In this document: positions 1 through 64,000 of the stretch, one piece after another
How the letters are laid out: each line of letters begins with the position of its first letter
Position numbering within the stretch: the stretch's first letter is position 1
DNA from: Paracoccaceae bacterium
GTDB taxonomy: Bacteria > Pseudomonadota > Alphaproteobacteria > Rhodobacterales > Rhodobacteraceae
NCBI GenBank assembly: GCA_020446815.1
Contig: JAGRDY010000034.1
Span: 1 to 64,000, forward strand
Reading direction: 5' to 3'
Length of the DNA: 64,000 bases
The notes under the pieces: generated by a model
What the model was told of the DNA's origin: nothing
Seen by the model: the letters and a program-made list of their open reading frames with translations, nothing else
Database searches by the model: none
Translations under genes and position numbers: made by a program

Positions 1-1
1 C

Positions 2-189
2 GGCACAGTCCTCGACGAGTTCTTCCGCGTGAAGATGCGCGAGACCTTCTACGACACCGTCAAGGCGCTCCAGGTCGACCTCGACGCCTGGCTCGTCCAC
101 TACAACACCGAGCGCCCGCACCTGGGCACCGCAACCAGGGCAGACGGCCCATCGAAACCGTCATGTCATTCGTAAGCCAAGAAGGTTAA
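2..189 (+). pseudogene. IS481-family transposase, 3' end, frameshifted
   Basis: The first bases encode the end of an integrase-core (DDE) transposase: the stretch LDAWLVHYNTERPHLG is the conserved C-terminal part of IS481/IS3-type transposases. The reading frame that starts at base 2 runs to a stop at 173-175, but the expected tail (NQGRRPIETVMSF...) continues in the next frame and stops at 187-189. A single base appears to be missing near 127-131, so this copy is frameshifted near its C terminus. The gene enters from the left edge. It directly abuts the damaged gene that follows, which suggests the insertion truncated it. The family call is by recognition of the C-terminal motif only. Confidence 0.75.
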
Positions 190-191
190 GT

Positions 192-905
192 GGACACCTT
201 ACTACCTACAGGGTAAAAGACGGCGATCCGCTTGCGGGTCTGATCTCGGGCAACGACCGGACCCTGCTGCTCGAAAGACTGTTCGATGGTACAGGTGACA
301 AAAGCCGCATGGGCAAAGTGCGGCGTTTGTGGCGGGACCATCTTGGCCTTGCAAGCAATGACGAGCTGAAGGGCGTGTTGCGCGGGTTTCGCATCATCGA
401 GGACCACCGCACCCTCGACGAGTTGCGGAGCCAAATCCGCTTCAAAGCCCAGGTCGTTGGCCTCATGGGTATGAATGCCAGCGACTCTGACTTTCGTTAT
501 GACGAGCTTGCCCGCCAGCTCAAAATCCGAAACCTGAACGCCCTTACCCGCGAGACCCTGCTTCAGCTCTGCCGTGATGAAGGGCTTATTGTCGAAAGTT
601 CTCAGGCGGCTGACACGGCATTGCCGGTCGCCATTCGTACGTTTCTCGGTCCTGCTGCTGATGTATCCGATGCCCTGCCGGACAACACGCTCGTTCTGAC
701 CGATGAGTTTAGACAGCGATACCTTCAGGACGGTCGAGACTGACAAGGCGAAATCCGGCCCCAGGTGAAGCATTTCCTGCGCGATATGGTCCGCAAGTCC
801 GCTCGCCTGCGTCTCATCCTGGATGCCCACGCTTCAGTTGCGTTCCTGGCGGGCACCGTTCTCGACGTGAAGTCTTCCGTCGAAGTTCATCTTGTTCAAA
901 AGGGG
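192..905 (+). pseudogene. SAVED-domain (CBASS-type) protein remnant, 5' truncated, internal stop
   Basis: One reading frame runs from the IS end (about 192) to 905, interrupted only by TGA at 741-743. The first part (ORF ATG at 309) reads like the middle of a helical effector/NTPase-type protein. The part after the stop contains LDAHASVAFLAGTVLDVKS followed by VEVHLVQKG, which resembles the SAVED domain of CBASS effectors, the sensor that binds cyclic oligonucleotides. The stop lies where related proteins tend to have Trp (RDW), so TGG to TGA is the simplest reading. The N terminus is replaced by the IS element, and the C terminus breaks off around 905, where a relaxase frame begins. Family assignment comes from remembered motifs; the exact effector type is unknown. 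Almost certainly non-functional. Confidence 0.5.
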
Positions 906-949
906 CGCGTATCCATGCCAGCACGGACCGCCGCGTTGCGTGGACGCAG

Positions 950-1807
950 ATGCTCAATCTTACCACCCAGGTCCCGGACAAGGCATGGCGGATCATGGCT
1001 GCTACCGCCATGGCGCAGAACGAGATTAAGAAGGCGGCGGGGCTGAAGGCAGGAAAGCGCTGCACCAATCCGGTCTATGCGTATTCGCTGTCCTGGAGCC
1101 TTGATGATCCGGTCGATCGGCAGGAGATGGAGCGCGCGGTGAAGCAGTCGCTGGCGGTGCTCGGCTTTGCAGGCCGGCAGGCGCTGATTGTCTGCCATAA
1201 CGATGAGCCGCAGCCGCATGTGCATGTGATCGTCAACAGGGTTCATCCCGAATCGGTCCGCGCGGATCACGCCGTGCCGGCGATGCGCGTTGATGGCGTC
1301 GATTATCCCGCGCGCCGGCGGGAGCTCAGCAACGATCATCTTGCGCTCTCGCGGTGGGCGGAAGCCTACCAGAAGCGGAGGGGGCAGGAACATCTGACGC
1401 CCAAGCGTACGGCGAACAATCAGGTGCGCGAAAAGGGCTCCTTCGTCAAGGATGCCGGCGCGCTTTCGCGTAGCGCTTACGAGCGCCTTGCCGGCGACGC
1501 CGGCGCACTGTGGCGATCGAAAAAGACGATCCTTGCGCAGGTGCATCGGCGCCGCGAAGCCGAGCGCAAGAACCTTGAAGCGACCCACACTGGGCAGCGC
1601 GCATTCCTTTATGATGAAAAGGAGGCGCAGATCGGGTCCGCACGCGCGGAGAACAAACAAAAGTTCCGCCCGCAGTGGGCGGCGCTGTTCCGGCGGCAGG
1701 AAAAGGAAAAAGCCGATCACGAAAGACAGCAAAGCAGCTTTTTCTTCCGGTTGCGTCCTGCTGCGCAGCGCACCCTTGCGCATGCGTGCGATCCATCTGA
1801 GCCATGA
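950..1807 (+). pseudogene. Relaxase / mobilization nuclease, N-terminal part (5' truncated)
   Basis: This frame encodes a plasmid-mobilization relaxase core. It begins in frame near 906 (RRVAWTQ before the first ATG at 950) and contains AWRIMAATAM, the line YAYSLSW, and the metal-binding motif HVHVIVNRVHP around residue 86, the three-histidine signature (motif III) of MOB relaxases. A second conserved block, ELSNDHLALSRWAEAYQ, follows. The N-terminal segment that carries the catalytic tyrosine in this family is missing: a fragment of an unrelated gene stands directly upstream and there is no plausible start with it. After about base 1740 the frame runs into unconserved sequence and stops at 1807, while recognisable relaxase C-terminal sequence continues in another frame. 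The protein is therefore probably dead. Confidence 0.7.
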
Positions 1808-2966
1808 CCGCTACAAGCTCATGGACTGCGCCTGCGACCTTGCCCGCCGCTTTGGGCTGGAACTGCCGCCCGGTCTCCTGGCCTGGGAAGAAAAACGAAA
1901 GTACGAAAAGAAAAAGCTGGAGCCCACGCTCGCGGAGCGTGCCCAGGCCGAGAAAAGCGGTATCGCGCCGGACGAGCGCCGCGAGGAAATCACCGAAGCC
2001 TTCGAGCAGGCAGACAGCGCCGAAGCTTTCCGAGCCGCGCTTGTTGAACGCAGTTACATCCTTGCACGGGGTGACCGGCGCGGCCTTGTCATCGTTGACG
2101 AGCAGGGCGATGTGCACAGCCTGACCCGCTACATCAAAGGCCAGCGCGCAAAGGATGTCAGGGCCAGGCTCCCGGCGCTCGATCCCGATGACCTGCCGGA
2201 TGTCGAGCAGGCGAAAGCGCTGATCCGCGAGCGGCGGGACAAAGAAAAGCAGGCGCGCGGTGAAGGCGAGAAAAGCGGCGATACCGGCGGTGAGGATATG
2301 TTCGCCCCGCAGCGCAAGGCGCTTGAAAGGCACCTTGCGAAACTGCAGCGCCGGCGCCGGCTTGCGCTTACCTCCGACGAACAGGCGCTATTGATCCGGC
2401 AGCAGCAGGAACGGCTCGCTGTTCACGCTGCACAGCTACGGGAAAGCAGCGGGCTGCTGTTCCGGGCGCGGAGCGCCGTGGCTGCACTGATCGGCAGAAC
2501 ACCGGGTCTGCGATCGGTGCTCTGTCCGCTGCAGGCGATGACCGGGCTTGATCCCAAGGTGCGCCATGAGAAGGAGCGCGTTGCTCTGTTGGGGCGCCAT
2601 TTCCGCGAAAAGGAGGATATTGAGCGCAATAAGCGGATGCTGATGCGAGTTGAGGTTCGCGAGCGGCAAGCGCTTGAGCGGAAAATGATGATGGTCAGGC
2701 GTCGGCTTGCGGCAAATAACGACATGCTGACGGATGAATTTTCGGGGGCGGCGCAGGCCCTTGCCGGCCCACAGGACCATGTGGAACGGACAAAGGCGCC
2801 AGTGGAGCTGCGCCTTTCGGAACAGTTCAACGACGCCGGGGAATTCGCCGAAGGAATGAAAGAGGTCCTGCGTGAGGACCACTTCGGTGAGCGTGGCGAG
2901 AAACCACCGGAAGAAAGGCAACGCAGGGCACGAAAGCCGCGCAGACGGCGCGGCCACAAACGATAG
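1782..2966 (+). pseudogene. Relaxase C-terminal part in a second frame (frameshifted)
   Basis: Starting near the ATG at 1782, this frame encodes about 394 residues rich in charged helices. It contains the block EITEAFEQADSAEAFRAAL followed by SYILARGDRRGLVIVD and VHSLTRYIKG, which in many alphaproteobacterial relaxases forms a domain C-terminal to the nuclease. The tail ends in a very basic Arg/Lys-rich stretch, as relaxase tails often do. It overlaps the preceding relaxase frame by 26 nt. The simplest explanation is one relaxase gene broken by a frameshift between about 1735 and 1785. A separate gene with its own start at 1782 is the alternative; I see no good ribosome-binding site there. 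Confidence 0.55.
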
Positions 2967-3060
2967 CCCGGGAGCTTATCGGGAAGACTGGCGCTTACGG
3001 CAAAGGACTGGGTGGGCATGCCTATTGAATATAAGCGCCCCGCGTGTATCGCTTTGTTCC

Positions 3061-4638
3061 ATGGCAAGAAAAGTCACGGCGCCGCCGCCTGAATTTGGGA
3101 ACCGCGAAACACTTCTGCGCTGGATGAGAAAGCAGCCGCAAGAGGTTTCCCGCGTGTTGGCGGCGCGGGCGGGTCTGCGCGTTTTGCCTTTCATCCATAG
3201 GGACCCGCAGTTTCAGCCCGAAGATCAGCCCGATCGCCGGCTGACCTTGTTCCGGGCAAACCTTATTGCCTGGGCACATGTCGCGCTGTCCGAAGACAGG
3301 GAGGTCTGGGAGGCTGCCGGCGCGGTCCGCGATCTCGCGCAGGTTGACGAGTTTCTCTACGGGTCAACGAAAGTGGCCGCACGCGCGATCGTCACCGTCA
3401 ATTCCGGCTTTCCGATGGATCATTCCAGACGATACGAAAAGGCAGCCAAGGCGATTACTTCACAGCAGTTTTCTAAGACCGGCACGGTCGAGGCAGCAGC
3501 GCTGGATGCCGCGCGCCTGCATGGCGGTATGCAGACTTCACTGCTGGCTACTAAGCCGCTCTGGCCCGCCGGTTGCGCGGACTGGATTATGCGGACCTGG
3601 ACAGAGCTTCGCGATGAATTGCTTGCCGCCGATGATGGCTGGGAGGTCTGGACCAACTGGTATGAAGCTCGGCTTGCCGGCGCGCCGTTCGATCCGGCGC
3701 TGGAGCGCAAGCGTGCGTTGTTCCCCTTTGAAAACAAGCCGCAGCCGGTTGAAGCTGTGAACAGCGCGCTTGCGGCCTTGATAGAGGCGCATCAGGGCTA
3801 CCCGGCGCTCATCCCTGAAGAGCGGCTTTCGCCGGCAGTCTTTGTTGCGGGACGAGAGGTGATCGATGCGTTGCCGCAGGCGATTGCGGTTGATGCCGGC
3901 AAACGTCCTGTCATCGCGCCCGCGCGAAAGGCACTCTGCGCGATGATGGATGATCTGGCCGCCAGCGCAGGCGGCGCGCAGTTTCCGAGAATGGCACGTA
4001 CCCTTACGCGTTCCCGGGCGGCACTGGGTGATGACATCGATACGCTCGATGTCATCGGTCTGGGGGTTCATGCCGGCGTGCTTTCGGCCTATGCCCGCCG
4101 CGCCGATGAATTCCTTCTTCCCGAGGATGCTTCGCAGCTCGTGTCTCTTGAGGCGCAGCTCGGCAGCTTTCTTGCGCAGTTCGATGAATGGCGCGCGTAT
4201 GTCACTGCGATGGCGGTGCCGCTTGGCGGCGCCGATGCCGAGCTGCAGGCGCTCAAGGATGCGCAGTCTGCCATGGCAAAACTGATGGGGCTCGCCCCCG
4301 ATCTGTTTTCCGAACAGGCGAAAGCGATGCTCTCGTCTCTTGCCGACGCCGCTTCGGCAGAGGGAGAGCCTGCAACCAGTGCCGAGATGCAGCAGGGACT
4401 GCGGCGCAGCTATCTGCGCACGGTACGCTCCGCCCTGCGGGCGGTGTCCATCTGGGTCCTTGATCAGGTCAAGCAGGGCGCGGGCAAGGGTATTCAGGGG
4501 ACCGTTGGTCTTGGCGCTGCGGCCCTGCTGACCGGCGCCGGCATGTTGCTGATGCGCCTTGCTTCGGGACTGCCGGCCGAGTTTGGCTTCTTATCTGCGA
4601 TCTTGTCCTATCTCTTGCGCCTTGCGGCGGGGGGATAG
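3061..4638 (+). CDS. Hypothetical protein with C-terminal membrane segments
   Basis: A 525-residue protein that I cannot assign to a named family. The chosen start (MARKVTAPPPEFG) is the first ATG after which the sequence looks protein-like; the frame is open further upstream but that part overlaps the relaxase end. The N-terminal 200 residues contain the motif GWEVWTNWYEARLAG, which I associate with uncharacterised proteins of alphaproteobacterial mobile elements. The middle is mostly predicted helix. The last 50 residues hold two hydrophobic stretches (around GLGAAALLTGAGMLLMRLA and FLSAILSYLLRLA), so the protein is probably anchored in the inner membrane by its C terminus. It follows the relaxase remnant by 94 nt and is cargo of the same element. 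Confidence 0.65.
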   Translation: MARKVTAPPPEFGNRETLLRWMRKQPQEVSRVLAARAGLRVLPFIHRDPQFQPEDQPDRRLTLFRANLIAWAHVALSEDREVWEAAGAVRDLAQVDEFLYGSTKVAARAIVTVNSGFPMDHSRRYEKAAKAITSQQFSKTGTVEAAALDAARLHGGMQTSLLATKPLWPAGCADWIMRTWTELRDELLAADDGWEVWTNWYEARLAGAPFDPALERKRALFPFENKPQPVEAVNSALAALIEAHQGYPALIPEERLSPAVFVAGREVIDALPQAIAVDAGKRPVIAPARKALCAMMDDLAASAGGAQFPRMARTLTRSRAALGDDIDTLDVIGLGVHAGVLSAYARRADEFLLPEDASQLVSLEAQLGSFLAQFDEWRAYVTAMAVPLGGADAELQALKDAQSAMAKLMGLAPDLFSEQAKAMLSSLADAASAEGEPATSAEMQQGLRRSYLRTVRSALRAVSIWVLDQVKQGAGKGIQGTVGLGAAALLTGAGMLLMRLASGLPAEFGFLSAILSYLLRLAAGG

Positions 4639-4733
4639 CGCGGGAAGACCAAGCCGTGGGTGCACCTAGACCAGCCGCAAAGTAGTCCCACTTCCACAAG
4701 TCGCTACAAGAATGATGTTCGCCGCAATAATGC

Positions 4734-6065
4734 TCAGTCATCATCGCCCGACAATTTATCCGGCATTTCGAGCATGCGCACGCGTTGCCTGATCGCTGCC
4801 GTTACCGAGTCGGTCAGCTCGGCCGGGAAGTCCTTTGGCAGGGTGGCGATGGTGGATTCGATGGCCTTGTCTGCGTTGGTGCGAATGTCATCGAACAGGG
4901 TCCCGATGGCCTGACGGGACAGGCCGGAAGCAAGGCCGGTTTGGGCAAAGTCCTTTGCGAGGATGTCCACAATACGGTAGCGCCGTCTGCGTCCGACCCG
5001 CATCGTGAGCCGGAAATACTTGCGCTCAATCTGCCTTGTATCAAGGTTCGGCTGAACCGTCAGAACATCGTAGAACGGGGTCAGGTGAAAGCGCCCGCCC
5101 GGCAGCAGCGCGATGCTGAAATTCTTGGCATGACCGTCGGTGGCGCCGATCAGCCAGAACAGGATATTCGCCTTGAAGAAATCAAGGCGGTCCTGCGCCG
5201 GGTTGTCGCTGGCGCGCAGAAGGCTCATGATCTCGGTGATACCGGGTCCGCCCTCGCTCTGGTATTTGCGGGTCGGCGGCACCGAGAGTGCCTGGCAGCA
5301 GTCCTCCTGCGGCAGCCGGAGCAGCCGGCCGTCCTTCGTCCAGAGCCGGTCAAAGCGCTCGACCACCAGCGCCTTGTGCTCCCCGAACGTGGCGATCGCG
5401 GTTTGCGCGGCACACAGGCCAAAGCCTTCCATCAGCTTCAGGCAGAAATACTCGTTCTCCACACTGCTCGTGAGGTCCATGCCGTTCGGCAGTCTTCCGA
5501 TCTGCGGCTTGATGATATGGGTGGTCGGGGTCGTTCCGGTTGGCTCGATCCACTGGTCCTGATGATAGAGAAGGGCGGTCTTTTCCTGTGCGCCCGCCAC
5601 AGAAATCCGGAAATCATGATCGGAGCGAATGCCGAGCGGGCTGACATCGAGTTCGGCGAGCATGGCGCCAATCTGATCCTCGCTGAGCGGCTCGCCGGTC
5701 AGCGTCTTCGGGTCTGCGGGTTCCTCACCCTCAGGCAGAAACTGCAGCGCGCCAACGCAGTCGCGGCCGATTTCCGAGAGCAGGCTGTAGGCATCGGTGC
5801 CTCTCGCGCCGACGCGCTGCGCCACACGCCGGCGAATTGGCTCATTGTCGGGCAGCAGGTTTTCGAACACGGCAATCACCGGCTCGCCGATATAACGGTC
5901 TGCGCGCAGCGGCAGGGAGCGCGAGACTGGCAGGCTGTGCTCCCAATCAAGCCATGGGCGCCCATAGGCGAAGCTGATCGCGCCGCTGGCCTCACGCAGC
6001 AGCTCTCCCACGAGCCTTCCGTTCAGGAAAACGTTCAGCGGGATGTAAGCGCGCCGGCGTCCCAT
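4734..6065 (-). CDS. hipA: HipA-type serine/threonine kinase toxin
   Basis: Full-length (443 aa) member of the HipA kinase family, whose E. coli prototype phosphorylates glutamyl-tRNA synthetase and arrests growth. The N-terminal couple-HipA domain (VFLNGRLVGEL, then ENLLPDNEPIRRR) is followed by the nucleotide-binding loop SVAGAQEKTALLY (about residue 155), the catalytic loop GATDGHAKNFS (about 310) and the metal-binding segment LTPFYDVLT (about 330), so the expected active-site residues are present. The gene lies 3 nt downstream of hipB on the same strand and will be co-transcribed and repressed with it. It is cargo of the mobile element on the left. The natural substrate here is unknown. 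Confidence 0.93.
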   Translation of the reverse strand: MGRRRAYIPLNVFLNGRLVGELLREASGAISFAYGRPWLDWEHSLPVSRSLPLRADRYIGEPVIAVFENLLPDNEPIRRRVAQRVGARGTDAYSLLSEIGRDCVGALQFLPEGEEPADPKTLTGEPLSEDQIGAMLAELDVSPLGIRSDHDFRISVAGAQEKTALLYHQDQWIEPTGTTPTTHIIKPQIGRLPNGMDLTSSVENEYFCLKLMEGFGLCAAQTAIATFGEHKALVVERFDRLWTKDGRLLRLPQEDCCQALSVPPTRKYQSEGGPGITEIMSLLRASDNPAQDRLDFFKANILFWLIGATDGHAKNFSIALLPGGRFHLTPFYDVLTVQPNLDTRQIERKYFRLTMRVGRRRRYRIVDILAKDFAQTGLASGLSRQAIGTLFDDIRTNADKAIESTIATLPKDFPAELTDSVTAAIRQRVRMLEMPDKLSGDDD

Positions 6066-6068
6066 GAT

Positions 6069-6317
6069 TTAAAAGATGTCCTCGATCGCCGGCGCACTGC
6101 TGCGCTCTGTGAATACAAGCTCCAGACTGAGCGCAGCGCACAGGTCAAAGAGCGTCTCCAGCTTGGTGCCAGGATGGCCGTTCTCGATCTTCGAGATCGT
6201 CTCCTGCCAGATGCCGCTGCGCGCCGCGAGCTCCTTCTGTGTCAGCTTCTTTGCCTTGCGCGCCTCACGCAGCGCATGGCCGACATCGCTAGGGCTTCTT
6301 GCGATATGCCTCATCAT
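6069..6317 (-). CDS. hipB: HipB-type antitoxin, XRE helix-turn-helix repressor
   Basis: Small (82 aa) DNA-binding antitoxin. The XRE helix-turn-helix is clear: KLTQKELAARSG (helices 2-3), then ETISKIENG and KLETLFDLCAAL. It pairs with the HipA kinase encoded 3 nt downstream, neutralising it and repressing the operon. Two consecutive ATGs (6317 and 6314) stand after an AAGGAG ribosome-binding site; the second has the better spacing. Upstream lie four evenly spaced palindromes that should be its operators. The C-terminal tail after the HTH is short, as in E. coli HipB. Confidence 0.92.
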   Translation of the reverse strand: MMRHIARSPSDVGHALREARKAKKLTQKELAARSGIWQETISKIENGHPGTKLETLFDLCAALSLELVFTERSSAPAIEDIF

Positions 6318-6337
6318 CAGCTCCTTTTTTTATTCAG

Positions 6338-6436
6338 TATGAGTTATAGATCATAAGGTGTCAATATGATCTTTAGAGCATAAAGTGGAGTTATGATCCG
6401 TAAATCATTTTCGTTAATTATGATTTTTGGATCATA
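6338..6436. promoter_or_regulatory. hipBA operator array: four palindromes at a 27-bp period
   Basis: Four 18-bp inverted repeats of consensus TATGAT-N6-ATCATA lie at 6338-6355, 6365-6382, 6392-6409 and 6419-6436. The start-to-start distance is 27 bp every time. The fourth has perfect arms; the others carry one mismatch each (TATGAG, AGCATA, ATCATT). The array sits immediately upstream of hipB, covers the place where its minus-strand promoter must be, and is strongly AT-rich against its surroundings. E. coli HipB also uses four palindromic operators, with a different sequence, so this is very probably the autorepression region. Confidence 0.88.
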
Positions 6437-6545
6437 GGATGCTCATGGCATGCTGGTAGCGAACCGTCGCGCTGTGGGGAGTGAATGCTCTTTTGAAACT
6501 GCAGTGCGAGTTCCATAATCCAATGCACCGGGCTATCTTCGCGCC

Positions 6546-6998
6546 ATGAAGGTCCTGTTCGTCTGCACTGCCAACAAGCTGAGAAGCCCAACGGCCGAAG
6601 ACCTGTTCAAGGGGCGGCCGGGGTTTGATGTCCTGTCGGCCGGCACCTCGACGGAGGCGCCGCGGCCGCTGACCAGGGAGCTTGTTGCCAGCGCCGATCT
6701 GATCTTCGTGATGGAGAGCCACCACCGCGAGCGGATCAGGAAGAAGTTCAGGCAGCGGCCGCGGGACGAGGCGATCATCACGCTGCATATCCCCGATGAA
6801 TACGAGCGCAATGATCCGGTGTTGATCAAGCTACTGGAGGAGAAGGCGGGGCCGTATCTTTTACGGCCTAAAAGCCAGATTCCGGGCTTGGGGACAATTT
6901 GGGGACACAGCCGAGCCGATTCGGGCGATCTCCAGCGACAAGGAGCGACAATCAAATTATTGAAAACAAATAATAATGTAATTCAATCAGGGGCTTGA
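6546..6998 (+). CDS. Low-molecular-weight tyrosine-phosphatase-like protein with odd C-terminal extension
   Basis: The first 105 residues match the short family of low-molecular-weight protein tyrosine phosphatase-like proteins: MKVLFVCTANKLRSPTAE carries the P-loop, LSAGT and DLIFVMESHHRERI follow, and the core ends at EEKAGPYL. Relatives usually stop about here. In this copy the frame runs on for roughly 45 residues (to 6998) with no recognisable similarity, right up to the tRNA attachment-site scar. The end of the gene was therefore probably altered at the element boundary, and the native stop lost. The P-loop reads CTANKLR where a canonical phosphatase has CxxNxCRS, so the catalytic role is uncertain. 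It is divergent from hipBA. Confidence 0.7.
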   Translation: MKVLFVCTANKLRSPTAEDLFKGRPGFDVLSAGTSTEAPRPLTRELVASADLIFVMESHHRERIRKKFRQRPRDEAIITLHIPDEYERNDPVLIKLLEEKAGPYLLRPKSQIPGLGTIWGHSRADSGDLQRQGATIKLLKTNNNVIQSGA

Positions 6999-7002
6999 GA
7001 AC

Positions 7003-7050
7003 GCCCTCCAAAGGCAGAGGCCACAGGTTCGAATCCTGTCGGGTGCGCCA
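7003..7050 (+). tRNA. 3' half of a tRNA-Arg gene: attachment-site scar
   Basis: These 48 nt match the 3' half of a tRNA: anticodon-stem 5' strand GCC, loop CTCCAAA, stem GGC, a 5-nt variable region, the T-arm ACAGG-TTCGAAT-CCTGT, acceptor strand CGGGTGC, discriminator G and CCA. The acceptor and T-arm fit tRNA-Arg of alphaproteobacteria. The loop here carries CCA where the usual copy would have CCG or CCT, so it has drifted. No 5' half (acceptor, D-arm) exists upstream; that sequence is AT-rich and unrelated. A partial tRNA end of this size is the usual mark left by a tyrosine-recombinase integrative element, so 7050 should be the element's right border. Confidence 0.7.
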
Positions 7051-7479
7051 AAATCTGCCAATAATTACCGGAATTTAGCGCTCGGGAACCTTCCCTGCGA
7101 AGAAGCGCGCCGAGAGTTGGGCGCGCGCCATCGAAAGCGAGATGGCCGCCGGTCACTTCGTTGACCGCACGCCAAGCCGGCTCCCTCCGTCAACCGAAAC
7201 CGCCGCTGGCATTTTTCGCGGCCCCTCTCCTGGGCCGCAGGCGAAAAGCGGTGCCGGATGTTACAGCGTAGAATCGAAACGCCATGAAAGCCTGCCACGC
7301 GCGGCGGCCGATTGCTTATGCATGAGAATGGTTATTCGGGAAATTCGGCGCTGGAATGCCCGTAATTCACGCCGGCTAGCAATTTACACCAGTTCGCAAT
7401 TCACACCGGTTTGCGACGAAAACGCCGATCGGGCGTTGGTCCCTGGATCAAGGCCGCGCGGCCATGAAGGCCGAGAGGC
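7051..7479. other. Intergenic stretch without a supportable gene
   Basis: About 430 bases outside the mobile element with several short open frames on both strands, none with a ribosome-binding site, protein-like composition or family resemblance. It contains the string GCGAAAAGCGGTGCC near 7241, which recurs at about 59093 in a similar context and may be part of a small dispersed repeat. A GGCCGCGCGGCC palindrome lies at about 7453. Confidence 0.5.
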
Positions 7480-7656
7480 TTAAAATGCCGCCCAGTCGGT
7501 GATCTGTGTCGTCTGCGCGGATGTTTCCGAATCTGCCCCGGATTGCTGCTGGGCTGTCTTTGGGGCTTCGGCCTGCTGTTGAAGGCTGCGTTGACGCGGC
7601 AGACCCGTACGCTGTTGCGGTACGGAATTGTCGCCCATCTGTTTCGACCCGTTCAT
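7480..7656 (-). CDS. Small hydrophilic hypothetical protein
   Basis: A 58-residue frame beginning MNGSKQMGDNSVPQQ and ending ITDWAAF. It is rich in Gln, Ser and Thr and has no hydrophobic segment. The start at 7656 is preceded by GAAAGGAAAAG at proper spacing, which is the main support for it being a gene. The frame is open 10 codons further upstream but that start lacks a ribosome-binding site. No family recognised. It stands alone, with non-coding sequence on both sides. Confidence 0.45.
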   Translation of the reverse strand: MNGSKQMGDNSVPQQRTGLPRQRSLQQQAEAPKTAQQQSGADSETSAQTTQITDWAAF

Positions 7657-7969
7657 CGAACTTTTCCTTTCGGACACGGAAATCAAGCCAAAACCGCGCC
7701 CTGTTACATAAGGTTACCAACTTCACACTTCACGGTGCCAGTGGCCGGGCGCATGTATTGCCGATGCCGCGCACCGTCAATGGATTTTGCGGCGATTCTG
7801 CGCTTCGCTCAAGAGAATGGGCGAATTTGCGCCGTATTGCGCGCCATTGGCGCAACACTCGGGGGTGCGCAAACCGGAAAACGCGCGAAATGCGAAACAA
7901 ATTCGCGTGTGCCATGGTGTTCGTTTTCAGCGATGGGTTGAAAACAAGCAAACAGGGCGGCAGGAAATT
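7657..7969. other. Intergenic stretch, no gene seen
   Basis: About 310 bases between two minus-strand genes. The open frames here have no start signal and no protein-like pattern. The part around 7815-7880 is dense in repeated GCGC/TTGCGC words and imperfect inverted repeats. I see no terminator with a T-run and no certain promoter. Confidence 0.45.
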
Positions 7970-8533
7970 TCAGTCGATCCTGAATGCCGGTGAAAGGGAG
8001 GCCGGCAGGTCGAATTCGCTCAGGGCTCTTTTTCTGGCCGCGGCAGACATTTTCCGCGCCGTTCTGGTGACGATCCGGTTCATGGCCTCGGGCGTCTTGC
8101 CGGCGGCAAAAGGCAGGAAATACCACCGCAAAAAGGTGAAGCAGGCGACATCTTCCAGTGTCTGAACCTCGGGATCGCGCTTGATCCCCTGCTTGCGCAG
8201 CATCATCTTCGCGCGGGAAATCTCGTCCCGGCCATAGCCGGTGCCGGCCATGATTTCGCCGACGCGGCGCGCATGGAACGCCGCCAGATCGGATCGCCAG
8301 AGCAGATAGCCCCCGCGGCCTTCCGGATAGGATGCGCGCGGCGAGGTCCACCTTTCGATATGCTGCCCCCGCACGGCAATTTGCAGCAATTCGGAGGCAT
8401 CCGGACAAAAGCGCGACAGCTCGTCGCTCATCCTTTCGCCGTAGAGCAGGGCCGCCGGTCGCCCGTCGCGGCGGTCGGGATCGGCACTATTGGCCGCGTC
8501 GATGGCGGCGAGCGTTCTGGAGAGACGTGAAAT
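7970..8533 (-). CDS. DUF4202 protein, apparently initiated at ATT
   Basis: The protein matches the DUF4202 family: LAAIDAANSADPD, ALLYGERMSDEL, PDASELLQIA, RGQHIERWTSPRASYPEGR, IKRDPEVQTLEDVACFTFL and a helical C terminus. Function of the family is not established. The first ATG (8431) would remove the conserved first 34 residues, which are intact in frame. No ATG, GTG or TTG exists between that region and an upstream in-frame stop. The ATT codon at 8533-8531 stands 8 nt after GAGGAA, exactly where family members begin, so I place the start there (about 187 residues). ATT starts are rare (infC is the known case), and a lost ATG is the alternative. Confidence 0.8.
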   Translation of the reverse strand: MSRLSRTLAAIDAANSADPDRRDGRPAALLYGERMSDELSRFCPDASELLQIAVRGQHIERWTSPRASYPEGRGGYLLWRSDLAAFHARRVGEIMAGTGYGRDEISRAKMMLRKQGIKRDPEVQTLEDVACFTFLRWYFLPFAAGKTPEAMNRIVTRTARKMSAAARKRALSEFDLPASLSPAFRID

Positions 8534-8674
8534 CGGGGATTTCCTCGCGCGTGTTCGGAATCGTGCGGAAAGCTATAGGCCGGCTTCGGCGCTGATGCCA
8601 CCGCCTTTTGCGCGGGTGCCCGCTCCGGCGCGGCGGCCGGGAAGGTCGGCGGCAAGGGGGCCGGCAGGGGTGTC

Positions 8675-8956
8675 CTATTTGCCCGATTCTGTGGCCCTGC
8701 CGGCGACCAGGACCGAGCGTTTCATGCTGTCGATGGAAACCACCGTCGCATCACTGCCTGCCCGCTCGACTAGCTGGCCGAGCGTCGGGCGCGCGTCAAA
8801 GACCAGTTCATCGACAGTCTTGCCGTCGCGGGTGATCTTGACGCTGTATTCCATCAAGGCCTGCACCGCCAGGCGGCGGCGTTCGCGCAGGGAGTGCTGA
8901 AGGTTTCTTTGCCGCGTGCGGCCGATGAAATCATACCTGTCCAAGTTGCGCGTCAT
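8675..8956 (-). CDS. Hypothetical protein, paralogue of the next upstream gene
   Basis: A 93-residue protein of unknown function. A GAGGG ribosome-binding site precedes the ATG at 8956. The N-terminal third is very basic (RTRQRNLQHSLRERRR). The C-terminal two thirds carry KITRDGKTVDELVFDARPT, LGQLVERAGSDATVVSI, a pattern shared with the protein encoded at 9179-9460: TRDGK, a Glu and Phe, PT-G-LV-R-G, then VVSI. The two are evidently products of a duplication. No membrane segment, no cysteine. No name can be given. Confidence 0.6.
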   Translation of the reverse strand: MTRNLDRYDFIGRTRQRNLQHSLRERRRLAVQALMEYSVKITRDGKTVDELVFDARPTLGQLVERAGSDATVVSIDSMKRSVLVAGRATESGK

Positions 8957-9178
8957 TGCCCGGCCCTCGCTACACCACCGTTGTCATCACCACTGGTCGA
9001 ATCTAGTGGCGGCGGGGGGAATGTGGCAAGTTTGTGGCCAAAACGCGGGCAAGATTGGGCGGATGCGATGCGCTGGCTTGTGGCAATCGGAGCGAAAGCC
9101 GCCGAATGTTGCATTTTTCGATCCAAAGGGCTGGCAGTTAACCCCGTGGAAAGGATTCGCCCCGTGGCGTTCGCTCCG

Positions 9179-9460
9179 TTATTCGGCGGCCAGCAACAAC
9201 CGTGCCCTTTGCCGCAGGCTCTTGTGCTTCATCACGATCGAAACGACGTAGTGATCCGGCCCGACCCGCGCTACCAGTTCGCCGATCGTCGGAGTTCTTT
9301 CGAACATCTCTTCATGGGTGTTCTTGCCGTCGCGGGTCACAGTGACGCAGCACTGCGAAATCTTTGCCACCGCCCGTTGCCGGCCGCTGCGCGCCCGTTC
9401 AAGCAGGCGCCGGCCGGTTTCGGTCGACAAACGATTGATCAGGTCATCGGAAATAGTCAT
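9179..9460 (-). CDS. Hypothetical protein, paralogue of the next downstream gene
   Basis: A 93-residue protein that shares with the gene at 8675-8956 the sequence TVTRDGK, PTIGELVARVG and YVVSI at the same spacing, within a 45-residue core. The N terminus (MTISDDLINRLSTETGRRLLERARSG) is a predicted helix, and two adjacent cysteines (QCCVTVTRDGK) precede the core. A GGGG run is 6 nt upstream of the ATG at 9460. Both copies have the same length and orientation and are separated by 222 nt, so each may have its own promoter. No family recognised. Confidence 0.6.
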   Translation of the reverse strand: MTISDDLINRLSTETGRRLLERARSGRQRAVAKISQCCVTVTRDGKNTHEEMFERTPTIGELVARVGPDHYVVSIVMKHKSLRQRARLLLAAE

Positions 9461-9793
9461 GGCTTACCCCACACGCGCCGATATGAGGGCATCGGCACGT
9501 CATTCGTGTTCAGATATTTTACTGGCAGATGGTTAAATCGTAACAGCCCATATAACGGCTAGAACGGGCATCAGTAGCAGTCAACAGGCAAGTCACGCGG
9601 TAGCGTACCGATGCCGAAAACATGCCGATGGTGGAAAAAATCCGCCGATCGGAGGTGCCGGCCTGTGGATAAATCTCATCCTTTGGCCTCATTGGCCCTG
9701 TTCGGTGCCGCCATCGACGGGTAAGCTAAGACATTTGGGCGACAGGTGCCTTCCCGAAACGCCAGGGCCGGCTTGAGCCGGGAAAGCGGACGC
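9461..9793. other. Divergent intergenic region
   Basis: About 330 bases between a minus-strand unknown gene and a plus-strand ArsC-like gene, so it must hold both promoters. The part near 9515-9550 is AT-richer. One perfect DnaA-box word (TGTGGATAA) lies at 9664-9672, but it is single. No gene is supportable here. Confidence 0.4.
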
Positions 9794-10120
9794 ATGATCT
9801 TGTACGGAATCAGAACCTGCGATCGTTGCCGCAAAGCGGCGAAGGCGCTTGCGGCTGCCGGGCATTCGCTCAGCTTTCGCGACATCAGGGCCGAGCCGCT
9901 CAGCGCGGCCGAGCGCGGCCGGTTCATCGACGCTTTCGCAGGCAAGATAGTCAACCGGGCGTCTGCGACGTGGCGCGGGTTGGCGGATGAACAAAAGGCG
10001 GAGCCGACCGGCGCGCAACTGGCCGCCCATCCCACCTTGATGAAACGCCCGGTCATAGATACCGGCACCGAGCTGTTGCTGGGTTGGGGCCCCGACGTGC
10101 AGGACGCACTGTTGAAATAG
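9794..10120 (+). CDS. ArsC/Spx-family thioredoxin-fold protein
   Basis: A 108-residue member of the ArsC/Spx/YffB family. The thioredoxin-like N terminus has ILYGIRTCDRCRKAAKAL with a CxxC pair, followed by FRDIRAEPLS and, near the C terminus, HPTLMKRPVID, the conserved cis-proline/arginine region of the family. I chose the ATG at 9794 because the family starts with the first beta strand right there; an upstream ATG at 9746 would add unconserved residues. It may be a thiol-dependent reductase or a regulator; arsenate reduction cannot be inferred because no ars genes are nearby. Confidence 0.85.
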   Translation: MILYGIRTCDRCRKAAKALAAAGHSLSFRDIRAEPLSAAERGRFIDAFAGKIVNRASATWRGLADEQKAEPTGAQLAAHPTLMKRPVIDTGTELLLGWGPDVQDALLK

Positions 10121-10123
10121 GCA

Positions 10124-10145
10124 CGGCCCGCCAGGTGGCGGGCCG
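10124..10145. terminator. GC-rich hairpin between convergent genes
   Basis: Perfect 9-bp stem CGGCCCGCC / GGCGGGCCG with a 4-nt AGGT loop, 3 nt after the stop of the ArsC-like gene and 31 nt before the end of the convergent cold-shock gene. It has no T-run, so it is at best a weak or protein-aided terminator, usable from both sides. Confidence 0.5.
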
Positions 10146-10176
10146 ATCGGGAATCGCAGGGTGACGCGGGGCCGGC

Positions 10177-10383
10177 TCAGAGCAGTTTCAATTCCCCCGC
10201 AGAGGACCGGCCATCACGGCCTTCCTGCATTTCATAGGAAATCTTCTGGTTGTCATTCAACGTCGTCAATCCGGCCCGCTCGACCGCGGATATATGCACG
10301 AATACGTCGTTTCCGCCGCCATCCGGTGCGATAAAGCCGAAGCCTTTGGTTGAATTGAACCACTTAACGGTGCCCGTGGCCAT
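10177..10383 (-). CDS. cspA: Cold-shock protein (CspA family)
   Basis: Single cold-shock domain of 68 residues: MATGTVKWFNSTKGFGFIAPD contains the RNP1 motif KGFGFI, and DVFVHISAVERAG contains RNP2. It binds single-stranded nucleic acid and acts as an RNA chaperone. The start at 10383 has GGGAGGAA just upstream; the open frame extends 12 codons further but without such a site. Several paralogues are usual in this group, so the letter of the symbol is nominal. Stands alone, convergent to the ArsC-like gene. Confidence 0.93.
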   Translation of the reverse strand: MATGTVKWFNSTKGFGFIAPDGGGNDVFVHISAVERAGLTTLNDNQKISYEMQEGRDGRSSAGELKLL

Positions 10384-10568
10384 GCCGTTCCTCCCATATT
10401 GGTTCGCCGACAGCGGCATTGCTACCGGCTCGTGCAGCCAGGTCTTTCGATTCTTCCGGCTGCCCCATCATCAGGGAGCGGTAGGAAAGTCCGCGTTCAC
10501 GCAGGCGAAATCATGCTGAATTCCGGCAAAAAATCAAGAATTTTGGCAAAACCGGCCGATGGCGCCTT

Positions 10569-11117
10569 TCAGGCCCGGTCTTTCGACAACAGCCGATCGG
10601 CCGACAGCGGCCCGGCGCCAAGGAAAACCAGGGCGGACAGGAGCACCAGCCAAAGACTGCGCTGATCGAGGATCAGGGCGTTCGACGCGGCATCGAACCA
10701 GCGGCCCAGATCGGCACCGCCAACCTCGTGGCCAACGACATCGGTGGCGCTCTGGACGATCACGAAACCGATCATCCCCAGCGCGGCAAGCCGCGTAAAG
10801 AGCCCCAGAACTATCAGCAACGGCAGCACGAATTCCGCCCATGTGCCGGCGCTTGCCACCGCGTGATGGAACAGCCCGAGCTGGCTGAAATCGTATCCCG
10901 CCGCCTCGGCCGCCTTGGGAAAAATCTGGATATAGGCACCGTCGGACGGGTGAAGGAAGCCGAACAGCCCGTCACCGATCTTGGTGCGCGCGGAATTCCA
11001 GAAATAGATCAGCAACACACCCGCGAAAACCAGCCTTGCCAGCGACGGGACCACCATAGGGGCGAAGCGGTCAAGCCGCGCCGAAAGGTGGCCTAGAATG
11101 TTCACGACGGCATTCAT
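10569..11117 (-). CDS. DoxX-family membrane protein of the bufferin operon
   Basis: 182-residue protein with four hydrophobic segments (around LARLVFAGVLLIYFW, WAEFVLPLLIVLGLF, LAALGMIGFVIVQSA and LWLVLLSALVFLGAG), the layout of DoxX-like inner-membrane proteins. It is the last gene of a four-gene minus-strand operon and overlaps the DUF2063 gene by 4 nt (ATGA). DoxX-type proteins regularly accompany DUF692/DUF2282 pairs (bufD in the bufferin nomenclature), where a role in redox or respiratory-chain contact is suspected but not shown. Confidence 0.85.
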   Translation of the reverse strand: MNAVVNILGHLSARLDRFAPMVVPSLARLVFAGVLLIYFWNSARTKIGDGLFGFLHPSDGAYIQIFPKAAEAAGYDFSQLGLFHHAVASAGTWAEFVLPLLIVLGLFTRLAALGMIGFVIVQSATDVVGHEVGGADLGRWFDAASNALILDQRSLWLVLLSALVFLGAGPLSADRLLSKDRA

Positions 11118-11854
11118 TTCGGTTCTCCGGGAATGATCTGCGTGATCGCGCCGGATCTGATCAGCAACCCGAGCGTTGCCGTCAGATCAAAGCTCAAATC
11201 GTCCTCCAGCGCCGCGCCGGTGGTGTGGCCTGCGATCAGCCTTGCGATGAAACGCCCCGCGCCCTTGGGCAGCAATTCGGGTTCGGGGTCGAATTGCGGG
11301 CGTGTGACAAGCACGTCCTGGGCTTCGGCCCGCGGCGGCGGCCCGCCCCTGGCGTTGGCCATCCAGATCGAATGGACCGGCCATTGCGACCGGATCAGGA
11401 AAACCGCCGGCGCCAGTTGCAGGCGCGACTCCATCAATTGTCCGGGTGCGAGGCAAGCCAGCGTTTCGGACGCAACGGCGGGCCTGTCGGCGGCGTGATA
11501 GGAATGGTGCAGCGCCAGTTCCAGCCGGGCCACATCGGGCAGATAGCCAAGATGCGCCACCGGTTCGAATGTTGACAGAAAATCAGCCATTTGCTGGCCA
11601 TAGAACATCAGCAGCGGTGATCCTGGCGGATGGCTGCGCACATAGACCGCCGCCATGGCGGCAAAGAAATCTTCGCCCACCAATGCCCGCACGACCGGAA
11701 AGGCGCTGCAAAGGGCTTCGGCCAGGCTGACGCTGACATTGTTGCGATAGACGTCGAACCGGCGGCCGGCGGGGTGGCCCTGCGGGTCGGTAAGGCCGGC
11801 GGGAACCGGCAGATCGGGGTCGAGAAGGGCGTCGCGGAACTCGGCCTGCCTCAT
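11114..11854 (-). CDS. bufC: DUF2063 partner protein of the MNIO enzyme
   Basis: 246-residue protein of the putative DNA-binding-domain DUF2063 family: the N terminus [18 protein letters not shown], then [17 protein letters not shown] and [21 protein letters not shown] are its hallmarks. Members serve as partners of MNIO (DUF692) enzymes, probably recognising the precursor peptide. The start ATG at 11854 overlaps the stop of the DUF692 gene (ATGA), giving translational coupling; the open frame continues upstream but only inside that gene. The downstream DoxX gene is coupled in the same way. Confidence 0.88.
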
Positions 11855-12705
11855 GCGGTGACCTTTTGCAGAAGTCGCGCCGCGCGGTCGGCCTCGGCGG
11901 CCAGTACCGGCCAGTCGGGCACGTCGTTGTCCCATTCGATAAGTGTCGGCTTGGCGCCGCCGGTGGCCAGCGTATGGGCGTAAAGTTCCCAGACCGGGTC
12001 GACTATCTCGCAGCCGTGGCTGTCGATCAGCAGCGGCGCGCCGGTGTCATCGTGGTCCTGATCGTGGCCGCCAAGGTGAATTTCGCCCACCTGATCATGC
12101 GCGAACCGGTCGATGTAATCGAAGGGGTCGGTCTGGCGGTTGGTCGAGGAGACATGGACATTGTTGACGTCGAGCAGCAGCCCACAGCCGGTGCGCGCCA
12201 CGATCTCGTTAAGGAAATCGACCTCATCCATCTCCGTCTCGGCAAAATCAAGATACACGGCAGGGTTTTCAAGCAGCATCCGGCGCCCGAGGGTTGCCTG
12301 CACCTGGTCGATATGGCTGACAACGGTGGCCAGAGTTGCCGATGTGTAGGGCAGCGGCAAAAGATCGTTGAGAAATTCCGCGCCATGGGTCGACCATGCC
12401 AGATGTTCGGAAAAGCTGGCCGGGTTCAGCCAGCCGCACAGATGCGCGAGGCGAGCCAGATGGTCGCGGTCGAGCGGTGCCTCGCCGCCGATCGACAGGC
12501 CCACGCCGTGGACGGAAATGGGGAACCGCTCGGCAAGATGGCGAAGCTGGGCCAGGGGCCTTCCGCCATCGCCCATGTAATTTTCCGCGTGGATCTCAAG
12601 CCATTTTACCGGGCCTGCCTGGTCGATGATATTCGAAAAGTGCCGGGCCTTGTAACCGACGCCGGGATGCGGCGGCAGGCTGTGCCTGGCGGTCTGGTCT
12701 GGCAT
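11851..12705 (-). CDS. bufB: MNIO (DUF692) peptide-modifying oxidase
   Basis: 284-residue TIM-barrel enzyme of the multinuclear non-heme iron-dependent oxidase family. Visible landmarks: [67 protein letters not shown] and [13 protein letters not shown], which supply the His, Asp, Glu and Asn iron ligands. Family members convert cysteines of ribosomally made peptides into heterocycles. The substrate here should be the DUF2282 peptide encoded 79 nt upstream. The start at 12705 ([12 protein letters not shown]) is where the family normally begins; frame further upstream is not conserved. Confidence 0.92.
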
Positions 12706-12784
12706 GACAATCCCCGAAGTTGCCGGTGTGCGGGCCGACACCCCCTGGATGAAGCCGGGGATGCCGATTGATGCAGCGATGAAT

Positions 12785-13078
12785 TCAGCCCTGCGGCAGG
12801 TCGCGGTCGAGTGCTTCGAGCGAGCCCATGCGGCCACCGGGAAGCTCCATCGTGGTGCAGGTGCCGGCAGGAACCAGCTTCCAGGAATTGCCCTGATAGT
12901 CTACCTTGGAGGTTCCCGCGCAGGTCGTGCCCGGACCGGCGGCGCAATCGTTCTGGCCGGCAAGCGCCACGCCAAAGCACTTTTCCTTGGACTGGGCCGA
13001 GGCGGGTGTTGCAAAATGCGCCGACAGGGCGGCCGCAAGGCTACCGGCGACAGCGAGGGTTTTCATTGAATGTGTCAT
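12785..13078 (-). CDS. bufA: DUF2282 bufferin-type precursor peptide
   Basis: 97-residue exported precursor. The signal peptide is clear ([17 protein letters not shown], cleavage after ATPASA). The mature part has exactly four cysteines at 34, 45, 53 and 74: [28 protein letters not shown] and PAGTCTTM, the spacing of DUF2282 proteins. In Caulobacter bufferins the core cysteines are turned into thiooxazoles that bind copper and protect against it; that role is inferred here from the family and the operon. The start at 13078 follows an AAGGG site; a second ATG at 13066 is possible. First gene of the operon. Confidence 0.9.
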
Positions 13079-13126
13079 CTGATGTTCCCTTGTTTTGGTT
13101 CGTCGGTTTGAAACGACATATACAGG

Positions 13127-13140
13127 CTTGCCATGGCAAG
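13127..13140. promoter_or_regulatory. 14-bp perfect palindrome upstream of the bufferin operon
   Basis: CTTGCCATGGCAAG is a perfect palindrome ending 49 bp upstream of the precursor start. A TGTATA-like word follows on the minus strand and could serve as a -10 element. Position and symmetry suit an operator, but I do not recognise the binding protein. Confidence 0.35.
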
Positions 13141-13268
13141 GGATGTTTTTCCTATTCACGAAGCCGTGGCCCACAGGGGCGTGATCGGCTGAAACAGACA
13201 GTCTGGCCAGCAAATCCCTGCCCGTTTCAGAGCCGAAATCTGTGCCAACCCCGGGGCAGGCCGTGAAA

Positions 13269-15221
13269 TTACGCGCCTTGCAGATCCGGTGGAACCGCTT
13301 CTGCGGCAAACTGCGCGATCGCGGTTTCCAGAGGCAATGTTTCGGTCCGGTTGTCGCCCAGACGCCGGATTGAAACGGAACGGCCCGCCACTTCCTGCAT
13401 CCCGATGGCCAGAATGGCCGGCACCTTGCCCAGTGAATGTTCGCGGACCTTGTAGTTGATCTTTTCGTTGCGGATATCGGCTTCGGCGCGGATGCCCCGC
13501 GCGCGCAGGGCGGCGGTCACCTCGGTCACATATTCGTCCGCATCTGAAACGATCGAGGCCACAACCACCTGGCGCGGAGCCAGCCAGAAGGGCAGTTTGC
13601 CCGCGTAGTTTTCGATCAGAATGCCAAGGAAACGTTCGAACGACCCCAGAATGGCGCGGTGCAGCATCACCGGGCGATGCCGCGCGCCGTCCTCGCCGAC
13701 ATATTCGGCCCCAAGGCGCATCGGCAGGTTGAAATCGGCCTGAAAGGTGCCGCATTGCCATTCGCGCCCGATCGCGTCGGTCAGCTTGAAATCGAGCTTG
13801 GGGCCGTAAAAGGCCCCTTCGCCGGGGTCGATCACATAATCGTTGCGCACCTTCCTGATGGCGTTTTCCAGCGCGGTTTCCGCCTTGTCCCATATCTCGT
13901 CGCTGCCCACGCGGGTCTCGGGGCGGGTGGAAAGCTTGATGTCGAACTTGGCAAAGCCGAGATCGGCATAGATCGAGCCCAGCAGATCCAGGAACCCGGC
14001 GCATTCCGTCTCGATCTGATCTTCGGTGCAAAAGATATGGGCGTCGTCCTGGGTGAACCCGCGCACCCGCATCAACCCATGCATGGAGCCCGACGATTCG
14101 TAGCGATGGCACGATCCGAATTCGGCCAGCCGCAGCGGCAGGTCGCGGTAGGATTTGAGACCCTGGTTATAGACCTGCACATGGCAGGGGCAGTTCATCG
14201 GCTTCAGCGCATTGGTGCGCTTTTCGCGGGCGCCTTCCTCGTCCACTTCGACGATGAACATGTTTTCGCGGTAGGCTTCCCAATGGCCCGAACGTTCCCA
14301 CAGAACCCGGTCCACCACCTGCGGTGTCTTGATTTCCTTGTAGCCGGCCGTCTTCAGGCGCCGGCGCATGTAATCTTCCAGTTCGCGGTAGATCGTCCAG
14401 CCATTGGGGTGCCAGAACACCATGCCGGGGGCTTCTTCCTGCAAATGGAACAGCTCCATTTCGCGGCCCAGCTTGCGGTGATCGCGTTTGGCCGCCTCGT
14501 CGAGCATCGTCAGATACGCCTTCAGATCGTCGCGGTTCCTGAAGGCGACGCCGTAGATGCGCTGCAACTGCTTGTTGCGGTGATCGCCGCGCCAGTAGGC
14601 GCCTGCAACCGACATCAATTTGAAGGCGTCGGCCGGCAACTGGCCGGTATGTTGCAGATGCGGGCCACGGCACAGATCCTGCCAGTGGCCGTGCCAATAC
14701 ATGCGCAGCGGCTCATCGCCGGGGATCGCCTCGATCAGTTCGACCTTGAAGGGCTCTTTCTTGGCCACATAATGGGCGATGGCGCGGGCGCGGTCCCAGA
14801 CCTCGGTCTTCACCGGATCGCGTTCATTGATGATCGCCTTCATTTCCTTTTCGATCAGGCCGAGATCTTCGGGTGTGAAGGGCTCTTCACGGTCAAAGTC
14901 GTAATACCAGCCGTTTTCGACCACCGGGCCGATCGTGACCTTGACCTCGGGCCAGAGCTTCTGGACCGCGCGGGCCATGACATGGGCGAAATCGTGACGG
15001 ATAAGTTCCAGTGCGGGGCCATCGTCGGCCAGGGTGTGGATGGCGATGGCGGCATCCGCCTCGATCGGCCATTGCAGATCGTAATGCGTGCCGTCGACGG
15101 TGGCCGAAATGGCCTTTTTGCCGAGGCTCGGGGCGATGGCGCGGGCCACTTCGGCCGCCGTGATGCCGGCGGGGAATTCGCGGGCATTGCCATCGGGAAA
15201 GGTCAGGGAAATCGAGGCCAT
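13269..15221 (-). CDS. thrS: Threonyl-tRNA synthetase
   Basis: 650-residue class II synthetase, usual length. Domain order: N-terminal TGS domain ([15 protein letters not shown]), the editing domain with [12 protein letters not shown] and YYDF, the catalytic core with [34 protein letters not shown] and [12 protein letters not shown], and the anticodon-binding domain at the C terminus. The Cys and His zinc ligands of the core are present. The start at 15221 has GAGGAG upstream; the longer open frame has no such site. It stands alone, head-to-head with a hydrolase gene. Confidence 0.97.
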
Positions 15222-15395
15222 ATCGGCTCTCCTCGTCGATTTGGCGCCTACGGGACGCCCGGTTGCGGGTTTTGTGCGGCCTTCTATCGGCAATCGGGCA
15301 GGCGAAGTCAATTGCCCGGGCCGGGGCGCGCAAGTGGGGGTTTTACCGCCGCGTTCCGGGGGCTATCTAGGCCAGAGGCAACCGAAGGAAACGGC

Positions 15396-16145
15396 ATGAC
15401 GCATTTTCTCGATACGCCGGCGGGCAGGCGGATCGCCTATGATCGTCTTGAAGGAGCCGGACCGGGGGTGGTATTTCTGGGCGGCTTCAGGTCGGACAAG
15501 GAAGGCACCAAGGCGCTCGCGCTCGAAGCCTGGGCACGGCGGCAGGGGCGTGCCTTCCTGAGATTCGACTATTCCGGCCACGGCCAGTCCTCGGGCGATT
15601 TTCTCGACGGCTGCATCGGCGACTGGCTTGCCGATGCGCGCGCGGCAATTGGCGCGTTGACCACCGGGCCGCAGGTTCTGGTCGGATCCTCGATGGGGGG
15701 CTGGATCGCATTGTTGCTGGCGCGCGCCATACCCGAAAGGATGGCGGGGCTCGTCACAATCGCCGCCGCGCCGGATTTCACCGAAGACGGGATGTGGGCG
15801 GGGTTTTCGGCGTCCGAGCGCGCGGACTTGATGGAAACGGGGCGCGTCGAAATGCCGTCGGACTATTCGGATGAACCCTATGTCATCACCCGCCATCTGA
15901 TCGAGGAAGGCCGCGATCATCTGGTGTTGCGCACGCCGCTCGATCTGCCGTTTCCGGTGCGGATGCTGCAGGGCACGGCGGATGCGGATGTGCCGGTTGC
16001 CACGGCCACACGCCTGCTGGATCATGCGACCGGGCCCGATCTGCGGCTGACGCTGGTCAAGGGGGCGGACCACCGGTTTTCGACACCCGACTGCCTGAAG
16101 CTGATCGTGCTGTCGGTTCAAAAGGTGGCGATGCGCGCCCGCTGA
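15396..16145 (+). CDS. Alpha/beta-hydrolase
   Basis: 249-residue soluble alpha/beta-hydrolase. The oxyanion region is VVFLGGFRSDKEGTKA, the nucleophile elbow GSSMGGW, the acid lies in LQGTADADVP and the histidine in VKGADHRFS. This pattern resembles the ABHD10/palmitoyl-thioesterase-like group more than true lipases. An AAGGAAA site precedes the ATG at 15396. It lies 4 nt from the end of the convergent phaZ, so there is no room for a terminator between them. Substrate unknown; the link with polyester metabolism is positional only. Confidence 0.85.
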   Translation: MTHFLDTPAGRRIAYDRLEGAGPGVVFLGGFRSDKEGTKALALEAWARRQGRAFLRFDYSGHGQSSGDFLDGCIGDWLADARAAIGALTTGPQVLVGSSMGGWIALLLARAIPERMAGLVTIAAAPDFTEDGMWAGFSASERADLMETGRVEMPSDYSDEPYVITRHLIEEGRDHLVLRTPLDLPFPVRMLQGTADADVPVATATRLLDHATGPDLRLTLVKGADHRFSTPDCLKLIVLSVQKVAMRAR

Positions 16146-16149
16146 GGGA

Positions 16150-17427
16150 TCAGACCGCGCGCAGCTCGGCCTTTTTCGCGCGTCTGGGACGCTCGCCGCC
16201 GCCGTTATGGTCGATGAAGTCAAGCACCAGCGGGCGAATGTTGTGGCGCCAGGATTTACCCGCGAAGATGCCGTAATGGCCGGCGCCGGGTTCCACATGG
16301 CTGGCTTTTTTCGACTCCGGCAGGCCGGTGCAAAGGGCCAGCGCTGCATGGCACTGGCCGGGCGCGGAGATATCGTCGTTTTCGCCTTCGACCACCTTCA
16401 CGGCCACCTGCGTGATCTTGCCGATGTCGACGCGGCGCCCGGCGACGGTAAATTCGTTGAGCGCGATTTCACGATCCTTGAAGATGCGTTCGACGGTGGA
16501 AAGGTAGAATTCGGCCGTCATGTCCATCACCGACAGATATTCGTCGTAAAACCGGTTATGCGCATCGCGTTCGCCGTCTTCGCCCTTGGCGGCGGCAAGG
16601 ATCTTGTCGGCAAAGGCCTTGCCGTGGCGTTCAAGGTTCATCGACAAGAACGAGGCGAGTTGCGCCAGCCCCGGATAGACCAGCCGCCCGGCACCGGCGA
16701 ATTTGAAGCCGACGCGCTGGATGGCAAGGTGTTCCAGCTGGCCCATGGTCAGGCGGCGGCCAAAATCGGTGACCTCGGTCGGCGCGGCATCCGGGTCGAT
16801 CGGGCCACCGATGAGGGTAAGCGTGCGCGGCTGGCTCTCTGGCTCGTCTTCGGCCAGACAGGCGGTCGCGGCAAGCGCCAGCGGCGCGGGCTGGCACACC
16901 GCCACGACATTGATGTCGGGGCCGAGCAGGCGCATGAATTCCACCAGGTAGAGCGTGTAATCCTCGATGTCGAACTTGCCGTGCGAGACGGGAATGTCGC
17001 GGGCGTTCTTCCAGTCGGTGATGAAGACATCGCAGTCCGGCAGCAGACTGACAACCGTCGAGCGCAGCAATGTGGCGTAATGCCCGGACATGGGCGCCAC
17101 CAGCAAGACCTGCCGTGCCATCGGTTCGCGCCCCAGAACGGAGAATTTGATCAGATCGCCGAAAGGCCGTGTCGCCAGGGTTTCTTTGTTGACGATATGG
17201 TCGCGGCCATCTTCGCCGACGATGGTGTGAATGCCCCAGTCGGGTTTGATGACCATCCGCGCAAAGCTGCGTTCGGTCACGCGGCCCCAGGCCGACATGA
17301 CCTTGAACATCGGATGCGGCACCAGCCCCCACACAGGATAGGACGACATCGCACGCGCCGAAGCCCCCAACCATTCGTTGGTATTGCGGATGCTTTCCAT
17401 CAAATCGTATGTCGCCATACCTTTCAT
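16150..17427 (-). CDS. phaZ: Intracellular polyhydroxyalkanoate depolymerase
   Basis: 425-residue intracellular depolymerase that mobilises granule polyhydroxybutyrate. The sequence WLGASARAMSSYPVWGLVPHP opens the protein, VLLVAPMSGHYATLLR supplies the oxyanion region, VVAVCQPAPLALAA holds the nucleophile (Cys, as in the Cupriavidus PhaZ1 type rather than a lipase Ser), and HVEPGAGHYGIFAG carries the catalytic His. The C-terminal PHB_depo_C domain is complete. A good AAGGAG site favours the start at 17427 over the internal ATG at 17418. The gene diverges from phaC with 97 nt between the starts, and a PhaR-type operator in that gap. Confidence 0.95.
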   Translation of the reverse strand: MKGMATYDLMESIRNTNEWLGASARAMSSYPVWGLVPHPMFKVMSAWGRVTERSFARMVIKPDWGIHTIVGEDGRDHIVNKETLATRPFGDLIKFSVLGREPMARQVLLVAPMSGHYATLLRSTVVSLLPDCDVFITDWKNARDIPVSHGKFDIEDYTLYLVEFMRLLGPDINVVAVCQPAPLALAATACLAEDEPESQPRTLTLIGGPIDPDAAPTEVTDFGRRLTMGQLEHLAIQRVGFKFAGAGRLVYPGLAQLASFLSMNLERHGKAFADKILAAAKGEDGERDAHNRFYDEYLSVMDMTAEFYLSTVERIFKDREIALNEFTVAGRRVDIGKITQVAVKVVEGENDDISAPGQCHAALALCTGLPESKKASHVEPGAGHYGIFAGKSWRHNIRPLVLDFIDHNGGGERPRRAKKAELRAV

Positions 17428-17490
17428 CGTGACTCCTTGACCGGCATCCCGGAAACTTGCGGCTTTCAACAAACGGTCGCTGGCGCTATG

Positions 17491-17501
17491 CTGCAATGCA
17501 G
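17491..17501. promoter_or_regulatory. PhaR-type operator between phaZ and phaC
   Basis: CTGC-AAT-GCAG, a match to the CTGC-N3-4-GCAG motif bound by PhaR of Paracoccus. It lies 24 bp before phaC and within the shared phaZ/phaC promoter region, so PhaR could repress both. Confidence 0.65.
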
Positions 17502-17524
17502 TATGGTAGGAAGGCAAGGTCAAA

Positions 17525-19318
17525 ATGACAACCGAACTCACGGATGCCCCGGCGGAATTCGAAAAATTGAATGCCAACCTCGCTAAATTGGAGGCTTTGA
17601 CTCAACGCTTGATGCAGGCGGTCGCCCAGAAACGGGCACCCAACCCAAGCGTCGAGGCGCCGGGCCAGGGGCTCTACGCCAGGGCCATGAGCGCCTATTG
17701 GGCCGAGGCGCTGCACAATCCGGGCAAGCTGATCGAACAGCAGGCGGCGTTCTGGGGCAAATCGCTGCAACATTACATTGATGCCCAGCAGGCCTTGATG
17801 AGCGGCAAGCTGGAGGCCCCGGCCGATTCCACGCCGACAGACAGACGGTTTTCCAACCCCTTGTGGCAGACCCATCCCTATTTCAATTTCATCAAACAGC
17901 AATATCAGCGCAATGTTGCCGCCATGAATGCCGCCGTGGCGGGGATCGAGGATATCGAACCGCACGAGCGGATGCGCGTCGAGCATTTCGCCCGCCAGCT
18001 GATGGACATGCTGTCGCCAACCAATTTTCTGGCCACCAACCCGGATGCGCTGGAACGTGCCGTCGCGACGGAAGGCGAAAGCCTGGTCAAGGGGCTGGAA
18101 AACCTTGTCCGCGATATCGAGGCCAACAAGGGCGATCTTCTGGTGACGCTGGCCGATCCGGCCGCCTTCGAGGTGGGCGGCAATATCGCCGCGACCGAAG
18201 GGGCGGTGGTCTACCGCAACCGGATGATCGAACTGATCCAGTACCAACCGACGACGGAGAAGGTTCACGCCATTCCCCTGGTCGTGTTTCCGCCCTGGAT
18301 CAACAAATTCTATATCATGGATCTCAAGCCCGCGAATTCGCTGATCAAATGGATTGTCGATCAGGGCTATACGCTGTTTGTGGTCAGCTGGAAGAATCCC
18401 GACAGAAGCTACGCCGATACCGGGCTTGACGATTATGTCGAAGAGGGTTTCATCGCCGCGATCGAGGCCGTCAAGCAAATCACCGGTCAGGCCAAGGTGA
18501 ATGCGGTCGGCTATTGCATCGCCGGCACCACGCTGACCATGACCCAGGCGGTATTGAAAAAGCGTGGCGACAAGTCGGTGAATTCGGCAAGCTTCTTCAC
18601 CACTTTGACCGATTTTTCCGACCCCGGCGAAGTTTCGGTGTTTCTTGACGACGATTTCATCGACGGGATCGAGGCGCAGGTAACCAAAGACGGCTATCTC
18701 GACAAATACTACATGTCCAAGACATTTTCCTTCCTGCGCTCCAACGATCTGGTCTATGGGCCGGCGATCAGAAGCTATATGATGGGCGAGGCGCCGCCGG
18801 CCTTCGATCTGCTCTACTGGAATGGCGACGGTACCAATCTGCCCGCGCGGATGGCGGTCGAATATCTGCGCTGGATCTGCCAGGACAATCAGCTGGCCGA
18901 GGGGAGGATCACCATCTGCGGCGAACGGATCAGCGTGAAGGATGTCAAGGTGCCGATTTTCGCCGTGGCCTGCGAGGCGGACCACATCGCGCCCTGGAAA
19001 GGTTCGTTCAACAGCATCCGGCAGTTCGGATCGAAGGACAAGACCTTTGTGGTGTCTCAGTCGGGCCATATCGCGGGGATCATCAATCCGCCCGGCAAGG
19101 ACAAATACGGTCATTACACCAGTGACGGCGACATGGCCGCGGCGGATGCCTGGCTTGCCGGTGCCGAGTTTCACAAAGGCAGCTGGTGGCCGCGCTGGGG
19201 CGACTGGCTGGCCAGACGTTCGGGCAGACAGGTTGCCGCCCGCAAAGTGGGCGATTCGGATCATCCTATCCTGGCCCCGGCACCGGGCATCTATGTGCGC
19301 GAAGCGCCGGAGCTTTGA
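17525..19318 (+). CDS. phaC: Class I poly(3-hydroxyalkanoate) synthase
   Basis: 597-residue polymerase that joins (R)-3-hydroxybutyryl-CoA units into polyhydroxybutyrate on the granule surface. The catalytic triad is intact: Cys331 in the lipase-like box GYCIAGT, Asp486 in ACEADHIAP and His515 in QSGHIAGIINPP. The N-terminal region (PhaC_N) with PLWQTHPYFNFIKQQY and the Trp-rich block SWKNPDRSY are typical of class I. An AAGG-containing site precedes the ATG. It is followed by phaP and phaR, an order known from Paracoccus and Rhodobacter. Confidence 0.97.
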   Translation: MTTELTDAPAEFEKLNANLAKLEALTQRLMQAVAQKRAPNPSVEAPGQGLYARAMSAYWAEALHNPGKLIEQQAAFWGKSLQHYIDAQQALMSGKLEAPADSTPTDRRFSNPLWQTHPYFNFIKQQYQRNVAAMNAAVAGIEDIEPHERMRVEHFARQLMDMLSPTNFLATNPDALERAVATEGESLVKGLENLVRDIEANKGDLLVTLADPAAFEVGGNIAATEGAVVYRNRMIELIQYQPTTEKVHAIPLVVFPPWINKFYIMDLKPANSLIKWIVDQGYTLFVVSWKNPDRSYADTGLDDYVEEGFIAAIEAVKQITGQAKVNAVGYCIAGTTLTMTQAVLKKRGDKSVNSASFFTTLTDFSDPGEVSVFLDDDFIDGIEAQVTKDGYLDKYYMSKTFSFLRSNDLVYGPAIRSYMMGEAPPAFDLLYWNGDGTNLPARMAVEYLRWICQDNQLAEGRITICGERISVKDVKVPIFAVACEADHIAPWKGSFNSIRQFGSKDKTFVVSQSGHIAGIINPPGKDKYGHYTSDGDMAAADAWLAGAEFHKGSWWPRWGDWLARRSGRQVAARKVGDSDHPILAPAPGIYVREAPEL

Positions 19319-19349
19319 AACAAAAGGGAAATCCGGGGGCAAAGTTTAT

Positions 19350-19366
19350 TTGCTGCATCGCAGCAA
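19350..19366. promoter_or_regulatory. PhaR-type operator upstream of phaP
   Basis: TTGCTGC-ATC-GCAGCAA is a perfect 17-bp inverted repeat containing CTGC-N3-GCAG. It lies 90 bp upstream of the phasin start, where PhaR of Paracoccus represses phaP until granules titrate it away. The best of three copies in this block. Confidence 0.75.
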
Positions 19367-19455
19367 TTCCACTTGAAATGCCGCGCCGCAGCATGTATAT
19401 CTTCTTGCAGACGCAGAACGGGGACTGGCCCCCAAGATTGTAAGGAATGATGACT

Positions 19456-19905
19456 ATGCAAAAGGCACAGGATTTCACCAAAGTCATGCAAGACATGGCC
19501 GCTTCTTTTCCGATTGACGCTTCGGCGCTGCAAGACACCTTCAAATCCTCGGCGATCCTCGGCGAGAAGATGACCAAGGTCGCCCTGGAAGCCGCTGAAA
19601 AGTCGAACGAGATTTCTTCGAAATGGACCAAGGACACGCTCGCCAAATTCGGTGCGATGTCCAAGGTCAAGGCCGAGCCGGCCGACTATTCCAAGGCGCT
19701 GAGCGATTTCGCCTCCGCTTCGGCCGAAATTGCGGCGGAAAACCTGGCCGCCTACGCCGAAGTCGCCAAGAAAGTCCAGATGGAAACCGTCGAACTGATG
19801 CTGGCAGCCGGCAAGGACTTTTCCGAAGACGCCACCGCCGCGGTCAAGAAGGCCACCAACGAAGTGACCGCCGCCGCGAAAAAAGCGACCGCTTCGGCGA
19901 AGTAA
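19456..19905 (+). CDS. phaP: Phasin, granule-coating protein
   Basis: 149-residue phasin that coats polyhydroxybutyrate granules. The sequence is an amphipathic helix throughout (KAQDFTKVMQDMAASFP, SAEIAAENLAAYAEVAKKVQ) and ends in a Lys/Ala-rich tail (ATAAVKKATNEV, AAAKKATASAK). No cysteine or signal peptide. Three ATGs occur within 10 bases; AAGGA at 19442 has proper spacing only for the one at 19456. A strong terminator follows and a palindromic PhaR operator precedes, so it forms its own highly expressed unit. Confidence 0.93.
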   Translation: MQKAQDFTKVMQDMAASFPIDASALQDTFKSSAILGEKMTKVALEAAEKSNEISSKWTKDTLAKFGAMSKVKAEPADYSKALSDFASASAEIAAENLAAYAEVAKKVQMETVELMLAAGKDFSEDATAAVKKATNEVTAAAKKATASAK

Positions 19906-19948
19906 GGTTACCGCCTGACTGTTTCCTCCCTGTCAGTCAGACGTATTT

Positions 19949-19977
19949 GGCGGGCCCCTGGTGGCCCGCCTTTTTCT
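19949..19977 (+). terminator. Rho-independent terminator after phaP
   Basis: Stem GGCGGGCC / GGCCCGCC with a 6-nt loop, followed by TTTTTCTTT. It lies 44 nt after the phasin stop and separates phaP from phaR. Confidence 0.88.
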
Positions 19978-20011
19978 TTGGTTGTTTTTCCTGCCATGCG
20001 GCTTAATCTTG

Positions 20012-20022
20012 CTGCAACGCAA
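20012..20022. promoter_or_regulatory. PhaR-type operator upstream of phaR
   Basis: CTGC-AAC-GCAA, one base off the CTGC-N3-GCAG motif, 23 bp before the phaR start. It would allow autorepression, as described for Paracoccus PhaR. Confidence 0.5.
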
Positions 20023-20044
20023 AAAACGCTCCGGGGAGATATGC

Positions 20045-20602
20045 ATGGCTGAGGCTGCCAAATCATTGCTGATCAAGCGCTATGCGAGCCGACGGCTCTA
20101 CAACACCGAGACAAGCGACTATGTGACCCTCGAAGATATCGCCGCCTTCATCCGCGACGGGCGCGAAGTGCAGATCGTCGATCTGAAATCGGGTGACGAC
20201 CTGACCCGACAGTATCTGTTGCAGATCATCGCCGAACATGAAAGCCGTGGCGAAAGCGTGCTGCCGGTCGATGTGCTGACCGATCTGGTGCGCAGCTATA
20301 CGACCCAGGCGCAAAGCGTCGTGCCGCAATTTCTTGCCGCCTCGTTCGAGATGCTGCGCGAAGGGCAATCGAAGCTGATGGAAAACCTCACCGCCTTGCC
20401 GAGCCCGCTGAATTCGATGCCGGGTTTCGAGGCGATGCAACGGCAACAGCAGGCCTTCCTGAAATCCATCATGGGCGGAATGGCAACGGCTCCGGCAAGC
20501 GAGCCGGATAAGCCCGATCCGAAGGCCAAGGCCAAGCAAGAGGATCTGGACGCGATCAAGAAGCAACTGGCGGAGTTGCAAAGCAAGCTGTCAAAGCTCT
20601 GA
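20045..20602 (+). CDS. phaR: Polyhydroxyalkanoate synthesis repressor PhaR
   Basis: 185-residue repressor that senses polyhydroxybutyrate and controls phasin synthesis. The DNA-binding N-terminal domain is unmistakable: LLIKRYASRRLYNTETSDYVTLEDIA, followed by REVQIVDLKSGDDLTRQYLLQ (PHB accumulation regulatory domain). The C-terminal third is a Gln/Lys-rich coiled region (KQEDLDAIKKQLAELQSKLSKL) thought to mediate oligomerisation or granule binding. GGGGAG precedes the ATG at 20045. Operator-like sites lie before phaC, phaP and phaR itself. Confidence 0.95.
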   Translation: MAEAAKSLLIKRYASRRLYNTETSDYVTLEDIAAFIRDGREVQIVDLKSGDDLTRQYLLQIIAEHESRGESVLPVDVLTDLVRSYTTQAQSVVPQFLAASFEMLREGQSKLMENLTALPSPLNSMPGFEAMQRQQQAFLKSIMGGMATAPASEPDKPDPKAKAKQEDLDAIKKQLAELQSKLSKL

Positions 20603-20767
20603 GCTGCGTGCGCCGATGTCAATGGCAGGCCGCGCAACAGCCATCGCGACAGACTGGCGGTGACGGCGGGGCCCTGATCGGCCGGACGCAACCCCAGAGT
20701 GCTGCAAACCGGACAGATTCGTGGCGCCGGGGGCCGCAAAAAACGCACAGGAACGCAATTGCCAGCC

Positions 20768-21790
20768 ATGACGGATCGCCAACAAAGGCCCCCGGGCAAA
20801 GTGTTTTTGGGGCTGCTTTCTATCCTTGTGGCACTTGCCGTCCGGCCGGCGGCGGCATTCGACATCGGCGTCGCGGGCTCGCCCGTTGCCTCGATCAGCG
20901 ATGGGGATTTCAAGGGTTTGTTCTCCGAATTGCGCAGAAACGGGATCTCGGTCTATTTTCCGACCTTCCAGTTTCAGGAAGTGCCCGAACCCAGATCACT
21001 CGGGTTCGAAAAGGATTTCACCGCGCCATGCGCGCCCGATGACCCCGCCTTTCAGGCGCTCCGCGACACCGGGATGAAGATCATCCTGCCGGGCGAATTC
21101 GTCTATCCCGCGCCCGAACGGATCGGCGATGTTGCAATATCCCTTGATCCGCTGTCACAGTTGATCGCCTGTGCCGGACGCGACCACATCGCCGGGATCA
21201 CGAACTATGACGAGGCGGCCTTTCACGGCATTCCCATCGGCGATGTCGAAAAATTCTATGCACGGGTCAAGCAGATCGACCCGAGCCTGCCGGTTCTCAT
21301 GGTTCACGCGCCGGTCATCACCGATAAACCGTCCTTGCGCGGCGAACGGCGCATAAAGGCCTATCTCGATGAAGTCCGGGCCTATGGCGCCCATGCCGAC
21401 ATTGTCGGCTTCGATGTCTATCCGGTGCCGGCCGCCGTCGCCAACATCGCGACACCGTTCAGCGGCGACAAGCCTGTCGGGGCGGGCACTGTCGTGGCCG
21501 ACTACATGTCCTGGCTGAACGAAGCCTTGCCCGGCAAGCGAAAGCTGATGGTGTTGCAGGGCTTCGCCTATTCCGACCTTTATGAAGGAAGGTACCGCGA
21601 AGCCAATGTGCCGGCGGCCTTGTTGCAGATCATCGAGCCGCCAGACGCCGATCAGATGTCAGCGATGTTCACCCAGGCCCGGTCCGCGGGCGCGGAACTG
21701 ATCCTCTATTGGGGTCAGGCGTCCTTGCCAGACACCACGACGCCGCCCTGGCCCTCGATCCTCGCATTGGGGCGCAGGTTCGGACAGTAG
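20768..21790 (+). CDS. Secreted protein of unknown function, TIM-barrel-like
   Basis: 340-residue protein with a signal peptide (VFLGLLSILVALAVRPAAA, cleavage near AAAFD). The mature part alternates strands and helices in the manner of a glycoside-hydrolase-like barrel: GISVYFPTFQF, GMKIILPGEFVYP, HIAGITNYDEAAF, LPVLMVHAPV, HADIVGFDVYPVP, KLMVLQGFAYSD and ELILYWGQASLP would be successive strands, and the Asp/Glu residues in NYDEAAF and GFDVYP are candidate active-site positions. I do not recognise the family. The start with signal peptide is chosen over an upstream ATG at 20699. Link with the pha genes is only positional. Confidence 0.7.
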   Translation: MTDRQQRPPGKVFLGLLSILVALAVRPAAAFDIGVAGSPVASISDGDFKGLFSELRRNGISVYFPTFQFQEVPEPRSLGFEKDFTAPCAPDDPAFQALRDTGMKIILPGEFVYPAPERIGDVAISLDPLSQLIACAGRDHIAGITNYDEAAFHGIPIGDVEKFYARVKQIDPSLPVLMVHAPVITDKPSLRGERRIKAYLDEVRAYGAHADIVGFDVYPVPAAVANIATPFSGDKPVGAGTVVADYMSWLNEALPGKRKLMVLQGFAYSDLYEGRYREANVPAALLQIIEPPDADQMSAMFTQARSAGAELILYWGQASLPDTTTPPWPSILALGRRFGQ

Positions 21791-21886
21791 GCCAAGCGCC
21801 CGTCGGGATATGGCGAGCCAGGGCGCGGACTGTCATGGACGCGCACATCGCGCGCGCCGTGGATGGTCTGCGGATCGCCGGGCCCG

Positions 21887-23554
21887 CTACCGCTTTGACG
21901 CCCCCGCGAGCCGGCTGGCCAGAAGATCGCCGGTTTCTGACAGAATCGGGTAGGCGATCATCGAAAAGGCCGTGTTGACCTGTTTGAGCGCGCGCAGGGT
22001 TTCCTGATGGATATTCGATGTCTCGATGCTTTCCACCAGCCCCTGCTTGAGACGGTCGAGATGCGAGCGTTGCAAGGCCTGTTCGAGGTTGCGGACATGC
22101 TCCTTTTCTTCCACGAGCGCGCGCGCGGCATCCGGATTGAGGGTCATGAGCACGTTGAGCGCGGCCTGGGCGTTGGCCAGAACCCGGTCATGGAAATCGC
22201 GGATTTCAAGCCCGCCCTTTTCGGAAAACGCCGTGCCGCCTTCATCGAGGCGCTTGGCCAGGTCAAGCATGGTATGGGCGATCGAATTGCCGGCGCTTTC
22301 AAGGTTGACCGCCATTTCCGCCAGCTCAAGCCCACGCCGCGCGGTTTCGTCATCCTTCGACATCCGTTGCAATTTTGCCAGGTAAAGCTTTGTTTCTATG
22401 TGAATCTTGTTTGTCTCGGTTTCTTTCGTCAAGATTGCCTGCGCGGTCGCGTCATCCCATTTCTGATAGACGCCGGCCACCGACCGCAGCATCGCTTCCA
22501 CGCCTTCGCCCATCTGCAATATTTCGCGCGTGGCACAGGCAAGGGCGCGGTTCGGATCGCCAAGCGCGGCAGGATCGAGCGCGCTGATGCGGGCCAGTGC
22601 TGCGGCCTTCGCGGGGTCGGAAACCAGCGCCGTGGCGGCCCGCAGAATCTGCGCCGTCAAGGGCAGCGCCAGAACCGCCAGCAGAAGGTTGAAGGCAAGA
22701 TGCAGGTTGATGACCTGCCGCGCGGGCGTCGCGCCCAGAAAGTCGAATGTGATCGAGAACATCGAGACCGCCACCAGCGCGAATGCGGCCCCCCCGCCGC
22801 GCAGCACCAGATTGGCAACCACGACCCGGCGCCCCGCGATATCCGAGTTGAGCGTCAACACATAAGCGATGACAGCACCGCCGAGATTCGTGCCAAGCAC
22901 CATCGCGACCCCGGCGGAAACCGGCAGCATCCCCGAAGCGCTGAGCGTGACGAACAGCAAGACCGCGGCAACCGACGAATGCACCGCCCAGGCAAAGATC
23001 GCGCCGATGAAGAATGCCGTCACCAAATCGCCGCCCAGATAACGCATCGCGGCGGCCAGGGCGGCACTGTCGCGCAGGGGCTCCGTGGCCTCGCGGATCA
23101 TCGACAGCGACACGAAGACAAGTGCCAGGCCGATGAGCACCCGCCCGGCCATCCGGAATTCGCGGCTGCTTGCCCGCAGGAACATCACCACGCCCGAGAC
23201 CAGCAACAGAGGGACCAGCCAGTCGGCGCGGGTCAGCAATATCTGCGCCACGATCGCCGATCCGACATCGGCGCCCAGCAGAATCGCCAGTCCGGCGGCC
23301 CCCGCCAGGGTCCCGGCGGCGACGAAATTCGCCGTCAGGATCGCGACCGCGGTCGAGCTTTGCAGCAGGATCGCCGCGCCAGACCCGGACAATGCCGCCA
23401 GCCATCGGCTGTTGGAGCCGCGCCGCAAGAGACGCCGAAGCGGCACCGACCAACCCCGCTCGACCCCGGTGCGCACCAGGCGGACCGACCAGATCAGCAG
23501 CGCCGCCGCACCGGCGATGTGAAGGACGAACAGGATCGGAGAGGATGCTTGCAA
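21887..23554 (-). CDS. Na+/phosphate symporter-like protein with PhoU-like domain
   Basis: 555-residue NptA/YjbB-type protein. The N-terminal half carries two inverted Na_Pi_cotrans repeats, each with the QSST-like signature: GSGAAILLQSSTAVAIL, and in the second AWAVHSSVAAVLLFVTL followed by GTNLGGAVIAY. The C-terminal 200 residues are helical and PhoU-like (LQMGEGVEAMLRS, KTETNKIHIETKLY pattern). Bacterial homologues export or move phosphate. The start is TTG at 23554, preceded by GGAAAG; there is no ATG nearby that keeps the first membrane segment. A Pho-box-like array lies upstream. Confidence 0.88.
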   Translation of the reverse strand: MQASSPILFVLHIAGAAALLIWSVRLVRTGVERGWSVPLRRLLRRGSNSRWLAALSGSGAAILLQSSTAVAILTANFVAAGTLAGAAGLAILLGADVGSAIVAQILLTRADWLVPLLLVSGVVMFLRASSREFRMAGRVLIGLALVFVSLSMIREATEPLRDSAALAAAMRYLGGDLVTAFFIGAIFAWAVHSSVAAVLLFVTLSASGMLPVSAGVAMVLGTNLGGAVIAYVLTLNSDIAGRRVVVANLVLRGGGAAFALVAVSMFSITFDFLGATPARQVINLHLAFNLLLAVLALPLTAQILRAATALVSDPAKAAALARISALDPAALGDPNRALACATREILQMGEGVEAMLRSVAGVYQKWDDATAQAILTKETETNKIHIETKLYLAKLQRMSKDDETARRGLELAEMAVNLESAGNSIAHTMLDLAKRLDEGGTAFSEKGGLEIRDFHDRVLANAQAALNVLMTLNPDAARALVEEKEHVRNLEQALQRSHLDRLKQGLVESIETSNIHQETLRALKQVNTAFSMIAYPILSETGDLLASRLAGASKR

Positions 23555-23592
23555 GGGGGATCTTTCCGGGTCGGCGCCGCGATGAGTCGGGG

Positions 23593-23621
23593 TTGTTACA
23601 AAACTGTCATGAAACCTTCAT
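23593..23621 (+). promoter_or_regulatory. Pho-box-like array: three 7-mers at 11-bp period
   Basis: TTGTTAC (23593-23599), CTGTCAT (23604-23610) and CCTTCAT (23615-23621) are direct repeats with an 11-bp start-to-start distance, the layout of PhoB half-sites (consensus CTGTCAT, 4-nt AT-rich spacers). It lies 39-67 bp upstream of the Na/Pi symporter-like gene, but the repeats read on the plus strand, away from that gene. Confidence 0.6.
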
Positions 23622-23759
23622 ATTATTGGAGCAAACGCAATGGGCAACCGGCGGGTCGTTTTGCGCAGGCCGAAATAAAGCGCCGGATTCGGCTTTCATG
23701 GTTGATAAAAGACATTAATAAACCAAGTTAATAATATGGTAAACAAAGATATTTGCCGT

Positions 23760-24473
23760 TCAGGCAGATCGCGGAAGCGGTGCGCCAGAAAGGGCGTTCG
23801 CGACGATCTGCGGCACATCGGGGTGAATGCCGACCGGATCCAGCAATGTTCCCGCAAATCGCGCTTTTGCCAGTGCCTGTGGAATATCCCTGGTGACATG
23901 ACCCCAAGGCGCGACAAACAGCGGTAGGCACAGGGTCTTGCGATCTGTATCCCGCGCCACGTCCTCAAGCCACGGAGGCTCTTCAACAAAGCCGATCCTG
24001 ATTTCGCGCAAGGGCAGGTCGATGGCGATTGCCGACGCGGCGTCGCGCGTGGCCTGCGCGGAATGGGGGCTGTGCGCGGACCCGTGCGCGGCAAGGATCA
24101 GCGTGGTTTGCTCGAGCGGCCAGTGCCGGGCGGCGGCGTGATGCCTTGCTATCCGGCCGGCAAGGCCGTGCGTGACAGCCAGCCTTCCGAAGGGCGGCAG
24201 GATCCGGCCCGCGCCGGCGCCCGCGGCTTTCAGCCGCTTTGGCAAAAGCTCTCGGACGAACCAGCCGTCGCTCATGAACATCGGGAAAATTAGCGGATTT
24301 TCCGTGTGTTGCGCGGCGCTCTTTAGGCTTTCTTCTGCGGCAAGCGTTGCCGAGCCGATATGCCAGCCGGGTAGGACCGCCGCGACCTTTGCGGCAAGCG
24401 CGGCGATGCTTCTTTCGGCGGGCAAAGGGTCGGACGGTTGACCATGGGCGACGATCAGGGCGGATGGCTTCAT
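23760..24473 (-). CDS. CbiX-family sirohydrochlorin chelatase-like protein
   Basis: 237-residue protein with two chelatase half-domains. The first begins ALIVAHGQPSDPLP with FPMFMSDGWFVRELLPKRL, the second TTLILAAHGSAHSPHSAQATRD; each has the HG metal-binding signature of the CbiX/SirB family. CbiX enzymes insert cobalt or iron (or nickel) into sirohydrochlorin. In Rhodobacteraceae such stand-alone proteins are often annotated as cobalamin biosynthesis CbiX, but no cob genes are adjacent here. A single gene between the symporter and the mod operon. Confidence 0.82.
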   Translation of the reverse strand: MKPSALIVAHGQPSDPLPAERSIAALAAKVAAVLPGWHIGSATLAAEESLKSAAQHTENPLIFPMFMSDGWFVRELLPKRLKAAGAGAGRILPPFGRLAVTHGLAGRIARHHAAARHWPLEQTTLILAAHGSAHSPHSAQATRDAASAIAIDLPLREIRIGFVEEPPWLEDVARDTDRKTLCLPLFVAPWGHVTRDIPQALAKARFAGTLLDPVGIHPDVPQIVANALSGAPLPRSA

Positions 24474-24567
24474 GGCACCAATCTAGCGCGGCTTTTTGCG
24501 AGGGCAACAGGCGTGCTGCACCCGAGGGGGAAATGGCCGGCCAGGGCGCTGGCGGGAACCGCGGCTG

Positions 24568-25626
24568 TCAGTTCTGCGCAAGCGCCACGGTCTTGAGAAT
24601 GGCAAAGCAGGGCGAGCGGGCTTCGAGGCCCAGCGCCGCCACCGACCGCTGGGTGATACGGGCCCGCAGCGGGACGCCGCCACAAGACAGGGCCAGATCG
24701 GCCGAAACACCCCGAGCGTCGATACCGGTGACGATGGCCGGCAGGATGTTGAGCGCGCTGAGCCCAGTGGGCCGTTGCCTGGCAACGATCACGTCGCGCG
24801 CGCGAATGAACAGCCGGACATCCGCGCCGGTTCGTCCGGCCGGTTCGGGGCTCAGGATCGTGCCGCCGGGAAATTCGAGCCTGCACAGCCCGTCCGCGGT
24901 CATCCCGCAAACCCGCGCGGAGATCAGGCAGCCCGGCTCGGTCGCGCTGAAATCCCGTGATGCGATGGCGGCATTGAGAATTTCCGTCGCCGGGCCAAAG
25001 CCGATGGCCCGCCCCTCCGATAGGCTCAGAACATTGGTGGCGAGCCGCGCCACTTCGGCAGTGTCATGGCTGACATAAAGGATCGGGATTTTGGCGTCAT
25101 CGCGCAGGTTTTCTATTTGAGTCAATATGGTTGCGCGGCGTTTTTGATCAAGCGCGGAAAGCGGTTCATCCATCAGGATGATCTGTGGGCCGCTGAGCAG
25201 CGCACGGGCAAGCGCGACGCGCTGCGCCTCACCACCGGACAAGGCCGTCGTCCGGCGCCCCAGCAGGGAGCCAAGGTCGAACCGGTCGACCGCTGCCGCA
25301 ACTGCCGCCATTTGCCCCGACCGCCGCGCGGCATATTCAAGATTGCCCGCGACGTCGAGATGGGCAAACAGCCGGGGTTGTTGAAACACCGTCGCCACGC
25401 GTCTCTTGTGCGGCGGGACAAATTGCCGGCCTTGATCCCAGACGGTGCCGGCATAAGCCAGCCGTCCGCCGGCGCGCTGAAATCCGGCGATGACGCGCAG
25501 CAAGGTGCTTTTGCCCGAACCGCTTGGGCCGAAAACGGCGGTCAGGCCGCTTAGGGGAAGCGCGCGATCGAGTTCGAGCGTGAAGTCGCCCTGGGTCAGG
25601 CTTATGCGCAAATTCAGGGTGGTCAT
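24568..25626 (-). CDS. modC: Molybdate ABC transporter ATP-binding protein
   Basis: 352-residue ATPase of the molybdate importer. Walker A GPSGSGKST, Q-loop VFQQPRLF, signature ALSGGEAQRVALARALL, Walker B IILMDEPLSALD and the H-loop YVSHDTAEV are in order. The C-terminal 70 residues form a TOBE/MOP domain (LSALNILPAIVTGI, PLRARITQRSVAALGL), which binds molybdate and is diagnostic for ModC. It overlaps modB by 4 nt. Last gene of modABC. Confidence 0.96.
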   Translation of the reverse strand: MTTLNLRISLTQGDFTLELDRALPLSGLTAVFGPSGSGKSTLLRVIAGFQRAGGRLAYAGTVWDQGRQFVPPHKRRVATVFQQPRLFAHLDVAGNLEYAARRSGQMAAVAAAVDRFDLGSLLGRRTTALSGGEAQRVALARALLSGPQIILMDEPLSALDQKRRATILTQIENLRDDAKIPILYVSHDTAEVARLATNVLSLSEGRAIGFGPATEILNAAIASRDFSATEPGCLISARVCGMTADGLCRLEFPGGTILSPEPAGRTGADVRLFIRARDVIVARQRPTGLSALNILPAIVTGIDARGVSADLALSCGGVPLRARITQRSVAALGLEARSPCFAILKTVALAQN

Positions 25627-26300
25627 GCGCCCCCTCCGTCCGTGCGCCCGTTGACCGAATAAAGCGCCAGAAGGGTGAGGAAGGCAAACGCCAGCAAAAG
25701 CCCGGACATCAGATGCGCCGATGCGTAATCCAGCGTCTCTACCTGTTCGTAGATGGCGATGGAAATCACCCGCGTTTCACCGGGAATATTGCCGCCAACC
25801 ATCAACACGATGCCGAATTCGCCGATCGTATGCGCGAAGGTCAGGACCATCGCTGTCAGATAGCCGCGCAGGGTCAGCGGGGCGATGACCGAAAGGAAGG
25901 CATCGAGCGGGCCGGCCCCGAGGCTCGCGGCGGCCTCTGCCGGGGCGCTGCCCAGCGCTTTGAACGCGGCCTGCAGGGGTTGAACCGCGAAGGGCAGCGA
26001 ATAGACAAGCGAAGCGATGACCAGCCCGGCGAAGGAAAAGGTCAGGCTGTGGCCGGTCGCGGTCAGCCAAAATGCGCCGAGCGGCGCGTTCGGGTTGAAG
26101 GCCAGCAAGAGATAGAACCCCAGAACCGTCGGCGGCAGGACCAGGGGCAGGGCGGTGATCGCCTCGACCACGGGGCGCAGCCGCGACCCGCTTCGGGCCA
26201 GCCACAGCGCGAGCGGCGTTGCCAGCACCAGTAACAGGACAGTGACCGTCGCGGCCAGTTTCAGCGTCAGCCAGAGAGGGGCCAGATCGGGCGCGCTCAT
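25623..26300 (-). CDS. modB: Molybdate ABC transporter permease
   Basis: 225-residue inner-membrane permease with five to six hydrophobic segments. The cytoplasmic EAA-type loop, where the ATPase docks, is EAAASLGAGPLDAFLSVIAPL. The sequence PLVLPPTVLGFYLL is a familiar ModB stretch, as is HTIGEFGIVLMVGGNIPGETR. ATGA overlaps join it to modA upstream and modC downstream, so the three are translated together. Confidence 0.96.
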   Translation of the reverse strand: MSAPDLAPLWLTLKLAATVTVLLLVLATPLALWLARSGSRLRPVVEAITALPLVLPPTVLGFYLLLAFNPNAPLGAFWLTATGHSLTFSFAGLVIASLVYSLPFAVQPLQAAFKALGSAPAEAAASLGAGPLDAFLSVIAPLTLRGYLTAMVLTFAHTIGEFGIVLMVGGNIPGETRVISIAIYEQVETLDYASAHLMSGLLLAFAFLTLLALYSVNGRTDGGGA

Positions 26301-27037
26301 GGTGTTGCCCGATAGCCCGAATTGCGGATCCGGTCGCGAACCGGCCTTGTGCGCAGATAATCGAGAAAACCGATGGCCGCCGGGTTGTCCTGGCCGTGGC
26401 GCAACAGGATCGCGTCCTGCAGGATCGGGTCGTGAAGGGTGGCGGGAACAGGCCAGACCATCCGTTCGGCGGGTGCGGCGTCGAACAGGTTCGAGGCCGC
26501 GACAAAGCCTGCGTCGGCGGCCCCGCTTTGCACCATGGCGAAGGCTTGGGCGACATTCTCGGCGGTCACGATCCTGTCGTGCAATTCCTCATATAATTTC
26601 ATATTGACAATGCTTTGCAGCGCGGCCTTGCCATACGGCGCGAGCTTGGGATTGGCGATTGCGACCTGGCGCGCCCCGCGCAGGGTCTCGGCGATGTCAG
26701 CGGATGGATCCGTGGGGCGATGCGCCCAAAGCACGAGCGTGCCGATGGCATAGGTGAACCGGCTGCCGGGGGCCGCCAGGCTGGTCTCGGCCAAACGGGC
26801 GGGCGTCGCGGCGTCGGCCGACAGAAAGGCATCGAAGGGCGCACCCGCCGCGATCTGGGCATAGAGTTTGCCGGTGGATCCGGGGATGACCACGACATCA
26901 TGGCCGCTTGCCGCGTTGAATGCCTCGGCCAGGGTTCCGGCCAGGGCGGCGAAGTTGCTGGCCACCGCGATGCGCGCCGTTTCGGCGCTGGCCGGCCAGC
27001 CGAGCAGCAGGGCCAAAAAAATCAAGGCTAGACGCAT
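26297..27037 (-). CDS. modA: Molybdate-binding periplasmic protein
   Basis: 246-residue solute-binding protein with a signal peptide (LALIFLALLLGWPASA). The mature protein starts ETARIAVASNFAALAGTLAEAF, and GSTGKLYAQIAAGAPFDAFLSAD contains the serine and backbone contacts that bind molybdate or tungstate in ModA. A Mo-box lies just upstream. The gene overlaps modB by 4 nt. Confidence 0.95.
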   Translation of the reverse strand: MRLALIFLALLLGWPASAETARIAVASNFAALAGTLAEAFNAASGHDVVVIPGSTGKLYAQIAAGAPFDAFLSADAATPARLAETSLAAPGSRFTYAIGTLVLWAHRPTDPSADIAETLRGARQVAIANPKLAPYGKAALQSIVNMKLYEELHDRIVTAENVAQAFAMVQSGAADAGFVAASNLFDAAPAERMVWPVPATLHDPILQDAILLRHGQDNPAAIGFLDYLRTRPVRDRIRNSGYRATP

Positions 27038-27048
27038 TTTGAAACTCT

Positions 27049-27072
27049 CGTTATGTCCGAATGGAGATAACG
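27049..27072. promoter_or_regulatory. Mo-box (ModE operator) upstream of modA
   Basis: Perfect inverted repeat CGTTAT-N12-ATAACG between modE and modA, 12 bp upstream of the modA start. It fits the Mo-box arms to which molybdate-loaded ModE proteins bind to shut down modABC. Confidence 0.78.
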
Positions 27073-27096
27073 GAATTGCCTATGCGCGGGCAAGGG

Positions 27097-27483
27097 TTAT
27101 TTGTTCGGCTGCGGGTGGCATATCGTTGCCAGTTCCGCCAGTTCGGTCTCGACCGCGCTGGCGGCGGTTGACTGCATCTGACGAAACAGCGCCAGCACCC
27201 GGTGTCCCATCGGCGTCAGGGCGGCGCCGCCATGGGCCGCCCCGCCGCGGCTTGCGTTGACCAGGGGTTCGGCAAACATCCTGTTGAGCACCTCGACCAG
27301 CCCCCAGGCACGCTTGTAGCTCATGCCCATGCGCTTTCCGGCCGCGGAGATCGATCCGGTCTGATCAATGAATTGCAGCAGATCCGCCTTGCCGGGGCCC
27401 AGCCAGTCGCCGCCCTGCACGACGACGCGCAATTTGAGGCCGGCGGTCGGGCCTGGGCGGGCGGAAGGGGGCAGTCTTGTCAT
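27097..27483 (-). CDS. modE: ModE-type molybdate-dependent regulator (short form)
   Basis: 128-residue LysR-like winged-helix protein: DLLQFIDQTGSISAAGKRMGMSYKRAWGLVEVLN is the ModE DNA-binding domain and ends in the characteristic RGGAAHGGAALTPMGHRVL. The C-terminal MOP (molybdate-binding) domains of E. coli ModE are absent, as in the short HTH-only ModE proteins of several alphaproteobacteria, so how it senses metal is open. It lies 59 nt upstream of modA with a Mo-box between. Confidence 0.9.
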   Translation of the reverse strand: MTRLPPSARPGPTAGLKLRVVVQGGDWLGPGKADLLQFIDQTGSISAAGKRMGMSYKRAWGLVEVLNRMFAEPLVNASRGGAAHGGAALTPMGHRVLALFRQMQSTAASAVETELAELATICHPQPNK

Positions 27484-27511
27484 GTCCTGAACCGGAGTTG
27501 ATGCGGTTTTC

Positions 27512-28921
27512 CTAGAATTCGGGGGGGCGCCGCGACGGCCAGTCCGTCGCCTGATGATACGCCTGGCCGAGGCCGAGAACAGCGCTGTCGCCGCCCGTCG
27601 GTCCGAAAAGCTGCACGCCCATCGGCAGGCCGTTGTCGCCAAAGCCGGCGGGCATCCCCAGGCAGGGCAGCCCGGCCAGACTGACCGGGACAACCACCTC
27701 CATCCAGCGGTGATAGGTATCGAGAGCATGCCCGTTGATGGATGTCGGATGCCGCCACCCGGCCGGAAAGGGCCAGACCTGAGCCGATGGCAGGGCGAGC
27801 GCATCAAAGCGCTGGAACAGCCGCGCGGCCGTGGCGTACCACTGCGATCTTGTCTTGCTGGCCTGATAGACTTCGCTGGCCGTCAGCCCGCGGCCCTGCT
27901 CGATTTCCCAAAGGGTTTCGGGTTTGATGAGGGCGCGCTTGGCCGGATCGTCGTAAAGGGTCCGTTTCGAGCCGGCGTTGAGCATCGCGCGCAGGGTGAT
28001 CCAGCTGTGCCACAGCTCTTCGGCCGGAAACGGTGCCGGAACCGGTTCGACAATTGCACCGAGACCTTCGATAACCTCCAGCGCCGCCTCGCAGCACGCC
28101 AGAATTCCCGGTTCGATCTGATAGGCGCCGCCCCAGTCGGCAAGCCAGCCGATGCGTTTGCCCCTGATGGGGGTGTCAAGATGTTCGGTGAACGATTGGC
28201 CGGGGCGGCCGAACGGGGTTTGCGGGTTCGGCCCGGCAAGGACGCCCAGCAGATGCGCCAGATCCTCGACCGTTCGGGCCATGGGGCCATCGGTCGCCAG
28301 GGTGGCCATGAACGTGTCGTCGCCGGCATCGGGCGGGATCAGCCCCCAGCTTGGGCGGAACCCGTAGACGTTGCAAAACGCCGACGGGTTGCGCAGCGAC
28401 CCCATCGCGTCGGAACCGTCCGCCACCGGAACCAGCCGCGCGGCCAGCGCCGCCGCCGCGCCGCCCGATGATCCGCCCGCGCTGCGCGACAGCGCATAGG
28501 GGTTTAGCGTCGTCCCGTGAACGGGGTTGAAACTGTGTGATCCGTGGCCCCATTCGGGGGTGTTGGTCTTGCCGATGAAAATCGCCCCCGCCGCCCGCAG
28601 CCGCGCGGCCAGCAGATCGTCATTGTCAGGCACATGATCGGCGAAAAGCGGCGAGCCGTGGGTTGTCCGCAACCCTCTTGTCTCCACCAGATCCTTGACC
28701 GCGAAGGGAAGCCCGTGCAGCCAGCCCCGCGGCGGGGCCCTGTCGGCTGCCTCGGCCTCGTTCATCAGTTCGCTGCGCGGCCGCAGCGAAACGATGGCGT
28801 TGATTGCGGGGTTCTGCGCCTCGATGCGATCAAGGAAGGCGGCCATGATTGCGGCCGAGGTGACCGATTCGCTGGCCAGCATCCGCGACAGCCGGGCGGC
28901 GGAAAGATCAGTCAGGTTCAA
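27512..28921 (-). CDS. Amidase (amidase-signature family)
   Basis: About 469-residue amidase-signature hydrolase. The Ser-cisSer-Lys triad is present: Lys in LPFAVKDLVETRG, the Gly/Ser-rich block SRSAGGSSGGAAAALAARLVPVADGSD with both serines. A C-terminal stretch (PFPAGWRHPTSINGH, AGLPCLGMPAGFG) is conserved in the AtzF/GatA-like group. The start is uncertain: TTG at 28921 (LNLTDLSAARLSRML) fits the family's N terminus, but no ribosome-binding site is visible; GTG at 29050 would add 43 unconserved residues. Substrate unknown. modE follows 28 nt downstream, so both may share a transcript. Confidence 0.85.
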   Translation of the reverse strand: MNLTDLSAARLSRMLASESVTSAAIMAAFLDRIEAQNPAINAIVSLRPRSELMNEAEAADRAPPRGWLHGLPFAVKDLVETRGLRTTHGSPLFADHVPDNDDLLAARLRAAGAIFIGKTNTPEWGHGSHSFNPVHGTTLNPYALSRSAGGSSGGAAAALAARLVPVADGSDAMGSLRNPSAFCNVYGFRPSWGLIPPDAGDDTFMATLATDGPMARTVEDLAHLLGVLAGPNPQTPFGRPGQSFTEHLDTPIRGKRIGWLADWGGAYQIEPGILACCEAALEVIEGLGAIVEPVPAPFPAEELWHSWITLRAMLNAGSKRTLYDDPAKRALIKPETLWEIEQGRGLTASEVYQASKTRSQWYATAARLFQRFDALALPSAQVWPFPAGWRHPTSINGHALDTYHRWMEVVVPVSLAGLPCLGMPAGFGDNGLPMGVQLFGPTGGDSAVLGLGQAYHQATDWPSRRPPEF

Positions 28922-29113
28922 TTTTGCGGGCTCGCGTTGTTGGCACCGGCGCAGCCTGCCACGATCTTTCGGGTTTGACCAGTTGGCACATTCGGCCGGC
29001 CGATGGCGGCGGAAAGGTCTGCGGCCCTTGCAGCCCCCGGATCGTGCCACTAAGACTTGGCTAAGTTTCTACGCGTAAGCATCCGAACCGGGACAGGCAG
29101 CAGGCAGGCGAAC

Positions 29114-29746
29114 ATGAAAGATCCGATCGACACCTATATGAACACGCTCGTGCCGATGGTGGTTGAGCAAACCTCGCGCGGCGAACGTGCCTATGACATT
29201 TATTCGCGGCTGCTCAAGGAGCGGATCATCTTCGTGTCGGGTCCGGTGCATGACGGCATGTCGACGCTGATCTGTGCCCAGCTTCTGTTTCTGGAGGCGG
29301 AAAACCCCTCGAAAGAGATCGCCATGTATATCAATTCGCCCGGTGGCGTGGTGACAAGCGGCTTGTCCGTCTATGACACGATGCAATACATCCGCCCCAA
29401 GATATCGACGCTGGTCATCGGGCAGGCCGCCTCGATGGGGTCGTTGCTCTTGACGGCGGGTGAAAAGGGGATGCGCTTCAGCCTGCCCAATTCGCGCATC
29501 ATGGTGCATCAGCCTTCGGGCGGCTATCAGGGGCAGGCGACGGATATCATGATCCACGCCCAGGAAACCCAGAAGCTGAAGGACCGTCTGAACCAGATCT
29601 ATGGCAAACATACCGGCCAGACGGTCAAGAAAGTCGAAGCCGCGCTGGAGCGCGACAACTTCATGGCGCCCGACGAAGCCAAGGAATGGGGCCTGATCGA
29701 CGAAATTCTCGAGGCGCGCACACCGCTTGACGATGATGCAAAGTGA
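29114..29746 (+). CDS. clpP: ATP-dependent Clp protease proteolytic subunit
   Basis: 210-residue serine peptidase that forms the tetradecameric chamber of ClpXP/ClpAP. The catalytic triad is Ser107 (GQAASMGS), His132 ([10 protein letters not shown]) and Asp181 (ERDNFM). INSPGGVV is the substrate-binding loop. The ATG at 29114 begins the conserved N terminus ([19 protein letters not shown]). clpX follows 133 nt downstream, the usual arrangement. Confidence 0.97.
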
Positions 29747-29879
29747 GACACAGGATTATGACACGAACGGGATTTTTGGCATTTTTGGATTGTGATGCGG
29801 GGGGCGCTGCCCTAATCTTGTCTCAAATGGCGGTTCTAAAGGCGCGGGCGATGAATCAGACGTTCCGCAGAGGGTGACG

Positions 29880-31151
29880 ATGGCAACTAACTCCAGCAGT
29901 GGCGACAGCAAGAATACGCTCTATTGTTCGTTTTGCGGCAAGAGCCAGCACGAGGTGCGCAAACTGATCGCGGGCCCGACGGTGTTCATTTGCGATGAAT
30001 GCGTCGAATTGTGCATGGACATCATCCGCGAGGAAACCAAGACCACCGGGCTGAAAACGGCCGATGGCGTGCCGACCCCGCGCGAGATATGCAAGGTTCT
30101 CGACGATTATGTGATTGGCCAGATTCATGCGAAACGGGTCTTGTCGGTGGCCGTGCATAACCATTACAAGCGCCTGAATCACGCGGCCAAATCGCCTGAA
30201 ATCGAACTGGCCAAGTCGAATATCCTGCTGATCGGGCCGACCGGCTGCGGCAAGACGCTTCTGGCGCAGACGCTGGCGCGGATTCTCGATGTTCCCTTCA
30301 CCATGGCCGACGCCACGACACTGACCGAAGCAGGATATGTCGGCGAGGATGTCGAGAACATCATTCTCAAGCTCCTGCAGGCAAGCGAATACAATGTCGA
30401 ACGTGCCCAGCGCGGCATCGTCTATATCGACGAGGTCGACAAGATCACCCGCAAGTCGGACAACCCGTCGATCACCCGTGATGTTTCGGGCGAAGGTGTG
30501 CAGCAGGCGCTTTTGAAGATCATGGAGGGCACCGTGGCCTCGGTGCCGCCGCAGGGCGGGCGCAAACACCCGCAACAGGAATTCCTGCAGGTCGACACCA
30601 CCAACATCCTGTTCGTCTGCGGCGGGGCGTTTGCCGGGCTCGAAAAGATCATTGCCCAGCGGGGCAAAGGCTCGGCGATAGGGTTTGGCGCCGAAGTCAA
30701 GGACCCCGATGCGCGCGGGGTGGGCGATTTGCTGGGCGACCTGGAGCCGGAGGATTTGCTGAAATTCGGCCTGATCCCGGAATTCGTCGGCCGCTTGCCG
30801 GTTGTCGCCACGCTGACCGATCTGGATGAAGAGGCGCTGGTAACGATCCTGACCCAGCCCAAGAATGCCCTGGTCAAGCAGTACCAGCGGCTTTTCGATA
30901 TCGAAGGGGTCAAGCTGACCTTCACCGCCGACGCATTGATTGCGATCGCCAAGCGCGCGATCAAACGCAAGACCGGCGCGCGCGGGCTGCGGTCGATCAT
31001 GGAAGACATTCTTCTGGACACGATGTTCGAACTGCCCGGAATGTCATCCGTCGAGGAAGTCGTGGTCAATGAAGAGGCTGTCGATTCCGGTGTGAAGCCC
31101 TTGCTCATTCACGCCAATGCCAAGGGCGACAAGGCCGCAACGGCGGGATAA
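29880..31151 (+). CDS. clpX: ATP-dependent Clp protease ATP-binding subunit ClpX
   Basis: 423-residue AAA+ unfoldase. The N-terminal zinc-binding domain has four cysteines ([18 protein letters not shown]). Walker A is GPTGCGKT at 119-126, Walker [10 protein letters not shown], and [13 protein letters not shown] is the pore-adjacent conserved block; the IGF-type loop for ClpP contact is [16 protein letters not shown] precedes the ATG at 29880. It recognises ssrA-tagged and other substrates; in alphaproteobacteria ClpXP also drives cell-cycle proteolysis. Confidence 0.97.
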
Positions 31152-31273
31152 GCGGCATTTCCTTCAATCCGGCTGGATTGGCGGCAAGCGGCAATTCTCG
31201 TTTGTTCACGCGTTCGCTCTGGACCTCCTGCGGGGCTGCGCTATAAGGAAACCGGAATTCTCGGAGGGTTGCC

Positions 31274-31648
31274 ATGAAATTTCTGCTTCGCTTGCTGATT
31301 TGGTGGAACAGCCAGACGCTCGGCACCCAGATTTTTACCTGGCGCAGGGGTCAGAAGGTTGGCGAAGACGCGCAGGGAAATGTCTTTTATCAGACCCGTG
31401 ACGGCAAGCGGCGCTGGGTGATCTACAACGGCGAATGCGAAGCGTCGCGCATCAGCCCCGACTGGCACGGCTGGCTGCATTTCACCTGGGATGAGCCGCC
31501 CGAAAGATCCGCGCTCAGGCACAAGACCTGGGAAAAACCGCATCAGGAAAACCTGACCGGATCGGCGCTGGCCTATGCTCCGGCGGGGTCGATCCGCCGT
31601 TCGGTACGCGGCACGCGCCAGGACTACGAAGCCTGGACACCGGAATAA
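31274..31648 (+). CDS. NDUFA12-family complex I accessory subunit
   Basis: 124-residue homologue of the mitochondrial accessory subunit NDUFA12 (B17.2): [27 protein letters not shown], then [25 protein letters not shown] and a C-terminal Arg-rich tail. Alphaproteobacterial complex I carries this subunit at its matrix arm. GGAGG precedes the ATG. It is followed after 3 nt by an MlaD-like gene, the order seen in many alphaproteobacteria, so the three genes probably form one operon. Confidence 0.95.
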
Positions 31649-31651
31649 ACG

Positions 31652-32125
31652 ATGTCGGAAAGCGCCACAGAAGTCGTGACCGGTGCCGGTGTCCTGGCCG
31701 TAGCGCTGGGCTTTCTGGTGTTCGCGGGCCAAGGTATCGGCCTGACCGGCGGGGGCGACCATTACGAACTGACCGCCAGTTTCCGTTCCGTCGAAGGCGT
31801 TTCGGTGGGTACGGACGTGCGGCTTGCCGGGGTCAAGATCGGCACGGTGACATCGCTGGCGCTGAACCCGCAAAGCTTTTTCGCGGATGCCACCATCACC
31901 GTCAAGAACGGCGTCAACATCCCGGACGATTCGACGATTCTGGTGACTTCCGAAGGCCTTCTGGGCGGATCCTTCGTGGAAATCCTGCCCGGAGGCAGCC
32001 CCGATGATCTCGCGCCCGGGCAGGAAATCGAAGACACGCAGGGCGCTGTCAGCCTGATCGCACTTCTGATGAAGTTCGTCGGGGCGGCCGCGGGCAATGG
32101 CGACGCCGCATCCACAACGCAATGA
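31652..32125 (+). CDS. mlaD: MlaD-family lipid-transport protein
   Basis: 157-residue MCE-domain protein. An N-terminal membrane anchor (TGAGVLAVALGFLVFAG) is followed by one MCE domain: YELTASFRSVEGVSVGTDVRLAGVKIGTV, then GGSFVEILPGG. MlaD hexamers pass phospholipids across the periplasm as part of the MlaFEDB transporter. The other mla genes are not here. It is squeezed between the NDUFA12 gene and a DUF2155 gene, with a 4-nt ATGA overlap to the latter. Confidence 0.92.
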   Translation: MSESATEVVTGAGVLAVALGFLVFAGQGIGLTGGGDHYELTASFRSVEGVSVGTDVRLAGVKIGTVTSLALNPQSFFADATITVKNGVNIPDDSTILVTSEGLLGGSFVEILPGGSPDDLAPGQEIEDTQGAVSLIALLMKFVGAAAGNGDAASTTQ

Positions 32126-32484
32126 AGCGCAATTTGACAGGCGCCGCCCTTGCCGTTTGCGCAGGAATGGCGGCCCATGCTCAGCAAGCCGAAAGCGCAT
32201 CGGGCGCGGCCTTGCGGTGGCTCGACAAGGTGTCGGGGGTGACGACCGAAATCAAGATGGCCATCGGCCAGACGATGGAAATGGGCCGGTTGGAGGTAAC
32301 GCTGTCGGACTGCCGCTTTCCGAGCGAAGACCCGAGTTCAGATGCCTATGCCCATCTGACGGTTTCGGACCCGGAAGACGGCCGGACGATCTTTGCGGGA
32401 TGGATGATCGCATCGAGCCCGGCGCTGAGCGCGCTCGACGACCCGCGCTATGATATCTGGGTGCAACGCTGCATCAGCAACTGA
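32122..32484 (+). CDS. DUF2155 exported protein
   Basis: 120-residue protein with a signal peptide (LTGAALAVCAGMAAHAQQ). The mature part contains LRWLDKVSGVTTEIKMAIGQTMEMGRLEVTLSDCRFP and TIFAGWMIASSPALSALDDPRYDIWVQRC, the hallmarks of DUF2155, a family of unknown function next to complex I/mla genes in alphaproteobacteria. Two conserved cysteines could form a disulfide. It overlaps mlaD by 4 nt, and its last 37 nt overlap the convergent aat gene. Confidence 0.88.
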   Translation: MKRNLTGAALAVCAGMAAHAQQAESASGAALRWLDKVSGVTTEIKMAIGQTMEMGRLEVTLSDCRFPSEDPSSDAYAHLTVSDPEDGRTIFAGWMIASSPALSALDDPRYDIWVQRCISN

Positions 32485-33089
32485 GCGGTGGGCAGCGCGC
32501 GCGGCGCCCTGAAATCCCCGGCTTTCGACAGTGCTTCGGCCAGCAGCACCCGGTAGTCGGCGCGCGGTATTTCGATGGCCCCGAGTGAGGCCAGATGCGG
32601 CGTCAGGAATTGCGTATCAAAAAGAGAAAACCCCGTCATCCGCAGATGGTCGACCAGATAGGCCAGGGCGATCTTCGAGGCATCCCTTCGCACGGAAAAC
32701 ATGCTTTCGCCAAAGAATGCCCCCCCCAGGGTTATGCCAAACACACCGCCGGCCAGCACGCCATCCTGCCAAACCTCAAGCGATTGGGCGTGGCCGCGCC
32801 GATGCAGGTCATCATAGTGGCGGGCAAGCGGCGCGTTGATCCAGGTATCGGGCCGTGCCGCGCAGGCGCGCACCACATCGGCGAAGGCCGTGTTGATGCG
32901 GATTTCAAAGCGTTGCTGCAATATCCTGCGCCGCAAGGACCGCGATATGTGAAAGCCATCCAGCGGAAAGATGCCGCGCTGGCGCGGATCGACCCAATGG
33001 AGCCGGTCGTCCTCTCGGCTTTCGGCCATCGGGAAAATGCCTTGCGCATATCCCGATAGCAAAAGTTCTGCCGTCAGTTCGCGGGGCAT
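32448..33089 (-). CDS. aat: Leucyl/phenylalanyl-tRNA--protein transferase
   Basis: 213-residue transferase that adds Leu or Phe to N-terminal Lys/Arg of proteins, making them N-end-rule substrates of ClpAPS. Conserved stretches: LLSGYAQGIFPMAES, WVDPRQRGIFPLDGFHISRSL, SLEVWQDGVLAGGVFGITLGGAFFGESMFS and FDTQFLTPHLASLGA. The ATG at 33089 is the start of the conserved N terminus. It lies 17 nt after accC on the same strand. Its 3' end overlaps the convergent DUF2155 gene by 37 nt. Confidence 0.95.
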   Translation of the reverse strand: MPRELTAELLLSGYAQGIFPMAESREDDRLHWVDPRQRGIFPLDGFHISRSLRRRILQQRFEIRINTAFADVVRACAARPDTWINAPLARHYDDLHRRGHAQSLEVWQDGVLAGGVFGITLGGAFFGESMFSVRRDASKIALAYLVDHLRMTGFSLFDTQFLTPHLASLGAIEIPRADYRVLLAEALSKAGDFRAPRALPTAQLLMQRCTQIS

Positions 33090-33106
33090 GGCAGCGGCTT
33101 TCCGCG

Positions 33107-34456
33107 CTATTGCCCGAAAGTGCGCGCCAGCCATTTCTCCAGCCAGTGGATCGAATAGTTCCCGGTCAGGATGTCTTCTTCTTCCAGCAAGCCGTGAAAA
33201 AGCGGAATCGTCGTATCGACCCCATCGACGATCAGTTCCGACAAGGCCCGTTTCAGCCGCGCCAGCGCTTCGGGCCGATCACGGCCATGGACGATCAATT
33301 TGCCGATCAGGCTATCGTAATAAGGAGGTATCGAATAGCCGTCATAAAGTGCCGAATCGATCCGCACGCCCAGCCCGCCGGGGGCATGATACTGGGTGAT
33401 CTTGCCGGGGCAGGGCGAAAAGGTCGGCAGTTTTTCGGCATTGATGCGCACTTCGATGGCGTGCCCGTTCACCGCGAGTTCATCCTGGGCGAACGACATC
33501 GGCAGACCCTCTGCCACACGGATCTGTTCGCGCACCAGATCGACACCGAAAATCGCCTCGGTGACGGGGTGTTCGACCTGAAGGCGTGTGTTCATCTCGA
33601 TGAAATAGAACGCGCCTTCCTCATACAGAAATTCGATGGTGCCGGCGCCCGCATAGCCGATGGCCGCCACCGCGTCCGCGCAGGTCTTGCCGATCCGGGC
33701 GCGTGTTGCCGCATCGATCGCCGGGCCGGGCGCTTCCTCGAACACCTTCTGGTGGCGGCGTTGCAGCGAACAGTCCCGTTCGCCCAGATGGACCGCACCG
33801 CCCTTGCCGTCGCCAAAGACCTGCACCTCGATATGGCGCGGGTTCTGGAGGTATTTTTCCATATAGCATTCGTCATTGCCAAAGGCGGCCTTGGATTCGG
33901 CGCGCGCGGTGCGGAATGCGATTTCCAGATCGTCTTCGCCTTGCGCCACCTTCATGCCGCGTCCGCCGCCACCGGCGGTGGCCTTGATGATCACCGGATA
34001 GCCGATGTCGCGGGCGACTTTCCTGGCCTGGGCCACGTCGGCGATGCCGCCGTCCGATCCCGGAACGCAAGGCACGCCGAGCTTCTTCATGGTGTCCTTG
34101 GCAGTGATCTTGTCGCCCATGATACGGATATGGGCCGCCGATGGCCCGATGAAGGTGATGCCGTGATCTTCCAGCGCCTGAACGAAATTGGCGTTTTCCG
34201 ACAAGAATCCGTAACCCGGATGGATGGCCTGCGCGCCGGTGATTTCGCAGGCCGAAATGATCGCGGGCACATTCAGATAGCTATGCGCCGAAGGGTTGGG
34301 GCCGATGCAGACGGATTCGTCGGCCATCCTTACATGCATCGCATCGGAATCGGCGGTTGAATGCACGGCGACCGATCTGATGCCCATTTCGCGGGCCGCG
34401 CGGATCACCCGCAGCGCGATTTCACCCCGATTGGCGATGAGAATCTTTTCGAACAT
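33107..34456 (-). CDS. accC: Biotin carboxylase of acetyl-CoA carboxylase
   Basis: 449-residue ATP-grasp enzyme that carboxylates the biotin of AccB, the first step of fatty-acid synthesis. [21 protein letters not shown] opens the preATP-grasp domain; [12 protein letters not shown] is the ATP-binding glycine loop; [32 protein letters not shown] and the biotin-carboxylase C-domain (VRINAEKLP) follow. The ATG at 34456 begins the conserved N terminus. It is 8 nt after accB; aat follows. Confidence 0.97.
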
Positions 34457-34464
34457 GGCCCGCC

Positions 34465-34974
34465 TCACTCGATGATGAGAAGCGGGGCGCCGTACTCGAC
34501 CGCGCTGCCATCCTCGACGAGAATGCGTTTGACCGTTCCCGACCTCGGGGCCGGAATATGGTTCATGGTTTTCATCGCTTCGACGATAAGGACCGTCTGG
34601 CCTTCCGTCACGCTGGCGCCCAGGGTGACGAAGGGTTCCGCGCCCGGTTCGGCCGACAGATAGACCGTGCCGACCATGGGCGAGGTCACCGCACCGGGAT
34701 GCGTGGCCGGATCGCCCGCCGCCGGTGCGGGGCCGGCGGCGCCAACGGCGGCGGTGTCGGGCGGTGGCGCGGCGGGCGCGGCGACCGCCGATGGTGCGGC
34801 AACCGCGACCGGTTGTGCGGCCGTTTGCGCGGCGTATTTGCTGACACGCACATTCAACCGGTCGTTTTCGCCATATTCGCGTTTCACGCTCAGTTCCGCC
34901 AGGCCGCTTTTGTTGAGCAGTTCTGCCAGCGCCTCGATGAAGGCCACGTCACTTTCAAAGGATGTATTGGTCAT
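34465..34974 (-). CDS. accB: Biotin carboxyl carrier protein
   Basis: 169-residue carrier subunit. The C-terminal biotinyl domain has the modified lysine in the motif [11 protein letters not shown] and the characteristic thumb [15 protein letters not shown]. An Ala/Pro-rich flexible linker (residues about 50-90) connects it to the N-terminal helix region ([20 protein letters not shown]). Cotranscribed with accC. Confidence 0.96.
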
Positions 34975-35195
34975 TCTGTCCTCGATGGTCCTGTCAGCCA
35001 ACCCGTCTCTATCTGCGGGCCTTGCGTTACCTTGCCGCTTATACGCGCTTGCCTGCGGCGTGGAAAGCAATGACTTTGGCGCGGCGGCGGCGATTTTTCC
35101 GCAGGCAGGAAAGATTTCAATCCTTCTAAAAATTTACCAGTTGATAAAAAAATGATTCGATGGCAGATTTTTTCCAAACAGCGAGGGAGGTCGCC

Positions 35196-36530
35196 GTGAC
35201 CAATAGTCAATTGACGCCGGGCGTTGCCGCCGGCCGCCTGGGTGCGGACAAGTACCGGGACAATTTCGCCGATATTGCCCCCCGGTTCGATCCGCACGAA
35301 GCACTCGTGGCCGCCGACCGCTGCTATTTCTGTCATGATGCGCCCTGCGTGACGGCCTGTCCGACGACGATCGACATTCCGCTGTTCATCCGTCAGATCG
35401 CCACCGGCACCCCGGAAGCGGCGGCCAGGACGATCTTTGCCCAGAACATCCTCGGCGGCATGTGTGCCCGTGTCTGCCCGACCGAGCAGCTTTGCGAAGA
35501 GGTCTGCGTGCGCGAGGTGGCCGAAGGCAGGCCCGTGGAAATCGGGCGTTTGCAACGGTTCGCCACCGATGCCCTGATGGAAATGCCCGATCACCCGTTC
35601 ATGCGCGCCGCCGCGACGGGCAGGAAGATCGCGGTCGTCGGGGCCGGGCCTGCGGGCCTGTCGGCGGCCCATCGGCTGGCGATGAAGGGCCATGAGGTGA
35701 CGATCTTCGATGCCCGGCCGAAGGCGGGGGGGCTGAATGAATACGGCATTGCCAGCTACAAGACACCGGAAGGTTTCGCACAGGCCGAACTGGAGTGGCT
35801 GCTGAAGATCGGTGGCATCACCGTCAGGCACGGGCAGGCGCTGGGGCGGGAAATCACCCTTGAAGGCCTGACAGGGGATTTTGCGGCGGTGGTTCTGTCC
35901 ATCGGCCTGGGTGGCGTCAATGCGCTGCGCGCCGATGGCGAGAACAAGCAAAACGTCCTGAACGCAGTGGATTTCATCGCCGAACTGCGGCAGGCGGCAG
36001 ATGTCGCGGGCTTGCCGGTGGGCCGCGATGTGGTGGTGATCGGCGGTGGCATGACGGCCATTGACGCGGCCGTGCAATCCAAGCTTCTGGGTGCTGAAAA
36101 TGTCACCATCGCCTACCGGCGCGGACGCGACAGGATGAGCGCCTCGGAACATGAACAAGATCATGCAAGATCCGTTGGTGTCAGGATAATTTACAATGCC
36201 GCGCCTGTCGGGATCGTTGGTGAAGACGCCGTGCAGGAAATCGTGCTGGCCTATACCGAAGATGGCCCGGACGGATTGAAAACCGGAAGCGAGACTTTCC
36301 GCCTGAAGGCCGATCAGGTATTCAAGGCCATCGGCCAGACTTTGGCCGGGCATTCTGATGCGCTGGAACTGGCAGGCGGCAAGATTGCCGTGACGGGCGC
36401 CGGGCGGACATCGCTGAAAGGGGTCTGGGCGGCGGGTGACTGCGCCTCCGGCGGGGACGATCTGACCGTGACGGCCGTGGCCGAAGGGCGCGACGCGGCA
36501 GAAGACATTCATGCCAGCCTGATGGGCTGA
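35196..36530 (+). CDS. preT: NAD-dependent dihydropyrimidine dehydrogenase subunit PreT
   Basis: 444-residue FAD/Fe-S subunit that passes NADH electrons to PreA to reduce uracil or thymine. Cysteine clusters CYFCHDAPCVTACP and CARVCPTEQLCEEVC bind two Fe-S centres; IAVVGAGPAGLSAAHRL is the FAD fingerprint, DVVVIGGGMTAIDAA the NAD-binding one, and GVWAAGDCASGG the C-terminal FAD contact. I place the start at GTG 35196, with GGGAGG 5 nt upstream; the ATG at 35160 lacks a ribosome-binding site. preA follows 97 nt later. Confidence 0.93.
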   Translation: MTNSQLTPGVAAGRLGADKYRDNFADIAPRFDPHEALVAADRCYFCHDAPCVTACPTTIDIPLFIRQIATGTPEAAARTIFAQNILGGMCARVCPTEQLCEEVCVREVAEGRPVEIGRLQRFATDALMEMPDHPFMRAAATGRKIAVVGAGPAGLSAAHRLAMKGHEVTIFDARPKAGGLNEYGIASYKTPEGFAQAELEWLLKIGGITVRHGQALGREITLEGLTGDFAAVVLSIGLGGVNALRADGENKQNVLNAVDFIAELRQAADVAGLPVGRDVVVIGGGMTAIDAAVQSKLLGAENVTIAYRRGRDRMSASEHEQDHARSVGVRIIYNAAPVGIVGEDAVQEIVLAYTEDGPDGLKTGSETFRLKADQVFKAIGQTLAGHSDALELAGGKIAVTGAGRTSLKGVWAAGDCASGGDDLTVTAVAEGRDAAEDIHASLMG

Positions 36531-36627
36531 CGCGCAATCCAGCCCCGGATCTGTTGCGGGGTCTCAATCGCAACGCCCAGACATCCCGGATCGGGTCCGG
36601 GGCTGCGGCGGGAAAGGAGCCTGAACC

Positions 36628-37929
36628 ATGGCTGATCTGACAACCGACTTCATCGGCATCAAGTCCCCGAACCCGTTCTGGCTGGCCTCGGCGCCGCCCA
36701 CGGACAAGGAATACAACGTACGGCGCGCCTTCGACGCGGGCTGGGGCGGGGTCGTCTGGAAGACCCTCGGCGCCGAAGGGCCGCCGATCGTCAATGTCAA
36801 CGGGCCGCGTTACGGGGCGGTATACGGCGCGGATCGCCGGCTTTTGGGGTTGAACAACATCGAACTTATCACCGATCGCCCGCTGGAGGTGAATCTGCGC
36901 GAGATAAAGCAGGTCAAGCGCGATTATCCCGACCGGGCGCTGGTGATCAGCCTGATGGTGCCGTGCGACGAACAAAACTGGAAGGCGATCCTTGGCCATA
37001 TCGAAGATACCGGCGCCGACGGGGTGGAGCTGAATTTCGGCTGCCCGCACGGGATGAGCGAGCGGGGCATGGGCTCTGCCGTGGGGCAGGTGCCCGAATA
37101 CATCGAAATGGTGACGCGCTGGGTCAAGCAGTACAGCCGGATGCCCTGCATCGTGAAGCTGACGCCGAATATCACCGATATCTGCAAACCCGCGGCGGCG
37201 GCAAAGCGCGGCGGCGCCGATGCGGTGAGCCTGATCAACACGATCAATTCGATCACTTCGGTCGATCTCGACAATTTCGCGCCCGAACCGACCATTGACG
37301 GCAAGGGGGCGCATGGCGGCTATTGTGGCCCGGCGGTCAAGCCGATCGCGCTTTCCATGGTGTCGGAAATCGCCCGTCACGAGGAAACCGGCGGCCTGCC
37401 GATTTCCGGTATAGGCGGGGTGACGACCTGGCGCGACGCGGCCGAATTCATGGCGCTCGGGGCCGGAAATGTGCAGGTTTGCACGGCGGCGATGACCTAT
37501 GGCTTCCGGGTGGTGCAGGAAATGATTTCCGGGCTGTCGCAATATCTGGACGAAAAGGAAATCGGCTCGACCGCCGATCTCGTGGGGCGCGCGGTGCCCA
37601 ATGTCACCAATTGGCAGTTTCTCAACCTAAATTATGTCACCAAGGCCGAGATTGACCAGGATCTCTGTATCAAATGCGGGCGTTGCTATGCGGCTTGCGA
37701 AGATACCAGTCATCAGGCCATCGCAATGTCCGACGACCGGGTTTTCAGCGTCATTGATGAGGAATGCGTGGCCTGCAATCTGTGCATCGATGTCTGTCCT
37801 GTGGAAGACTGCATCACCATGCGCGAATTGCCCGTGGGCGCCGTCGATCCGCGCACCGGCAAGAAGGTCGGCGCCTATGCCAACTGGACGACGCATCCGA
37901 ACAACCCGATGGCGCAGGCGGCCGAATAG
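36628..37929 (+). CDS. preA: NAD-dependent dihydropyrimidine dehydrogenase subunit PreA
   Basis: 433-residue FMN subunit, the catalytic half of the PreTA uracil/thymine reductase. The N-terminal dihydroorotate-dehydrogenase-like barrel has NPFWLASAPPT, NFGCPHGMSERGMGSAVGQ (the substrate loop) and LPISGIGGVTTW. The C terminus carries two [4Fe-4S] motifs, CIKCGRCYAACEDTS and CVACNLCIDVCPVEDC. GAAAGGAG precedes the ATG. Together with preT it catalyses the first step of the reductive pyrimidine pathway encoded around it. Confidence 0.95.
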   Translation: MADLTTDFIGIKSPNPFWLASAPPTDKEYNVRRAFDAGWGGVVWKTLGAEGPPIVNVNGPRYGAVYGADRRLLGLNNIELITDRPLEVNLREIKQVKRDYPDRALVISLMVPCDEQNWKAILGHIEDTGADGVELNFGCPHGMSERGMGSAVGQVPEYIEMVTRWVKQYSRMPCIVKLTPNITDICKPAAAAKRGGADAVSLINTINSITSVDLDNFAPEPTIDGKGAHGGYCGPAVKPIALSMVSEIARHEETGGLPISGIGGVTTWRDAAEFMALGAGNVQVCTAAMTYGFRVVQEMISGLSQYLDEKEIGSTADLVGRAVPNVTNWQFLNLNYVTKAEIDQDLCIKCGRCYAACEDTSHQAIAMSDDRVFSVIDEECVACNLCIDVCPVEDCITMRELPVGAVDPRTGKKVGAYANWTTHPNNPMAQAAE

Positions 37930-38040
37930 GGCATATCGCCACTTGTGATCCCCCGTGCGGCGGCGGCGCGGTTTGATCCGTTCCGGCACGGTGCGGCAGG
38001 CCGGTTGCCGCGCAAAGCCTGCCCCGCCCCGTGAGAAGGC

Positions 38041-38673
38041 TCAGGGGGTCAGCAGCCGCCGGAACAGCGTGTCGAGAAAGGCGTCGGCCTCGGCATAGGG
38101 GTCGTGATCGGGGCCGAGCACCGCGCGCACCTGAACGTCGAAATCGGCATAGTGCTGGGTCAGCGACCAGATCGAGAAAATCAGATGGTGCGGGTGGACC
38201 GCGGCGATGCGCCCCTCGGCGATCCACTGGGCGATGACGCTGGCCTTGTCATCGACGAGGGTCTTGAGATTGCCGCGCAGCGTTTCCATCATCCGCGGCG
38301 CACCCTGAAGCATTTCATTGGCGAAAAGGCGGCTTTCGCGGGGGTAATCGCGGCTCAGGCCAAGCTTGCGGCGCATGTAGGAAAGGATTTCCGAAAGCGG
38401 ATCGCCCGCCGGATCCAGCCTGCGCAGGGGGGCCAGCCAGGCATCCAGCAGCGTATCGAGAAGCGTGACGTGAATTTCCTCTTTCGACGCGAAGTAATAA
38501 AGCAGATTGGGTTTCGACAGGCCCGAAACCTCGGCGATCTGGTCAAGCGTGGCGCCACGAAACCCGTGTTGGGAAAACACCTCGAGGGCCGCGTCGAGAA
38601 TGGTCTGGCGGTTCCTTTTCTGAATGCGGGTCGGTTGTCTTGCGGCTGGGCGGCGATCGTTCAAAAGGGGCAC
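38041..38673 (-). CDS. rutR: RutR-family TetR regulator
   Basis: 210-residue TetR repressor very close to E. coli RutR: ILDAALEVFSQHGFRGATLDQIAEVSG, SKPNLLYYFASKEEIHVTLLDTLLDAWL, GLSRDYPRESRLFANEMLQGAP, and the C-terminal LIFSIWSLTQHYADFDVQV typical of the RutR ligand pocket, which binds uracil or thymine. The start codon is GTG at 38673. It is divergent from a cupin gene, and a second RutR-like regulator lies 400 bp away. It should control pre/hyu genes in response to pyrimidines. Confidence 0.88.
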   Translation of the reverse strand: MPLLNDRRPAARQPTRIQKRNRQTILDAALEVFSQHGFRGATLDQIAEVSGLSKPNLLYYFASKEEIHVTLLDTLLDAWLAPLRRLDPAGDPLSEILSYMRRKLGLSRDYPRESRLFANEMLQGAPRMMETLRGNLKTLVDDKASVIAQWIAEGRIAAVHPHHLIFSIWSLTQHYADFDVQVRAVLGPDHDPYAEADAFLDTLFRRLLTP

Positions 38674-38745
38674 TTTCGCGGTTCGGGTGTCGGATGTCTT
38701 GCGCCGGAAAGCTTGACTGGGATGGACGGCGCAAACAAGAATTCA

Positions 38746-38762
38746 TTGACCGGCCGGGGCAA
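38746..38762. promoter_or_regulatory. Imperfect RutR-like inverted repeat between rutR and cupin gene
   Basis: A 17-bp imperfect palindrome starting TTGACCGG and ending GGGGCAA, with two mismatched pairs. It lies 44 bp before the cupin gene and 73 bp before rutR. It resembles the RutR half-site TTGACC only in its left arm, so this is a weak call. Confidence 0.3.
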
Positions 38763-38805
38763 AAAAACCTTTCCGGTGTGAAACAGGCCCCTGGAGGAGA
38801 TGCCG

Positions 38806-39090
38806 ATGCGCCGCGCCTGCACTGCGACCCCGATGATCGATGACGAGCGGGTGCGCGTCACCCGGTTCGATTTTGTGCCCGGTGCCGAAACCGGCTGGCA
38901 CCGGCACGGGTTCGATTACGTCATTACCGCCATCACCGAATGCCGGATGCTGCTGGAGGAACCGGGCGGCGCGGCGCGCCAGGTGACGGTGCCCGCGGGT
39001 ACGGCCTATCGCCGCGCCGAGGGCGTCGAGCATAATGTCGTGAACGCCGGCGACGAACCGATGAGCTTCGTCGAGGTGGAGCTCAAGTGA
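38806..39090 (+). CDS. Cupin-domain protein
   Basis: 94-residue single cupin. GWHRHGFDYVITAITECRMLL holds the first cupin motif (two His) and AEGVEHNVVNAGDEPMSFVEVEL the second. Such small cupins bind metal and are often isomerases, dioxygenases or ligand sensors; no activity can be deduced. GGAGGAG lies 7 nt before the ATG at 38806; the ATG at 38800 is too close to it. It sits between two RutR-type regulators and its 3' end overlaps the second one by 8 nt (convergent). Confidence 0.75.
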   Translation: MRRACTATPMIDDERVRVTRFDFVPGAETGWHRHGFDYVITAITECRMLLEEPGGAARQVTVPAGTAYRRAEGVEHNVVNAGDEPMSFVEVELK

Positions 39091-39718
39091 CCGCGCCGAT
39101 GCCGCGCAGGATCACCCGCTTGACGTTTTCCTTGGCTTCTTTCCATTGTTTGTCGCCAAGGCGCTTGCCGCCATTCAGCGTTTCGATCTGATGGCCGAAA
39201 TCGGCGTAGTGCTGGGTTGTCGCCCAGAGCATGTAAAGCAGGTGTTCGGGGTTGATCGGGTCCATCTTGCCCTCATCCACCCATTTCTGGATCAGCCTTG
39301 CGCGTCCCGTTGTCCATTCCCGCAAGGTGGTTTCCAGATAGTCCTGAATGACCGGCGCACCGTGCATCACCTCGGACGCCCAGACTTTCGAGCCTTCGGG
39401 GTGCCGGCGCGAGATTTCCATCTTGGCGTCGATATAGGCGCCGATTCCCTCGACCGGGCCGGGGGCCTTGTCGAACACGTCGGCGGCGTGCAGCCAAATC
39501 TCGAAAATGTTCTGAACCACCTTGCGGTAAAGCTCTTCCTTGGTGGTGAAATAGTAATGCAGATTGGCCTTGGGCAGGCCCGCCAGATCGGCGATAAGCT
39601 GCATCGTGGCCCCGCCGAACCCCGCTTCGGCAAAGACTTTTTCGGCGGCATCTAGGATCAGCCGCTGGGTTTCCTGGCGGTTCACGTCGCGTTTGGAAAG
39701 CCGTTCTGTCGCGGTCAT
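39083..39718 (-). CDS. Second RutR-family TetR regulator
   Basis: 211-residue TetR protein and clear paralogue of RutR: ILDAAEKVFAEAGFGGATMQLIADLAG, PKANLHYYFTTKEELYRKVVQNIFEIWL, the ISRRHPEGSKVWASEVMHGAP block and LLYMLWATTQHYADFGHQI. It diverges from the carbamoylase gene, and two RutR-type palindromes lie between the two starts. By position it is the local repressor of the dihydropyrimidinase-ABC operon; ligand probably a pyrimidine or a breakdown product. Confidence 0.88.
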   Translation of the reverse strand: MTATERLSKRDVNRQETQRLILDAAEKVFAEAGFGGATMQLIADLAGLPKANLHYYFTTKEELYRKVVQNIFEIWLHAADVFDKAPGPVEGIGAYIDAKMEISRRHPEGSKVWASEVMHGAPVIQDYLETTLREWTTGRARLIQKWVDEGKMDPINPEHLLYMLWATTQHYADFGHQIETLNGGKRLGDKQWKEAKENVKRVILRGIGAVT

Positions 39719-39737
39719 CTTTTTTCCAAGAAAATTG

Positions 39738-39786
39738 TTGACCGGTTGGTCAGGTTGTGATGGTTTAACCCTGACCATATGGTCAA
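39738..39786. promoter_or_regulatory. Pair of RutR-type operators, 33 bp apart
   Basis: Two 16-bp palindromes fit the RutR consensus TTGACCANNTGGTCAA: TTGACCGGTTGGTCAG at 39738-39753 and CTGACCATATGGTCAA at 39771-39786. Their starts are 33 bp apart, about three helical turns, so dimers would sit on one face. They lie between the divergent TetR gene and the carbamoylase gene and would control both. Confidence 0.8.
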
Positions 39787-39854
39787 GAAGCGAGTCGCCG
39801 CAAGGGGCAACAAGACCCCGCCAGAACCCGGCTCGCCCGACAAGGGAGATCGAG

Positions 39855-41105
39855 ATGTCCGCACCCGGTGAAAACCTTCGGATCAATTCCGCGCGCCTGT
39901 GGGACGCGATCATGGAAATGGCCAAGATCGGCCCCGGCGTGGCGGGCGGCAACAACCGCCAGACGTTGACCGACGCCGATGCGCAGGGGCGGCGGCTTTT
40001 CCAGAGCTGGTGCGAGGCGGCGGGCATGACCATGGGGGTCGATGCCATGGGCACGATGTTTGCCACCCGCGCGGGCACCGACCCCGAGGCGCTGCCTGTC
40101 TACATGGGCAGCCATCTCGACACCCAGCCCACGGGCGGGAAATATGACGGGGTGCTGGGGGTTCTTGGCGCGCTGGAAGCGGTGCGCACGATGAACGACC
40201 TCGGCATCAAGACCAGGCACCCGATCGTCGTGACCAACTGGACCAATGAGGAAGGCACCCGCTTTGCCCCGGCCATGCTGGCCTCTGGCGTGTTTGCCGG
40301 GGTGCTGAAACAGGATTACGCCTATGGGCGGCAGGATGCCGAGGGCAAGAGCTTCGGCGATGAGCTCAAGCGAATCGGCTGGGTCGGCGACGAAAAGGTC
40401 GGCGCGCGCAAGATGCACGCGATGTTCGAGTTGCACATCGAGCAGGGGCCGATTCTCGAGGCGGAGGGCCGCGAGATCGGTGTCGTCACGCATGGGCAGG
40501 GGCTCTGGTGGTTGCAGGTGACGCTGACGGGCAGGGAATCGCATACCGGTTCGACGCCGATGAACATGCGGGTCAACGCCGGGCTTGGCATGGCGCGGAT
40601 CACCGAGGCGGTGCACGAAATCGCCATGGCCAACCAGCCCAACGCAGTGGGCGCGGTCGGGCAGGCCAATGTCTATCCCAATTCGCGCAACGTCATTCCG
40701 GGCAAGGCGGTCTTCACCATCGACATCCGTTCGCCGCAACTGGCCAAGCTGAACGTCATGCGCGAAGAGATCGAGCTGGCCGCCGCGCAGATCGCCCGCG
40801 ATCTGGGGCTGGGGATCGAGATCGAGCCGGCGGGGCATTTCGATCCGGTGACATTCGACGAAGGCTGCGTGAAGGCGGTACGAAATGCCGCCGAAAAGCT
40901 CGGCTACAGCCATATGGATATCGTCTCGGGCGCGGGCCACGACGCCTGCTGGATCAACAAGGTCGCGCCGACCGCGATGATCATGTGCCCCTGCGTTGAC
41001 GGGCTTTCCCATAACGAGGCCGAGGAGATCAGCCCGGAATGGGCGGCGGCGGGGACGGACGTGCTGTTGCACGCGGTGCTGGAGACGGCGGAGGTTGTGG
41101 GGTGA
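39855..41105 (+). CDS. Zn-dependent N-carbamoyl-beta-alanine/amino-acid hydrolase
   Basis: 416-residue M20-type amidohydrolase. MGSHLDTQPTGGKYDGVLGVLGAL and TNEEGTRFAPAMLAS carry the metal ligands (His, Asp, Glu, Glu), ELHIEQGPILEAEG and HTGSTPMNMRVNAGL are the second-domain and linker signatures, and GAGHDACWINKVAPTAMIMCPCVDGLSHNEAE the C-terminal ligand His. It would hydrolyse N-carbamoyl-beta-alanine (third step of the reductive pathway) or N-carbamoyl-amino acids. AAGGGAG precedes the ATG. First gene of the operon, behind the RutR-type operators. Confidence 0.92.
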   Translation: MSAPGENLRINSARLWDAIMEMAKIGPGVAGGNNRQTLTDADAQGRRLFQSWCEAAGMTMGVDAMGTMFATRAGTDPEALPVYMGSHLDTQPTGGKYDGVLGVLGALEAVRTMNDLGIKTRHPIVVTNWTNEEGTRFAPAMLASGVFAGVLKQDYAYGRQDAEGKSFGDELKRIGWVGDEKVGARKMHAMFELHIEQGPILEAEGREIGVVTHGQGLWWLQVTLTGRESHTGSTPMNMRVNAGLGMARITEAVHEIAMANQPNAVGAVGQANVYPNSRNVIPGKAVFTIDIRSPQLAKLNVMREEIELAAAQIARDLGLGIEIEPAGHFDPVTFDEGCVKAVRNAAEKLGYSHMDIVSGAGHDACWINKVAPTAMIMCPCVDGLSHNEAEEISPEWAAAGTDVLLHAVLETAEVVG

Positions 41106-41392
41106 GTGTGCAGAACGTTGTTGGCGTGATATTGCTAGCAGCTCTTGCGTATTACCTTTGGCCGAGGAGGGAGGTTTGGACTGGCATTGCATATCCTAGT
41201 GCAAGCAATTTGCTGGAACACCAAGTTGTTGGCGAGTTTGATTCTCTAGATGTTTGTCTCGATGCGGTTATCACTAGAGTGAATACATTCAAAAACCCGA
41301 ACTCGGCCGATTATGAGTGCGGTCTGAATTGCCGCGTTTCCGAAGTAGATTCAGATCTTATGATCTGTGAAGAGACGAAGGATTGGAAATGA
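41102..41392 (+). CDS. Small membrane-anchored cysteine-containing protein of unknown function
   Basis: A 96-residue protein without recognised relatives. It starts at GTG 41102, overlapping the carbamoylase stop (GTGA), and stops at 41392, overlapping the dihydropyrimidinase start (ATGA). Its N terminus is one hydrophobic helix (VVGVILLAALAYYLWP), the rest is hydrophilic with four cysteines in the C-terminal half (SLDVCLDAV, YECGLNCRV, LMICEETKDWK), compatible with two disulfides outside the cytoplasm. Its base composition is visibly more AT-rich than its neighbours, and its codons use many A/T third positions, suggesting recent acquisition. Confidence 0.65.
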   Translation: MSVQNVVGVILLAALAYYLWPRREVWTGIAYPSASNLLEHQVVGEFDSLDVCLDAVITRVNTFKNPNSADYECGLNCRVSEVDSDLMICEETKDWK

Positions 41393-42843
41393 CCACCATC
41401 ATCAAGAACGGCACCGTCGTCACCGCCGATCTGACCTACAAGGCGGATGTGCTGATCGAGGGAGGCAGGATCGCCCAGATCGGCGAAAATCTCGAAGGCG
41501 ACAAGGTGCTGGATGCCACCGGCTGCTATGTCATGCCGGGCGGGATCGACCCGCATACCCATCTGGAGATGCCCTTCATGGGCACCTATTCCACTGACGA
41601 TTTCGAATCCGGCACCCGCGCCGCGCTGGCGGGCGGCACGACCATGGTGGTGGATTTCGTGCTGCCAAGCCCCGGGCAGGGGCTGATCGACGGCTTGCAG
41701 ATGTGGCACAACAAATCGGGCCGTGCCAATTGCGATTATTCCTATCACATGGCCATCACCTGGTGGGGTGAAAAGGTCTTTGACGACATGAAGACCGTGG
41801 TCGAGGAAAACGGCATCACCACCTTCAAGCATTTCATGGCCTACAAGGGGGCCCTGATGGTCAATGACGACGAGCTTTACGCAAGCTTCCGTCGTTGTGC
41901 GGAACTGGGGGCGATTCCGCTGGTTCATGCCGAAAACGGCGATGTAGTGGCGGAATTGCAGGCCCGGCTGATGGCCGACGGCAATACCGGCCCCGAGGCG
42001 CATGCCTATTCGCGCCCGCCGCAGGTCGAGGGCGAGGCCACCAACCGCGCGATCATGATCGCCGATATGGCGGGTGTGCCGCTTTATGTGGTGCACACCA
42101 GTTGCGAGGAAAGCCACGAGGCGATCCGCCGTGCCCGGATGCAGGGAAAGCGCGTCTGGGGAGAGCCGCTGATCCAGCACCTGACGCTGGACGAGAGCGA
42201 GTATTTCAACAAGGACTGGGATCATGCCGCGCGCCGCGTGATGTCGCCGCCCTTCCGCAACAAGCAGCATCAGGACAGCCTTTGGGCGGGGCTGCAGTCG
42301 GGCTCGCTCTCGGTCGTCGCCACCGATCACTGCGCCTTCACGACCGAACAGAAACGCACCGGGATCGGCGATTTCACCAAGATCCCCAATGGCACCGGCG
42401 GGCTCGAGGACCGGATGCCGATGCTCTGGACCCACGGCGTGGAAACCGGCCGGCTGACACCCAACGAATTCGTCGCGGTAACATCAACGAATATCGCCAA
42501 GATACTGAATTGCTATCCGAAAAAAGGTGCGGTTCTGGTCGGTGCCGATGCCGATCTGGTGGTATGGGATCCCAAGAAGACAAAGACGATTTCCGCCAAG
42601 ACCCAGCAATCGGCCATCGATTACAACGTCTTCGAGGGCAAGAAGGTCAAGGGCCTGCCGCGCTATACGCTGACCCGCGGCATGGTGGCGGTCAATGACG
42701 GCAAGGTGGATACCCGTGAAGGTCACGGCAAATTCGTTGCCCGCCAGGCCAATGGCACCGTCAACAAGGCTCTGTCGGCCTGGAAGGATCTGACCGCGCC
42801 AAGGCCGGTGGCAAGGACGGGTATCCCGGCAAGCGGGGTCTGA
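41389..42843 (+). CDS. hydA: Dihydropyrimidinase / D-hydantoinase
   Basis: 484-residue cyclic amidohydrolase that opens dihydrouracil or hydantoins. The HxH pair is His56/His58 (GGIDPHTHLEMPF), the carboxylated lysine is Lys153 in FMAYKG, and further metal ligands are His in LVHAENGD and VVHTSCEESHEA and the Asp in VATDHCAF. GAAGGA precedes the ATG at 41389, inside the small upstream gene. One base overlaps the following decarboxylase gene (TGATG). Substrate choice (pyrimidine rather than hydantoin) follows from preTA nearby. Confidence 0.95.
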   Translation: MTTIIKNGTVVTADLTYKADVLIEGGRIAQIGENLEGDKVLDATGCYVMPGGIDPHTHLEMPFMGTYSTDDFESGTRAALAGGTTMVVDFVLPSPGQGLIDGLQMWHNKSGRANCDYSYHMAITWWGEKVFDDMKTVVEENGITTFKHFMAYKGALMVNDDELYASFRRCAELGAIPLVHAENGDVVAELQARLMADGNTGPEAHAYSRPPQVEGEATNRAIMIADMAGVPLYVVHTSCEESHEAIRRARMQGKRVWGEPLIQHLTLDESEYFNKDWDHAARRVMSPPFRNKQHQDSLWAGLQSGSLSVVATDHCAFTTEQKRTGIGDFTKIPNGTGGLEDRMPMLWTHGVETGRLTPNEFVAVTSTNIAKILNCYPKKGAVLVGADADLVVWDPKKTKTISAKTQQSAIDYNVFEGKKVKGLPRYTLTRGMVAVNDGKVDTREGHGKFVARQANGTVNKALSAWKDLTAPRPVARTGIPASGV

Positions 42844-44258
42844 TGGACCGGGCGTTGCGGCAAGACGAAGCCCGAGCTCTGCGCCGCGCGGCGGCGCATG
42901 CCTTGCGCTATCGCGAAGCCGCGACAGGCGCGACGGTGCCGCCCGCGGCGGGCGTTGGCGAAATGATGGGCCGGTTTCGCACGGCATTGCACGACAAGGG
43001 AATGGCCGCGACCGAGGTGATCGACACCATCGCGCGCGATGCCGAAGACGGGCTCAACCGGATGAGTTCGCCGAATTTCTATGGGTATGTCATGGGCGGA
43101 TCGCATCCCGTGGGTGTGGCGGCCGACATGATGGTTTCCGCCTGGGGGCAGAATGCCGGGTCATCATTCGAAACCCCGGCGATCACGGCGATGGAACGGG
43201 CGGTCTGCGACTGGGGCCTCGATCTGCTGGGCCTGCCCGCCGATTGCGGCGTGGGCCTTGTCACCGGCGCATCGGTCGCCAACATGGTGGCGGTCATGGC
43301 GGCGCGCAACGCCTTGCTGGCCGCGCAGGGATGGGATGTCGAGGCGCAGGGCCTTCATGGTGCGCCCGAGATACCGGTGCTGATCGGCAATGACGCACAT
43401 TCGGCGCCTTTCGCGGCGCTGCGCTATGCCGGTTTCGGGGCCGAACGGGCGATTCGGGTGGCGACGGACGATCAGGGGCGGATCGCGCCCGAGCCTTTCT
43501 TCGAGGCGCTCGATCGCTGCAAGGCGCCGCCACTGGTGGTGTTGCAGGCCGGGCAGATCAACACCGGGGCCTTCGATCCCTTCGCGGCGTTGATTCCCGC
43601 GGTCCGCGCGAAGGGCGGCTGGGTCCATGTCGACGGGGCCTTTGGGCTGTGGCTGGCGGCGGTGCCGGAACTGGCGGGCAGGCTGGCGGGGGTGCAGGGC
43701 GCCGACAGCTGGGCGGTCGATCTGCACAAATGGTTGAACGCGCCCTTCGATGCGGGGATGGTGATCTGCCGCGACCGGGCGCCTCTGGTACGGTCCATGA
43801 CGGCGCGCGGCGCCTATCTGCCCGCTCTTTCGGATCAGTGGGAGCCGGCGGATTCCACCCCGGAGCTTTCGCGGCGGGCACGCGGGGTGCCAAGCTATGC
43901 GATCATGCGCCATCTGGGTCGCGCGGGAGTGCGCGCCCTGATCGCCCGCCACTGCGCACTGGCCGAGCGGGCCGCAGGGTTGCTTGCCGCGGAGCCGGGG
44001 ATTTCGGTTCTGAACGAGATACATAGCAACCAGGTCGCCGTGACTTTCGGCGAGGGCGCGGAGGGCGACGCCCAGACCGAAGCCGTGCTGGCGCATGTGC
44101 AAAAGCGCGGCAGGGTCTATCCGACGCATGGCACCTGGCGGGGGCGGCAGATCATGCGGATTTCGGTGATCTGCCATGCCACGCAACAGGCTGATATCGA
44201 GCTTCTGGCCGCAGAGGTGATCGGCGCCTGGCGGCAGGTCGGGAAGGGCGCGCTATGA
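42843..44258 (+). CDS. PLP-dependent group II decarboxylase-like enzyme
   Basis: 471-residue fold-type I PLP enzyme of the aromatic-acid/glutamate decarboxylase group. Landmarks: NRMSSPNFYGYVMGGSHPVGV, GVGLVTGASVANMVAVMAARN (phosphate cup), IPVLIGNDAHSAP (His stacking on PLP), WVHVDGAFGLW (Asp to the ring nitrogen) and SWAVDLHKWLN with Lys296 forming the Schiff base. It is coupled to the dihydropyrimidinase by a 1-nt overlap, so its substrate may be a product of pyrimidine or hydantoin breakdown, for instance an amino acid. The exact reaction is unknown; it could also act as a lyase. Confidence 0.85.
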   Translation: MDRALRQDEARALRRAAAHALRYREAATGATVPPAAGVGEMMGRFRTALHDKGMAATEVIDTIARDAEDGLNRMSSPNFYGYVMGGSHPVGVAADMMVSAWGQNAGSSFETPAITAMERAVCDWGLDLLGLPADCGVGLVTGASVANMVAVMAARNALLAAQGWDVEAQGLHGAPEIPVLIGNDAHSAPFAALRYAGFGAERAIRVATDDQGRIAPEPFFEALDRCKAPPLVVLQAGQINTGAFDPFAALIPAVRAKGGWVHVDGAFGLWLAAVPELAGRLAGVQGADSWAVDLHKWLNAPFDAGMVICRDRAPLVRSMTARGAYLPALSDQWEPADSTPELSRRARGVPSYAIMRHLGRAGVRALIARHCALAERAAGLLAAEPGISVLNEIHSNQVAVTFGEGAEGDAQTEAVLAHVQKRGRVYPTHGTWRGRQIMRISVICHATQQADIELLAAEVIGAWRQVGKGAL

Positions 44259-44310
44259 GGCAGGGCAAACTGGCGCGCGCGCCCCTCTCTGTCGCGCCGG
44301 GTGCGCTGTG

Positions 44311-44739
44311 ATGGGCCAGGCGGCACTTTCGATCGACGGCGTGCTGGAGGCGGCGGTCTATGCTGACGACCTCGATGCCGCCGCCGGCTTCTATGGCGGC
44401 CTGTTGGGGCTAAAGGAAATACTGCGCCACCCGCTGCGGCATGTGTTCTTTCGCTGTGGCGGCACGATCGTGCTGGTGTTCCGGGCCGAGCGGTCGCGCA
44501 TCGCACCGTCGGGCAACGCGCTGCCGGTGCCGCCGCATGGCGCCGAGGGGCCGGGGCATATCTGTTTTTCGGTGCCCGGGCCGTCGCTTGACGCCTGGGC
44601 CGAGCGCCTGTCACGGGCGGGTGTGGCCATCGAGGCGGATTTTCGCTGGCCGAACGGGGCGCGGTCGATCTATGTGCGCGATCCGGCGGGCAACAGCGTC
44701 GAATTCGCCGAGCCGAAATTATGGAGGCAGGCAGGGTGA
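44311..44739 (+). CDS. VOC-family (glyoxalase/dioxygenase-fold) protein
   Basis: 142-residue VOC-domain protein: LEAAVYADDLDAAAGFYGGLLGLKEIL, HVFFRCGGTIVLVF, GPGHICFSVPGPSLDAW and SIYVRDPAGNSVEFAEPKLW give the paired beta-alpha-beta3 modules. The His (GHICF) and Glu (VEFAE) are candidate metal ligands. Function not assignable; such proteins include glyoxalases, epimerases and binding proteins. The start may be GTG 44308 or ATG 44311. Its stop overlaps the GTG start of the ABC ATPase gene. Confidence 0.85.
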   Translation: MGQAALSIDGVLEAAVYADDLDAAAGFYGGLLGLKEILRHPLRHVFFRCGGTIVLVFRAERSRIAPSGNALPVPPHGAEGPGHICFSVPGPSLDAWAERLSRAGVAIEADFRWPNGARSIYVRDPAGNSVEFAEPKLWRQAG

Positions 44740-45521
44740 GACGTGAAACGGTGATCGAGGCGCGGAATCTGGGTCTGACCTTCGAGACGAACGACGGGCC
44801 GGTACATGCGCTCAGGGATGTGTCGCTGAGCATCGGCAAGGGCGAGTTCGTGTCGTTCATCGGCCCGTCGGGATGCGGCAAGACGACGTTCCTGCGGTGC
44901 ATCGCCGCGCTTGAGGCGCCGACCGCGGGAACGCTTTCGGTCAACGGGATGAGCGCCGATGCGGCGCGCCGGGCACGGGCCTATGGCTATGTGTTTCAGG
45001 CGGCGGGGCTTTACCCGTGGCGGACGATCGCCGGGAACATCCGGCTGCCTCTTGAAATCATGGGGTTTTCCAGGGCCGAGCAGGCCGAGCGGGTGGAAAA
45101 GGTGCTGTCGCTTGTCGATCTTGAGGGTTTCGGCAGGAAGTTTCCCTGGCAACTGTCGGGAGGGATGCAGCAGCGCGCCTCGATCGCCAGGGCGCTGGCC
45201 TTCGATGCCGATATCCTGCTGATGGACGAACCCTTTGGCGCGCTGGACGAAATTGTCCGCGACCGGCTGAACGAGGCCTTGCTGAAGCTCTGGGCGCGTA
45301 CCGAAAAGACCATCGGCTTTGTGACCCATTCGATCCCCGAGGCGGTATATCTTTCCACGAAGATCGTGGTGATGAGCCCGCGCCCGGGGCGGATCACCGA
45401 CGTGATCGAGAGCACCCTGCCCAGGGAGCGCCCGCTCGACATCCGCGACAGCAGCGCATTCATCGCCATCGCGCATCGGGTGCGCGACGGGCTCAGGGCG
45501 GGGCAGGGCGATGAGGAATGA
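44736..45521 (+). CDS. ABC transporter ATPase of the NitT/TauT (pyrimidine-like) family
   Basis: 261-residue ATPase: Walker A GPSGCGKTT, Q-loop VFQAAGLYPWRT, signature QLSGGMQQRASIARAL, Walker B ILLMDEPFGALDE, H-loop FVTHSIPEAVYL. The Q-loop region YPWRT and the C-terminal MSPRPGRI are typical of SsuB/TauB/ThiZ-like importers. GTG 44736, 8 nt after GGAGG and overlapping the VOC stop, is the likely start. The two permease genes and the binding protein follow, forming one importer. Confidence 0.92.
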   Translation: MRRETVIEARNLGLTFETNDGPVHALRDVSLSIGKGEFVSFIGPSGCGKTTFLRCIAALEAPTAGTLSVNGMSADAARRARAYGYVFQAAGLYPWRTIAGNIRLPLEIMGFSRAEQAERVEKVLSLVDLEGFGRKFPWQLSGGMQQRASIARALAFDADILLMDEPFGALDEIVRDRLNEALLKLWARTEKTIGFVTHSIPEAVYLSTKIVVMSPRPGRITDVIESTLPRERPLDIRDSSAFIAIAHRVRDGLRAGQGDEE

Positions 45522-45612
45522 GGGCGTGACGGCACGCGCGGTGCATCCGCGGGGCATGCATGGGCCGCCCGTTGAGCCATCTTGCCGGGCGCGGGTTTGG
45601 TGGCGAAGGGCG

Positions 45613-45690
45613 CACGGGGGGCTGTCTGCCCCCCGGCCCCCGGCGCTGCCGGGGGCTCCCCCCGAAGGTATTGGGCAACAGAAGAAAGGC
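45613..45690. repeat. C-rich palindromic intergenic element
   Basis: Between the ATPase and the first permease gene lies a run of G6/C6 blocks with a long hairpin (CCCCCGGC-GCT-GCCGGGGG near 45640), followed by GAAGGTATTGGGCAACAGAAGAA. This pattern of inverted G/C runs followed by a 'GTATT-GGGC--AGAAGAA' tail is one I recognise as a dispersed element of Rhodobacterales genomes. It occupies most of the 183-nt gap and could fold in the mRNA, dividing the operon's expression. Confidence 0.6.
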
Positions 45691-45704
45691 GGGCGGAGGT
45701 GAAG

Positions 45705-46562
45705 GTGCTGGTTCCGGTCCTGACGGTGCTGTCGGTGATCGTCGTGCTCTGGTACGGGGCGGCGATCTGGCTGAATGCGCAATGGACCTATGATCAGGCG
45801 GCGCGCGCCGGGGCCGAGGTATCGTTTTCCGAGCTGCTGGCCGACACCCTGACGCAGGACCGCCCGGTACTGCCCGCGCCGCATCAGGTGGCGGCGGGGC
45901 TTTGGGACGGGTTCTTCGCGCAGAAGGTGACGTCGAAGCGGAGCCTCGTCTATCATGGCTGGATCACCCTTTCGGCGACGCTTCTGGGCTTTGCCATCGG
46001 CAGCGGCGCGGGGATCGTTCTGGCGGTGGGGATCGTCCATAACCGGGCGATGGATCTGTCGGTGATGCCCTGGGCGATCGCCTCGCAGACCATTCCGATC
46101 CTGGCCATCGCGCCGATGGTGATCGTGGTGCTGGCCTCGGTGGGGGTGACGGGCATCTTGCCCAAGGCGGTGATTTCGGCCTATCTGTCGTTCTTTCCGG
46201 TGGTGGTGGGAATGGCCAAGGGGTTCCGCAGCCCGCGTCCCATGCAGCTCGATCAGTTGCGCACCTATAATGCGACCCGTGCCCAGACCTTCTGGAAGCT
46301 GCGGTTTCCGGCGTCACTGCCCTATCTTTTCGCCTCGCTGAAAGTGTCGGTGGCGGCCTCGCTGGTGGGGGCGATCGTCGGCGAGTTGCCGGCCGGGGGG
46401 GCAGGCGGCCTGGGAGCGCGGCTCTTGTCGGGAAGCTATTACGGGCAGACGATCCAGATTTGGTCGGCGCTGTTCACGGCGGCGATCCTGGCCGCCGGGC
46501 TGGTGATGATCATCGGGGCGATCGAAAAGGCCACCTTGCGGCGGATGGGGATGGGCGGATGA
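45705..46562 (+). CDS. ABC transporter permease (NitT/TauT type), first
   Basis: 285-residue permease with six hydrophobic segments (first VLTVLSVIVVLWYGAAIWL). The EAA-type loop is TRAQTFWKLRFPASLPYLFASLKV. The start codon is GTG; GGAGG 5 nt before 45705 favours that over 45699, and the frame upstream is repeat sequence. It overlaps the second permease by 4 nt (ATGA). A periplasmic loop between the first two segments (about residues 35-85) is longer than usual for the family. Confidence 0.9.
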   Translation: MLVPVLTVLSVIVVLWYGAAIWLNAQWTYDQAARAGAEVSFSELLADTLTQDRPVLPAPHQVAAGLWDGFFAQKVTSKRSLVYHGWITLSATLLGFAIGSGAGIVLAVGIVHNRAMDLSVMPWAIASQTIPILAIAPMVIVVLASVGVTGILPKAVISAYLSFFPVVVGMAKGFRSPRPMQLDQLRTYNATRAQTFWKLRFPASLPYLFASLKVSVAASLVGAIVGELPAGGAGGLGARLLSGSYYGQTIQIWSALFTAAILAAGLVMIIGAIEKATLRRMGMGG

Positions 46563-47407
46563 TCTGGTTCTGGGGATCCGTGGGCTTCTGGCTGGCGGCC
46601 TGGGCGTTCAATGCCTGGCTGGCGCGCCAGAAGGTGGCGCGCGGGCGGGCGGTGCGGCTGTTCATTCCCGCGCTTTTCGGGGTGACCTTGCTGATCCTAT
46701 GGGAAGGGGTGGTGCGCGGGCTGAAGGTGCCTGGGGTGATCCTGCCCGCGCCGACGCAGATCTGGGCGGCGATCGGGGGGTCGCTGCCGATGCTGTGGGG
46801 GGATTTCGTCCAGACGATCCTCAAGGGCGCGCTTTCGGGTTATGTCATGGGCTGCGGGGCGGCGGTGGTGACGGCGATCATCATCGACCGGTCGCCCTTC
46901 CTGCAGCGCGGTCTTTTGCCGGTGGGCAATTTCGTGGCCGCCCTGCCGGTGGTGGGCATCGCGCCGATACTGGTGATGTGGTTCGGCTTCGACTGGCACT
47001 CGAAAGCCGCCGTGGTGGTGGTGATGGTGTTCTTTCCGGTGCTGGTCAACACGGTTGCGGGGCTGGCGGATACCGACAGGATGCAGCGCGATCAGATGGC
47101 GACCTGGTCGGCAAGCTATGGGCAGTCATTGCTGAAGCTGCGCCTGCCCGCGGCGATGCCTTTCATCTTCAATGGTCTGAAAATCGCCACGACACTGGCC
47201 TTGATTGGCGCTATCGTGGCGGAATTCTTCGGCTCGCCGGTTCGCGGCATGGGATTTCGGATTTCAACAGCGGTCGGGCAATTGTCGCTCGATCTGGTCT
47301 GGGCCGAGATCGCGGTGGCGGCGCTGGCCGGGTCGGCCTTTTACGGATTGGTGGCGGGGATCGAGAGAGCCGTCACTTTTTGGCATCCCTCACAAAGGGG
47401 GAGGTGA
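46559..47407 (+). CDS. ABC transporter permease (NitT/TauT type), second
   Basis: 282-residue permease with six to seven hydrophobic segments. EAA loop: WSASYGQSLLKLRLPAAMPFIFNGLKI. AEFFGSPVRGMGFRI and the preceding segment are typical of the SsuC/TauC/ThiX-like group. Two different permeases suggest a heterodimeric channel. ATGA overlap to the first permease; the binding-protein gene follows after 22 nt. Confidence 0.92.
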   Translation: MIWFWGSVGFWLAAWAFNAWLARQKVARGRAVRLFIPALFGVTLLILWEGVVRGLKVPGVILPAPTQIWAAIGGSLPMLWGDFVQTILKGALSGYVMGCGAAVVTAIIIDRSPFLQRGLLPVGNFVAALPVVGIAPILVMWFGFDWHSKAAVVVVMVFFPVLVNTVAGLADTDRMQRDQMATWSASYGQSLLKLRLPAAMPFIFNGLKIATTLALIGAIVAEFFGSPVRGMGFRISTAVGQLSLDLVWAEIAVAALAGSAFYGLVAGIERAVTFWHPSQRGR

Positions 47408-47429
47408 CAACAACATGGAGGTTGTGACG

Positions 47430-48419
47430 ATGAAGACGTTTATGACGACGGTACTGGCGGCGGGGCTGATCGGCTCGGGCGCGCAGGCGGCCGATGATGT
47501 GACGATGCAGCTCAAATGGGTGACGCAGGCCCAGTTCGCGGGCTATTTCGTCGCGAAGGACAAGGGTTTTTACGATGAAGAAGGGCTCGATGTCACGATC
47601 AAGCCGGGCGGGCCGGACATCGCGCCCGAACAGGTGATCGCCGGCGGCGGCGCCGATGTCATCACCACCTGGATGCCCGCCGCGCTGGCGGCGCGCGAAC
47701 GCGGGCTGCCGCTGGTCAACATCGCCCAGCCGTTCAAGCATGGCGGGCTGGAACTGACCTGCCTGAAGGAGACCGGTATCGAAAGCCCCGCGGATTTTCC
47801 CGGCCATACGCTGGGCGTGTGGTTTTTCGGCAATGAATATCCGTTCTTTTCATGGATGGCCAAGCTCGGCTATCCGACTGACGGATCGGCGGGGGGTGTG
47901 ACGGTGCTCAAGCAGGCCTTCAACGTCGATGCGCTGCTGCAAAAGCAGGCCGCGTGCATTTCGGTCATGACCTATAACGAATACGGCCAGGTGCTCGACG
48001 CGGGGATCACCCCCGACCAACTTGCCACCTTCAACTATCTCGATGAAGGGGTCGGGGTCATGGAGGACGGGCTTTACGTTCTTGAAGACCGCCTGACCGA
48101 TCCGGCATTCGAGGACAAGATAGTCCGCTTCGTGCGTGCCTCGATGAAAGGCTGGAAATATGCCGAGGCCCACCCGGATGAAGCCGCCCAGATCGTCATC
48201 GACAATGACGAGACCGGCGCGCAGACGCTTGCGCATCAGCAATACATGATGGGCGAGGTGGCCAAGCTGACCGCCGGATCCAACGGGGCGCTCGACCCGG
48301 CCGATTTCGACCAGACGGTGGCAACGCTGCTGAGCGGCGTGTCGCCGGACAATCCGGCGATCACCAAGGCGCCGGACGGCGGCTGGACGCATCAGATCAG
48401 CGACAAGGCGCTGCAGTAG
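47430..48419 (+). CDS. ABC substrate-binding protein, NMT1/THI5-like
   Basis: 329-residue periplasmic binding protein with a signal peptide (TFMTTVLAAGLIGSGAQA). The mature start DVTMQLKWVTQAQFAGYFVAKDKGFYDEEGLDVTIKPGG is the NMT1/THI5-like signature, shared with binding proteins for pyrimidine precursors of thiamine and for riboflavin. In this context a pyrimidine, hydantoin or ureide ligand is likely. The ATG at 47430 follows GGAGG at ideal distance; the ATG at 47415 contains it. Last gene of the operon, before a hairpin. Confidence 0.93.
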   Translation: MKTFMTTVLAAGLIGSGAQAADDVTMQLKWVTQAQFAGYFVAKDKGFYDEEGLDVTIKPGGPDIAPEQVIAGGGADVITTWMPAALAARERGLPLVNIAQPFKHGGLELTCLKETGIESPADFPGHTLGVWFFGNEYPFFSWMAKLGYPTDGSAGGVTVLKQAFNVDALLQKQAACISVMTYNEYGQVLDAGITPDQLATFNYLDEGVGVMEDGLYVLEDRLTDPAFEDKIVRFVRASMKGWKYAEAHPDEAAQIVIDNDETGAQTLAHQQYMMGEVAKLTAGSNGALDPADFDQTVATLLSGVSPDNPAITKAPDGGWTHQISDKALQ

Positions 48420-48430
48420 GCATTGGCGGT

Positions 48431-48456
48431 GCAACCGGGGCGCTTGCCCCGGTTGC
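48431..48456 (+). terminator. Hairpin after the pyrimidine/hydantoin ABC operon
   Basis: Ten-bp perfect stem GCAACCGGGG / CCCCGGTTGC with a 6-nt CGCTTG loop, 11 nt after the binding-protein stop. There is no T-run, so termination would be incomplete or factor-assisted. Confidence 0.6.
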
Positions 48457-48572
48457 CGGCCGATTGTGCCGTGCCATGGGAAAACCGGGAAGGGCGCTTT
48501 CCGGTTTTCGCTTGCGTGGCGGGGCGGTTCGGGGTGAATAGGAGAAATCCGGTGCGATGTGAGGAGCGGTCA

Positions 48573-48719
48573 ATGCGGCGATTGGGGATTCTGGCGGTGG
48601 TGGGGCTGGTGGTTCTGGCGGGATGCAACCGCAACAAGCCGAAACTGACCGCCTGTGTCGATGGCAAACCGGTGGTGGAGCGGACGCTGGATGTGGCGCC
48701 GCCGAATTGTGTGCCTTGA
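48573..48719 (+). CDS. Small lipoprotein
   Basis: 48-residue protein with a lipoprotein signal: MRRLGILAVVGLVVLAGCNRN contains the lipobox LAGC. The mature part of about 31 residues has two more cysteines (LTACVDGKP and PNCVP), possibly disulfide-bonded. GAGGAG lies 8 nt before the ATG. No relatives recalled; it stands between the ABC operon and the XRE regulator. Confidence 0.65.
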   Translation: MRRLGILAVVGLVVLAGCNRNKPKLTACVDGKPVVERTLDVAPPNCVP

Positions 48720-48798
48720 TAATCGCCGATCAAGCCCTTTGAATTTCTGAGAATGCCTGTAAACTTGCCGCGGATGCGAAGGCTCATTTGGCAAGGGT

Positions 48799-50115
48799 GT
48801 GGCGGTGCGATCGGCTCTGACCGGAACGAGAGTGCGCGAAAGGCGGTTGCTGGTAGGGCTCAAGCAGGCCGATCTGGCGCGCGCCGCGGGGATATCGCCG
48901 GCCTATCTGAACCTGATCGAGCATAATCGCCGCCGGGTGGGCCCGGAGCTGCTGGCCACCCTGGCGGCTGTGCTCGGGGTGGATGAGACGACGCTGGCGG
49001 AAGGGGCCGAGTCGGTCATTTTCGAAAGCCTGCGCGAGGCGGCGGCGGGCGCGCCGACCGAGGAGCACGCCCCCGAGGTCGAGCGGATCGAGGAATTTCT
49101 GGGGCGGTTTCCCGGATGGGCGGCGCTTCTGGCGTCACGGCAGGTGCGCATGACGGCGCTTGAACGGTCGCTGGAGGAGCTCAATGAACGGATGGCGCAC
49201 GATCCGTTCCTGTCGGCTTCGCTGCACGAGGTGGTGTCGGCGGTGACGTCGGTGCGTTCCACGGCGGCTATTCTGGCGGAAACCGACGATATCGACCCGC
49301 AGTGGCGGGCGCGCTTTCATCTCAACATCTATGAAGACAGCATCCGGCTCAGCGAGGCGGCGGCGGCATTGGTGAGCTATCTCGATGCGAGTCAGGAAAG
49401 CGAGACCGGGCTGATGTCGCCGCAAGAGGAGGTCGAGGCTTGGCTGGCGCGGTCCGGGTATGATCCGCAAGCCGCGGACGCGCCGCCGCCGGGCACCGAC
49501 GAAGACTATGTCACACGGATGCCGGAACTGGCGAGCACGGCGGCGCGCAAGCTGGCATTGGCCTATCTGGCGCGCAGCCGCCAGGACGCGGAGCTCTTGC
49601 CGGAAGACCGGTTTCGCGCGGCGCTGGCCGATGTCGGCGCGGATCCGGGGCTGCTGGCCAGACGTCTGGGCACCGGCCTTGCCCCGGTCTTTCGCCGCCT
49701 TGCCACATTCAGGCAAGATGAAGAGGATGGCGTGCCCGTCGGTCTGGTGGCCTGTGACGCGTCGGGCACCTTGACCTTTCGCAAGCCGATGCCGGGGTTC
49801 GCGCTGCCCCGTTTCGGTGCGGCCTGCCCGTTATGGCCGCTCTACGAGGCCCTGGCGCGGCCGATGGTGCCGATCCGGGCGGTGGTGGAACTGGCCGGGC
49901 AGGTGCCGCAGCGCTTCTTGACCTATTCGTTCAGCGAGCCGCGTTTTCCCGCCGGATTCGACGGGCCGCAGGTGGTCGAGGCGATGATGCTGATCCTGCC
50001 CGCGCCGCGTGCCCGCCCCGACGGCGAACGGGCGATCGGCACATCCTGCCGGATCTGCCCGCGCAGCGGATGCGTGGCGCGGCGTGAACCGTCGATCCTG
50101 AGCGTGGACGCATGA
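48799..50115 (+). CDS. XRE/DUF2083 short-chain fatty acyl regulator
   Basis: 438-residue regulator of the ScfR/RamB-like family. N-terminal XRE HTH: TRVRERRLLVGLKQADLARAAGISPAYLNLIEHNRR. The C terminus has the DUF2083 hallmarks FGAACPLWPLYEAL and TSCRICPRSGCVARREPSIL with three cysteines. Relatives control acetate, propionate and glyoxylate genes, responding to acyl-CoA. GTG at 48799 is the likely start. The response regulator and CrbS-like kinase genes follow, so a combined acetate-response unit is probable. Confidence 0.88.
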   Translation: MAVRSALTGTRVRERRLLVGLKQADLARAAGISPAYLNLIEHNRRRVGPELLATLAAVLGVDETTLAEGAESVIFESLREAAAGAPTEEHAPEVERIEEFLGRFPGWAALLASRQVRMTALERSLEELNERMAHDPFLSASLHEVVSAVTSVRSTAAILAETDDIDPQWRARFHLNIYEDSIRLSEAAAALVSYLDASQESETGLMSPQEEVEAWLARSGYDPQAADAPPPGTDEDYVTRMPELASTAARKLALAYLARSRQDAELLPEDRFRAALADVGADPGLLARRLGTGLAPVFRRLATFRQDEEDGVPVGLVACDASGTLTFRKPMPGFALPRFGAACPLWPLYEALARPMVPIRAVVELAGQVPQRFLTYSFSEPRFPAGFDGPQVVEAMMLILPAPRARPDGERAIGTSCRICPRSGCVARREPSILSVDA

Positions 50116-50220
50116 TCGGGCGATGGCCATTCGCGCCGGGCCCGATGCGTCGCTTGGGTTTTGACTTTGAGGCGGTTCATCGTTGATACTGAAGGCGCGG
50201 CGATTTTGGGGATGGCGCGG

Positions 50221-50589
50221 ATGGGCAGACGGATCTTGCTGATCGAGGATGAGCCGCATATCGCCGAGGCGATCCGCTTTTTTCTGGCGCGCGACGGCTG
50301 GACGGTGGCGACCCATGACAATGGCCTTGACGCACTCGAGGTGATCCGGGCGCAAGAACCGCATGTTCTGGTGCTGGATGTGATGCTGCCGGGGCGGTCG
50401 GGCTATGAGATTCTGGCCGATTTGCGCGCCGATGCAGGTCTGGCGCGGTTGCCGGTACTGGTTCTTAGCGCGCGTGGGCAGGAAGGCGAGCGCGCCAGGG
50501 CAGAGGCGGCCGGCGCCAGCCGGTTCATGGCCAAGCCGTTTGCCAATGACGCGATATTGGCGGCCCTGCGCGACATGGCCGGATCATGA
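50221..50589 (+). CDS. Single-domain response regulator (CheY-like)
   Basis: 122-residue receiver domain without an output domain. Phosphoacceptor Asp53 (VLVLDVMLPGRSG), acidic pocket Asp10/Glu11 (LIEDEP), Thr/Ser switch in VLSARG and Lys105 in FMAKPF are all present. The start at 50221 has GGGG upstream; ATG 50212 is possible. It precedes the CrbS-like kinase by two genes' distance and should be phosphorylated by it, relaying the signal to another protein rather than to DNA. Confidence 0.88.
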   Translation: MGRRILLIEDEPHIAEAIRFFLARDGWTVATHDNGLDALEVIRAQEPHVLVLDVMLPGRSGYEILADLRADAGLARLPVLVLSARGQEGERARAEAAGASRFMAKPFANDAILAALRDMAGS

Positions 50590-50650
50590 GGGCGCGCATC
50601 GCCCGCCGCGGGCCTGACCCGGTGCCGGCCGCTTTTGCGGAGCCGCGCCG

Positions 50651-50944
50651 GTGACGCCGCCGCGCCCGCCCCTGTTTCTGGCCCGTCAGAGTTACCGACG
50701 CCGCCGGATGATGGATGCGGCACGGTTATGGCCGCTCGTGGGTGCGTTTCTCTTTTTCCTGCCGATCCTGTGGCATACCGCCGAAACGCCGCAGCCGGAC
50801 ACGGTATGGGGCGGGCTTTATCTGTTCACGGCATGGACGCTGCTGATCGCCGGGGCATTGGTGCTGTCGCGGATCCTGTCGCACAGTGACACGCGCGAAC
50901 AACCCGGCCAAATGTCCGAAGACGAAGCGCCGGGGCCGGGCTGA
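50651..50944 (+). CDS. Small two-helix membrane protein before crbS
   Basis: 97-residue protein starting at GTG 50651. Two hydrophobic helices: LWPLVGAFLFFLPILWHTA and GGLYLFTAWTLLIAGALVLSRIL, with an Arg-rich N terminus and an acidic tail. Its TGA overlaps the ATG of the kinase gene by one base, so the two are translated together. It recalls the small subunit (DUF485/DUF4212-like) that accompanies SLC5-type transporters, but the match is topological only. Confidence 0.65.
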   Translation: MTPPRPPLFLARQSYRRRRMMDAARLWPLVGAFLFFLPILWHTAETPQPDTVWGGLYLFTAWTLLIAGALVLSRILSHSDTREQPGQMSEDEAPGPG

Positions 50945-53646
50945 TGGTGCCCTTCAAGATACTCGTCGCGGTTTGCCTGGCCTATGTCTGCATGTTGTTC
51001 ATGGTGGCCTTCGCCGCCGAAAGGCGGGCCCAGCGCGGGCAGATCGGCTGGTTGCGTTCGCCCCTGGTCTATACGCTGTCGCTGTCGATCTACTGCACGG
51101 CCTGGACCTTTTACGGCGCGGTCGGCTATGCGGCGCGGTCGGGGCTGGAATTCGTCACGATCTATCTCGGGCCGACGCTGGTGCTGGTGGGCTGGTGGTG
51201 GGTGTTGCGCAAGCTGGTACGGATCGGGCGCAGCCAGCATGTCACTTCGATCGCCGATCTGATTTCGGCGCGTTACGGCAAGTCGAATGTTCTGGGCGTG
51301 ATCGTCACGCTGATGTCGGTGGTGGCGGCGACCCCCTATATCGCGTTGCAATTGCAGTCGGTGACGCTGTCATTCGGTGTATTTGCCTCTGGCGCGCCCG
51401 AGGGCTGGGCCACACCCGATCAGGGGGCGACGACATTGTGGCTGGCGGGGGGGCTGACGCTTTTCACCATCCTCTTCGGCACCCGCAATCTTGACGCCAA
51501 TGAACGTCATCACGGCGTGGTCATGGCGATCGCGCTGGAAGCGGTGGTCAAGCTGGTGGCGTTGCTGGCCGTGGGCATCTTTACCGTCTGGAGCGTGGCC
51601 GGCGGCTTTGTCGATGTGCTGGCGCGCATCGATGCCTCGCCCATCGCAGACTGGCCGCTGGCGCCGGGGCGCTGGATCGGGCTGACCTTCGTTTCGGCGG
51701 CGGCGGTGCTGACCTTGCCACGGATGTTTCAGGTGATGGTGGTCGAGAATTCCGACGAGCGGCATCTGGCGACCGCTTCCTGGGCCTTCCCTCTCTATCT
51801 GATGCTGATGAGCCTGTTCGTCATCCCCATCGCGGTGGTGGGGCTGCAAGCCTTGCCGGAAGGGGCCAACCCCGATTTGTTCGTGCTGACGCTGCCCTTG
51901 ACCCAAGGGCAGGGAAAGCTGGCGATGCTGGCGTTTCTGGGAGGCTTTTCCTCGGCCACCTCGATGGTCATCGTGGCGGCGATCGCATTGGCGACGATGG
52001 TGTCGAACCATGTCGTCACCCCCCTGTGGCTTAGCCTGCGGCGCGGGGGGACACGCGCGCCGGGCGATGTGCGCGGCCTCGTGCTGATGTCGCGGCGCCT
52101 GTCGATCGCGGGCATTTTGGCGCTTGGCTATGGCTATTACCGGCTGTCGGGCGGCGGCGCGGCGCTGGCGGCGATCGGATTGATTTCCTTCGTGGGCGCG
52201 GCACAGATCCTGCCGTGTCTGCTTGGGGGCATCTTCTGGCGCGGAGGCACCGGGACGGGTGCGGCGCTTGGTCTTGGCACGGGGTTTCTGGTCTGGCTCT
52301 ACACGCTTTATCTGCCGTCTTTCGGCACTGGCGGGCTGTTGTCAGAGACGCTGATGACGGCGGGGCCATGGGGGATCGGCTGGCTCAGGCCACAGGCCTT
52401 GCTGGGGATCGACACGCTCGACCCGCTGTTGCATGCCATCTTCTGGTCTCTGGTTCTCAATACCGCGGGTTATGTCCTGGGCTCGCTGGCAACCTTTCCA
52501 GGGCCGGTGGAGCGGATGCAGGGTGTGGCCTTCGTCAATGTCTTTGACCACGATCCAGTAGCGCGCGGATGGTCGCGCGGCGGCGCCGAGGCCGAGGATC
52601 TTCTGGCGATGAGCCAGGGCATTCTGGGCGCCGAGGAAGCCCAGCAGTTTTTCCAGCGCGAGGCCGAAGCCCAGGGCAAGGCCGGATTCCTGCCCGAAAC
52701 CACGCCGGATTTCATCGAACGGCTGGAGCGCAGGCTCGGCGGCGCGGTGGGGGCGGCAACGGCCCATGCGATGATCGCCCAGTTCGCGGTGGGCGCGGTG
52801 GTTTCGGCGCAGGATCTGATGGCGGTGGCCTCCGAGGCGCAGCAGATTCTGGAATACTCGACCCAGCTTGAAGCGAAATCCGATGAACTGGCGCGCACCG
52901 CGCGGCAATTGACGGAAGCCAATGACAAACTGACCGAACTTTCTGTGCAAAAGGATGCTTTCCTGAGTCAGATCAGCCATGAATTGCGAACGCCGATGAC
53001 CTCGATCAGGGCGTTTTCGGAAATCTTGATGGATCGCGATCTGGCCAGTGACATGCAGCAGAAATACGCGGGCATCATCCATGACGAAACCATCCGGCTG
53101 ACCCGGCTTCTGGATGATCTTCTGGATCTGTCGGTGCTGGAAAACCGCAAGATGAAGCTGAACATCAAGGTGGCCAACCTGCATGATCTGATCGACCGCG
53201 CTGTGCGCTCGGCCAGCAATATCCGGCCCGAGCGGGACTTTGCCATTCGCCGGGACGTTTCGTCCGAACATATGCCGGTGGTCACCGATACCGACCGGCT
53301 GGTGCAGGTTTTCATCAATCTGGTGTCCAACGCGCGCAAATATTGCGATGCGCCGCGCGCCGAAATGACCATCCATGCCCGTCAGCGCAAGGGGGGGATC
53401 ATCGTCGATTTCATCGACAACGGTTCGGGGATAGCCGGCAAGGCGCAAACCGTGGTCTTCGAGAAATTCACCCGCCTGACCGATACGGCGCGGGCGGGCG
53501 GGGCGGGGCTCGGGCTGGCGATCTGCCGCGAGATCATGGCCAATCTCGGTGGCACCATCGCCTATCTGCCGGGGCAGGGGGGGGCGGCCTTTCGTGTCAC
53601 CCTGCCGATACGCCCCGGCGGCCGATCCGACAATGCCGATGGCTGA
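50944..53646 (+). CDS. crbS: CrbS-like SLC5 transporter-histidine kinase
   Basis: 900-residue sensor in which a sodium:solute symporter (residues about 1-540, some 13 membrane segments; YTLSLSIYCTAWTFYGAVGYAA, FTILFGTRNLDANERHHG) is fused through a STAC-like region (about 545-640) to a histidine kinase. The dimerisation helix has His679 (QISHELRTPMTSIRAFSEI); NLVSNARKY, FIDNGSGI and GAGLGLAI are the N, G1 and G2 boxes. CrbS proteins couple acetate sensing or uptake to acs expression. There is no receiver domain; the partner is presumably the CheY-like gene upstream. Confidence 0.9.
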   Translation: MVPFKILVAVCLAYVCMLFMVAFAAERRAQRGQIGWLRSPLVYTLSLSIYCTAWTFYGAVGYAARSGLEFVTIYLGPTLVLVGWWWVLRKLVRIGRSQHVTSIADLISARYGKSNVLGVIVTLMSVVAATPYIALQLQSVTLSFGVFASGAPEGWATPDQGATTLWLAGGLTLFTILFGTRNLDANERHHGVVMAIALEAVVKLVALLAVGIFTVWSVAGGFVDVLARIDASPIADWPLAPGRWIGLTFVSAAAVLTLPRMFQVMVVENSDERHLATASWAFPLYLMLMSLFVIPIAVVGLQALPEGANPDLFVLTLPLTQGQGKLAMLAFLGGFSSATSMVIVAAIALATMVSNHVVTPLWLSLRRGGTRAPGDVRGLVLMSRRLSIAGILALGYGYYRLSGGGAALAAIGLISFVGAAQILPCLLGGIFWRGGTGTGAALGLGTGFLVWLYTLYLPSFGTGGLLSETLMTAGPWGIGWLRPQALLGIDTLDPLLHAIFWSLVLNTAGYVLGSLATFPGPVERMQGVAFVNVFDHDPVARGWSRGGAEAEDLLAMSQGILGAEEAQQFFQREAEAQGKAGFLPETTPDFIERLERRLGGAVGAATAHAMIAQFAVGAVVSAQDLMAVASEAQQILEYSTQLEAKSDELARTARQLTEANDKLTELSVQKDAFLSQISHELRTPMTSIRAFSEILMDRDLASDMQQKYAGIIHDETIRLTRLLDDLLDLSVLENRKMKLNIKVANLHDLIDRAVRSASNIRPERDFAIRRDVSSEHMPVVTDTDRLVQVFINLVSNARKYCDAPRAEMTIHARQRKGGIIVDFIDNGSGIAGKAQTVVFEKFTRLTDTARAGGAGLGLAICREIMANLGGTIAYLPGQGGAAFRVTLPIRPGGRSDNADG

Positions 53647-54079
53647 TCGGGCGAAGGCAAAGCCGGTGATTTCGCGCACCTGCGATGAGATGATCGCCCG
53701 GATGGCCCCCGATCTGCGCCCCGGAGAGTTCGTTTTCGTCACCACCCGCGAGGACAGTCTGGCCCAGACGTTGCTGCCCGGAGCCGTCGCCCTGTTTCGC
53801 GAGGATGAGGGGTTTTCGCTGATCGTTCCGCTGGCCCTGGCTCAGGACAGCGGGCTGGGCGTCGATCATCCGATGCGGTGCATCACGCTCAGCGTCCATT
53901 CGGCGCTCGACGGGGTCGGGTTGACGGCGGCGGTGTCGGCGGCGCTCGGCCGGCAGGGGGTTCCTTGCAACATGGTGGCGGCCTATCACCACGATCATGT
54001 CTTCGTCCCTTCGGCGATGGCCGAACGCGCCCTGGCCATACTGGCCGCTTTGCAGGCATCCGGCCAGGACGGCGGGTAA
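53639..54079 (+). CDS. ACT-domain protein
   Basis: 146-residue protein with the pattern of tandem ACT-like folds: LRPGEFVFVTTREDS, GFSLIVPLALAQD, CITLSVHSALDGVGLTAAVSAAL and VPCNMVAAYHHDHVFVPSAMAERALAIL. This is the stand-alone 'ACT domain-containing' family (CASTOR-like fold) common in proteobacteria; ligand probably an amino acid. The start overlaps the crbS end by 8 nt; ATG 53633 is an alternative. Confidence 0.8.
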   Translation: MADRAKAKPVISRTCDEMIARMAPDLRPGEFVFVTTREDSLAQTLLPGAVALFREDEGFSLIVPLALAQDSGLGVDHPMRCITLSVHSALDGVGLTAAVSAALGRQGVPCNMVAAYHHDHVFVPSAMAERALAILAALQASGQDGG

Positions 54080-54164
54080 TGCGGCCGTGTGCGCGGCCGG
54101 GCGCATCAATACTTTGCTAACGCCGTTATGCCAGACCGGTTGCAGCAAGGGCCGGGAACCGGGC

Positions 54165-55202
54165 ATGAACGATACGTCGCCCCCATCTGTGTTGAAGCGC
54201 AAGGTCGAGGCGGGGGCGCCCTTCTCGGGGCGCATGGTCATGACGCCGAAAAAGGCGTTGCAGCAGGCTCTGGCCAAGACCGCGCAGGATTTGATGCAAT
54301 TGCCGGTCGAGCCGATATCGCTGCGCGAAACGCGCCTGTCGCTGGCCGAGATCCCCGAACATCTGGATGAACGGGCCTTGCTGGCGATTCTGTCGGGGCC
54401 GGGCGAAGCGCTGGGGCTGGCGGCATTGTCGCCCGCAACCCTGGCGACACTGATCGAAATGCAGACCACCGGGCGCATCGCGGCCGGCACCGTGGCGGCG
54501 CGCCGCCCGACCCGGACCGATGCCGCCATGTCGACGGGGTTCATCAACCAGGTGCTGGGCGAGGTGGAGGTGCTTCTGGCGGCCGACCCGGCGATCGCCT
54601 GGGCCGGCGGGTTTCAGTATTCTTCCTATCTCGACGACCCGCGTCCGCTGGCGCTTTTGCTTGAGGATGTGGCCTATCGCACTTTCCAGATCACCCTTCG
54701 GTTTGGCGAGGCCGGCGCGCGCGAAGGCCGGTTCTTTCTGGCCCTTCCCGCGGAAGGGCGCGGGCCGGGCGGTGCCGCTTCGGGCGCGAATGCGGCCGAG
54801 GGCGGCGGCGGCGCGCTGCTTCGGGTTCAGGCGGAATGGGGGGCGCGGATCGAACAGGCGGTCCTGGCGGCGCGCACCCCGATCGAGGTTGTCCTGGAAC
54901 GGCTGTCGCTGTCTTTGGGCGAGGTGATGGCGCTGCAACCCGGATCGCTGGTGCGGTTGCCGCCAAAGGCGCTTGACCATGTGCGCATCGAAGGCAGCGG
55001 CCGCCGCTTCGTCGCCCATGCCAAGCTGGGTCAATGCGGTGACAAGCTGGCGGTGCGGGTGTTCATGGGTCGGCAAGGGGCGGCAAATGAGCCCGCCGCG
55101 CACAAGGCGCAACCCCTGAAGAAAGCCCTGCCCGGGCAGCAGGAAAACCCGAAAGAGGCATCCGGCAACACGCCGGAAAACGGTGCGAGCAAAGATGCCT
55201 GA
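54165..55202 (+). CDS. FliM/FliN C-terminal-domain (flagellar switch-like) protein
   Basis: 345-residue protein. The middle (GFINQVLGEVEVLLAADPA, DVAYRTFQITLRFG) resembles the FliM middle domain in a degraded form, and the C-terminal part (AARTPIEVVLERLSLSLGEVMALQPGSLVRLPPKALDHVRIE) is a clear FliN/FliM surface-presentation domain. It ends in a 45-residue Gln/Lys/Asn-rich tail. The N-terminal CheY-binding motif of true FliM is not evident. No other flagellar gene is visible nearby, so whether it is the motor's FliM or an accessory is open. Confidence 0.75.
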   Translation: MNDTSPPSVLKRKVEAGAPFSGRMVMTPKKALQQALAKTAQDLMQLPVEPISLRETRLSLAEIPEHLDERALLAILSGPGEALGLAALSPATLATLIEMQTTGRIAAGTVAARRPTRTDAAMSTGFINQVLGEVEVLLAADPAIAWAGGFQYSSYLDDPRPLALLLEDVAYRTFQITLRFGEAGAREGRFFLALPAEGRGPGGAASGANAAEGGGGALLRVQAEWGARIEQAVLAARTPIEVVLERLSLSLGEVMALQPGSLVRLPPKALDHVRIEGSGRRFVAHAKLGQCGDKLAVRVFMGRQGAANEPAAHKAQPLKKALPGQQENPKEASGNTPENGASKDA

Positions 55203-55354
55203 CCGCATCGGTCACTGTGGTTTCGCCGGTAATCGGGCGGCATGAACCGCGCCCCGGTGAAATGGCGGGTCGAGGGATGATGCAGCGCCATTTTCGCCGG
55301 GATGCCCGACCCCGTTGTGGGTGGCGCCCCGCCTGGCCGCCCGGCAGACCTGCT

Positions 55355-55777
55355 TCAGCCGATTGGGGCCGCAAGCGCCGCCCTGAAAGGCTCGAGGTCG
55401 TAGCCCCATCGTGCCGCCGCCGCGATCAGTTCATCGGCGCAAACATCGCCTGCCTGCGCCAGCGCCCAGACGATCGACGACCGGTTTCCCGATGCGCAAT
55501 AGGCAAAGACCGGGCCCTCTGCCGTTGTCATCGCCTTCTTTTGTGCGCCGATGTTGTCGCGGCTGATCGCGCCGCCGGTGACCGGGTTCATCACGAACTC
55601 CATCCCTGCCGCCTCGACCAGCGCGCGAATTCGGTCGGCGTGGATTTCGGGTGGTATCTCGCTGTCGGGGCGGTTGCAGATGACCCGCACGAATCCGGCG
55701 GATCTGATCGCCGCCACGTCGGCCGGAAAGATTTGCGGCGAAACCGCATAGATGGGTGTCAGGTTGCGGGGGCGCAT
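55355..55777 (-). CDS. TIGR01244-family phosphatase-like / sulfur transferase protein
   Basis: 140-residue protein with a dual-specificity-phosphatase-like fold: IYAVSPQIFPADVAAIRSAGFVRVICNRPDSE and the P-loop FAYCASGNRSS (C-x5-R). The family (TIGR01244, Blh-like N-domain) is often annotated as sulfur transferase and occurs with persulfide-handling genes. The Cys and Arg of the loop are present. It stands alone, convergent to the FliM-like gene. Confidence 0.82.
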   Translation of the reverse strand: MRPRNLTPIYAVSPQIFPADVAAIRSAGFVRVICNRPDSEIPPEIHADRIRALVEAAGMEFVMNPVTGGAISRDNIGAQKKAMTTAEGPVFAYCASGNRSSIVWALAQAGDVCADELIAAAARWGYDLEPFRAALAAPIG

Positions 55778-56077
55778 TCTGCTCTCCTCGGGTGGCCTGC
55801 CGGCGATGGCCGGCCGGTAGGTCCGAACTCCCGATCATACCGGCGTTCGTGGCCATTGAAAAGACCGGCCCGCCAAAGCCTCCCGATCTGGCCGTTCCGC
55901 TCGATTCGGCCGCCGGGCCGACACAGGGCCGGCCCGCGCCCCCGGGGCGAGGCTGCCGGCGGCGGCCGGGCCTTCTGGCGCGCGTATCCGCAGGGCCTGC
56001 CGGAGGATTGTCTGCGCCCGATGCAATACATATATCATCCCTGAAACGGGATCGCGCCGTTACCGCACATCGCATGT
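55778..56077. other. Intergenic stretch, no gene
   Basis: About 300 bases between the divergent TIGR01244 and DksA-like genes. Open frames on both strands lack start signals and consist of GC-biased filler. The right edge carries an FNR-like site; nothing else is recognised. Confidence 0.5.
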
Positions 56078-56091
56078 TTGACTTGCATCAA
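56078..56091. promoter_or_regulatory. FNR/Anr-like site upstream of the DksA-like gene
   Basis: TTGAC-TTGC-ATCAA differs from the FNR consensus TTGAT-N4-ATCAA in one base of the left arm. It is centred about 61 bp before the DksA-like start, suited to activation under low oxygen by FnrL. Confidence 0.55.
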
Positions 56092-56145
56092 AGCGGGTTA
56101 CAGACGAGCCTGTGAAGATTGGCGTGAGAGGCAAAGGAGTGAGAG

Positions 56146-56463
56146 ATGAAATCGGACGCGCGCCGCAGGGCCCAGATGGAAGCCCGCAAGGCCTACCTGT
56201 TGCGGCGTATCGCCGGGATCGGGGCCGAGCTTGACAGCCATGAGGCCAAGGATTGGGAAGAGATGGCGGTAGAGCGTGAAACCGATGAGGTTCTCGAAGA
56301 TCTCGGGCAGGCGGCCCAGCAGGAACTGCGGATGATAGACGCGGCCCTGGCGCGTATGGATGAAAACGAATATGGCGATTGTGTGCGCTGCGGTGCGCGG
56401 ATTTCCGAGGAACGCCTCGATCTGATTCCGGCCACGCCTTTTTGTCCCAATTGCGCCGCCTAG
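56146..56463 (+). CDS. TraR/DksA-family zinc-finger protein
   Basis: 105-residue DksA-like protein. An N-terminal coiled coil (RKAYLLRRIAGIGAEL, ETDEVLEDLGQAAQQELRMIDAAL) is followed by a C4 zinc finger, CVRCGARISEERL...CPNC. DksA relatives insert the coiled coil into the RNA-polymerase secondary channel and act with ppGpp; this one is shorter than classical DksA (about 150 residues). The Asp-Ala tip motif is not evident, so its effect may differ. GGAG-type site before the ATG. Confidence 0.88.
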   Translation: MKSDARRRAQMEARKAYLLRRIAGIGAELDSHEAKDWEEMAVERETDEVLEDLGQAAQQELRMIDAALARMDENEYGDCVRCGARISEERLDLIPATPFCPNCAA

Positions 56464-56580
56464 GGTGTTGCCCCTGCGGTCCGCGTCGCAGGCGAATGGC
56501 TTTTGGAGCAGCAAGTCATTGCCAATGCTGGCATTCGCCGTAGAATTGCGCGCAGTGTAACGCATCCGAAAAGGGCCGAG

Positions 56581-58653
56581 ATGCCGGAACCTGTCGCAAA
56601 CCGTGTCACCGACGGCGTGGCCGTGATCACCATCGACAACCCGCCGGTCAATGCCTTGTCGGCCCCGGTGCGTGCGGGGTTGGCGGCCGCGCTTAGCGAG
56701 GCCGAAACCAGTGCTTCGGTGCGCGTCATCGTGCTGGCGGCGCGCGGGCGAAGCTGGCCGGTGGGGGCGGATATCCACGAATTCGACAAGCCGCCCGTCG
56801 GCCCGCCTTTGTCCGAGATTTGCACGGCCATCGCGCTTTGCCCCAAACCTGTGCTGGCCGCGCTGCATGGCACGGCCCTGGGCGGCGGGCTGGAGCTTGC
56901 GCTGGTGGCCGATTACCGCCTGGCCGCGGCAGGCACCCGGCTGGGGTTTCCGGAAGTGTCGCTGGGGTTGTTGCCTGGTGCCGGGGGCACCCAGCGGCTG
57001 CCGCGCCTGATCGGGCCCAAGGCGGCGCTCGGGATGATGTTGTCGGGGCTGCCGATGCTGGCAAGGCGGGGGGTTGAACTGGGGCTGATTGACGAGGTGG
57101 TCACGGGCGATGTCGCCGTCGCGGCCGAGGAACTGGCGCAAAAGGTGGTCTCGGGGCTGCGCAGGCTGCGCCCCGGCCCACGGCCGGACCGGCTGCGCGA
57201 AGATCCGGCCCAGAGTCTGGCAGCCATCGCGGATGCACGAAAGGGCCTGCTGGGCCGGCGGCTGCCTGCGCCGGTACGCATCATCGACTGTGTCGAGGCG
57301 GCGCTGCTCTTGCCCGAAGAAGAGGGGGCGGCCTATGAAGCGGTCGCCTTTGGCGATCTGGTGGAATCGTCGCAATCGGCGGCGTTGCGCCATGCCTTCA
57401 TCGCCGAACGCCGCGCCGGACACCCGCCGGAGCTGGAAGGTGTCTTGCCGCGCCCGGTCGCCCAGGTCGGGGTGATCGGCGCCGGGCCGGAAGGAACCGC
57501 CGCCACCTTGATGCTTCTCGCGGCCGGCTATTCGGTGATCCTGTTCGACCGCGTGACCGGCACGCTGGCCGAGGGGCTGGAACGGATTGCCACGGCCCAT
57601 GAAATGGCTGTCGCGGCAGGAACGCTGTCGCCCGAACAACGTGAGGAAGCCTGGGACAGGGTCAGCGGTGCGGCTTCGCTGGCCGGTCTGGCCGCCTGCG
57701 ATCTGGTGATCGAGGCGACCGATCTGGACGAACCGGGCGTGGCGCGCCTGTTTGCCGAACTGGAGCGCGAATTGCGCCCCAGCACGGTGCTGGCGACGAC
57801 CCATGGCGGCATCGACATCGACCGCCTGGCCGGGGCCGGCAGCCGCGCCGACGATGTGATCGGGGTCTATTTTCACGACTATCAGGCCAACAAGCGATTG
57901 GTCGAGATCGTGACCGGAACAGCCACCGCGCCAGCCGTGACCGCGACCATCCTGGCATTGGTCCGCAAGACCGGCAAACTGGCGGTGCGCGCCCGCTCTG
58001 GTGCGGGGATGATCAGCCAAAGGCTGATGAGGGCCTATCATCTGATGGCGGAGGCGCTGATGGAGGCGGGCGCCTCGCCCTATGACATCGACCGCGCGAT
58101 GGTTTCGTTCGGGTTTCGCCACGGCCCCTGCCAGGCTCTCGATCTGGAGGGGCTGGAAGGGAGCGCGGGGGGTGTGCCCGGCGGGTCCGCCCCCCCGACG
58201 ATCCGCCAGCGGCTGGTGGCGGCAGGCCGGCTGGGGCGCGACGCCGGGCGCGGCTTTTACCGTTATGACGAGACCGGGCGCGGCGCGGAAGACCCCGAGG
58301 TGCTTGAACTGATTGAATCCGTCCGGCGCGACAAGGGGATTGCCGCAAGATCGGTTTCGGGGCGCGAAATCCGTCACCGGGCCGTGGCGGCGATGGCCAA
58401 CGAAGGCGCGCGTCTACTGGGCGAAGGTGTCGCAAGCTGCCCGTTGGACATCGATCTGGTGATGCTGGCGGGGTTCGGCTTTCCGCGCTGGCGCGGCGGG
58501 CCGATGCAGACCGCCGATCAGGCCGGTCTTTTGCGCATTCGCAACGACTTGCGCGATTACGCCCGCGAGGATGCGGATTTCTGGCAGCCCGCCGATCTCT
58601 GGGACGATCTGATCAAGAACGGACGGAAATTCGCCGATCTGAACGGCGGCTGA
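56581..58653 (+). CDS. fadJ: Bifunctional enoyl-CoA hydratase / 3-hydroxyacyl-CoA dehydrogenase
   Basis: 690-residue multifunctional beta-oxidation protein. The crotonase domain (about 1-190) has NPPVNALSAPVR, HGTALGGGLELALVADYRLA and GFPEVSLGLLPGAGGTQRLPR with both catalytic glutamates (one in LELALV-region, one in PEVSLG). The NAD-binding domain starts VGVIGAGPEGTAATLML (about residue 297; the fingerprint's usual GxMGxG reads GPEGTA here). Two C-terminal 3HCDH domains follow (SGAGMISQRLMRAYHLMAEAL; FGFPRWRGGPMQTAD). The start at 56581 fits the family. FadJ-like rather than FadB-like by length. Confidence 0.92.
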   Translation: MPEPVANRVTDGVAVITIDNPPVNALSAPVRAGLAAALSEAETSASVRVIVLAARGRSWPVGADIHEFDKPPVGPPLSEICTAIALCPKPVLAALHGTALGGGLELALVADYRLAAAGTRLGFPEVSLGLLPGAGGTQRLPRLIGPKAALGMMLSGLPMLARRGVELGLIDEVVTGDVAVAAEELAQKVVSGLRRLRPGPRPDRLREDPAQSLAAIADARKGLLGRRLPAPVRIIDCVEAALLLPEEEGAAYEAVAFGDLVESSQSAALRHAFIAERRAGHPPELEGVLPRPVAQVGVIGAGPEGTAATLMLLAAGYSVILFDRVTGTLAEGLERIATAHEMAVAAGTLSPEQREEAWDRVSGAASLAGLAACDLVIEATDLDEPGVARLFAELERELRPSTVLATTHGGIDIDRLAGAGSRADDVIGVYFHDYQANKRLVEIVTGTATAPAVTATILALVRKTGKLAVRARSGAGMISQRLMRAYHLMAEALMEAGASPYDIDRAMVSFGFRHGPCQALDLEGLEGSAGGVPGGSAPPTIRQRLVAAGRLGRDAGRGFYRYDETGRGAEDPEVLELIESVRRDKGIAARSVSGREIRHRAVAAMANEGARLLGEGVASCPLDIDLVMLAGFGFPRWRGGPMQTADQAGLLRIRNDLRDYAREDADFWQPADLWDDLIKNGRKFADLNGG

Positions 58654-58717
58654 ATTTCACCCGGCCAAGCCACTCCGGCCCCTGGCCCTGGCCGTGTCAG
58701 GGCGCGCTCGGGCCGCC

Positions 58718-58933
58718 TCAGGCCAGGAAAACGCCGACCACCACCATCATCAACCCCAGCGCCGAGAGAAGCAGCGCGCCGAGATTGAGCGCCACGGCGC
58801 GTTGCAGCCGCGCCCGCAGCTGGGCGTCGGGCAGTCCCGCGCGCCTGGCCCTGGCCACGCCGATGATGCACCAGATCAATCCGGCAAGCCCCGCCACCGT
58901 CACCGCTGTCCCGATCCAGACGAGCCATTCCAT
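58718..58933 (-). CDS. Small two-helix membrane protein
   Basis: 71-residue protein: WLVWIGTAVTVAGLAGLIWCIIGVARARRAGLPD, a polar Arg-rich turn (LRARLQRAVA), then LNLGALLLSALGLMMVVVGVFLA. Both ends would face the periplasm with the basic loop inside. GAGGGAGAA lies 5 nt before the ATG at 58933. Typical of short conserved hypothetical proteins of Rhodobacteraceae; function unknown. Confidence 0.75.
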   Translation of the reverse strand: MEWLVWIGTAVTVAGLAGLIWCIIGVARARRAGLPDAQLRARLQRAVALNLGALLLSALGLMMVVVGVFLA

Positions 58934-59021
58934 TGCCGTTCTCCCTCGCTTTTGCGCGTGCCGCCTAACCTGAAACGCCGTCTCGGAGCAAGAGCAGGTC
59001 TTGAAGCGGCAGGTCCGAGCC

Positions 59022-59145
59022 TCTATAGCGCTTCGACTTGACCTTGAATCGCGTGTTCGCTGTCTCTCCCCTTCGGTCGAACGCGAAAAGCGGTGCCCGA
59101 TGCTTTGAGACGAAGCCGAAACGATTTGGTCAGAGGATCGACCAT
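59022..59145. repeat. Possible small dispersed intergenic repeat
   Basis: The run CTATAGCGCTTCGAC ... CGCGAAAAGCGGTGCCCGATG ... CGAAACGATTTGGTC resembles short dispersed intergenic elements of alphaproteobacteria. Its core GCGAAAAGCGGTGCC also occurs at 7241 of this window, preceded there too by CTCTCC at about the same distance. I cannot define its ends. Confidence 0.35.
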
Positions 59146-59163
59146 AGAGCCGGAGAATTGACC

Positions 59164-59424
59164 ATGAACGATGCGGTTTCTGATGCAAGCTACAGTGTCA
59201 CTGCCGATGAATTGCGCCAATTTATTGAGCGTTTCGAGCATCTTGAAGCGGAAAAGAAGGACATATCCGATCAGCAGAAAGAGGTGATGGCCGAAGCCAA
59301 GGGGCGCGGCTATGACACCAGGGTGATCCGCAAGGTGATTGCCCTGCGCAAGCGTGACAAGGATGATCTGGCCGAAGAAGAGGCCGTGCTGGAGATGTAC
59401 AAGGCAGCACTCGGGATGGCCTAG
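59164..59424 (+). CDS. DUF2312 protein (GapR-like)
   Basis: 86-residue alphaproteobacterial DUF2312 protein: ELRQFIERFEHLEAEKKDISDQQKEVMAEAKGRGYDTRVIRKVIALRK. The family includes GapR of Caulobacter, which binds overtwisted DNA ahead of polymerases as a helical tetramer. The three-helix pattern and the basic residues (KGRGYD, RKVIALRKR) that contact DNA are present. GGAG precedes the ATG. Stands alone. Confidence 0.93.
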   Translation: MNDAVSDASYSVTADELRQFIERFEHLEAEKKDISDQQKEVMAEAKGRGYDTRVIRKVIALRKRDKDDLAEEEAVLEMYKAALGMA

Positions 59425-59562
59425 CGATCGGGATCACCGGCTGGCCCGCAACGAATGGGGAGTTGGCGCTGCGCAGAGCCCCGATGGTGCCGGGCAGCGC
59501 GCGCTTTTCCGGAAGACAGGCCTAGACAGGCGGGAGGCGGTTGTGTTCCTGCCCCGCCGCTT

Positions 59563-60984
59563 TCAGGGTGGGGTTGCCGGGCCGCCCGCGACGGCCCTGG
59601 GGCGGGCGTGGGCGGTATCTTCATACGGTGCCTGGCCAAGATAACGGCTGACCCGCTGGCCGGTATCGAGCGCGGCATCAGCGCAAGCACCGACCGACAC
59701 GCCGCACAGGTAATTTCCGGTGACGAACACCCCGGGTGTTTCGCACAACGCCTGCTTCAGCCGTGCCACCAGGCGGGAGTGGCCGGGTTCGAACTGCGGC
59801 AAGCCTCTGGGCCAATGCCGGATCCGCGCCACGACCGGCGCGCCATCTGCGCCTATGAGATCGGCAAACTCGGCGCGCACGATGTCGATCAGCTCCTGCG
59901 CCGGAAGGCGCGCGTGATCCGGGGCGCGGGCGCCGCCCACATAGGCACTGATCGCCACATGATCGGCGGGCGCGCGCCCGGCGAACATTGTCGAACAGAA
60001 CAGCGCCCCGTTGACGACGCGCGCTTCACAGCCGGGTGTCAGATAACCGAGCCCGTTCAGCGGATGCGCGATCCGGTCGCGCCGGTAGCCGAGAAAGATC
60101 ACCGCGAGCGGCGGCGCGGCGATGCGCGCGCATTCGTCTGCGGCGCGCGGGGCGAGAGGCGCCAGCAGATGCGCCGCGACATGAGGTTGCGTGGCGATGA
60201 TCACCGCCCTCGCGTGAAGGTGCCCCCGGGGCCCGGCGTCGATGACGAAACCCTGCCGCGCGCGGTCGATCCGGCGCACCGGGACGGCGGTTTTTACCGC
60301 GCCGCCCAGGCTCAGTGCAAGCGCGCGGGGCAACGTGCCGATACCGTCGCGCCATGACGACAGCTGCCGCGCGGGCATTCTGGCGCCCGTCAGGCGGGCA
60401 CGCAGGATCGCCGCGATGAGCGATCCATGCGCGTGCTCCATCGCGGCCAGCGCGGGCATCACGAAGCCAAGCTCGGTGCGCGCGGCGTCGCCTGCGAACA
60501 TCCCCGCGACCAGCGGGTCGAAAACCCGTTCGGCGAATTCGGCGCCGAACCGGCGCCGGGCGAATTCCGCGACGGTTTCGCCGGCGCCCCGATCACCGCG
60601 CGGCTGCCACAATTCGGCGGCCAGTCGCGCCCGTCCGGCCAGCGACAGATAGCCCGATGTCAGGAACGCCAGCGGATGAAGGCCGATTCCCGCCAGCCGC
60701 CCGCCTTTCGTCAGGAACCGCTTGCGGACATTCGGGCCAAGATCGGTGCGCGCGCGGCCCAGCCCGAGGCTTTCCGCCAGATATGCGATTCCCGCCATGG
60801 AATGATTGACCGTGCTGGGGCCATGTTCCATCAGAAAGCCGCCGATCCGCTCGGAAATCGCGTTTCCTCCGGGGCACACCTGCCGTTCCAGCACCAGCAC
60901 ATCGTGGCCCGCCTCGCGCAGCGCGTGGGCGGCGGTCAGGCCCGACACGCCGCCACCGATGATGGCCGCGTCAACCGAGGTCAT
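59563..60984 (-). CDS. Protoporphyrinogen-oxidase-like FAD-dependent oxidoreductase
   Basis: 473-residue flavoprotein of the HemY/PPOX-like amine oxidase family. FAD fingerprint VDAAIIGGGVSGLTAAHALREAGHDVLVLER at residues 4-34; RIGGFLMEHGPSTV is the second FAD contact; FDPLVAGMFAGDA is a strong PPOX motif (PLVGGIYAGD-like); VFVTGNYLCGVSVGACADAA is the C-terminal FAD motif (as in 'AGNWRGGVSVGDC'). Oxidation of a porphyrinogen-like or other tetrapyrrole substrate is plausible. Its 5' end overlaps the radical SAM gene by 14 nt. It may finish the product made by that enzyme. Confidence 0.85.
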   Translation of the reverse strand: MTSVDAAIIGGGVSGLTAAHALREAGHDVLVLERQVCPGGNAISERIGGFLMEHGPSTVNHSMAGIAYLAESLGLGRARTDLGPNVRKRFLTKGGRLAGIGLHPLAFLTSGYLSLAGRARLAAELWQPRGDRGAGETVAEFARRRFGAEFAERVFDPLVAGMFAGDAARTELGFVMPALAAMEHAHGSLIAAILRARLTGARMPARQLSSWRDGIGTLPRALALSLGGAVKTAVPVRRIDRARQGFVIDAGPRGHLHARAVIIATQPHVAAHLLAPLAPRAADECARIAAPPLAVIFLGYRRDRIAHPLNGLGYLTPGCEARVVNGALFCSTMFAGRAPADHVAISAYVGGARAPDHARLPAQELIDIVRAEFADLIGADGAPVVARIRHWPRGLPQFEPGHSRLVARLKQALCETPGVFVTGNYLCGVSVGACADAALDTGQRVSRYLGQAPYEDTAHARPRAVAGGPATPP

Positions 60985-62269
60985 GGCGTCTTTCCGGCCG
61001 GGTCCGCGCAGCCTCCGCGCCCGGCCGCGGCGGCGCAGCGGAGCCAAAGCGGCTGCGCGCCAGAACCTCCAGATGTTCGGTGGTTACCGTGTCGCAGCCT
61101 AGCGCGCCCGCATAGGCCTCGGCCCGTTGGCGAACGAATCGGCGCACGAAGGGCGGCACGCGGGCCAATCGCGTCCGCGCCGTCTCGGTCCAGGTGACGG
61201 CGGGGGCATCGGTGCGTGGCATGTGCGGGATCGCGCCGGTTGCGTCGGGCTGGTAGGCGCAGAGCGGATCTTCGCCCATCATGTCGCCCGTCGCGGCGAA
61301 AGGGCGGGCGCGGCAGCCGCCACAGATCCTGGCGTATTCACAAAGTCCGCAGCGGCCGGTGAGCCGCGGCGCGCGCAGCCGTTCGAACACCGGCGCGTCT
61401 TGCCAGATGTCGGCAAAGCCGCGTTCGCGGATCGAACCGGCGCTGATTTCCATGTAGGGGCAGGGGGTGATCTCGCCCGAAGGCGTGACGCGGGCGTATC
61501 GGGTGCCGGCAAGGCATCCGCCGGCCTCGTAGCCATGCGCCAGCGTGATTGGCCAGCCAGCATCAAGTTCGATCGCCATACGCTTGAAATGCGGCGCACA
61601 TTTCGCGCGGATCATGATCCCCTCCGCGGCGCGCGCCGCGCGGGTCAGATGGCGCAGGGTGCGGTCGTATCCGGCGCGGCTGATGTTGCTGACATAACGC
61701 CCCCGCCCGGTACAGACCAGGAAGAACACGTTGAGCGCGATGGCCCCGATCGATTGTGCGAAGGCGATCATCGCATCCAGTTCCCCCGCGGTGTCGTCGG
61801 TGACGGTGAAATGGATCTGAAAGCCAAGGCCGCCGCGCCGGCAGGCGTCGATCCCCGCCATGGTGCGTCCGAAGCTGCCGGGCAGCCCGCGAAAGGCGTC
61901 GTGCCGGCCGGGGTCGAGCGAATCGACGCTGATCCCGACCCCGACCACTCCGGCACCTTTCAGCGCCGCAACCCGTCTGTCGGTCAGCGCCATGCCATTG
62001 GTGCCGACCACCACCATCAGCCCGAGGCCGGCGGCATGGGCGGCGATCTGCTCGATATCGGGGCGCAAAAGCGGCTCGCCGCCGCTCAGCACCAGCATGG
62101 TTTCGTCGCTGAGCGCCGCGATGTCGCCGATCAGCGCGCAGACTTCGCGGGTGGTCAGTTCTTGGGGATCGGCATCGCGCCGTTTGCCCGCGTCGAGATA
62201 GCAATGGGCGCAGTCGAGATTGCAGCGCCGGGTCAGGTTCAGGGCAACAAGATAGGGCGCGCCGACCAT
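60971..62269 (-). CDS. Radical SAM enzyme with SPASM-like and C-terminal PCP_red-like domains
   Basis: 432-residue radical SAM protein. The [4Fe-4S]-SAM motif is Cys16-Cys20-Cys23 (TRRCNLDCAHCYLD), with GGEP at 63-66. Seven further cysteines (GGCLAGT, ITPCPYM, RCGLCEYARICGGCRA, PLCAYQP) make a SPASM/twitch-like auxiliary-cluster region such as in AhbC/AhbD/NirJ, which modify hemes. Uniquely, residues about 358-409 (TWTETARTRLARVPPFVRRF, then RAEAYAGALGCDTVTTEHLE) resemble the PCP_red domain of BchB. The ATG at 62269 has GAGGG close by; GTG 62278 overlaps the previous stop. Substrate unknown, probably a tetrapyrrole. Confidence 0.85.
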   Translation of the reverse strand: MVGAPYLVALNLTRRCNLDCAHCYLDAGKRRDADPQELTTREVCALIGDIAALSDETMLVLSGGEPLLRPDIEQIAAHAAGLGLMVVVGTNGMALTDRRVAALKGAGVVGVGISVDSLDPGRHDAFRGLPGSFGRTMAGIDACRRGGLGFQIHFTVTDDTAGELDAMIAFAQSIGAIALNVFFLVCTGRGRYVSNISRAGYDRTLRHLTRAARAAEGIMIRAKCAPHFKRMAIELDAGWPITLAHGYEAGGCLAGTRYARVTPSGEITPCPYMEISAGSIRERGFADIWQDAPVFERLRAPRLTGRCGLCEYARICGGCRARPFAATGDMMGEDPLCAYQPDATGAIPHMPRTDAPAVTWTETARTRLARVPPFVRRFVRQRAEAYAGALGCDTVTTEHLEVLARSRFGSAAPPRPGAEAARTRPERRHDLG

Positions 62270-62274
62270 GGCCC

Positions 62275-63924
62275 TCACTCCGCGTCGGCTGGCGGCACGG
62301 GGTGGCCGCCACGCTGCATCCTGCGTTCCATCCTTTGCCGGGATGCGGTGATCACGGTTTCGAGCAGCGCGGGCGTTATCTCGGCGGCGGCCGTTTCGGC
62401 GGCCTCCGCCTCGGTCTGCCGGCGGATGGTGGCGCGCACCATTTCGGGCACGCGCGCCAGCCGCGCCAGGGCCGCGGCGTTCCATCGGGCCACCGGGGCT
62501 GCGGCGTCAAGAAACGGGCGAACATGCGCGGGCAATACCCGCTCGGCGCCGTCACGGCGCGCGCGTTTCTCGGCCCGCAGCCGGATCGCCGCAACCATCG
62601 CGGCGCCGCCGCCATTGCGCGCCAGCGTCTCGGCCTCGCGGGACCAGACCACCGGCGTTTCCCGGCGGGAATCGCCGCCGGAATGCGGGCACAGTTTCCG
62701 TGTCGCCCGCTCGATCAGATCGCAGGTGACGACGGTGTGGCCGCTTTCCTGCGCGAAACGCTGAACGGCAAGCCGGATCATGGCGCGCGCCATTTGCGGT
62801 GCCCGCGCGAGCCGGGCCTCGGCCTCTTGCGTCCAGTGCATGGTATGTTCGGCCAGTGCGTCGGCCGGCGGCACGAAGGCGCAAGCGCCAAGCCAGACAT
62901 GACAAGGCGCGCCGCGCAGCAGGTTTTCGGCGTTGCCGCCGATGTCCAGTTGGTCATCGGCATGAATGCCGGTCCGGCCGATCAGCAGAAGACCGGCGCG
63001 GGCCTTCGCCAGATAGGCGGCGATGGCGGCAAATGGCTTGCCGTCAAGCAATTTCGTGGTCAGCGGCACGCCTTCGTCCCTGGCGATCCGCTCGGCCAGC
63101 GCCAGATGCGCGCGGTAGATCTTTGCCAGTCCGTCGTCGATGATCTCTTCGTGCAGCCTTTCCTGTTCCTTGAAACGGAATACCTTGCCGGCCTCGTCGC
63201 TGAGCACCCCGGCGATGCGGTTGAAGGCGACGTAGTGGAAATAGGGGTCGTATGCGGCGACGGCATGGACCGGAAGCGCAAAGGCGCGCCCCAGCCGCAA
63301 CGCGGTTTTCAGCGCCCCGTAGCTGCGAGGCGAGCCATCGACAGCGGCGACCAATGGCCCGGCCGCGATCGCGCGGGCCGGATCGCGGATCACCAGAAGG
63401 TCGATGCCCGCCCGCCGCGCCACCCGTTCGCAGACCGAACCAACACTGGCCCCCGGTGTCGCACCAAGCCCCTGCGCACCCATCGCCAGCAGATCGAACC
63501 CGTCGATGGCGGCCGCCGCGACGATCTGGCGATAGTTCTTGCCTTCGGGGCTGAGCCGGCCATAGGCGATGCCGGCAGCCTCGCAGGCCGCGCCGGCTTT
63601 GTCATGGTAGCTGTCGGAAATGATGCCGAGCCCGCGTGTGATCAGGCTGTCATGCACCGCGCGCTGATGCTCGATACCCTCTTCGGTGCGGTAGCGTTCG
63701 GGCAGGCCGCCTTCCATTTGCCTGAACCGGCGGTCGTGCAGGCGCGCGGCATAGGCGTGAATGCCGGTGATCGCGCCGCCCGATACACCGGCCAGGCGCA
63801 GCGCCTCCTCCAGCGCCCGTGCCGCGTGATCCGAGGCATCAAGCGCCACGAGGATCTGCCGCGGCAGCGCCGCGCGAGCCGCGCCCCGCGTGGTGTCAGG
63901 CATTGCCTCAACCGTGCCCTTCAT
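62275..63924 (-). CDS. Double universal-stress protein with three PCP_red-like repeats
   Basis: 549-residue protein. Residues about 20-190 and 200-360 are two UspA domains (RQILVALDASDHAARALEEAL; GPLVAAVDGSPRSYGALKTAL). The second keeps an ATP-binding G-2x-G-9x-G-type loop (IGRTGIHADDQLDIGGNAENLL). From residue 362 there are three repeats: MHWTQEAEARLARAPQMARAM (362-411), VVWSREAETLARNGGGAAMVA (about 424-472) and RWNAAALARLARVPEMVRATI (about 480-533). Each resembles the PCP_red domain of BchB (W-x-EA...L..-P-x-VR...E--A...-IT-E-L). An AAGGAAA site favours the start at 63924. It is the first visible gene of the operon that includes the radical SAM and PPOX-like enzymes. Confidence 0.8.
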   Translation of the reverse strand: MKGTVEAMPDTTRGAARAALPRQILVALDASDHAARALEEALRLAGVSGGAITGIHAYAARLHDRRFRQMEGGLPERYRTEEGIEHQRAVHDSLITRGLGIISDSYHDKAGAACEAAGIAYGRLSPEGKNYRQIVAAAAIDGFDLLAMGAQGLGATPGASVGSVCERVARRAGIDLLVIRDPARAIAAGPLVAAVDGSPRSYGALKTALRLGRAFALPVHAVAAYDPYFHYVAFNRIAGVLSDEAGKVFRFKEQERLHEEIIDDGLAKIYRAHLALAERIARDEGVPLTTKLLDGKPFAAIAAYLAKARAGLLLIGRTGIHADDQLDIGGNAENLLRGAPCHVWLGACAFVPPADALAEHTMHWTQEAEARLARAPQMARAMIRLAVQRFAQESGHTVVTCDLIERATRKLCPHSGGDSRRETPVVWSREAETLARNGGGAAMVAAIRLRAEKRARRDGAERVLPAHVRPFLDAAAPVARWNAAALARLARVPEMVRATIRRQTEAEAAETAAAEITPALLETVITASRQRMERRMQRGGHPVPPADAE

Positions 63925-64000
63925 CGCGGTTTCCTTCCTTGCTCGATGCGTTTCGGCGCAGCGCGCGAAGCCCCCCAAGCTGGGCTGCGAGCACCCCTGC
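63908..64000 (-). CDS. Possible 3' end of an upstream gene (partial)
   Basis: An open frame enters from the right edge and stops at 63908, giving 30 residues (AGVLAAQLGGLRALRRNASS...). It overlaps the start of the double-Usp gene by 17 nt, as the other genes of this operon do. Too short for recognition; it may be the end of another member of the operon, or chance. Confidence 0.35.
   Translation of the reverse strand, partial: AGVLAAQLGGLRALRRNASSKEGNRDEGHG

Follow-up and report, generated by a model that had tools for sequence, protein, structure and literature searches.

The dark-operative protochlorophyllide reductase protein BchB bears a C-terminal domain termed PCP_red (PF08369; PDB 2kru and 2ynm). 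The Usp family consists of stress-linked nucleotide binders, and its ATP-binding type carries the motif G-2x-G-9x-G(S/T). A related respiratory system is the cluster of nitrite oxidoreductase (NXR) and bd-like oxidase (OR-N) genes of Nitrospira, Nitrospina and anammox bacteria (PMC3578206, PMC6606698, PMC12342949). Unlike those organisms, the host of the locus described here is an alphaproteobacterium, and the available portions of the three papers contain neither a mention of the gene trio considered below nor, as far as we found, a discussion of heme supply to the bd-like oxidase. No paper describing the module was found in the open-licence literature.

Gene layout and domain content

Three genes abut on the minus strand of the window (the 64-kb stretch of DNA analysed), and open reading frames together with HMM searches bear out the composition proposed in the initial annotation, namely a protein of two Usp domains and three PCP_red repeats, a radical SAM/SPASM enzyme with PCP_red (rSAM) and a flavoprotein like protoporphyrinogen oxidase (PPOX), which the searches place in the HemY type (Table 1). 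A 5-base gap separates usp from rsam, which in turn shares 14 bases with ppox; on the other side, the 3' end of an nxrC-like gene extends 17 bases into usp. All three start codons are predicted from ORF reading, and the rsam start at 62269 is preferred because the longer ORF, from 62485, overruns usp. Scanning the window for Rfam families and tRNAs returned no features.

Table 1. Coordinates of the trio, its PCP_red copies and the adjoining nxrC-like gene in the window.
Feature	Position	Strand	Description
usp	62275..63924	-	549 aa from ATG; two Usp domains, then three PCP_red repeats
rsam	60971..62269 (most likely)	-	432 aa; radical SAM/SPASM with C-terminal PCP_red; AhbD/NirJ2 models nearest
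ppox	59563..60984 (most likely)	-	473 aa; HemY-type protoporphyrinogen oxidase-like flavoprotein
PCP_red repeat 1 of Usp	62710..62841	-	residues 362-405; 64 bits, iterated model; also Pfam PF08369
PCP_red repeat 2 of Usp, degenerate	62518..62646	-	residues 427-469; 17.5 bits, E 1.6e-5, iterated model
PCP_red repeat 3 of Usp	62359..62487	-	residues 480-522; 44 bits, iterated model; also Pfam PF08369
PCP_red of rSAM protein	61067..61198	-	residues 358-401; 62 bits with own model, Pfam about 48.6
nxrC-like gene, 3' end (EB_dh heme b subunit)	63908..64000	-	runs beyond the window to about 64939

The Usp protein contains two PF00582 stretches (98.1 bits; Pfam cut-off 24), at residues about 22-180 and about 190-346, and carries the motif of the ATP-binding type. 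Across 46 homologues (set A5: >93% model coverage, pairwise identity <85%, a few Nitrospirota sequences added, short or split copies dropped), the motif glycines G149, G152, G162 and G316, G319, G329 are invariant, residue 163 is Ser or Thr in 45, and the last motif position of the second domain is Gly in 38 and Ser in 8. The best fold match of its AlphaFold2 model (pLDDT 87, pTM 0.72) is the tandem Usp TTHA0350 with ATP.

PF08369 matches both Usp (68.1 bits) and the rSAM protein (48.6 bits) above its gathering score of 32.5, as the initial annotation had predicted, and two of the three Usp repeats pass Pfam itself. A model built from the rSAM copies alone matched Usp at residues 362-406 (39 bits) and 480-524 (36 bits), and after one iteration it matched three repeats (Table 1); as 2000 shuffles of the Usp tail reached a maximum of 6.8 bits, the annotated number of repeats stands, with the middle one degenerate. 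The Trp of repeat 2 is present in 45 of 46 homologues, and repeat 1 aligns to the BchB-domain structure 2kru. Unlike BchB, the trio proteins have no nitrogenase-like body, and a BchB remnant was rejected, since TIGR01278 gave 51.5 bits over the C-terminal domain only (equivalog cut-off 490). A PF08369 search of the source genome matched no gene beyond usp and rsam, so the genome encodes no BchB. PCP_red also occurs at the N terminus of three Nitrospirota proteins with a Chlor_dismutase domain (L134, L201, L202), and the best solved relatives of the one searched are coproheme decarboxylases. These members of the coproheme decarboxylase/chlorite dismutase family share the module with the trio and are heme-type enzymes, but have another catalytic fold, and the trio is absent from the 7-9 kb stretches seen around them. 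PCP_red is thus fused to heme-type as well as chlorophyll-type enzymes, and its fusion to a coproheme-decarboxylase-family domain supports its reading as a tetrapyrrole module.

The rSAM protein exceeds the Pfam cut-offs for radical SAM (PF04055, 81 bits) and SPASM (PF13186, 35 bits). The Fe-S motif CxxxCxxC and eight further cysteines (11 in total), the pattern of radical SAM/SPASM enzymes, are invariant in all 44 homologues (set A6, chosen by the coverage and identity limits of A5 and likewise supplemented with a few Nitrospirota sequences; a few automatically picked rows were omitted, as were short or split copies such as the L126 rSAM). Only three NCBIfam models are matched by all 44 at E <= 1e-60, those of AhbD heme b synthase (TIGR04545), the putative heme d1 radical SAM enzyme NirJ2 (TIGR04055) and the radical SAM/SPASM family TIGR04053. 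AhbD and NirJ2 rank first among curated models for the window protein, align over their full length and share the SPASM cysteines. The scores of 315, 303 and 261 bits lie below the respective equivalog cut-offs of 500, 500 and 395, and at 61-63% of the first two cut-offs true AhbD or NirJ2 membership is rejected. The enzyme also differs from both in its additional PCP_red domain and in belonging to a respiratory operon that includes an oxidase. The heme-modifying NirJ/AhbC/AhbD group had been invoked in the initial annotation; these scores do not support membership of the rSAM protein in AhbD or NirJ.

The third protein was correctly recognised as PPOX-like: it scores 212.9 bits against TIGR00562 (HemY; equivalog cut-off 97.85) and matches Myxococcus PPOX (2ivd) over nearly its full length (204 bits, residues 2-438), and is predicted to oxidise porphyrinogens. 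Unlike an ordinary HemY, it is placed within the trio and is a second PPOX, as HemJ is also encoded in the source genome. In Nitrospirota, PPOX was near only one of nine Usp genes examined (L204), and a CopD-like membrane protein was near Usp in seven of the other eight. Because a four-helix CopD-like protein follows usp (L116, L118, L121, L122, L123), rsam (L175) or a PCP_red-only gene (L127), a non-orthologous HemJ replacement of PPOX was tempting. It was dropped because the HemJ similarity is too weak: among three of these proteins scanned, two exceeded the Pfam CopD cut-off, PF03653 (HemJ, cut-off 34.2) gave 19.9 and 15.2 bits and no listed match for the third, and hhalign of a CopD-like protein against the G000 HemJ gave 25% probability.

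Recurrence of the trio and its operon context

The linked gene set was found in several bacterial groups. Among the best 80 of 113 confirmed loci, which were found by two peptide patterns and so under-sample distant relatives, usp and rsam follow one another on one strand in 59 of the 67 Usp loci that offer 1.6 kb of room or more, excluding a chance arrangement. In the same 80, PPOX lies within 8 kb of Usp on either strand in 50 of the 59 loci with at least 3 kb, and the order usp-rsam-ppox is kept on one strand in 49 of 57 PPOX-bearing loci; six betaproteobacterial loci have PPOX on the opposite strand and two have no rSAM between usp and ppox. With PCP_red present in both proteins and the genes linked in relatives, neither of the two outcomes named at the outset as contrary, lack of PCP_red similarity or loss of linkage, was encountered.

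The trio is the 3' end of a predicted NXR operon. It had been taken for a free-standing tetrapyrrole operon, a reading rejected here because the trio is continuous with NXR genes; this context was missed earlier because the window ends at the nxrC-like gene, and the gene run continues about 10 kb past the window edge. NxrA matches anammox NXR (7b04) with 1576 bits over residues 22-1181 of 1184, the next enzyme scoring 162 bits, and the NxrC-like protein was identified at E 6.7e-19, with 80.4 bits to EB_dh (PF09459; gathering score 33.3). The operon also contains nxrB and delta (TorD-like) genes, and this combination of full-length NxrA with NxrB-like, NxrC-like and TorD-like proteins points to the periplasmic NXR of the Nitrospira/anammox type, a sequence-based assignment that is compatible with nitrite oxidation or nitrate reduction.

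Two unrelated Mo enzymes accompany the trio, NXR or an arsenite-oxidase-like enzyme, and mapping this label on the Usp tree (8 NXR, 25 arsenite-oxidase-like) needs at least three changes, so the trio is independent of any single Mo enzyme. Plasmid searches returned neither Usp-PCP_red nor bd-like oxidase; the three best plasmid matches, Mo clusters of about 21 kb each without bd-like or EB_dh genes, have no trio. In these clusters, a MoaA-like protein weakly matches the rSAM model (63 bits) and a plain Usp-like protein the Usp model (36 bits). A role in Mo-enzyme maturation is disfavoured, as two Mo families are served and three Mo clusters lacking the bd-like gene have no trio. EB_dh-like matches were present on 37 of the 80 loci, and the absence of Usp-PCP_red from EB_dh-bearing Halobaculum plasmids speaks, only mildly, against EB_dh alone as the trio's partner. 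NXR as the partner of PCP_red was rejected because the two do not match across Nitrospirota genomes: among 42 with eight or more PCP_red matches, 14 lacked an NxrA hit at E <= 1e-100; in eight with a 39-41% NxrA, PCP_red matched at most twice; all 28 with a close NxrA had eleven or at least 12.

Co-occurrence with a bd-like oxidase

The steadiest partner of the trio is a bd-like oxidase, an enigmatic oxygen reductase identified here by homology to the bd-like genes of Nitrospirota. It was found for 75 of the 80 Usp loci (best 80 of 113), a total that includes L095 (a contig of G184) and L108 (same assembly as L104). The gene lies on the locus itself in 32 of the 80, and elsewhere in the assembly (E <= 1e-30) in 41 of 46 searched genomes without it on the fetched locus, many of the fetched contigs being short. 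None was detected in the remaining five, possibly owing to draft-assembly gaps; likewise, G301 and G307 have Usp and rSAM (G307 also PPOX) without a bd-like gene, with the same possible cause.

Counts of PCP_red and bd-like matches across 292 genomes of the host's order gave bd-like oxidase in exactly two at E <= 1e-40. No other genome of the sample has three PCP_red matches, and these are the two known trio genomes, the second of which (G184) belongs to the same family as the host; most PCP_red matches in this sample are assumed to be photosynthesis proteins. Among 148 Nitrospirota genomes, in raw counts that ignore phylogeny, PCP_red was present in all 55 with bd-like oxidase, and bd-like oxidase was present in 53 of 55 with at least two PCP_red matches and in none of 70 without PCP_red. 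In G446, PCP_red genes occur at several loci; at one of them a single gene separates a double-PCP_red gene from a bd-like oxidase gene, a DUF420 gene lies immediately before, and FN3- and FGE-like genes lie around this region.

A candidate heme maturation module and its alternatives

The recurrence of the same gene set with a bd-like oxidase in several bacterial groups suggests an undescribed heme-handling helper system. We regard it as an evenly balanced proposition that the trio is a dedicated heme maturation (tetrapyrrole-handling) module serving a respiratory chain that comprises this oxidase, c-type cytochromes and EB_dh heme-b proteins. Electrons would enter the chain from periplasmic-type NXR here and from an arsenite-oxidase-like Mo enzyme in relatives. 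PCP_red would bind or dock a tetrapyrrole, PPOX may supply this branch by oxidising a porphyrinogen, with HemJ as the housekeeping enzyme, rSAM may, like AhbD and NirJ, alter side chains of the macrocycle, and Usp-(PCP_red)3 could be an ATP-binding carrier with several sites, handing the intermediate from one enzyme to the next. The tetrapyrrole link made in the initial annotation gains from the AhbD, NirJ2 and TIGR04053 matches, from a PPOX above its cut-off despite HemJ, from the PCP_red-coproheme-decarboxylase fusion, and from the Usp ATP motifs and tandem-Usp fold; its operon did not prove free-standing. Ordinary EB_dh or bd enzymes are not known to depend on a module of this kind, which speaks against the proposal. 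A more specific and rather doubtful version is that the trio makes an undescribed heme variant, for example side-chain-altered or chlorin-like, needed by the bd-like oxidase or EB_dh subunits, with PCP_red as a tetrapyrrole-handing module shared by BchB, AhbD/NirJ-like rSAM, coproheme-decarboxylase-like proteins and the Usp carrier.

It is unlikely that rSAM instead modifies a protein or peptide (such as the bd-like oxidase, an EB_dh subunit or a small peptide), with PCP_red as a protein-docking domain that carries no tetrapyrrole and the PPOX-like protein oxidising the modified residue. Its AlphaFold2 model (pLDDT 88, pTM 0.88) folds most like the peptide-modifying SPASM enzymes PqqE, SuiB and SkfB, haloarchaeal TIGR04053, the nearest annotated family, adjoins an EB_dh-containing type II Mo operon and the candidate RiPP Htur_1727, and Natronococcus has a CGCGG-type candidate RiPP close to an NxrA-like gene. 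However, AhbD and NirJ2, which are heme-type models, match every homologue and rank first for the window protein, the abutting genes leave no space for a precursor gene, and PCP_red on BchB and on a coproheme-decarboxylase-family protein points to tetrapyrroles. No obvious small precursor family was seen by eye among the 45 largest families of neighbouring ORFs of at least 35 aa, most short families being shadow ORFs.

Still less probable is that Usp-(PCP_red)3 is a redox, ATP or heme sensor controlling the chain, with rSAM and PPOX as minor accessories. Its family's link to stress and the invariant motif glycines fit a sensor, as do a rubredoxin-like domain on 3 of 46 Usp homologues and a BTAD regulator gene close to the trio at this locus and present at five others, but the mostly fixed order of usp with two enzymes and the presence of the same module on two PCP_red enzyme classes are better accommodated by a pathway. 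That the three genes are passengers, meeting a general heme need and carried along on large respiratory islands, seems very improbable. The islands are patchy, as the two bd-like genomes in the host's order illustrate, so linked genes could travel together, and some trio assemblies have no detected bd-like gene; yet the off-locus bd-like genes in 41 of 46 genomes and the dispersed PCP_red genes of G446 show that co-occurrence exceeds simple linkage.

Should the bd-like oxidase indeed be matured by the trio together with further PCP_red proteins, this would offer a concrete handle on its heme supply and account for the many chlorophyll-enzyme-domain matches in all 28 Nitrospirota genomes that have a close NxrA; a tetrapyrrole-handing function of PCP_red would then be predicted. 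PF08369 is used as a phototrophy marker in the available part of PMC12815261, and its occurrence in the proteins described here calls for caution in that use.

The trio as the tail of a nitrite oxidoreductase operon

According to family models, usp encodes two Usp domains followed by three PCP_red (PF08369) repeats, rsam encodes radical SAM, SPASM and PCP_red domains, and ppox encodes a HemY-type PPOX. These assignments exceeded the curated cut-offs, save for one repeat of the Usp protein (Pfam passes two of the three). A model made from the other copies gave the middle repeat 17.5 bits (E 1.6e-5), against a highest score of 6.8 bits among 2000 control shuffles. A PF08369 search of the genome recovered no gene besides usp and rsam, and therefore no BchB. 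HemJ is present separately, and the HemY cut-off was passed solely by the trio PPOX.

Beyond the window edge, the product of nxrA matched the alpha subunit of anammox nitrite oxidoreductase (NXR) over almost its whole length (1576 bits versus 162 bits for the second-best enzyme, the type II DMSO-reductase-family chain 4ydd, which we take to be perchlorate reductase). The nearest copies occur in records named Rhodobacteraceae, Rhizobiaceae and Alphaproteobacteria. Judged from this match and from the same-strand nxrABC genes, the trio is the tail of a periplasmic-type NXR operon in an alphaproteobacterium, making the host a candidate nitrite oxidiser. A literature search for this operon type in alphaproteobacteria returned nothing specific.

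Features of the trio region and of related loci (L numbers; L004 runs across the window edge)
Feature	Location	Strand	Remark
usp, rsam, ppox	59563-63924	minus	genes abutting
nxrC-like EB_dh gene	from 63908, past window edge	minus	17 bases of its 3' end shared with usp
TorD-like gene, nxrB, nxrA	past nxrC-like gene	minus	gene calls outside window
nxrABC with TorD-like gene	63908, past window edge, to about 70792 (L004:4909-11793)		
Two cytochrome c genes, bd-like oxidase gene	past nxrA		continuation of contig
BTAD-type regulator gene	further past bd-like oxidase gene		continuation of contig
GapR-family gene	59110-59424	plus	PF10073, 112 bits; end 138 bases from end of convergent ppox
PCP_red + chlorite dismutase / coproheme decarboxylase fusion	L134:1072-2031, L201:3036-4061, L202:2240-3256		Nitrospirota
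Mrp-type iron-transfer ATPase + protein with Cys-rich ribbon-like start and two PCP_red	L130:4781-6391, L131:7750-9398		Nitrospirota
CopD-like four-helix membrane protein after Usp or rSAM	L122:9992-12450, L123:10007-12546, L175:6561-10699		Nitrospirota

Distribution of the trio and of the bd-like oxidase

Relatives of the Usp protein were sought in contigs of 84,980 species, and the best 80 of the 113 found were kept. Among these, an rSAM gene stood behind usp in 59 of the 67 loci that offer 1.6 kb or more of room (misses: L109, L114, L115 and five Nitrospirota loci), and a PPOX gene lay within 8 kb of usp on either strand in 50 of the 59 loci with at least 3 kb (misses: L069, L115, L126 and six Nitrospirota loci). 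The order usp-rsam-ppox was kept on one strand in 49 of the 57 loci with PPOX, while six betaproteobacterial loci had PPOX on the opposite strand and two lacked the rSAM between usp and ppox.

The associated molybdenum enzyme varies. Across the 80 loci, nxrA was present on 7 and an arsenite-oxidase-like gene on 25, with both together on none, and the enzyme label changed at least three times on the Usp tree (81 rows, 33 labelled, quick method). G184, the second genome of the order with the trio (identity 50% for Usp, 58% for rSAM and 47% for PPOX), has it after the gene of an arsenite-oxidase-like large subunit (425 bits with TIGR02693, whose cut-off is 359), at a locus that also holds Rieske-like, two diheme peroxidase/MauG-like, HEAT, fn3-like and FGE-sulfatase-like genes; it further encodes a bd-like oxidase and a cytochrome c fused to a type II gamma-like domain (90 bits with TIGR03477, under the cut-off of 169.85). 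The trio was absent from the three control molybdenum clusters examined that have neither bd-like oxidase nor EB_dh (Vibrio, Azonexus and Natronococcus plasmids).

The bd-like oxidase gene was on 32 of the 80 Usp loci and, for the 48 loci without it, elsewhere in the genome in 41 of the 46 searched; it was not found in the genomes of L051, L053, L072, L094 and L100, all of them MAGs. L095, of equal length and gene content, is the G184 contig and has the gene, and L108 belongs to the same assembly as L104, which also has it. Among 292 genomes of the order, exactly two encoded the bd-like oxidase (E <= 1e-40), the window's genome and G184, and solely these had three PCP_red matches; 118 others had one or two, presumably from photosynthesis proteins.

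In the Nitrospirota (n = 148), all 55 genomes with the bd-like oxidase had PCP_red. The oxidase was present in 53 of the 55 genomes with at least two PCP_red matches (exceptions G301 and G307), in 2 of the 23 with one and in none of the 70 with none (Fisher 4e-35, which ignores kinship and is not to be taken at face value). Every one of the 28 genomes whose NxrA was 49-57% identical had 11 or 12 PCP_red among the matches listed. PCP_red nevertheless tracks the bd-like oxidase better than NXR, because NxrA was not found at E <= 1e-100 in 14 other Nitrospirota genomes with at least eight PCP_red matches, while eight with NxrA of 39-41% identity had at most two. The Nitrospirota genome G446 encodes two NxrA. 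Its genes for Usp, for rSAM and for a membrane protein resembling CopD are consecutive and, in another place, a single gene lies between a bd-like oxidase gene and a double-PCP_red gene directly preceded by a DUF420 gene.

The bd-like oxidase has been called enigmatic: its heme b ligands are conserved, a quinol loop is missing, and it clusters with NXR, an alternative NxrC, a TorD-like protein and cytochromes (PMC3578206). In N. moscoviensis its genes show high transcription (PMC6606698), and OR-N types are treated in PMC12342949 and PMC10839748. The term 'universal stress' does not occur in these four papers. No open-licence paper was found that links such clusters to PCP_red, Usp or radical SAM, though supplementary gene tables may hold an earlier mention, and one paper found names PF08369, as a phototrophy marker (PMC12815261).

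PCP_red and a possible role in heme maturation

Besides its place in BchB, PCP_red is here the C-terminal domain of the rSAM protein. NirJ2, AhbD and TIGR04053 were the only NCBIfam models matched by all 44 rSAM homologues (E <= 1e-60), one of which also matched the pseudo-SAM family TIGR04347. In three Nitrospirota proteins PCP_red is followed by a domain of the chlorite dismutase / coproheme decarboxylase family; the two domains score above their cut-offs, and coproheme decarboxylases are the best solved relatives of the one fusion searched (L201). Occurrence on relatives of both enzymes is the strongest hint of a tetrapyrrole role for PCP_red, because AhbD and coproheme decarboxylase perform the same chemistry on coproheme (PMC7242693). 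The domain may either bind a tetrapyrrole or merely dock enzymes that bind one. Two Nitrospirota genomes have an Mrp-type ATPase gene with a double-PCP_red protein encoded right after it; NUBPL/Mrp is matched by the one scanned, from L130, and the L131 pair is assigned from sequence likeness and our own models alone.

The Usp protein could act as an ATP-binding carrier or scaffold, since its ATP motifs are conserved, its predicted structure adopts a tandem-Usp fold with ATP-bound relatives, and three PCP_red repeats are kept in 37 of 46 homologues. The eight cysteines invariant in all 44 rSAM homologues, besides CxxxCxxC, would suffice for auxiliary clusters, and PPOX would supply the tetrapyrrole or complete it. 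We give an even chance to the trio serving the bd-like-oxidase chain as a heme-maturation module; that it makes a truly new heme seems unlikely. Against heme maturation, rSAM scores fall under the model cut-offs, the structures nearest to its fold are peptide modifiers, haloarchaeal neighbourhoods contain candidate RiPPs, and PPOX was near only one of the nine Nitrospirota Usp genes examined.

A rubredoxin-like domain was matched by 3 of the 46 Usp-PCP_red homologues (L127 over cut-off, L123 just under). On two Halobaculum plasmids (L199 and L200), a type II molybdenum operon that includes genes for EB_dh, HEAT and a cbb3-type oxidase adjoins a candidate RiPP and radical SAM proteins of TIGR04053 and TIGR04347, an arrangement that may parallel the trio.
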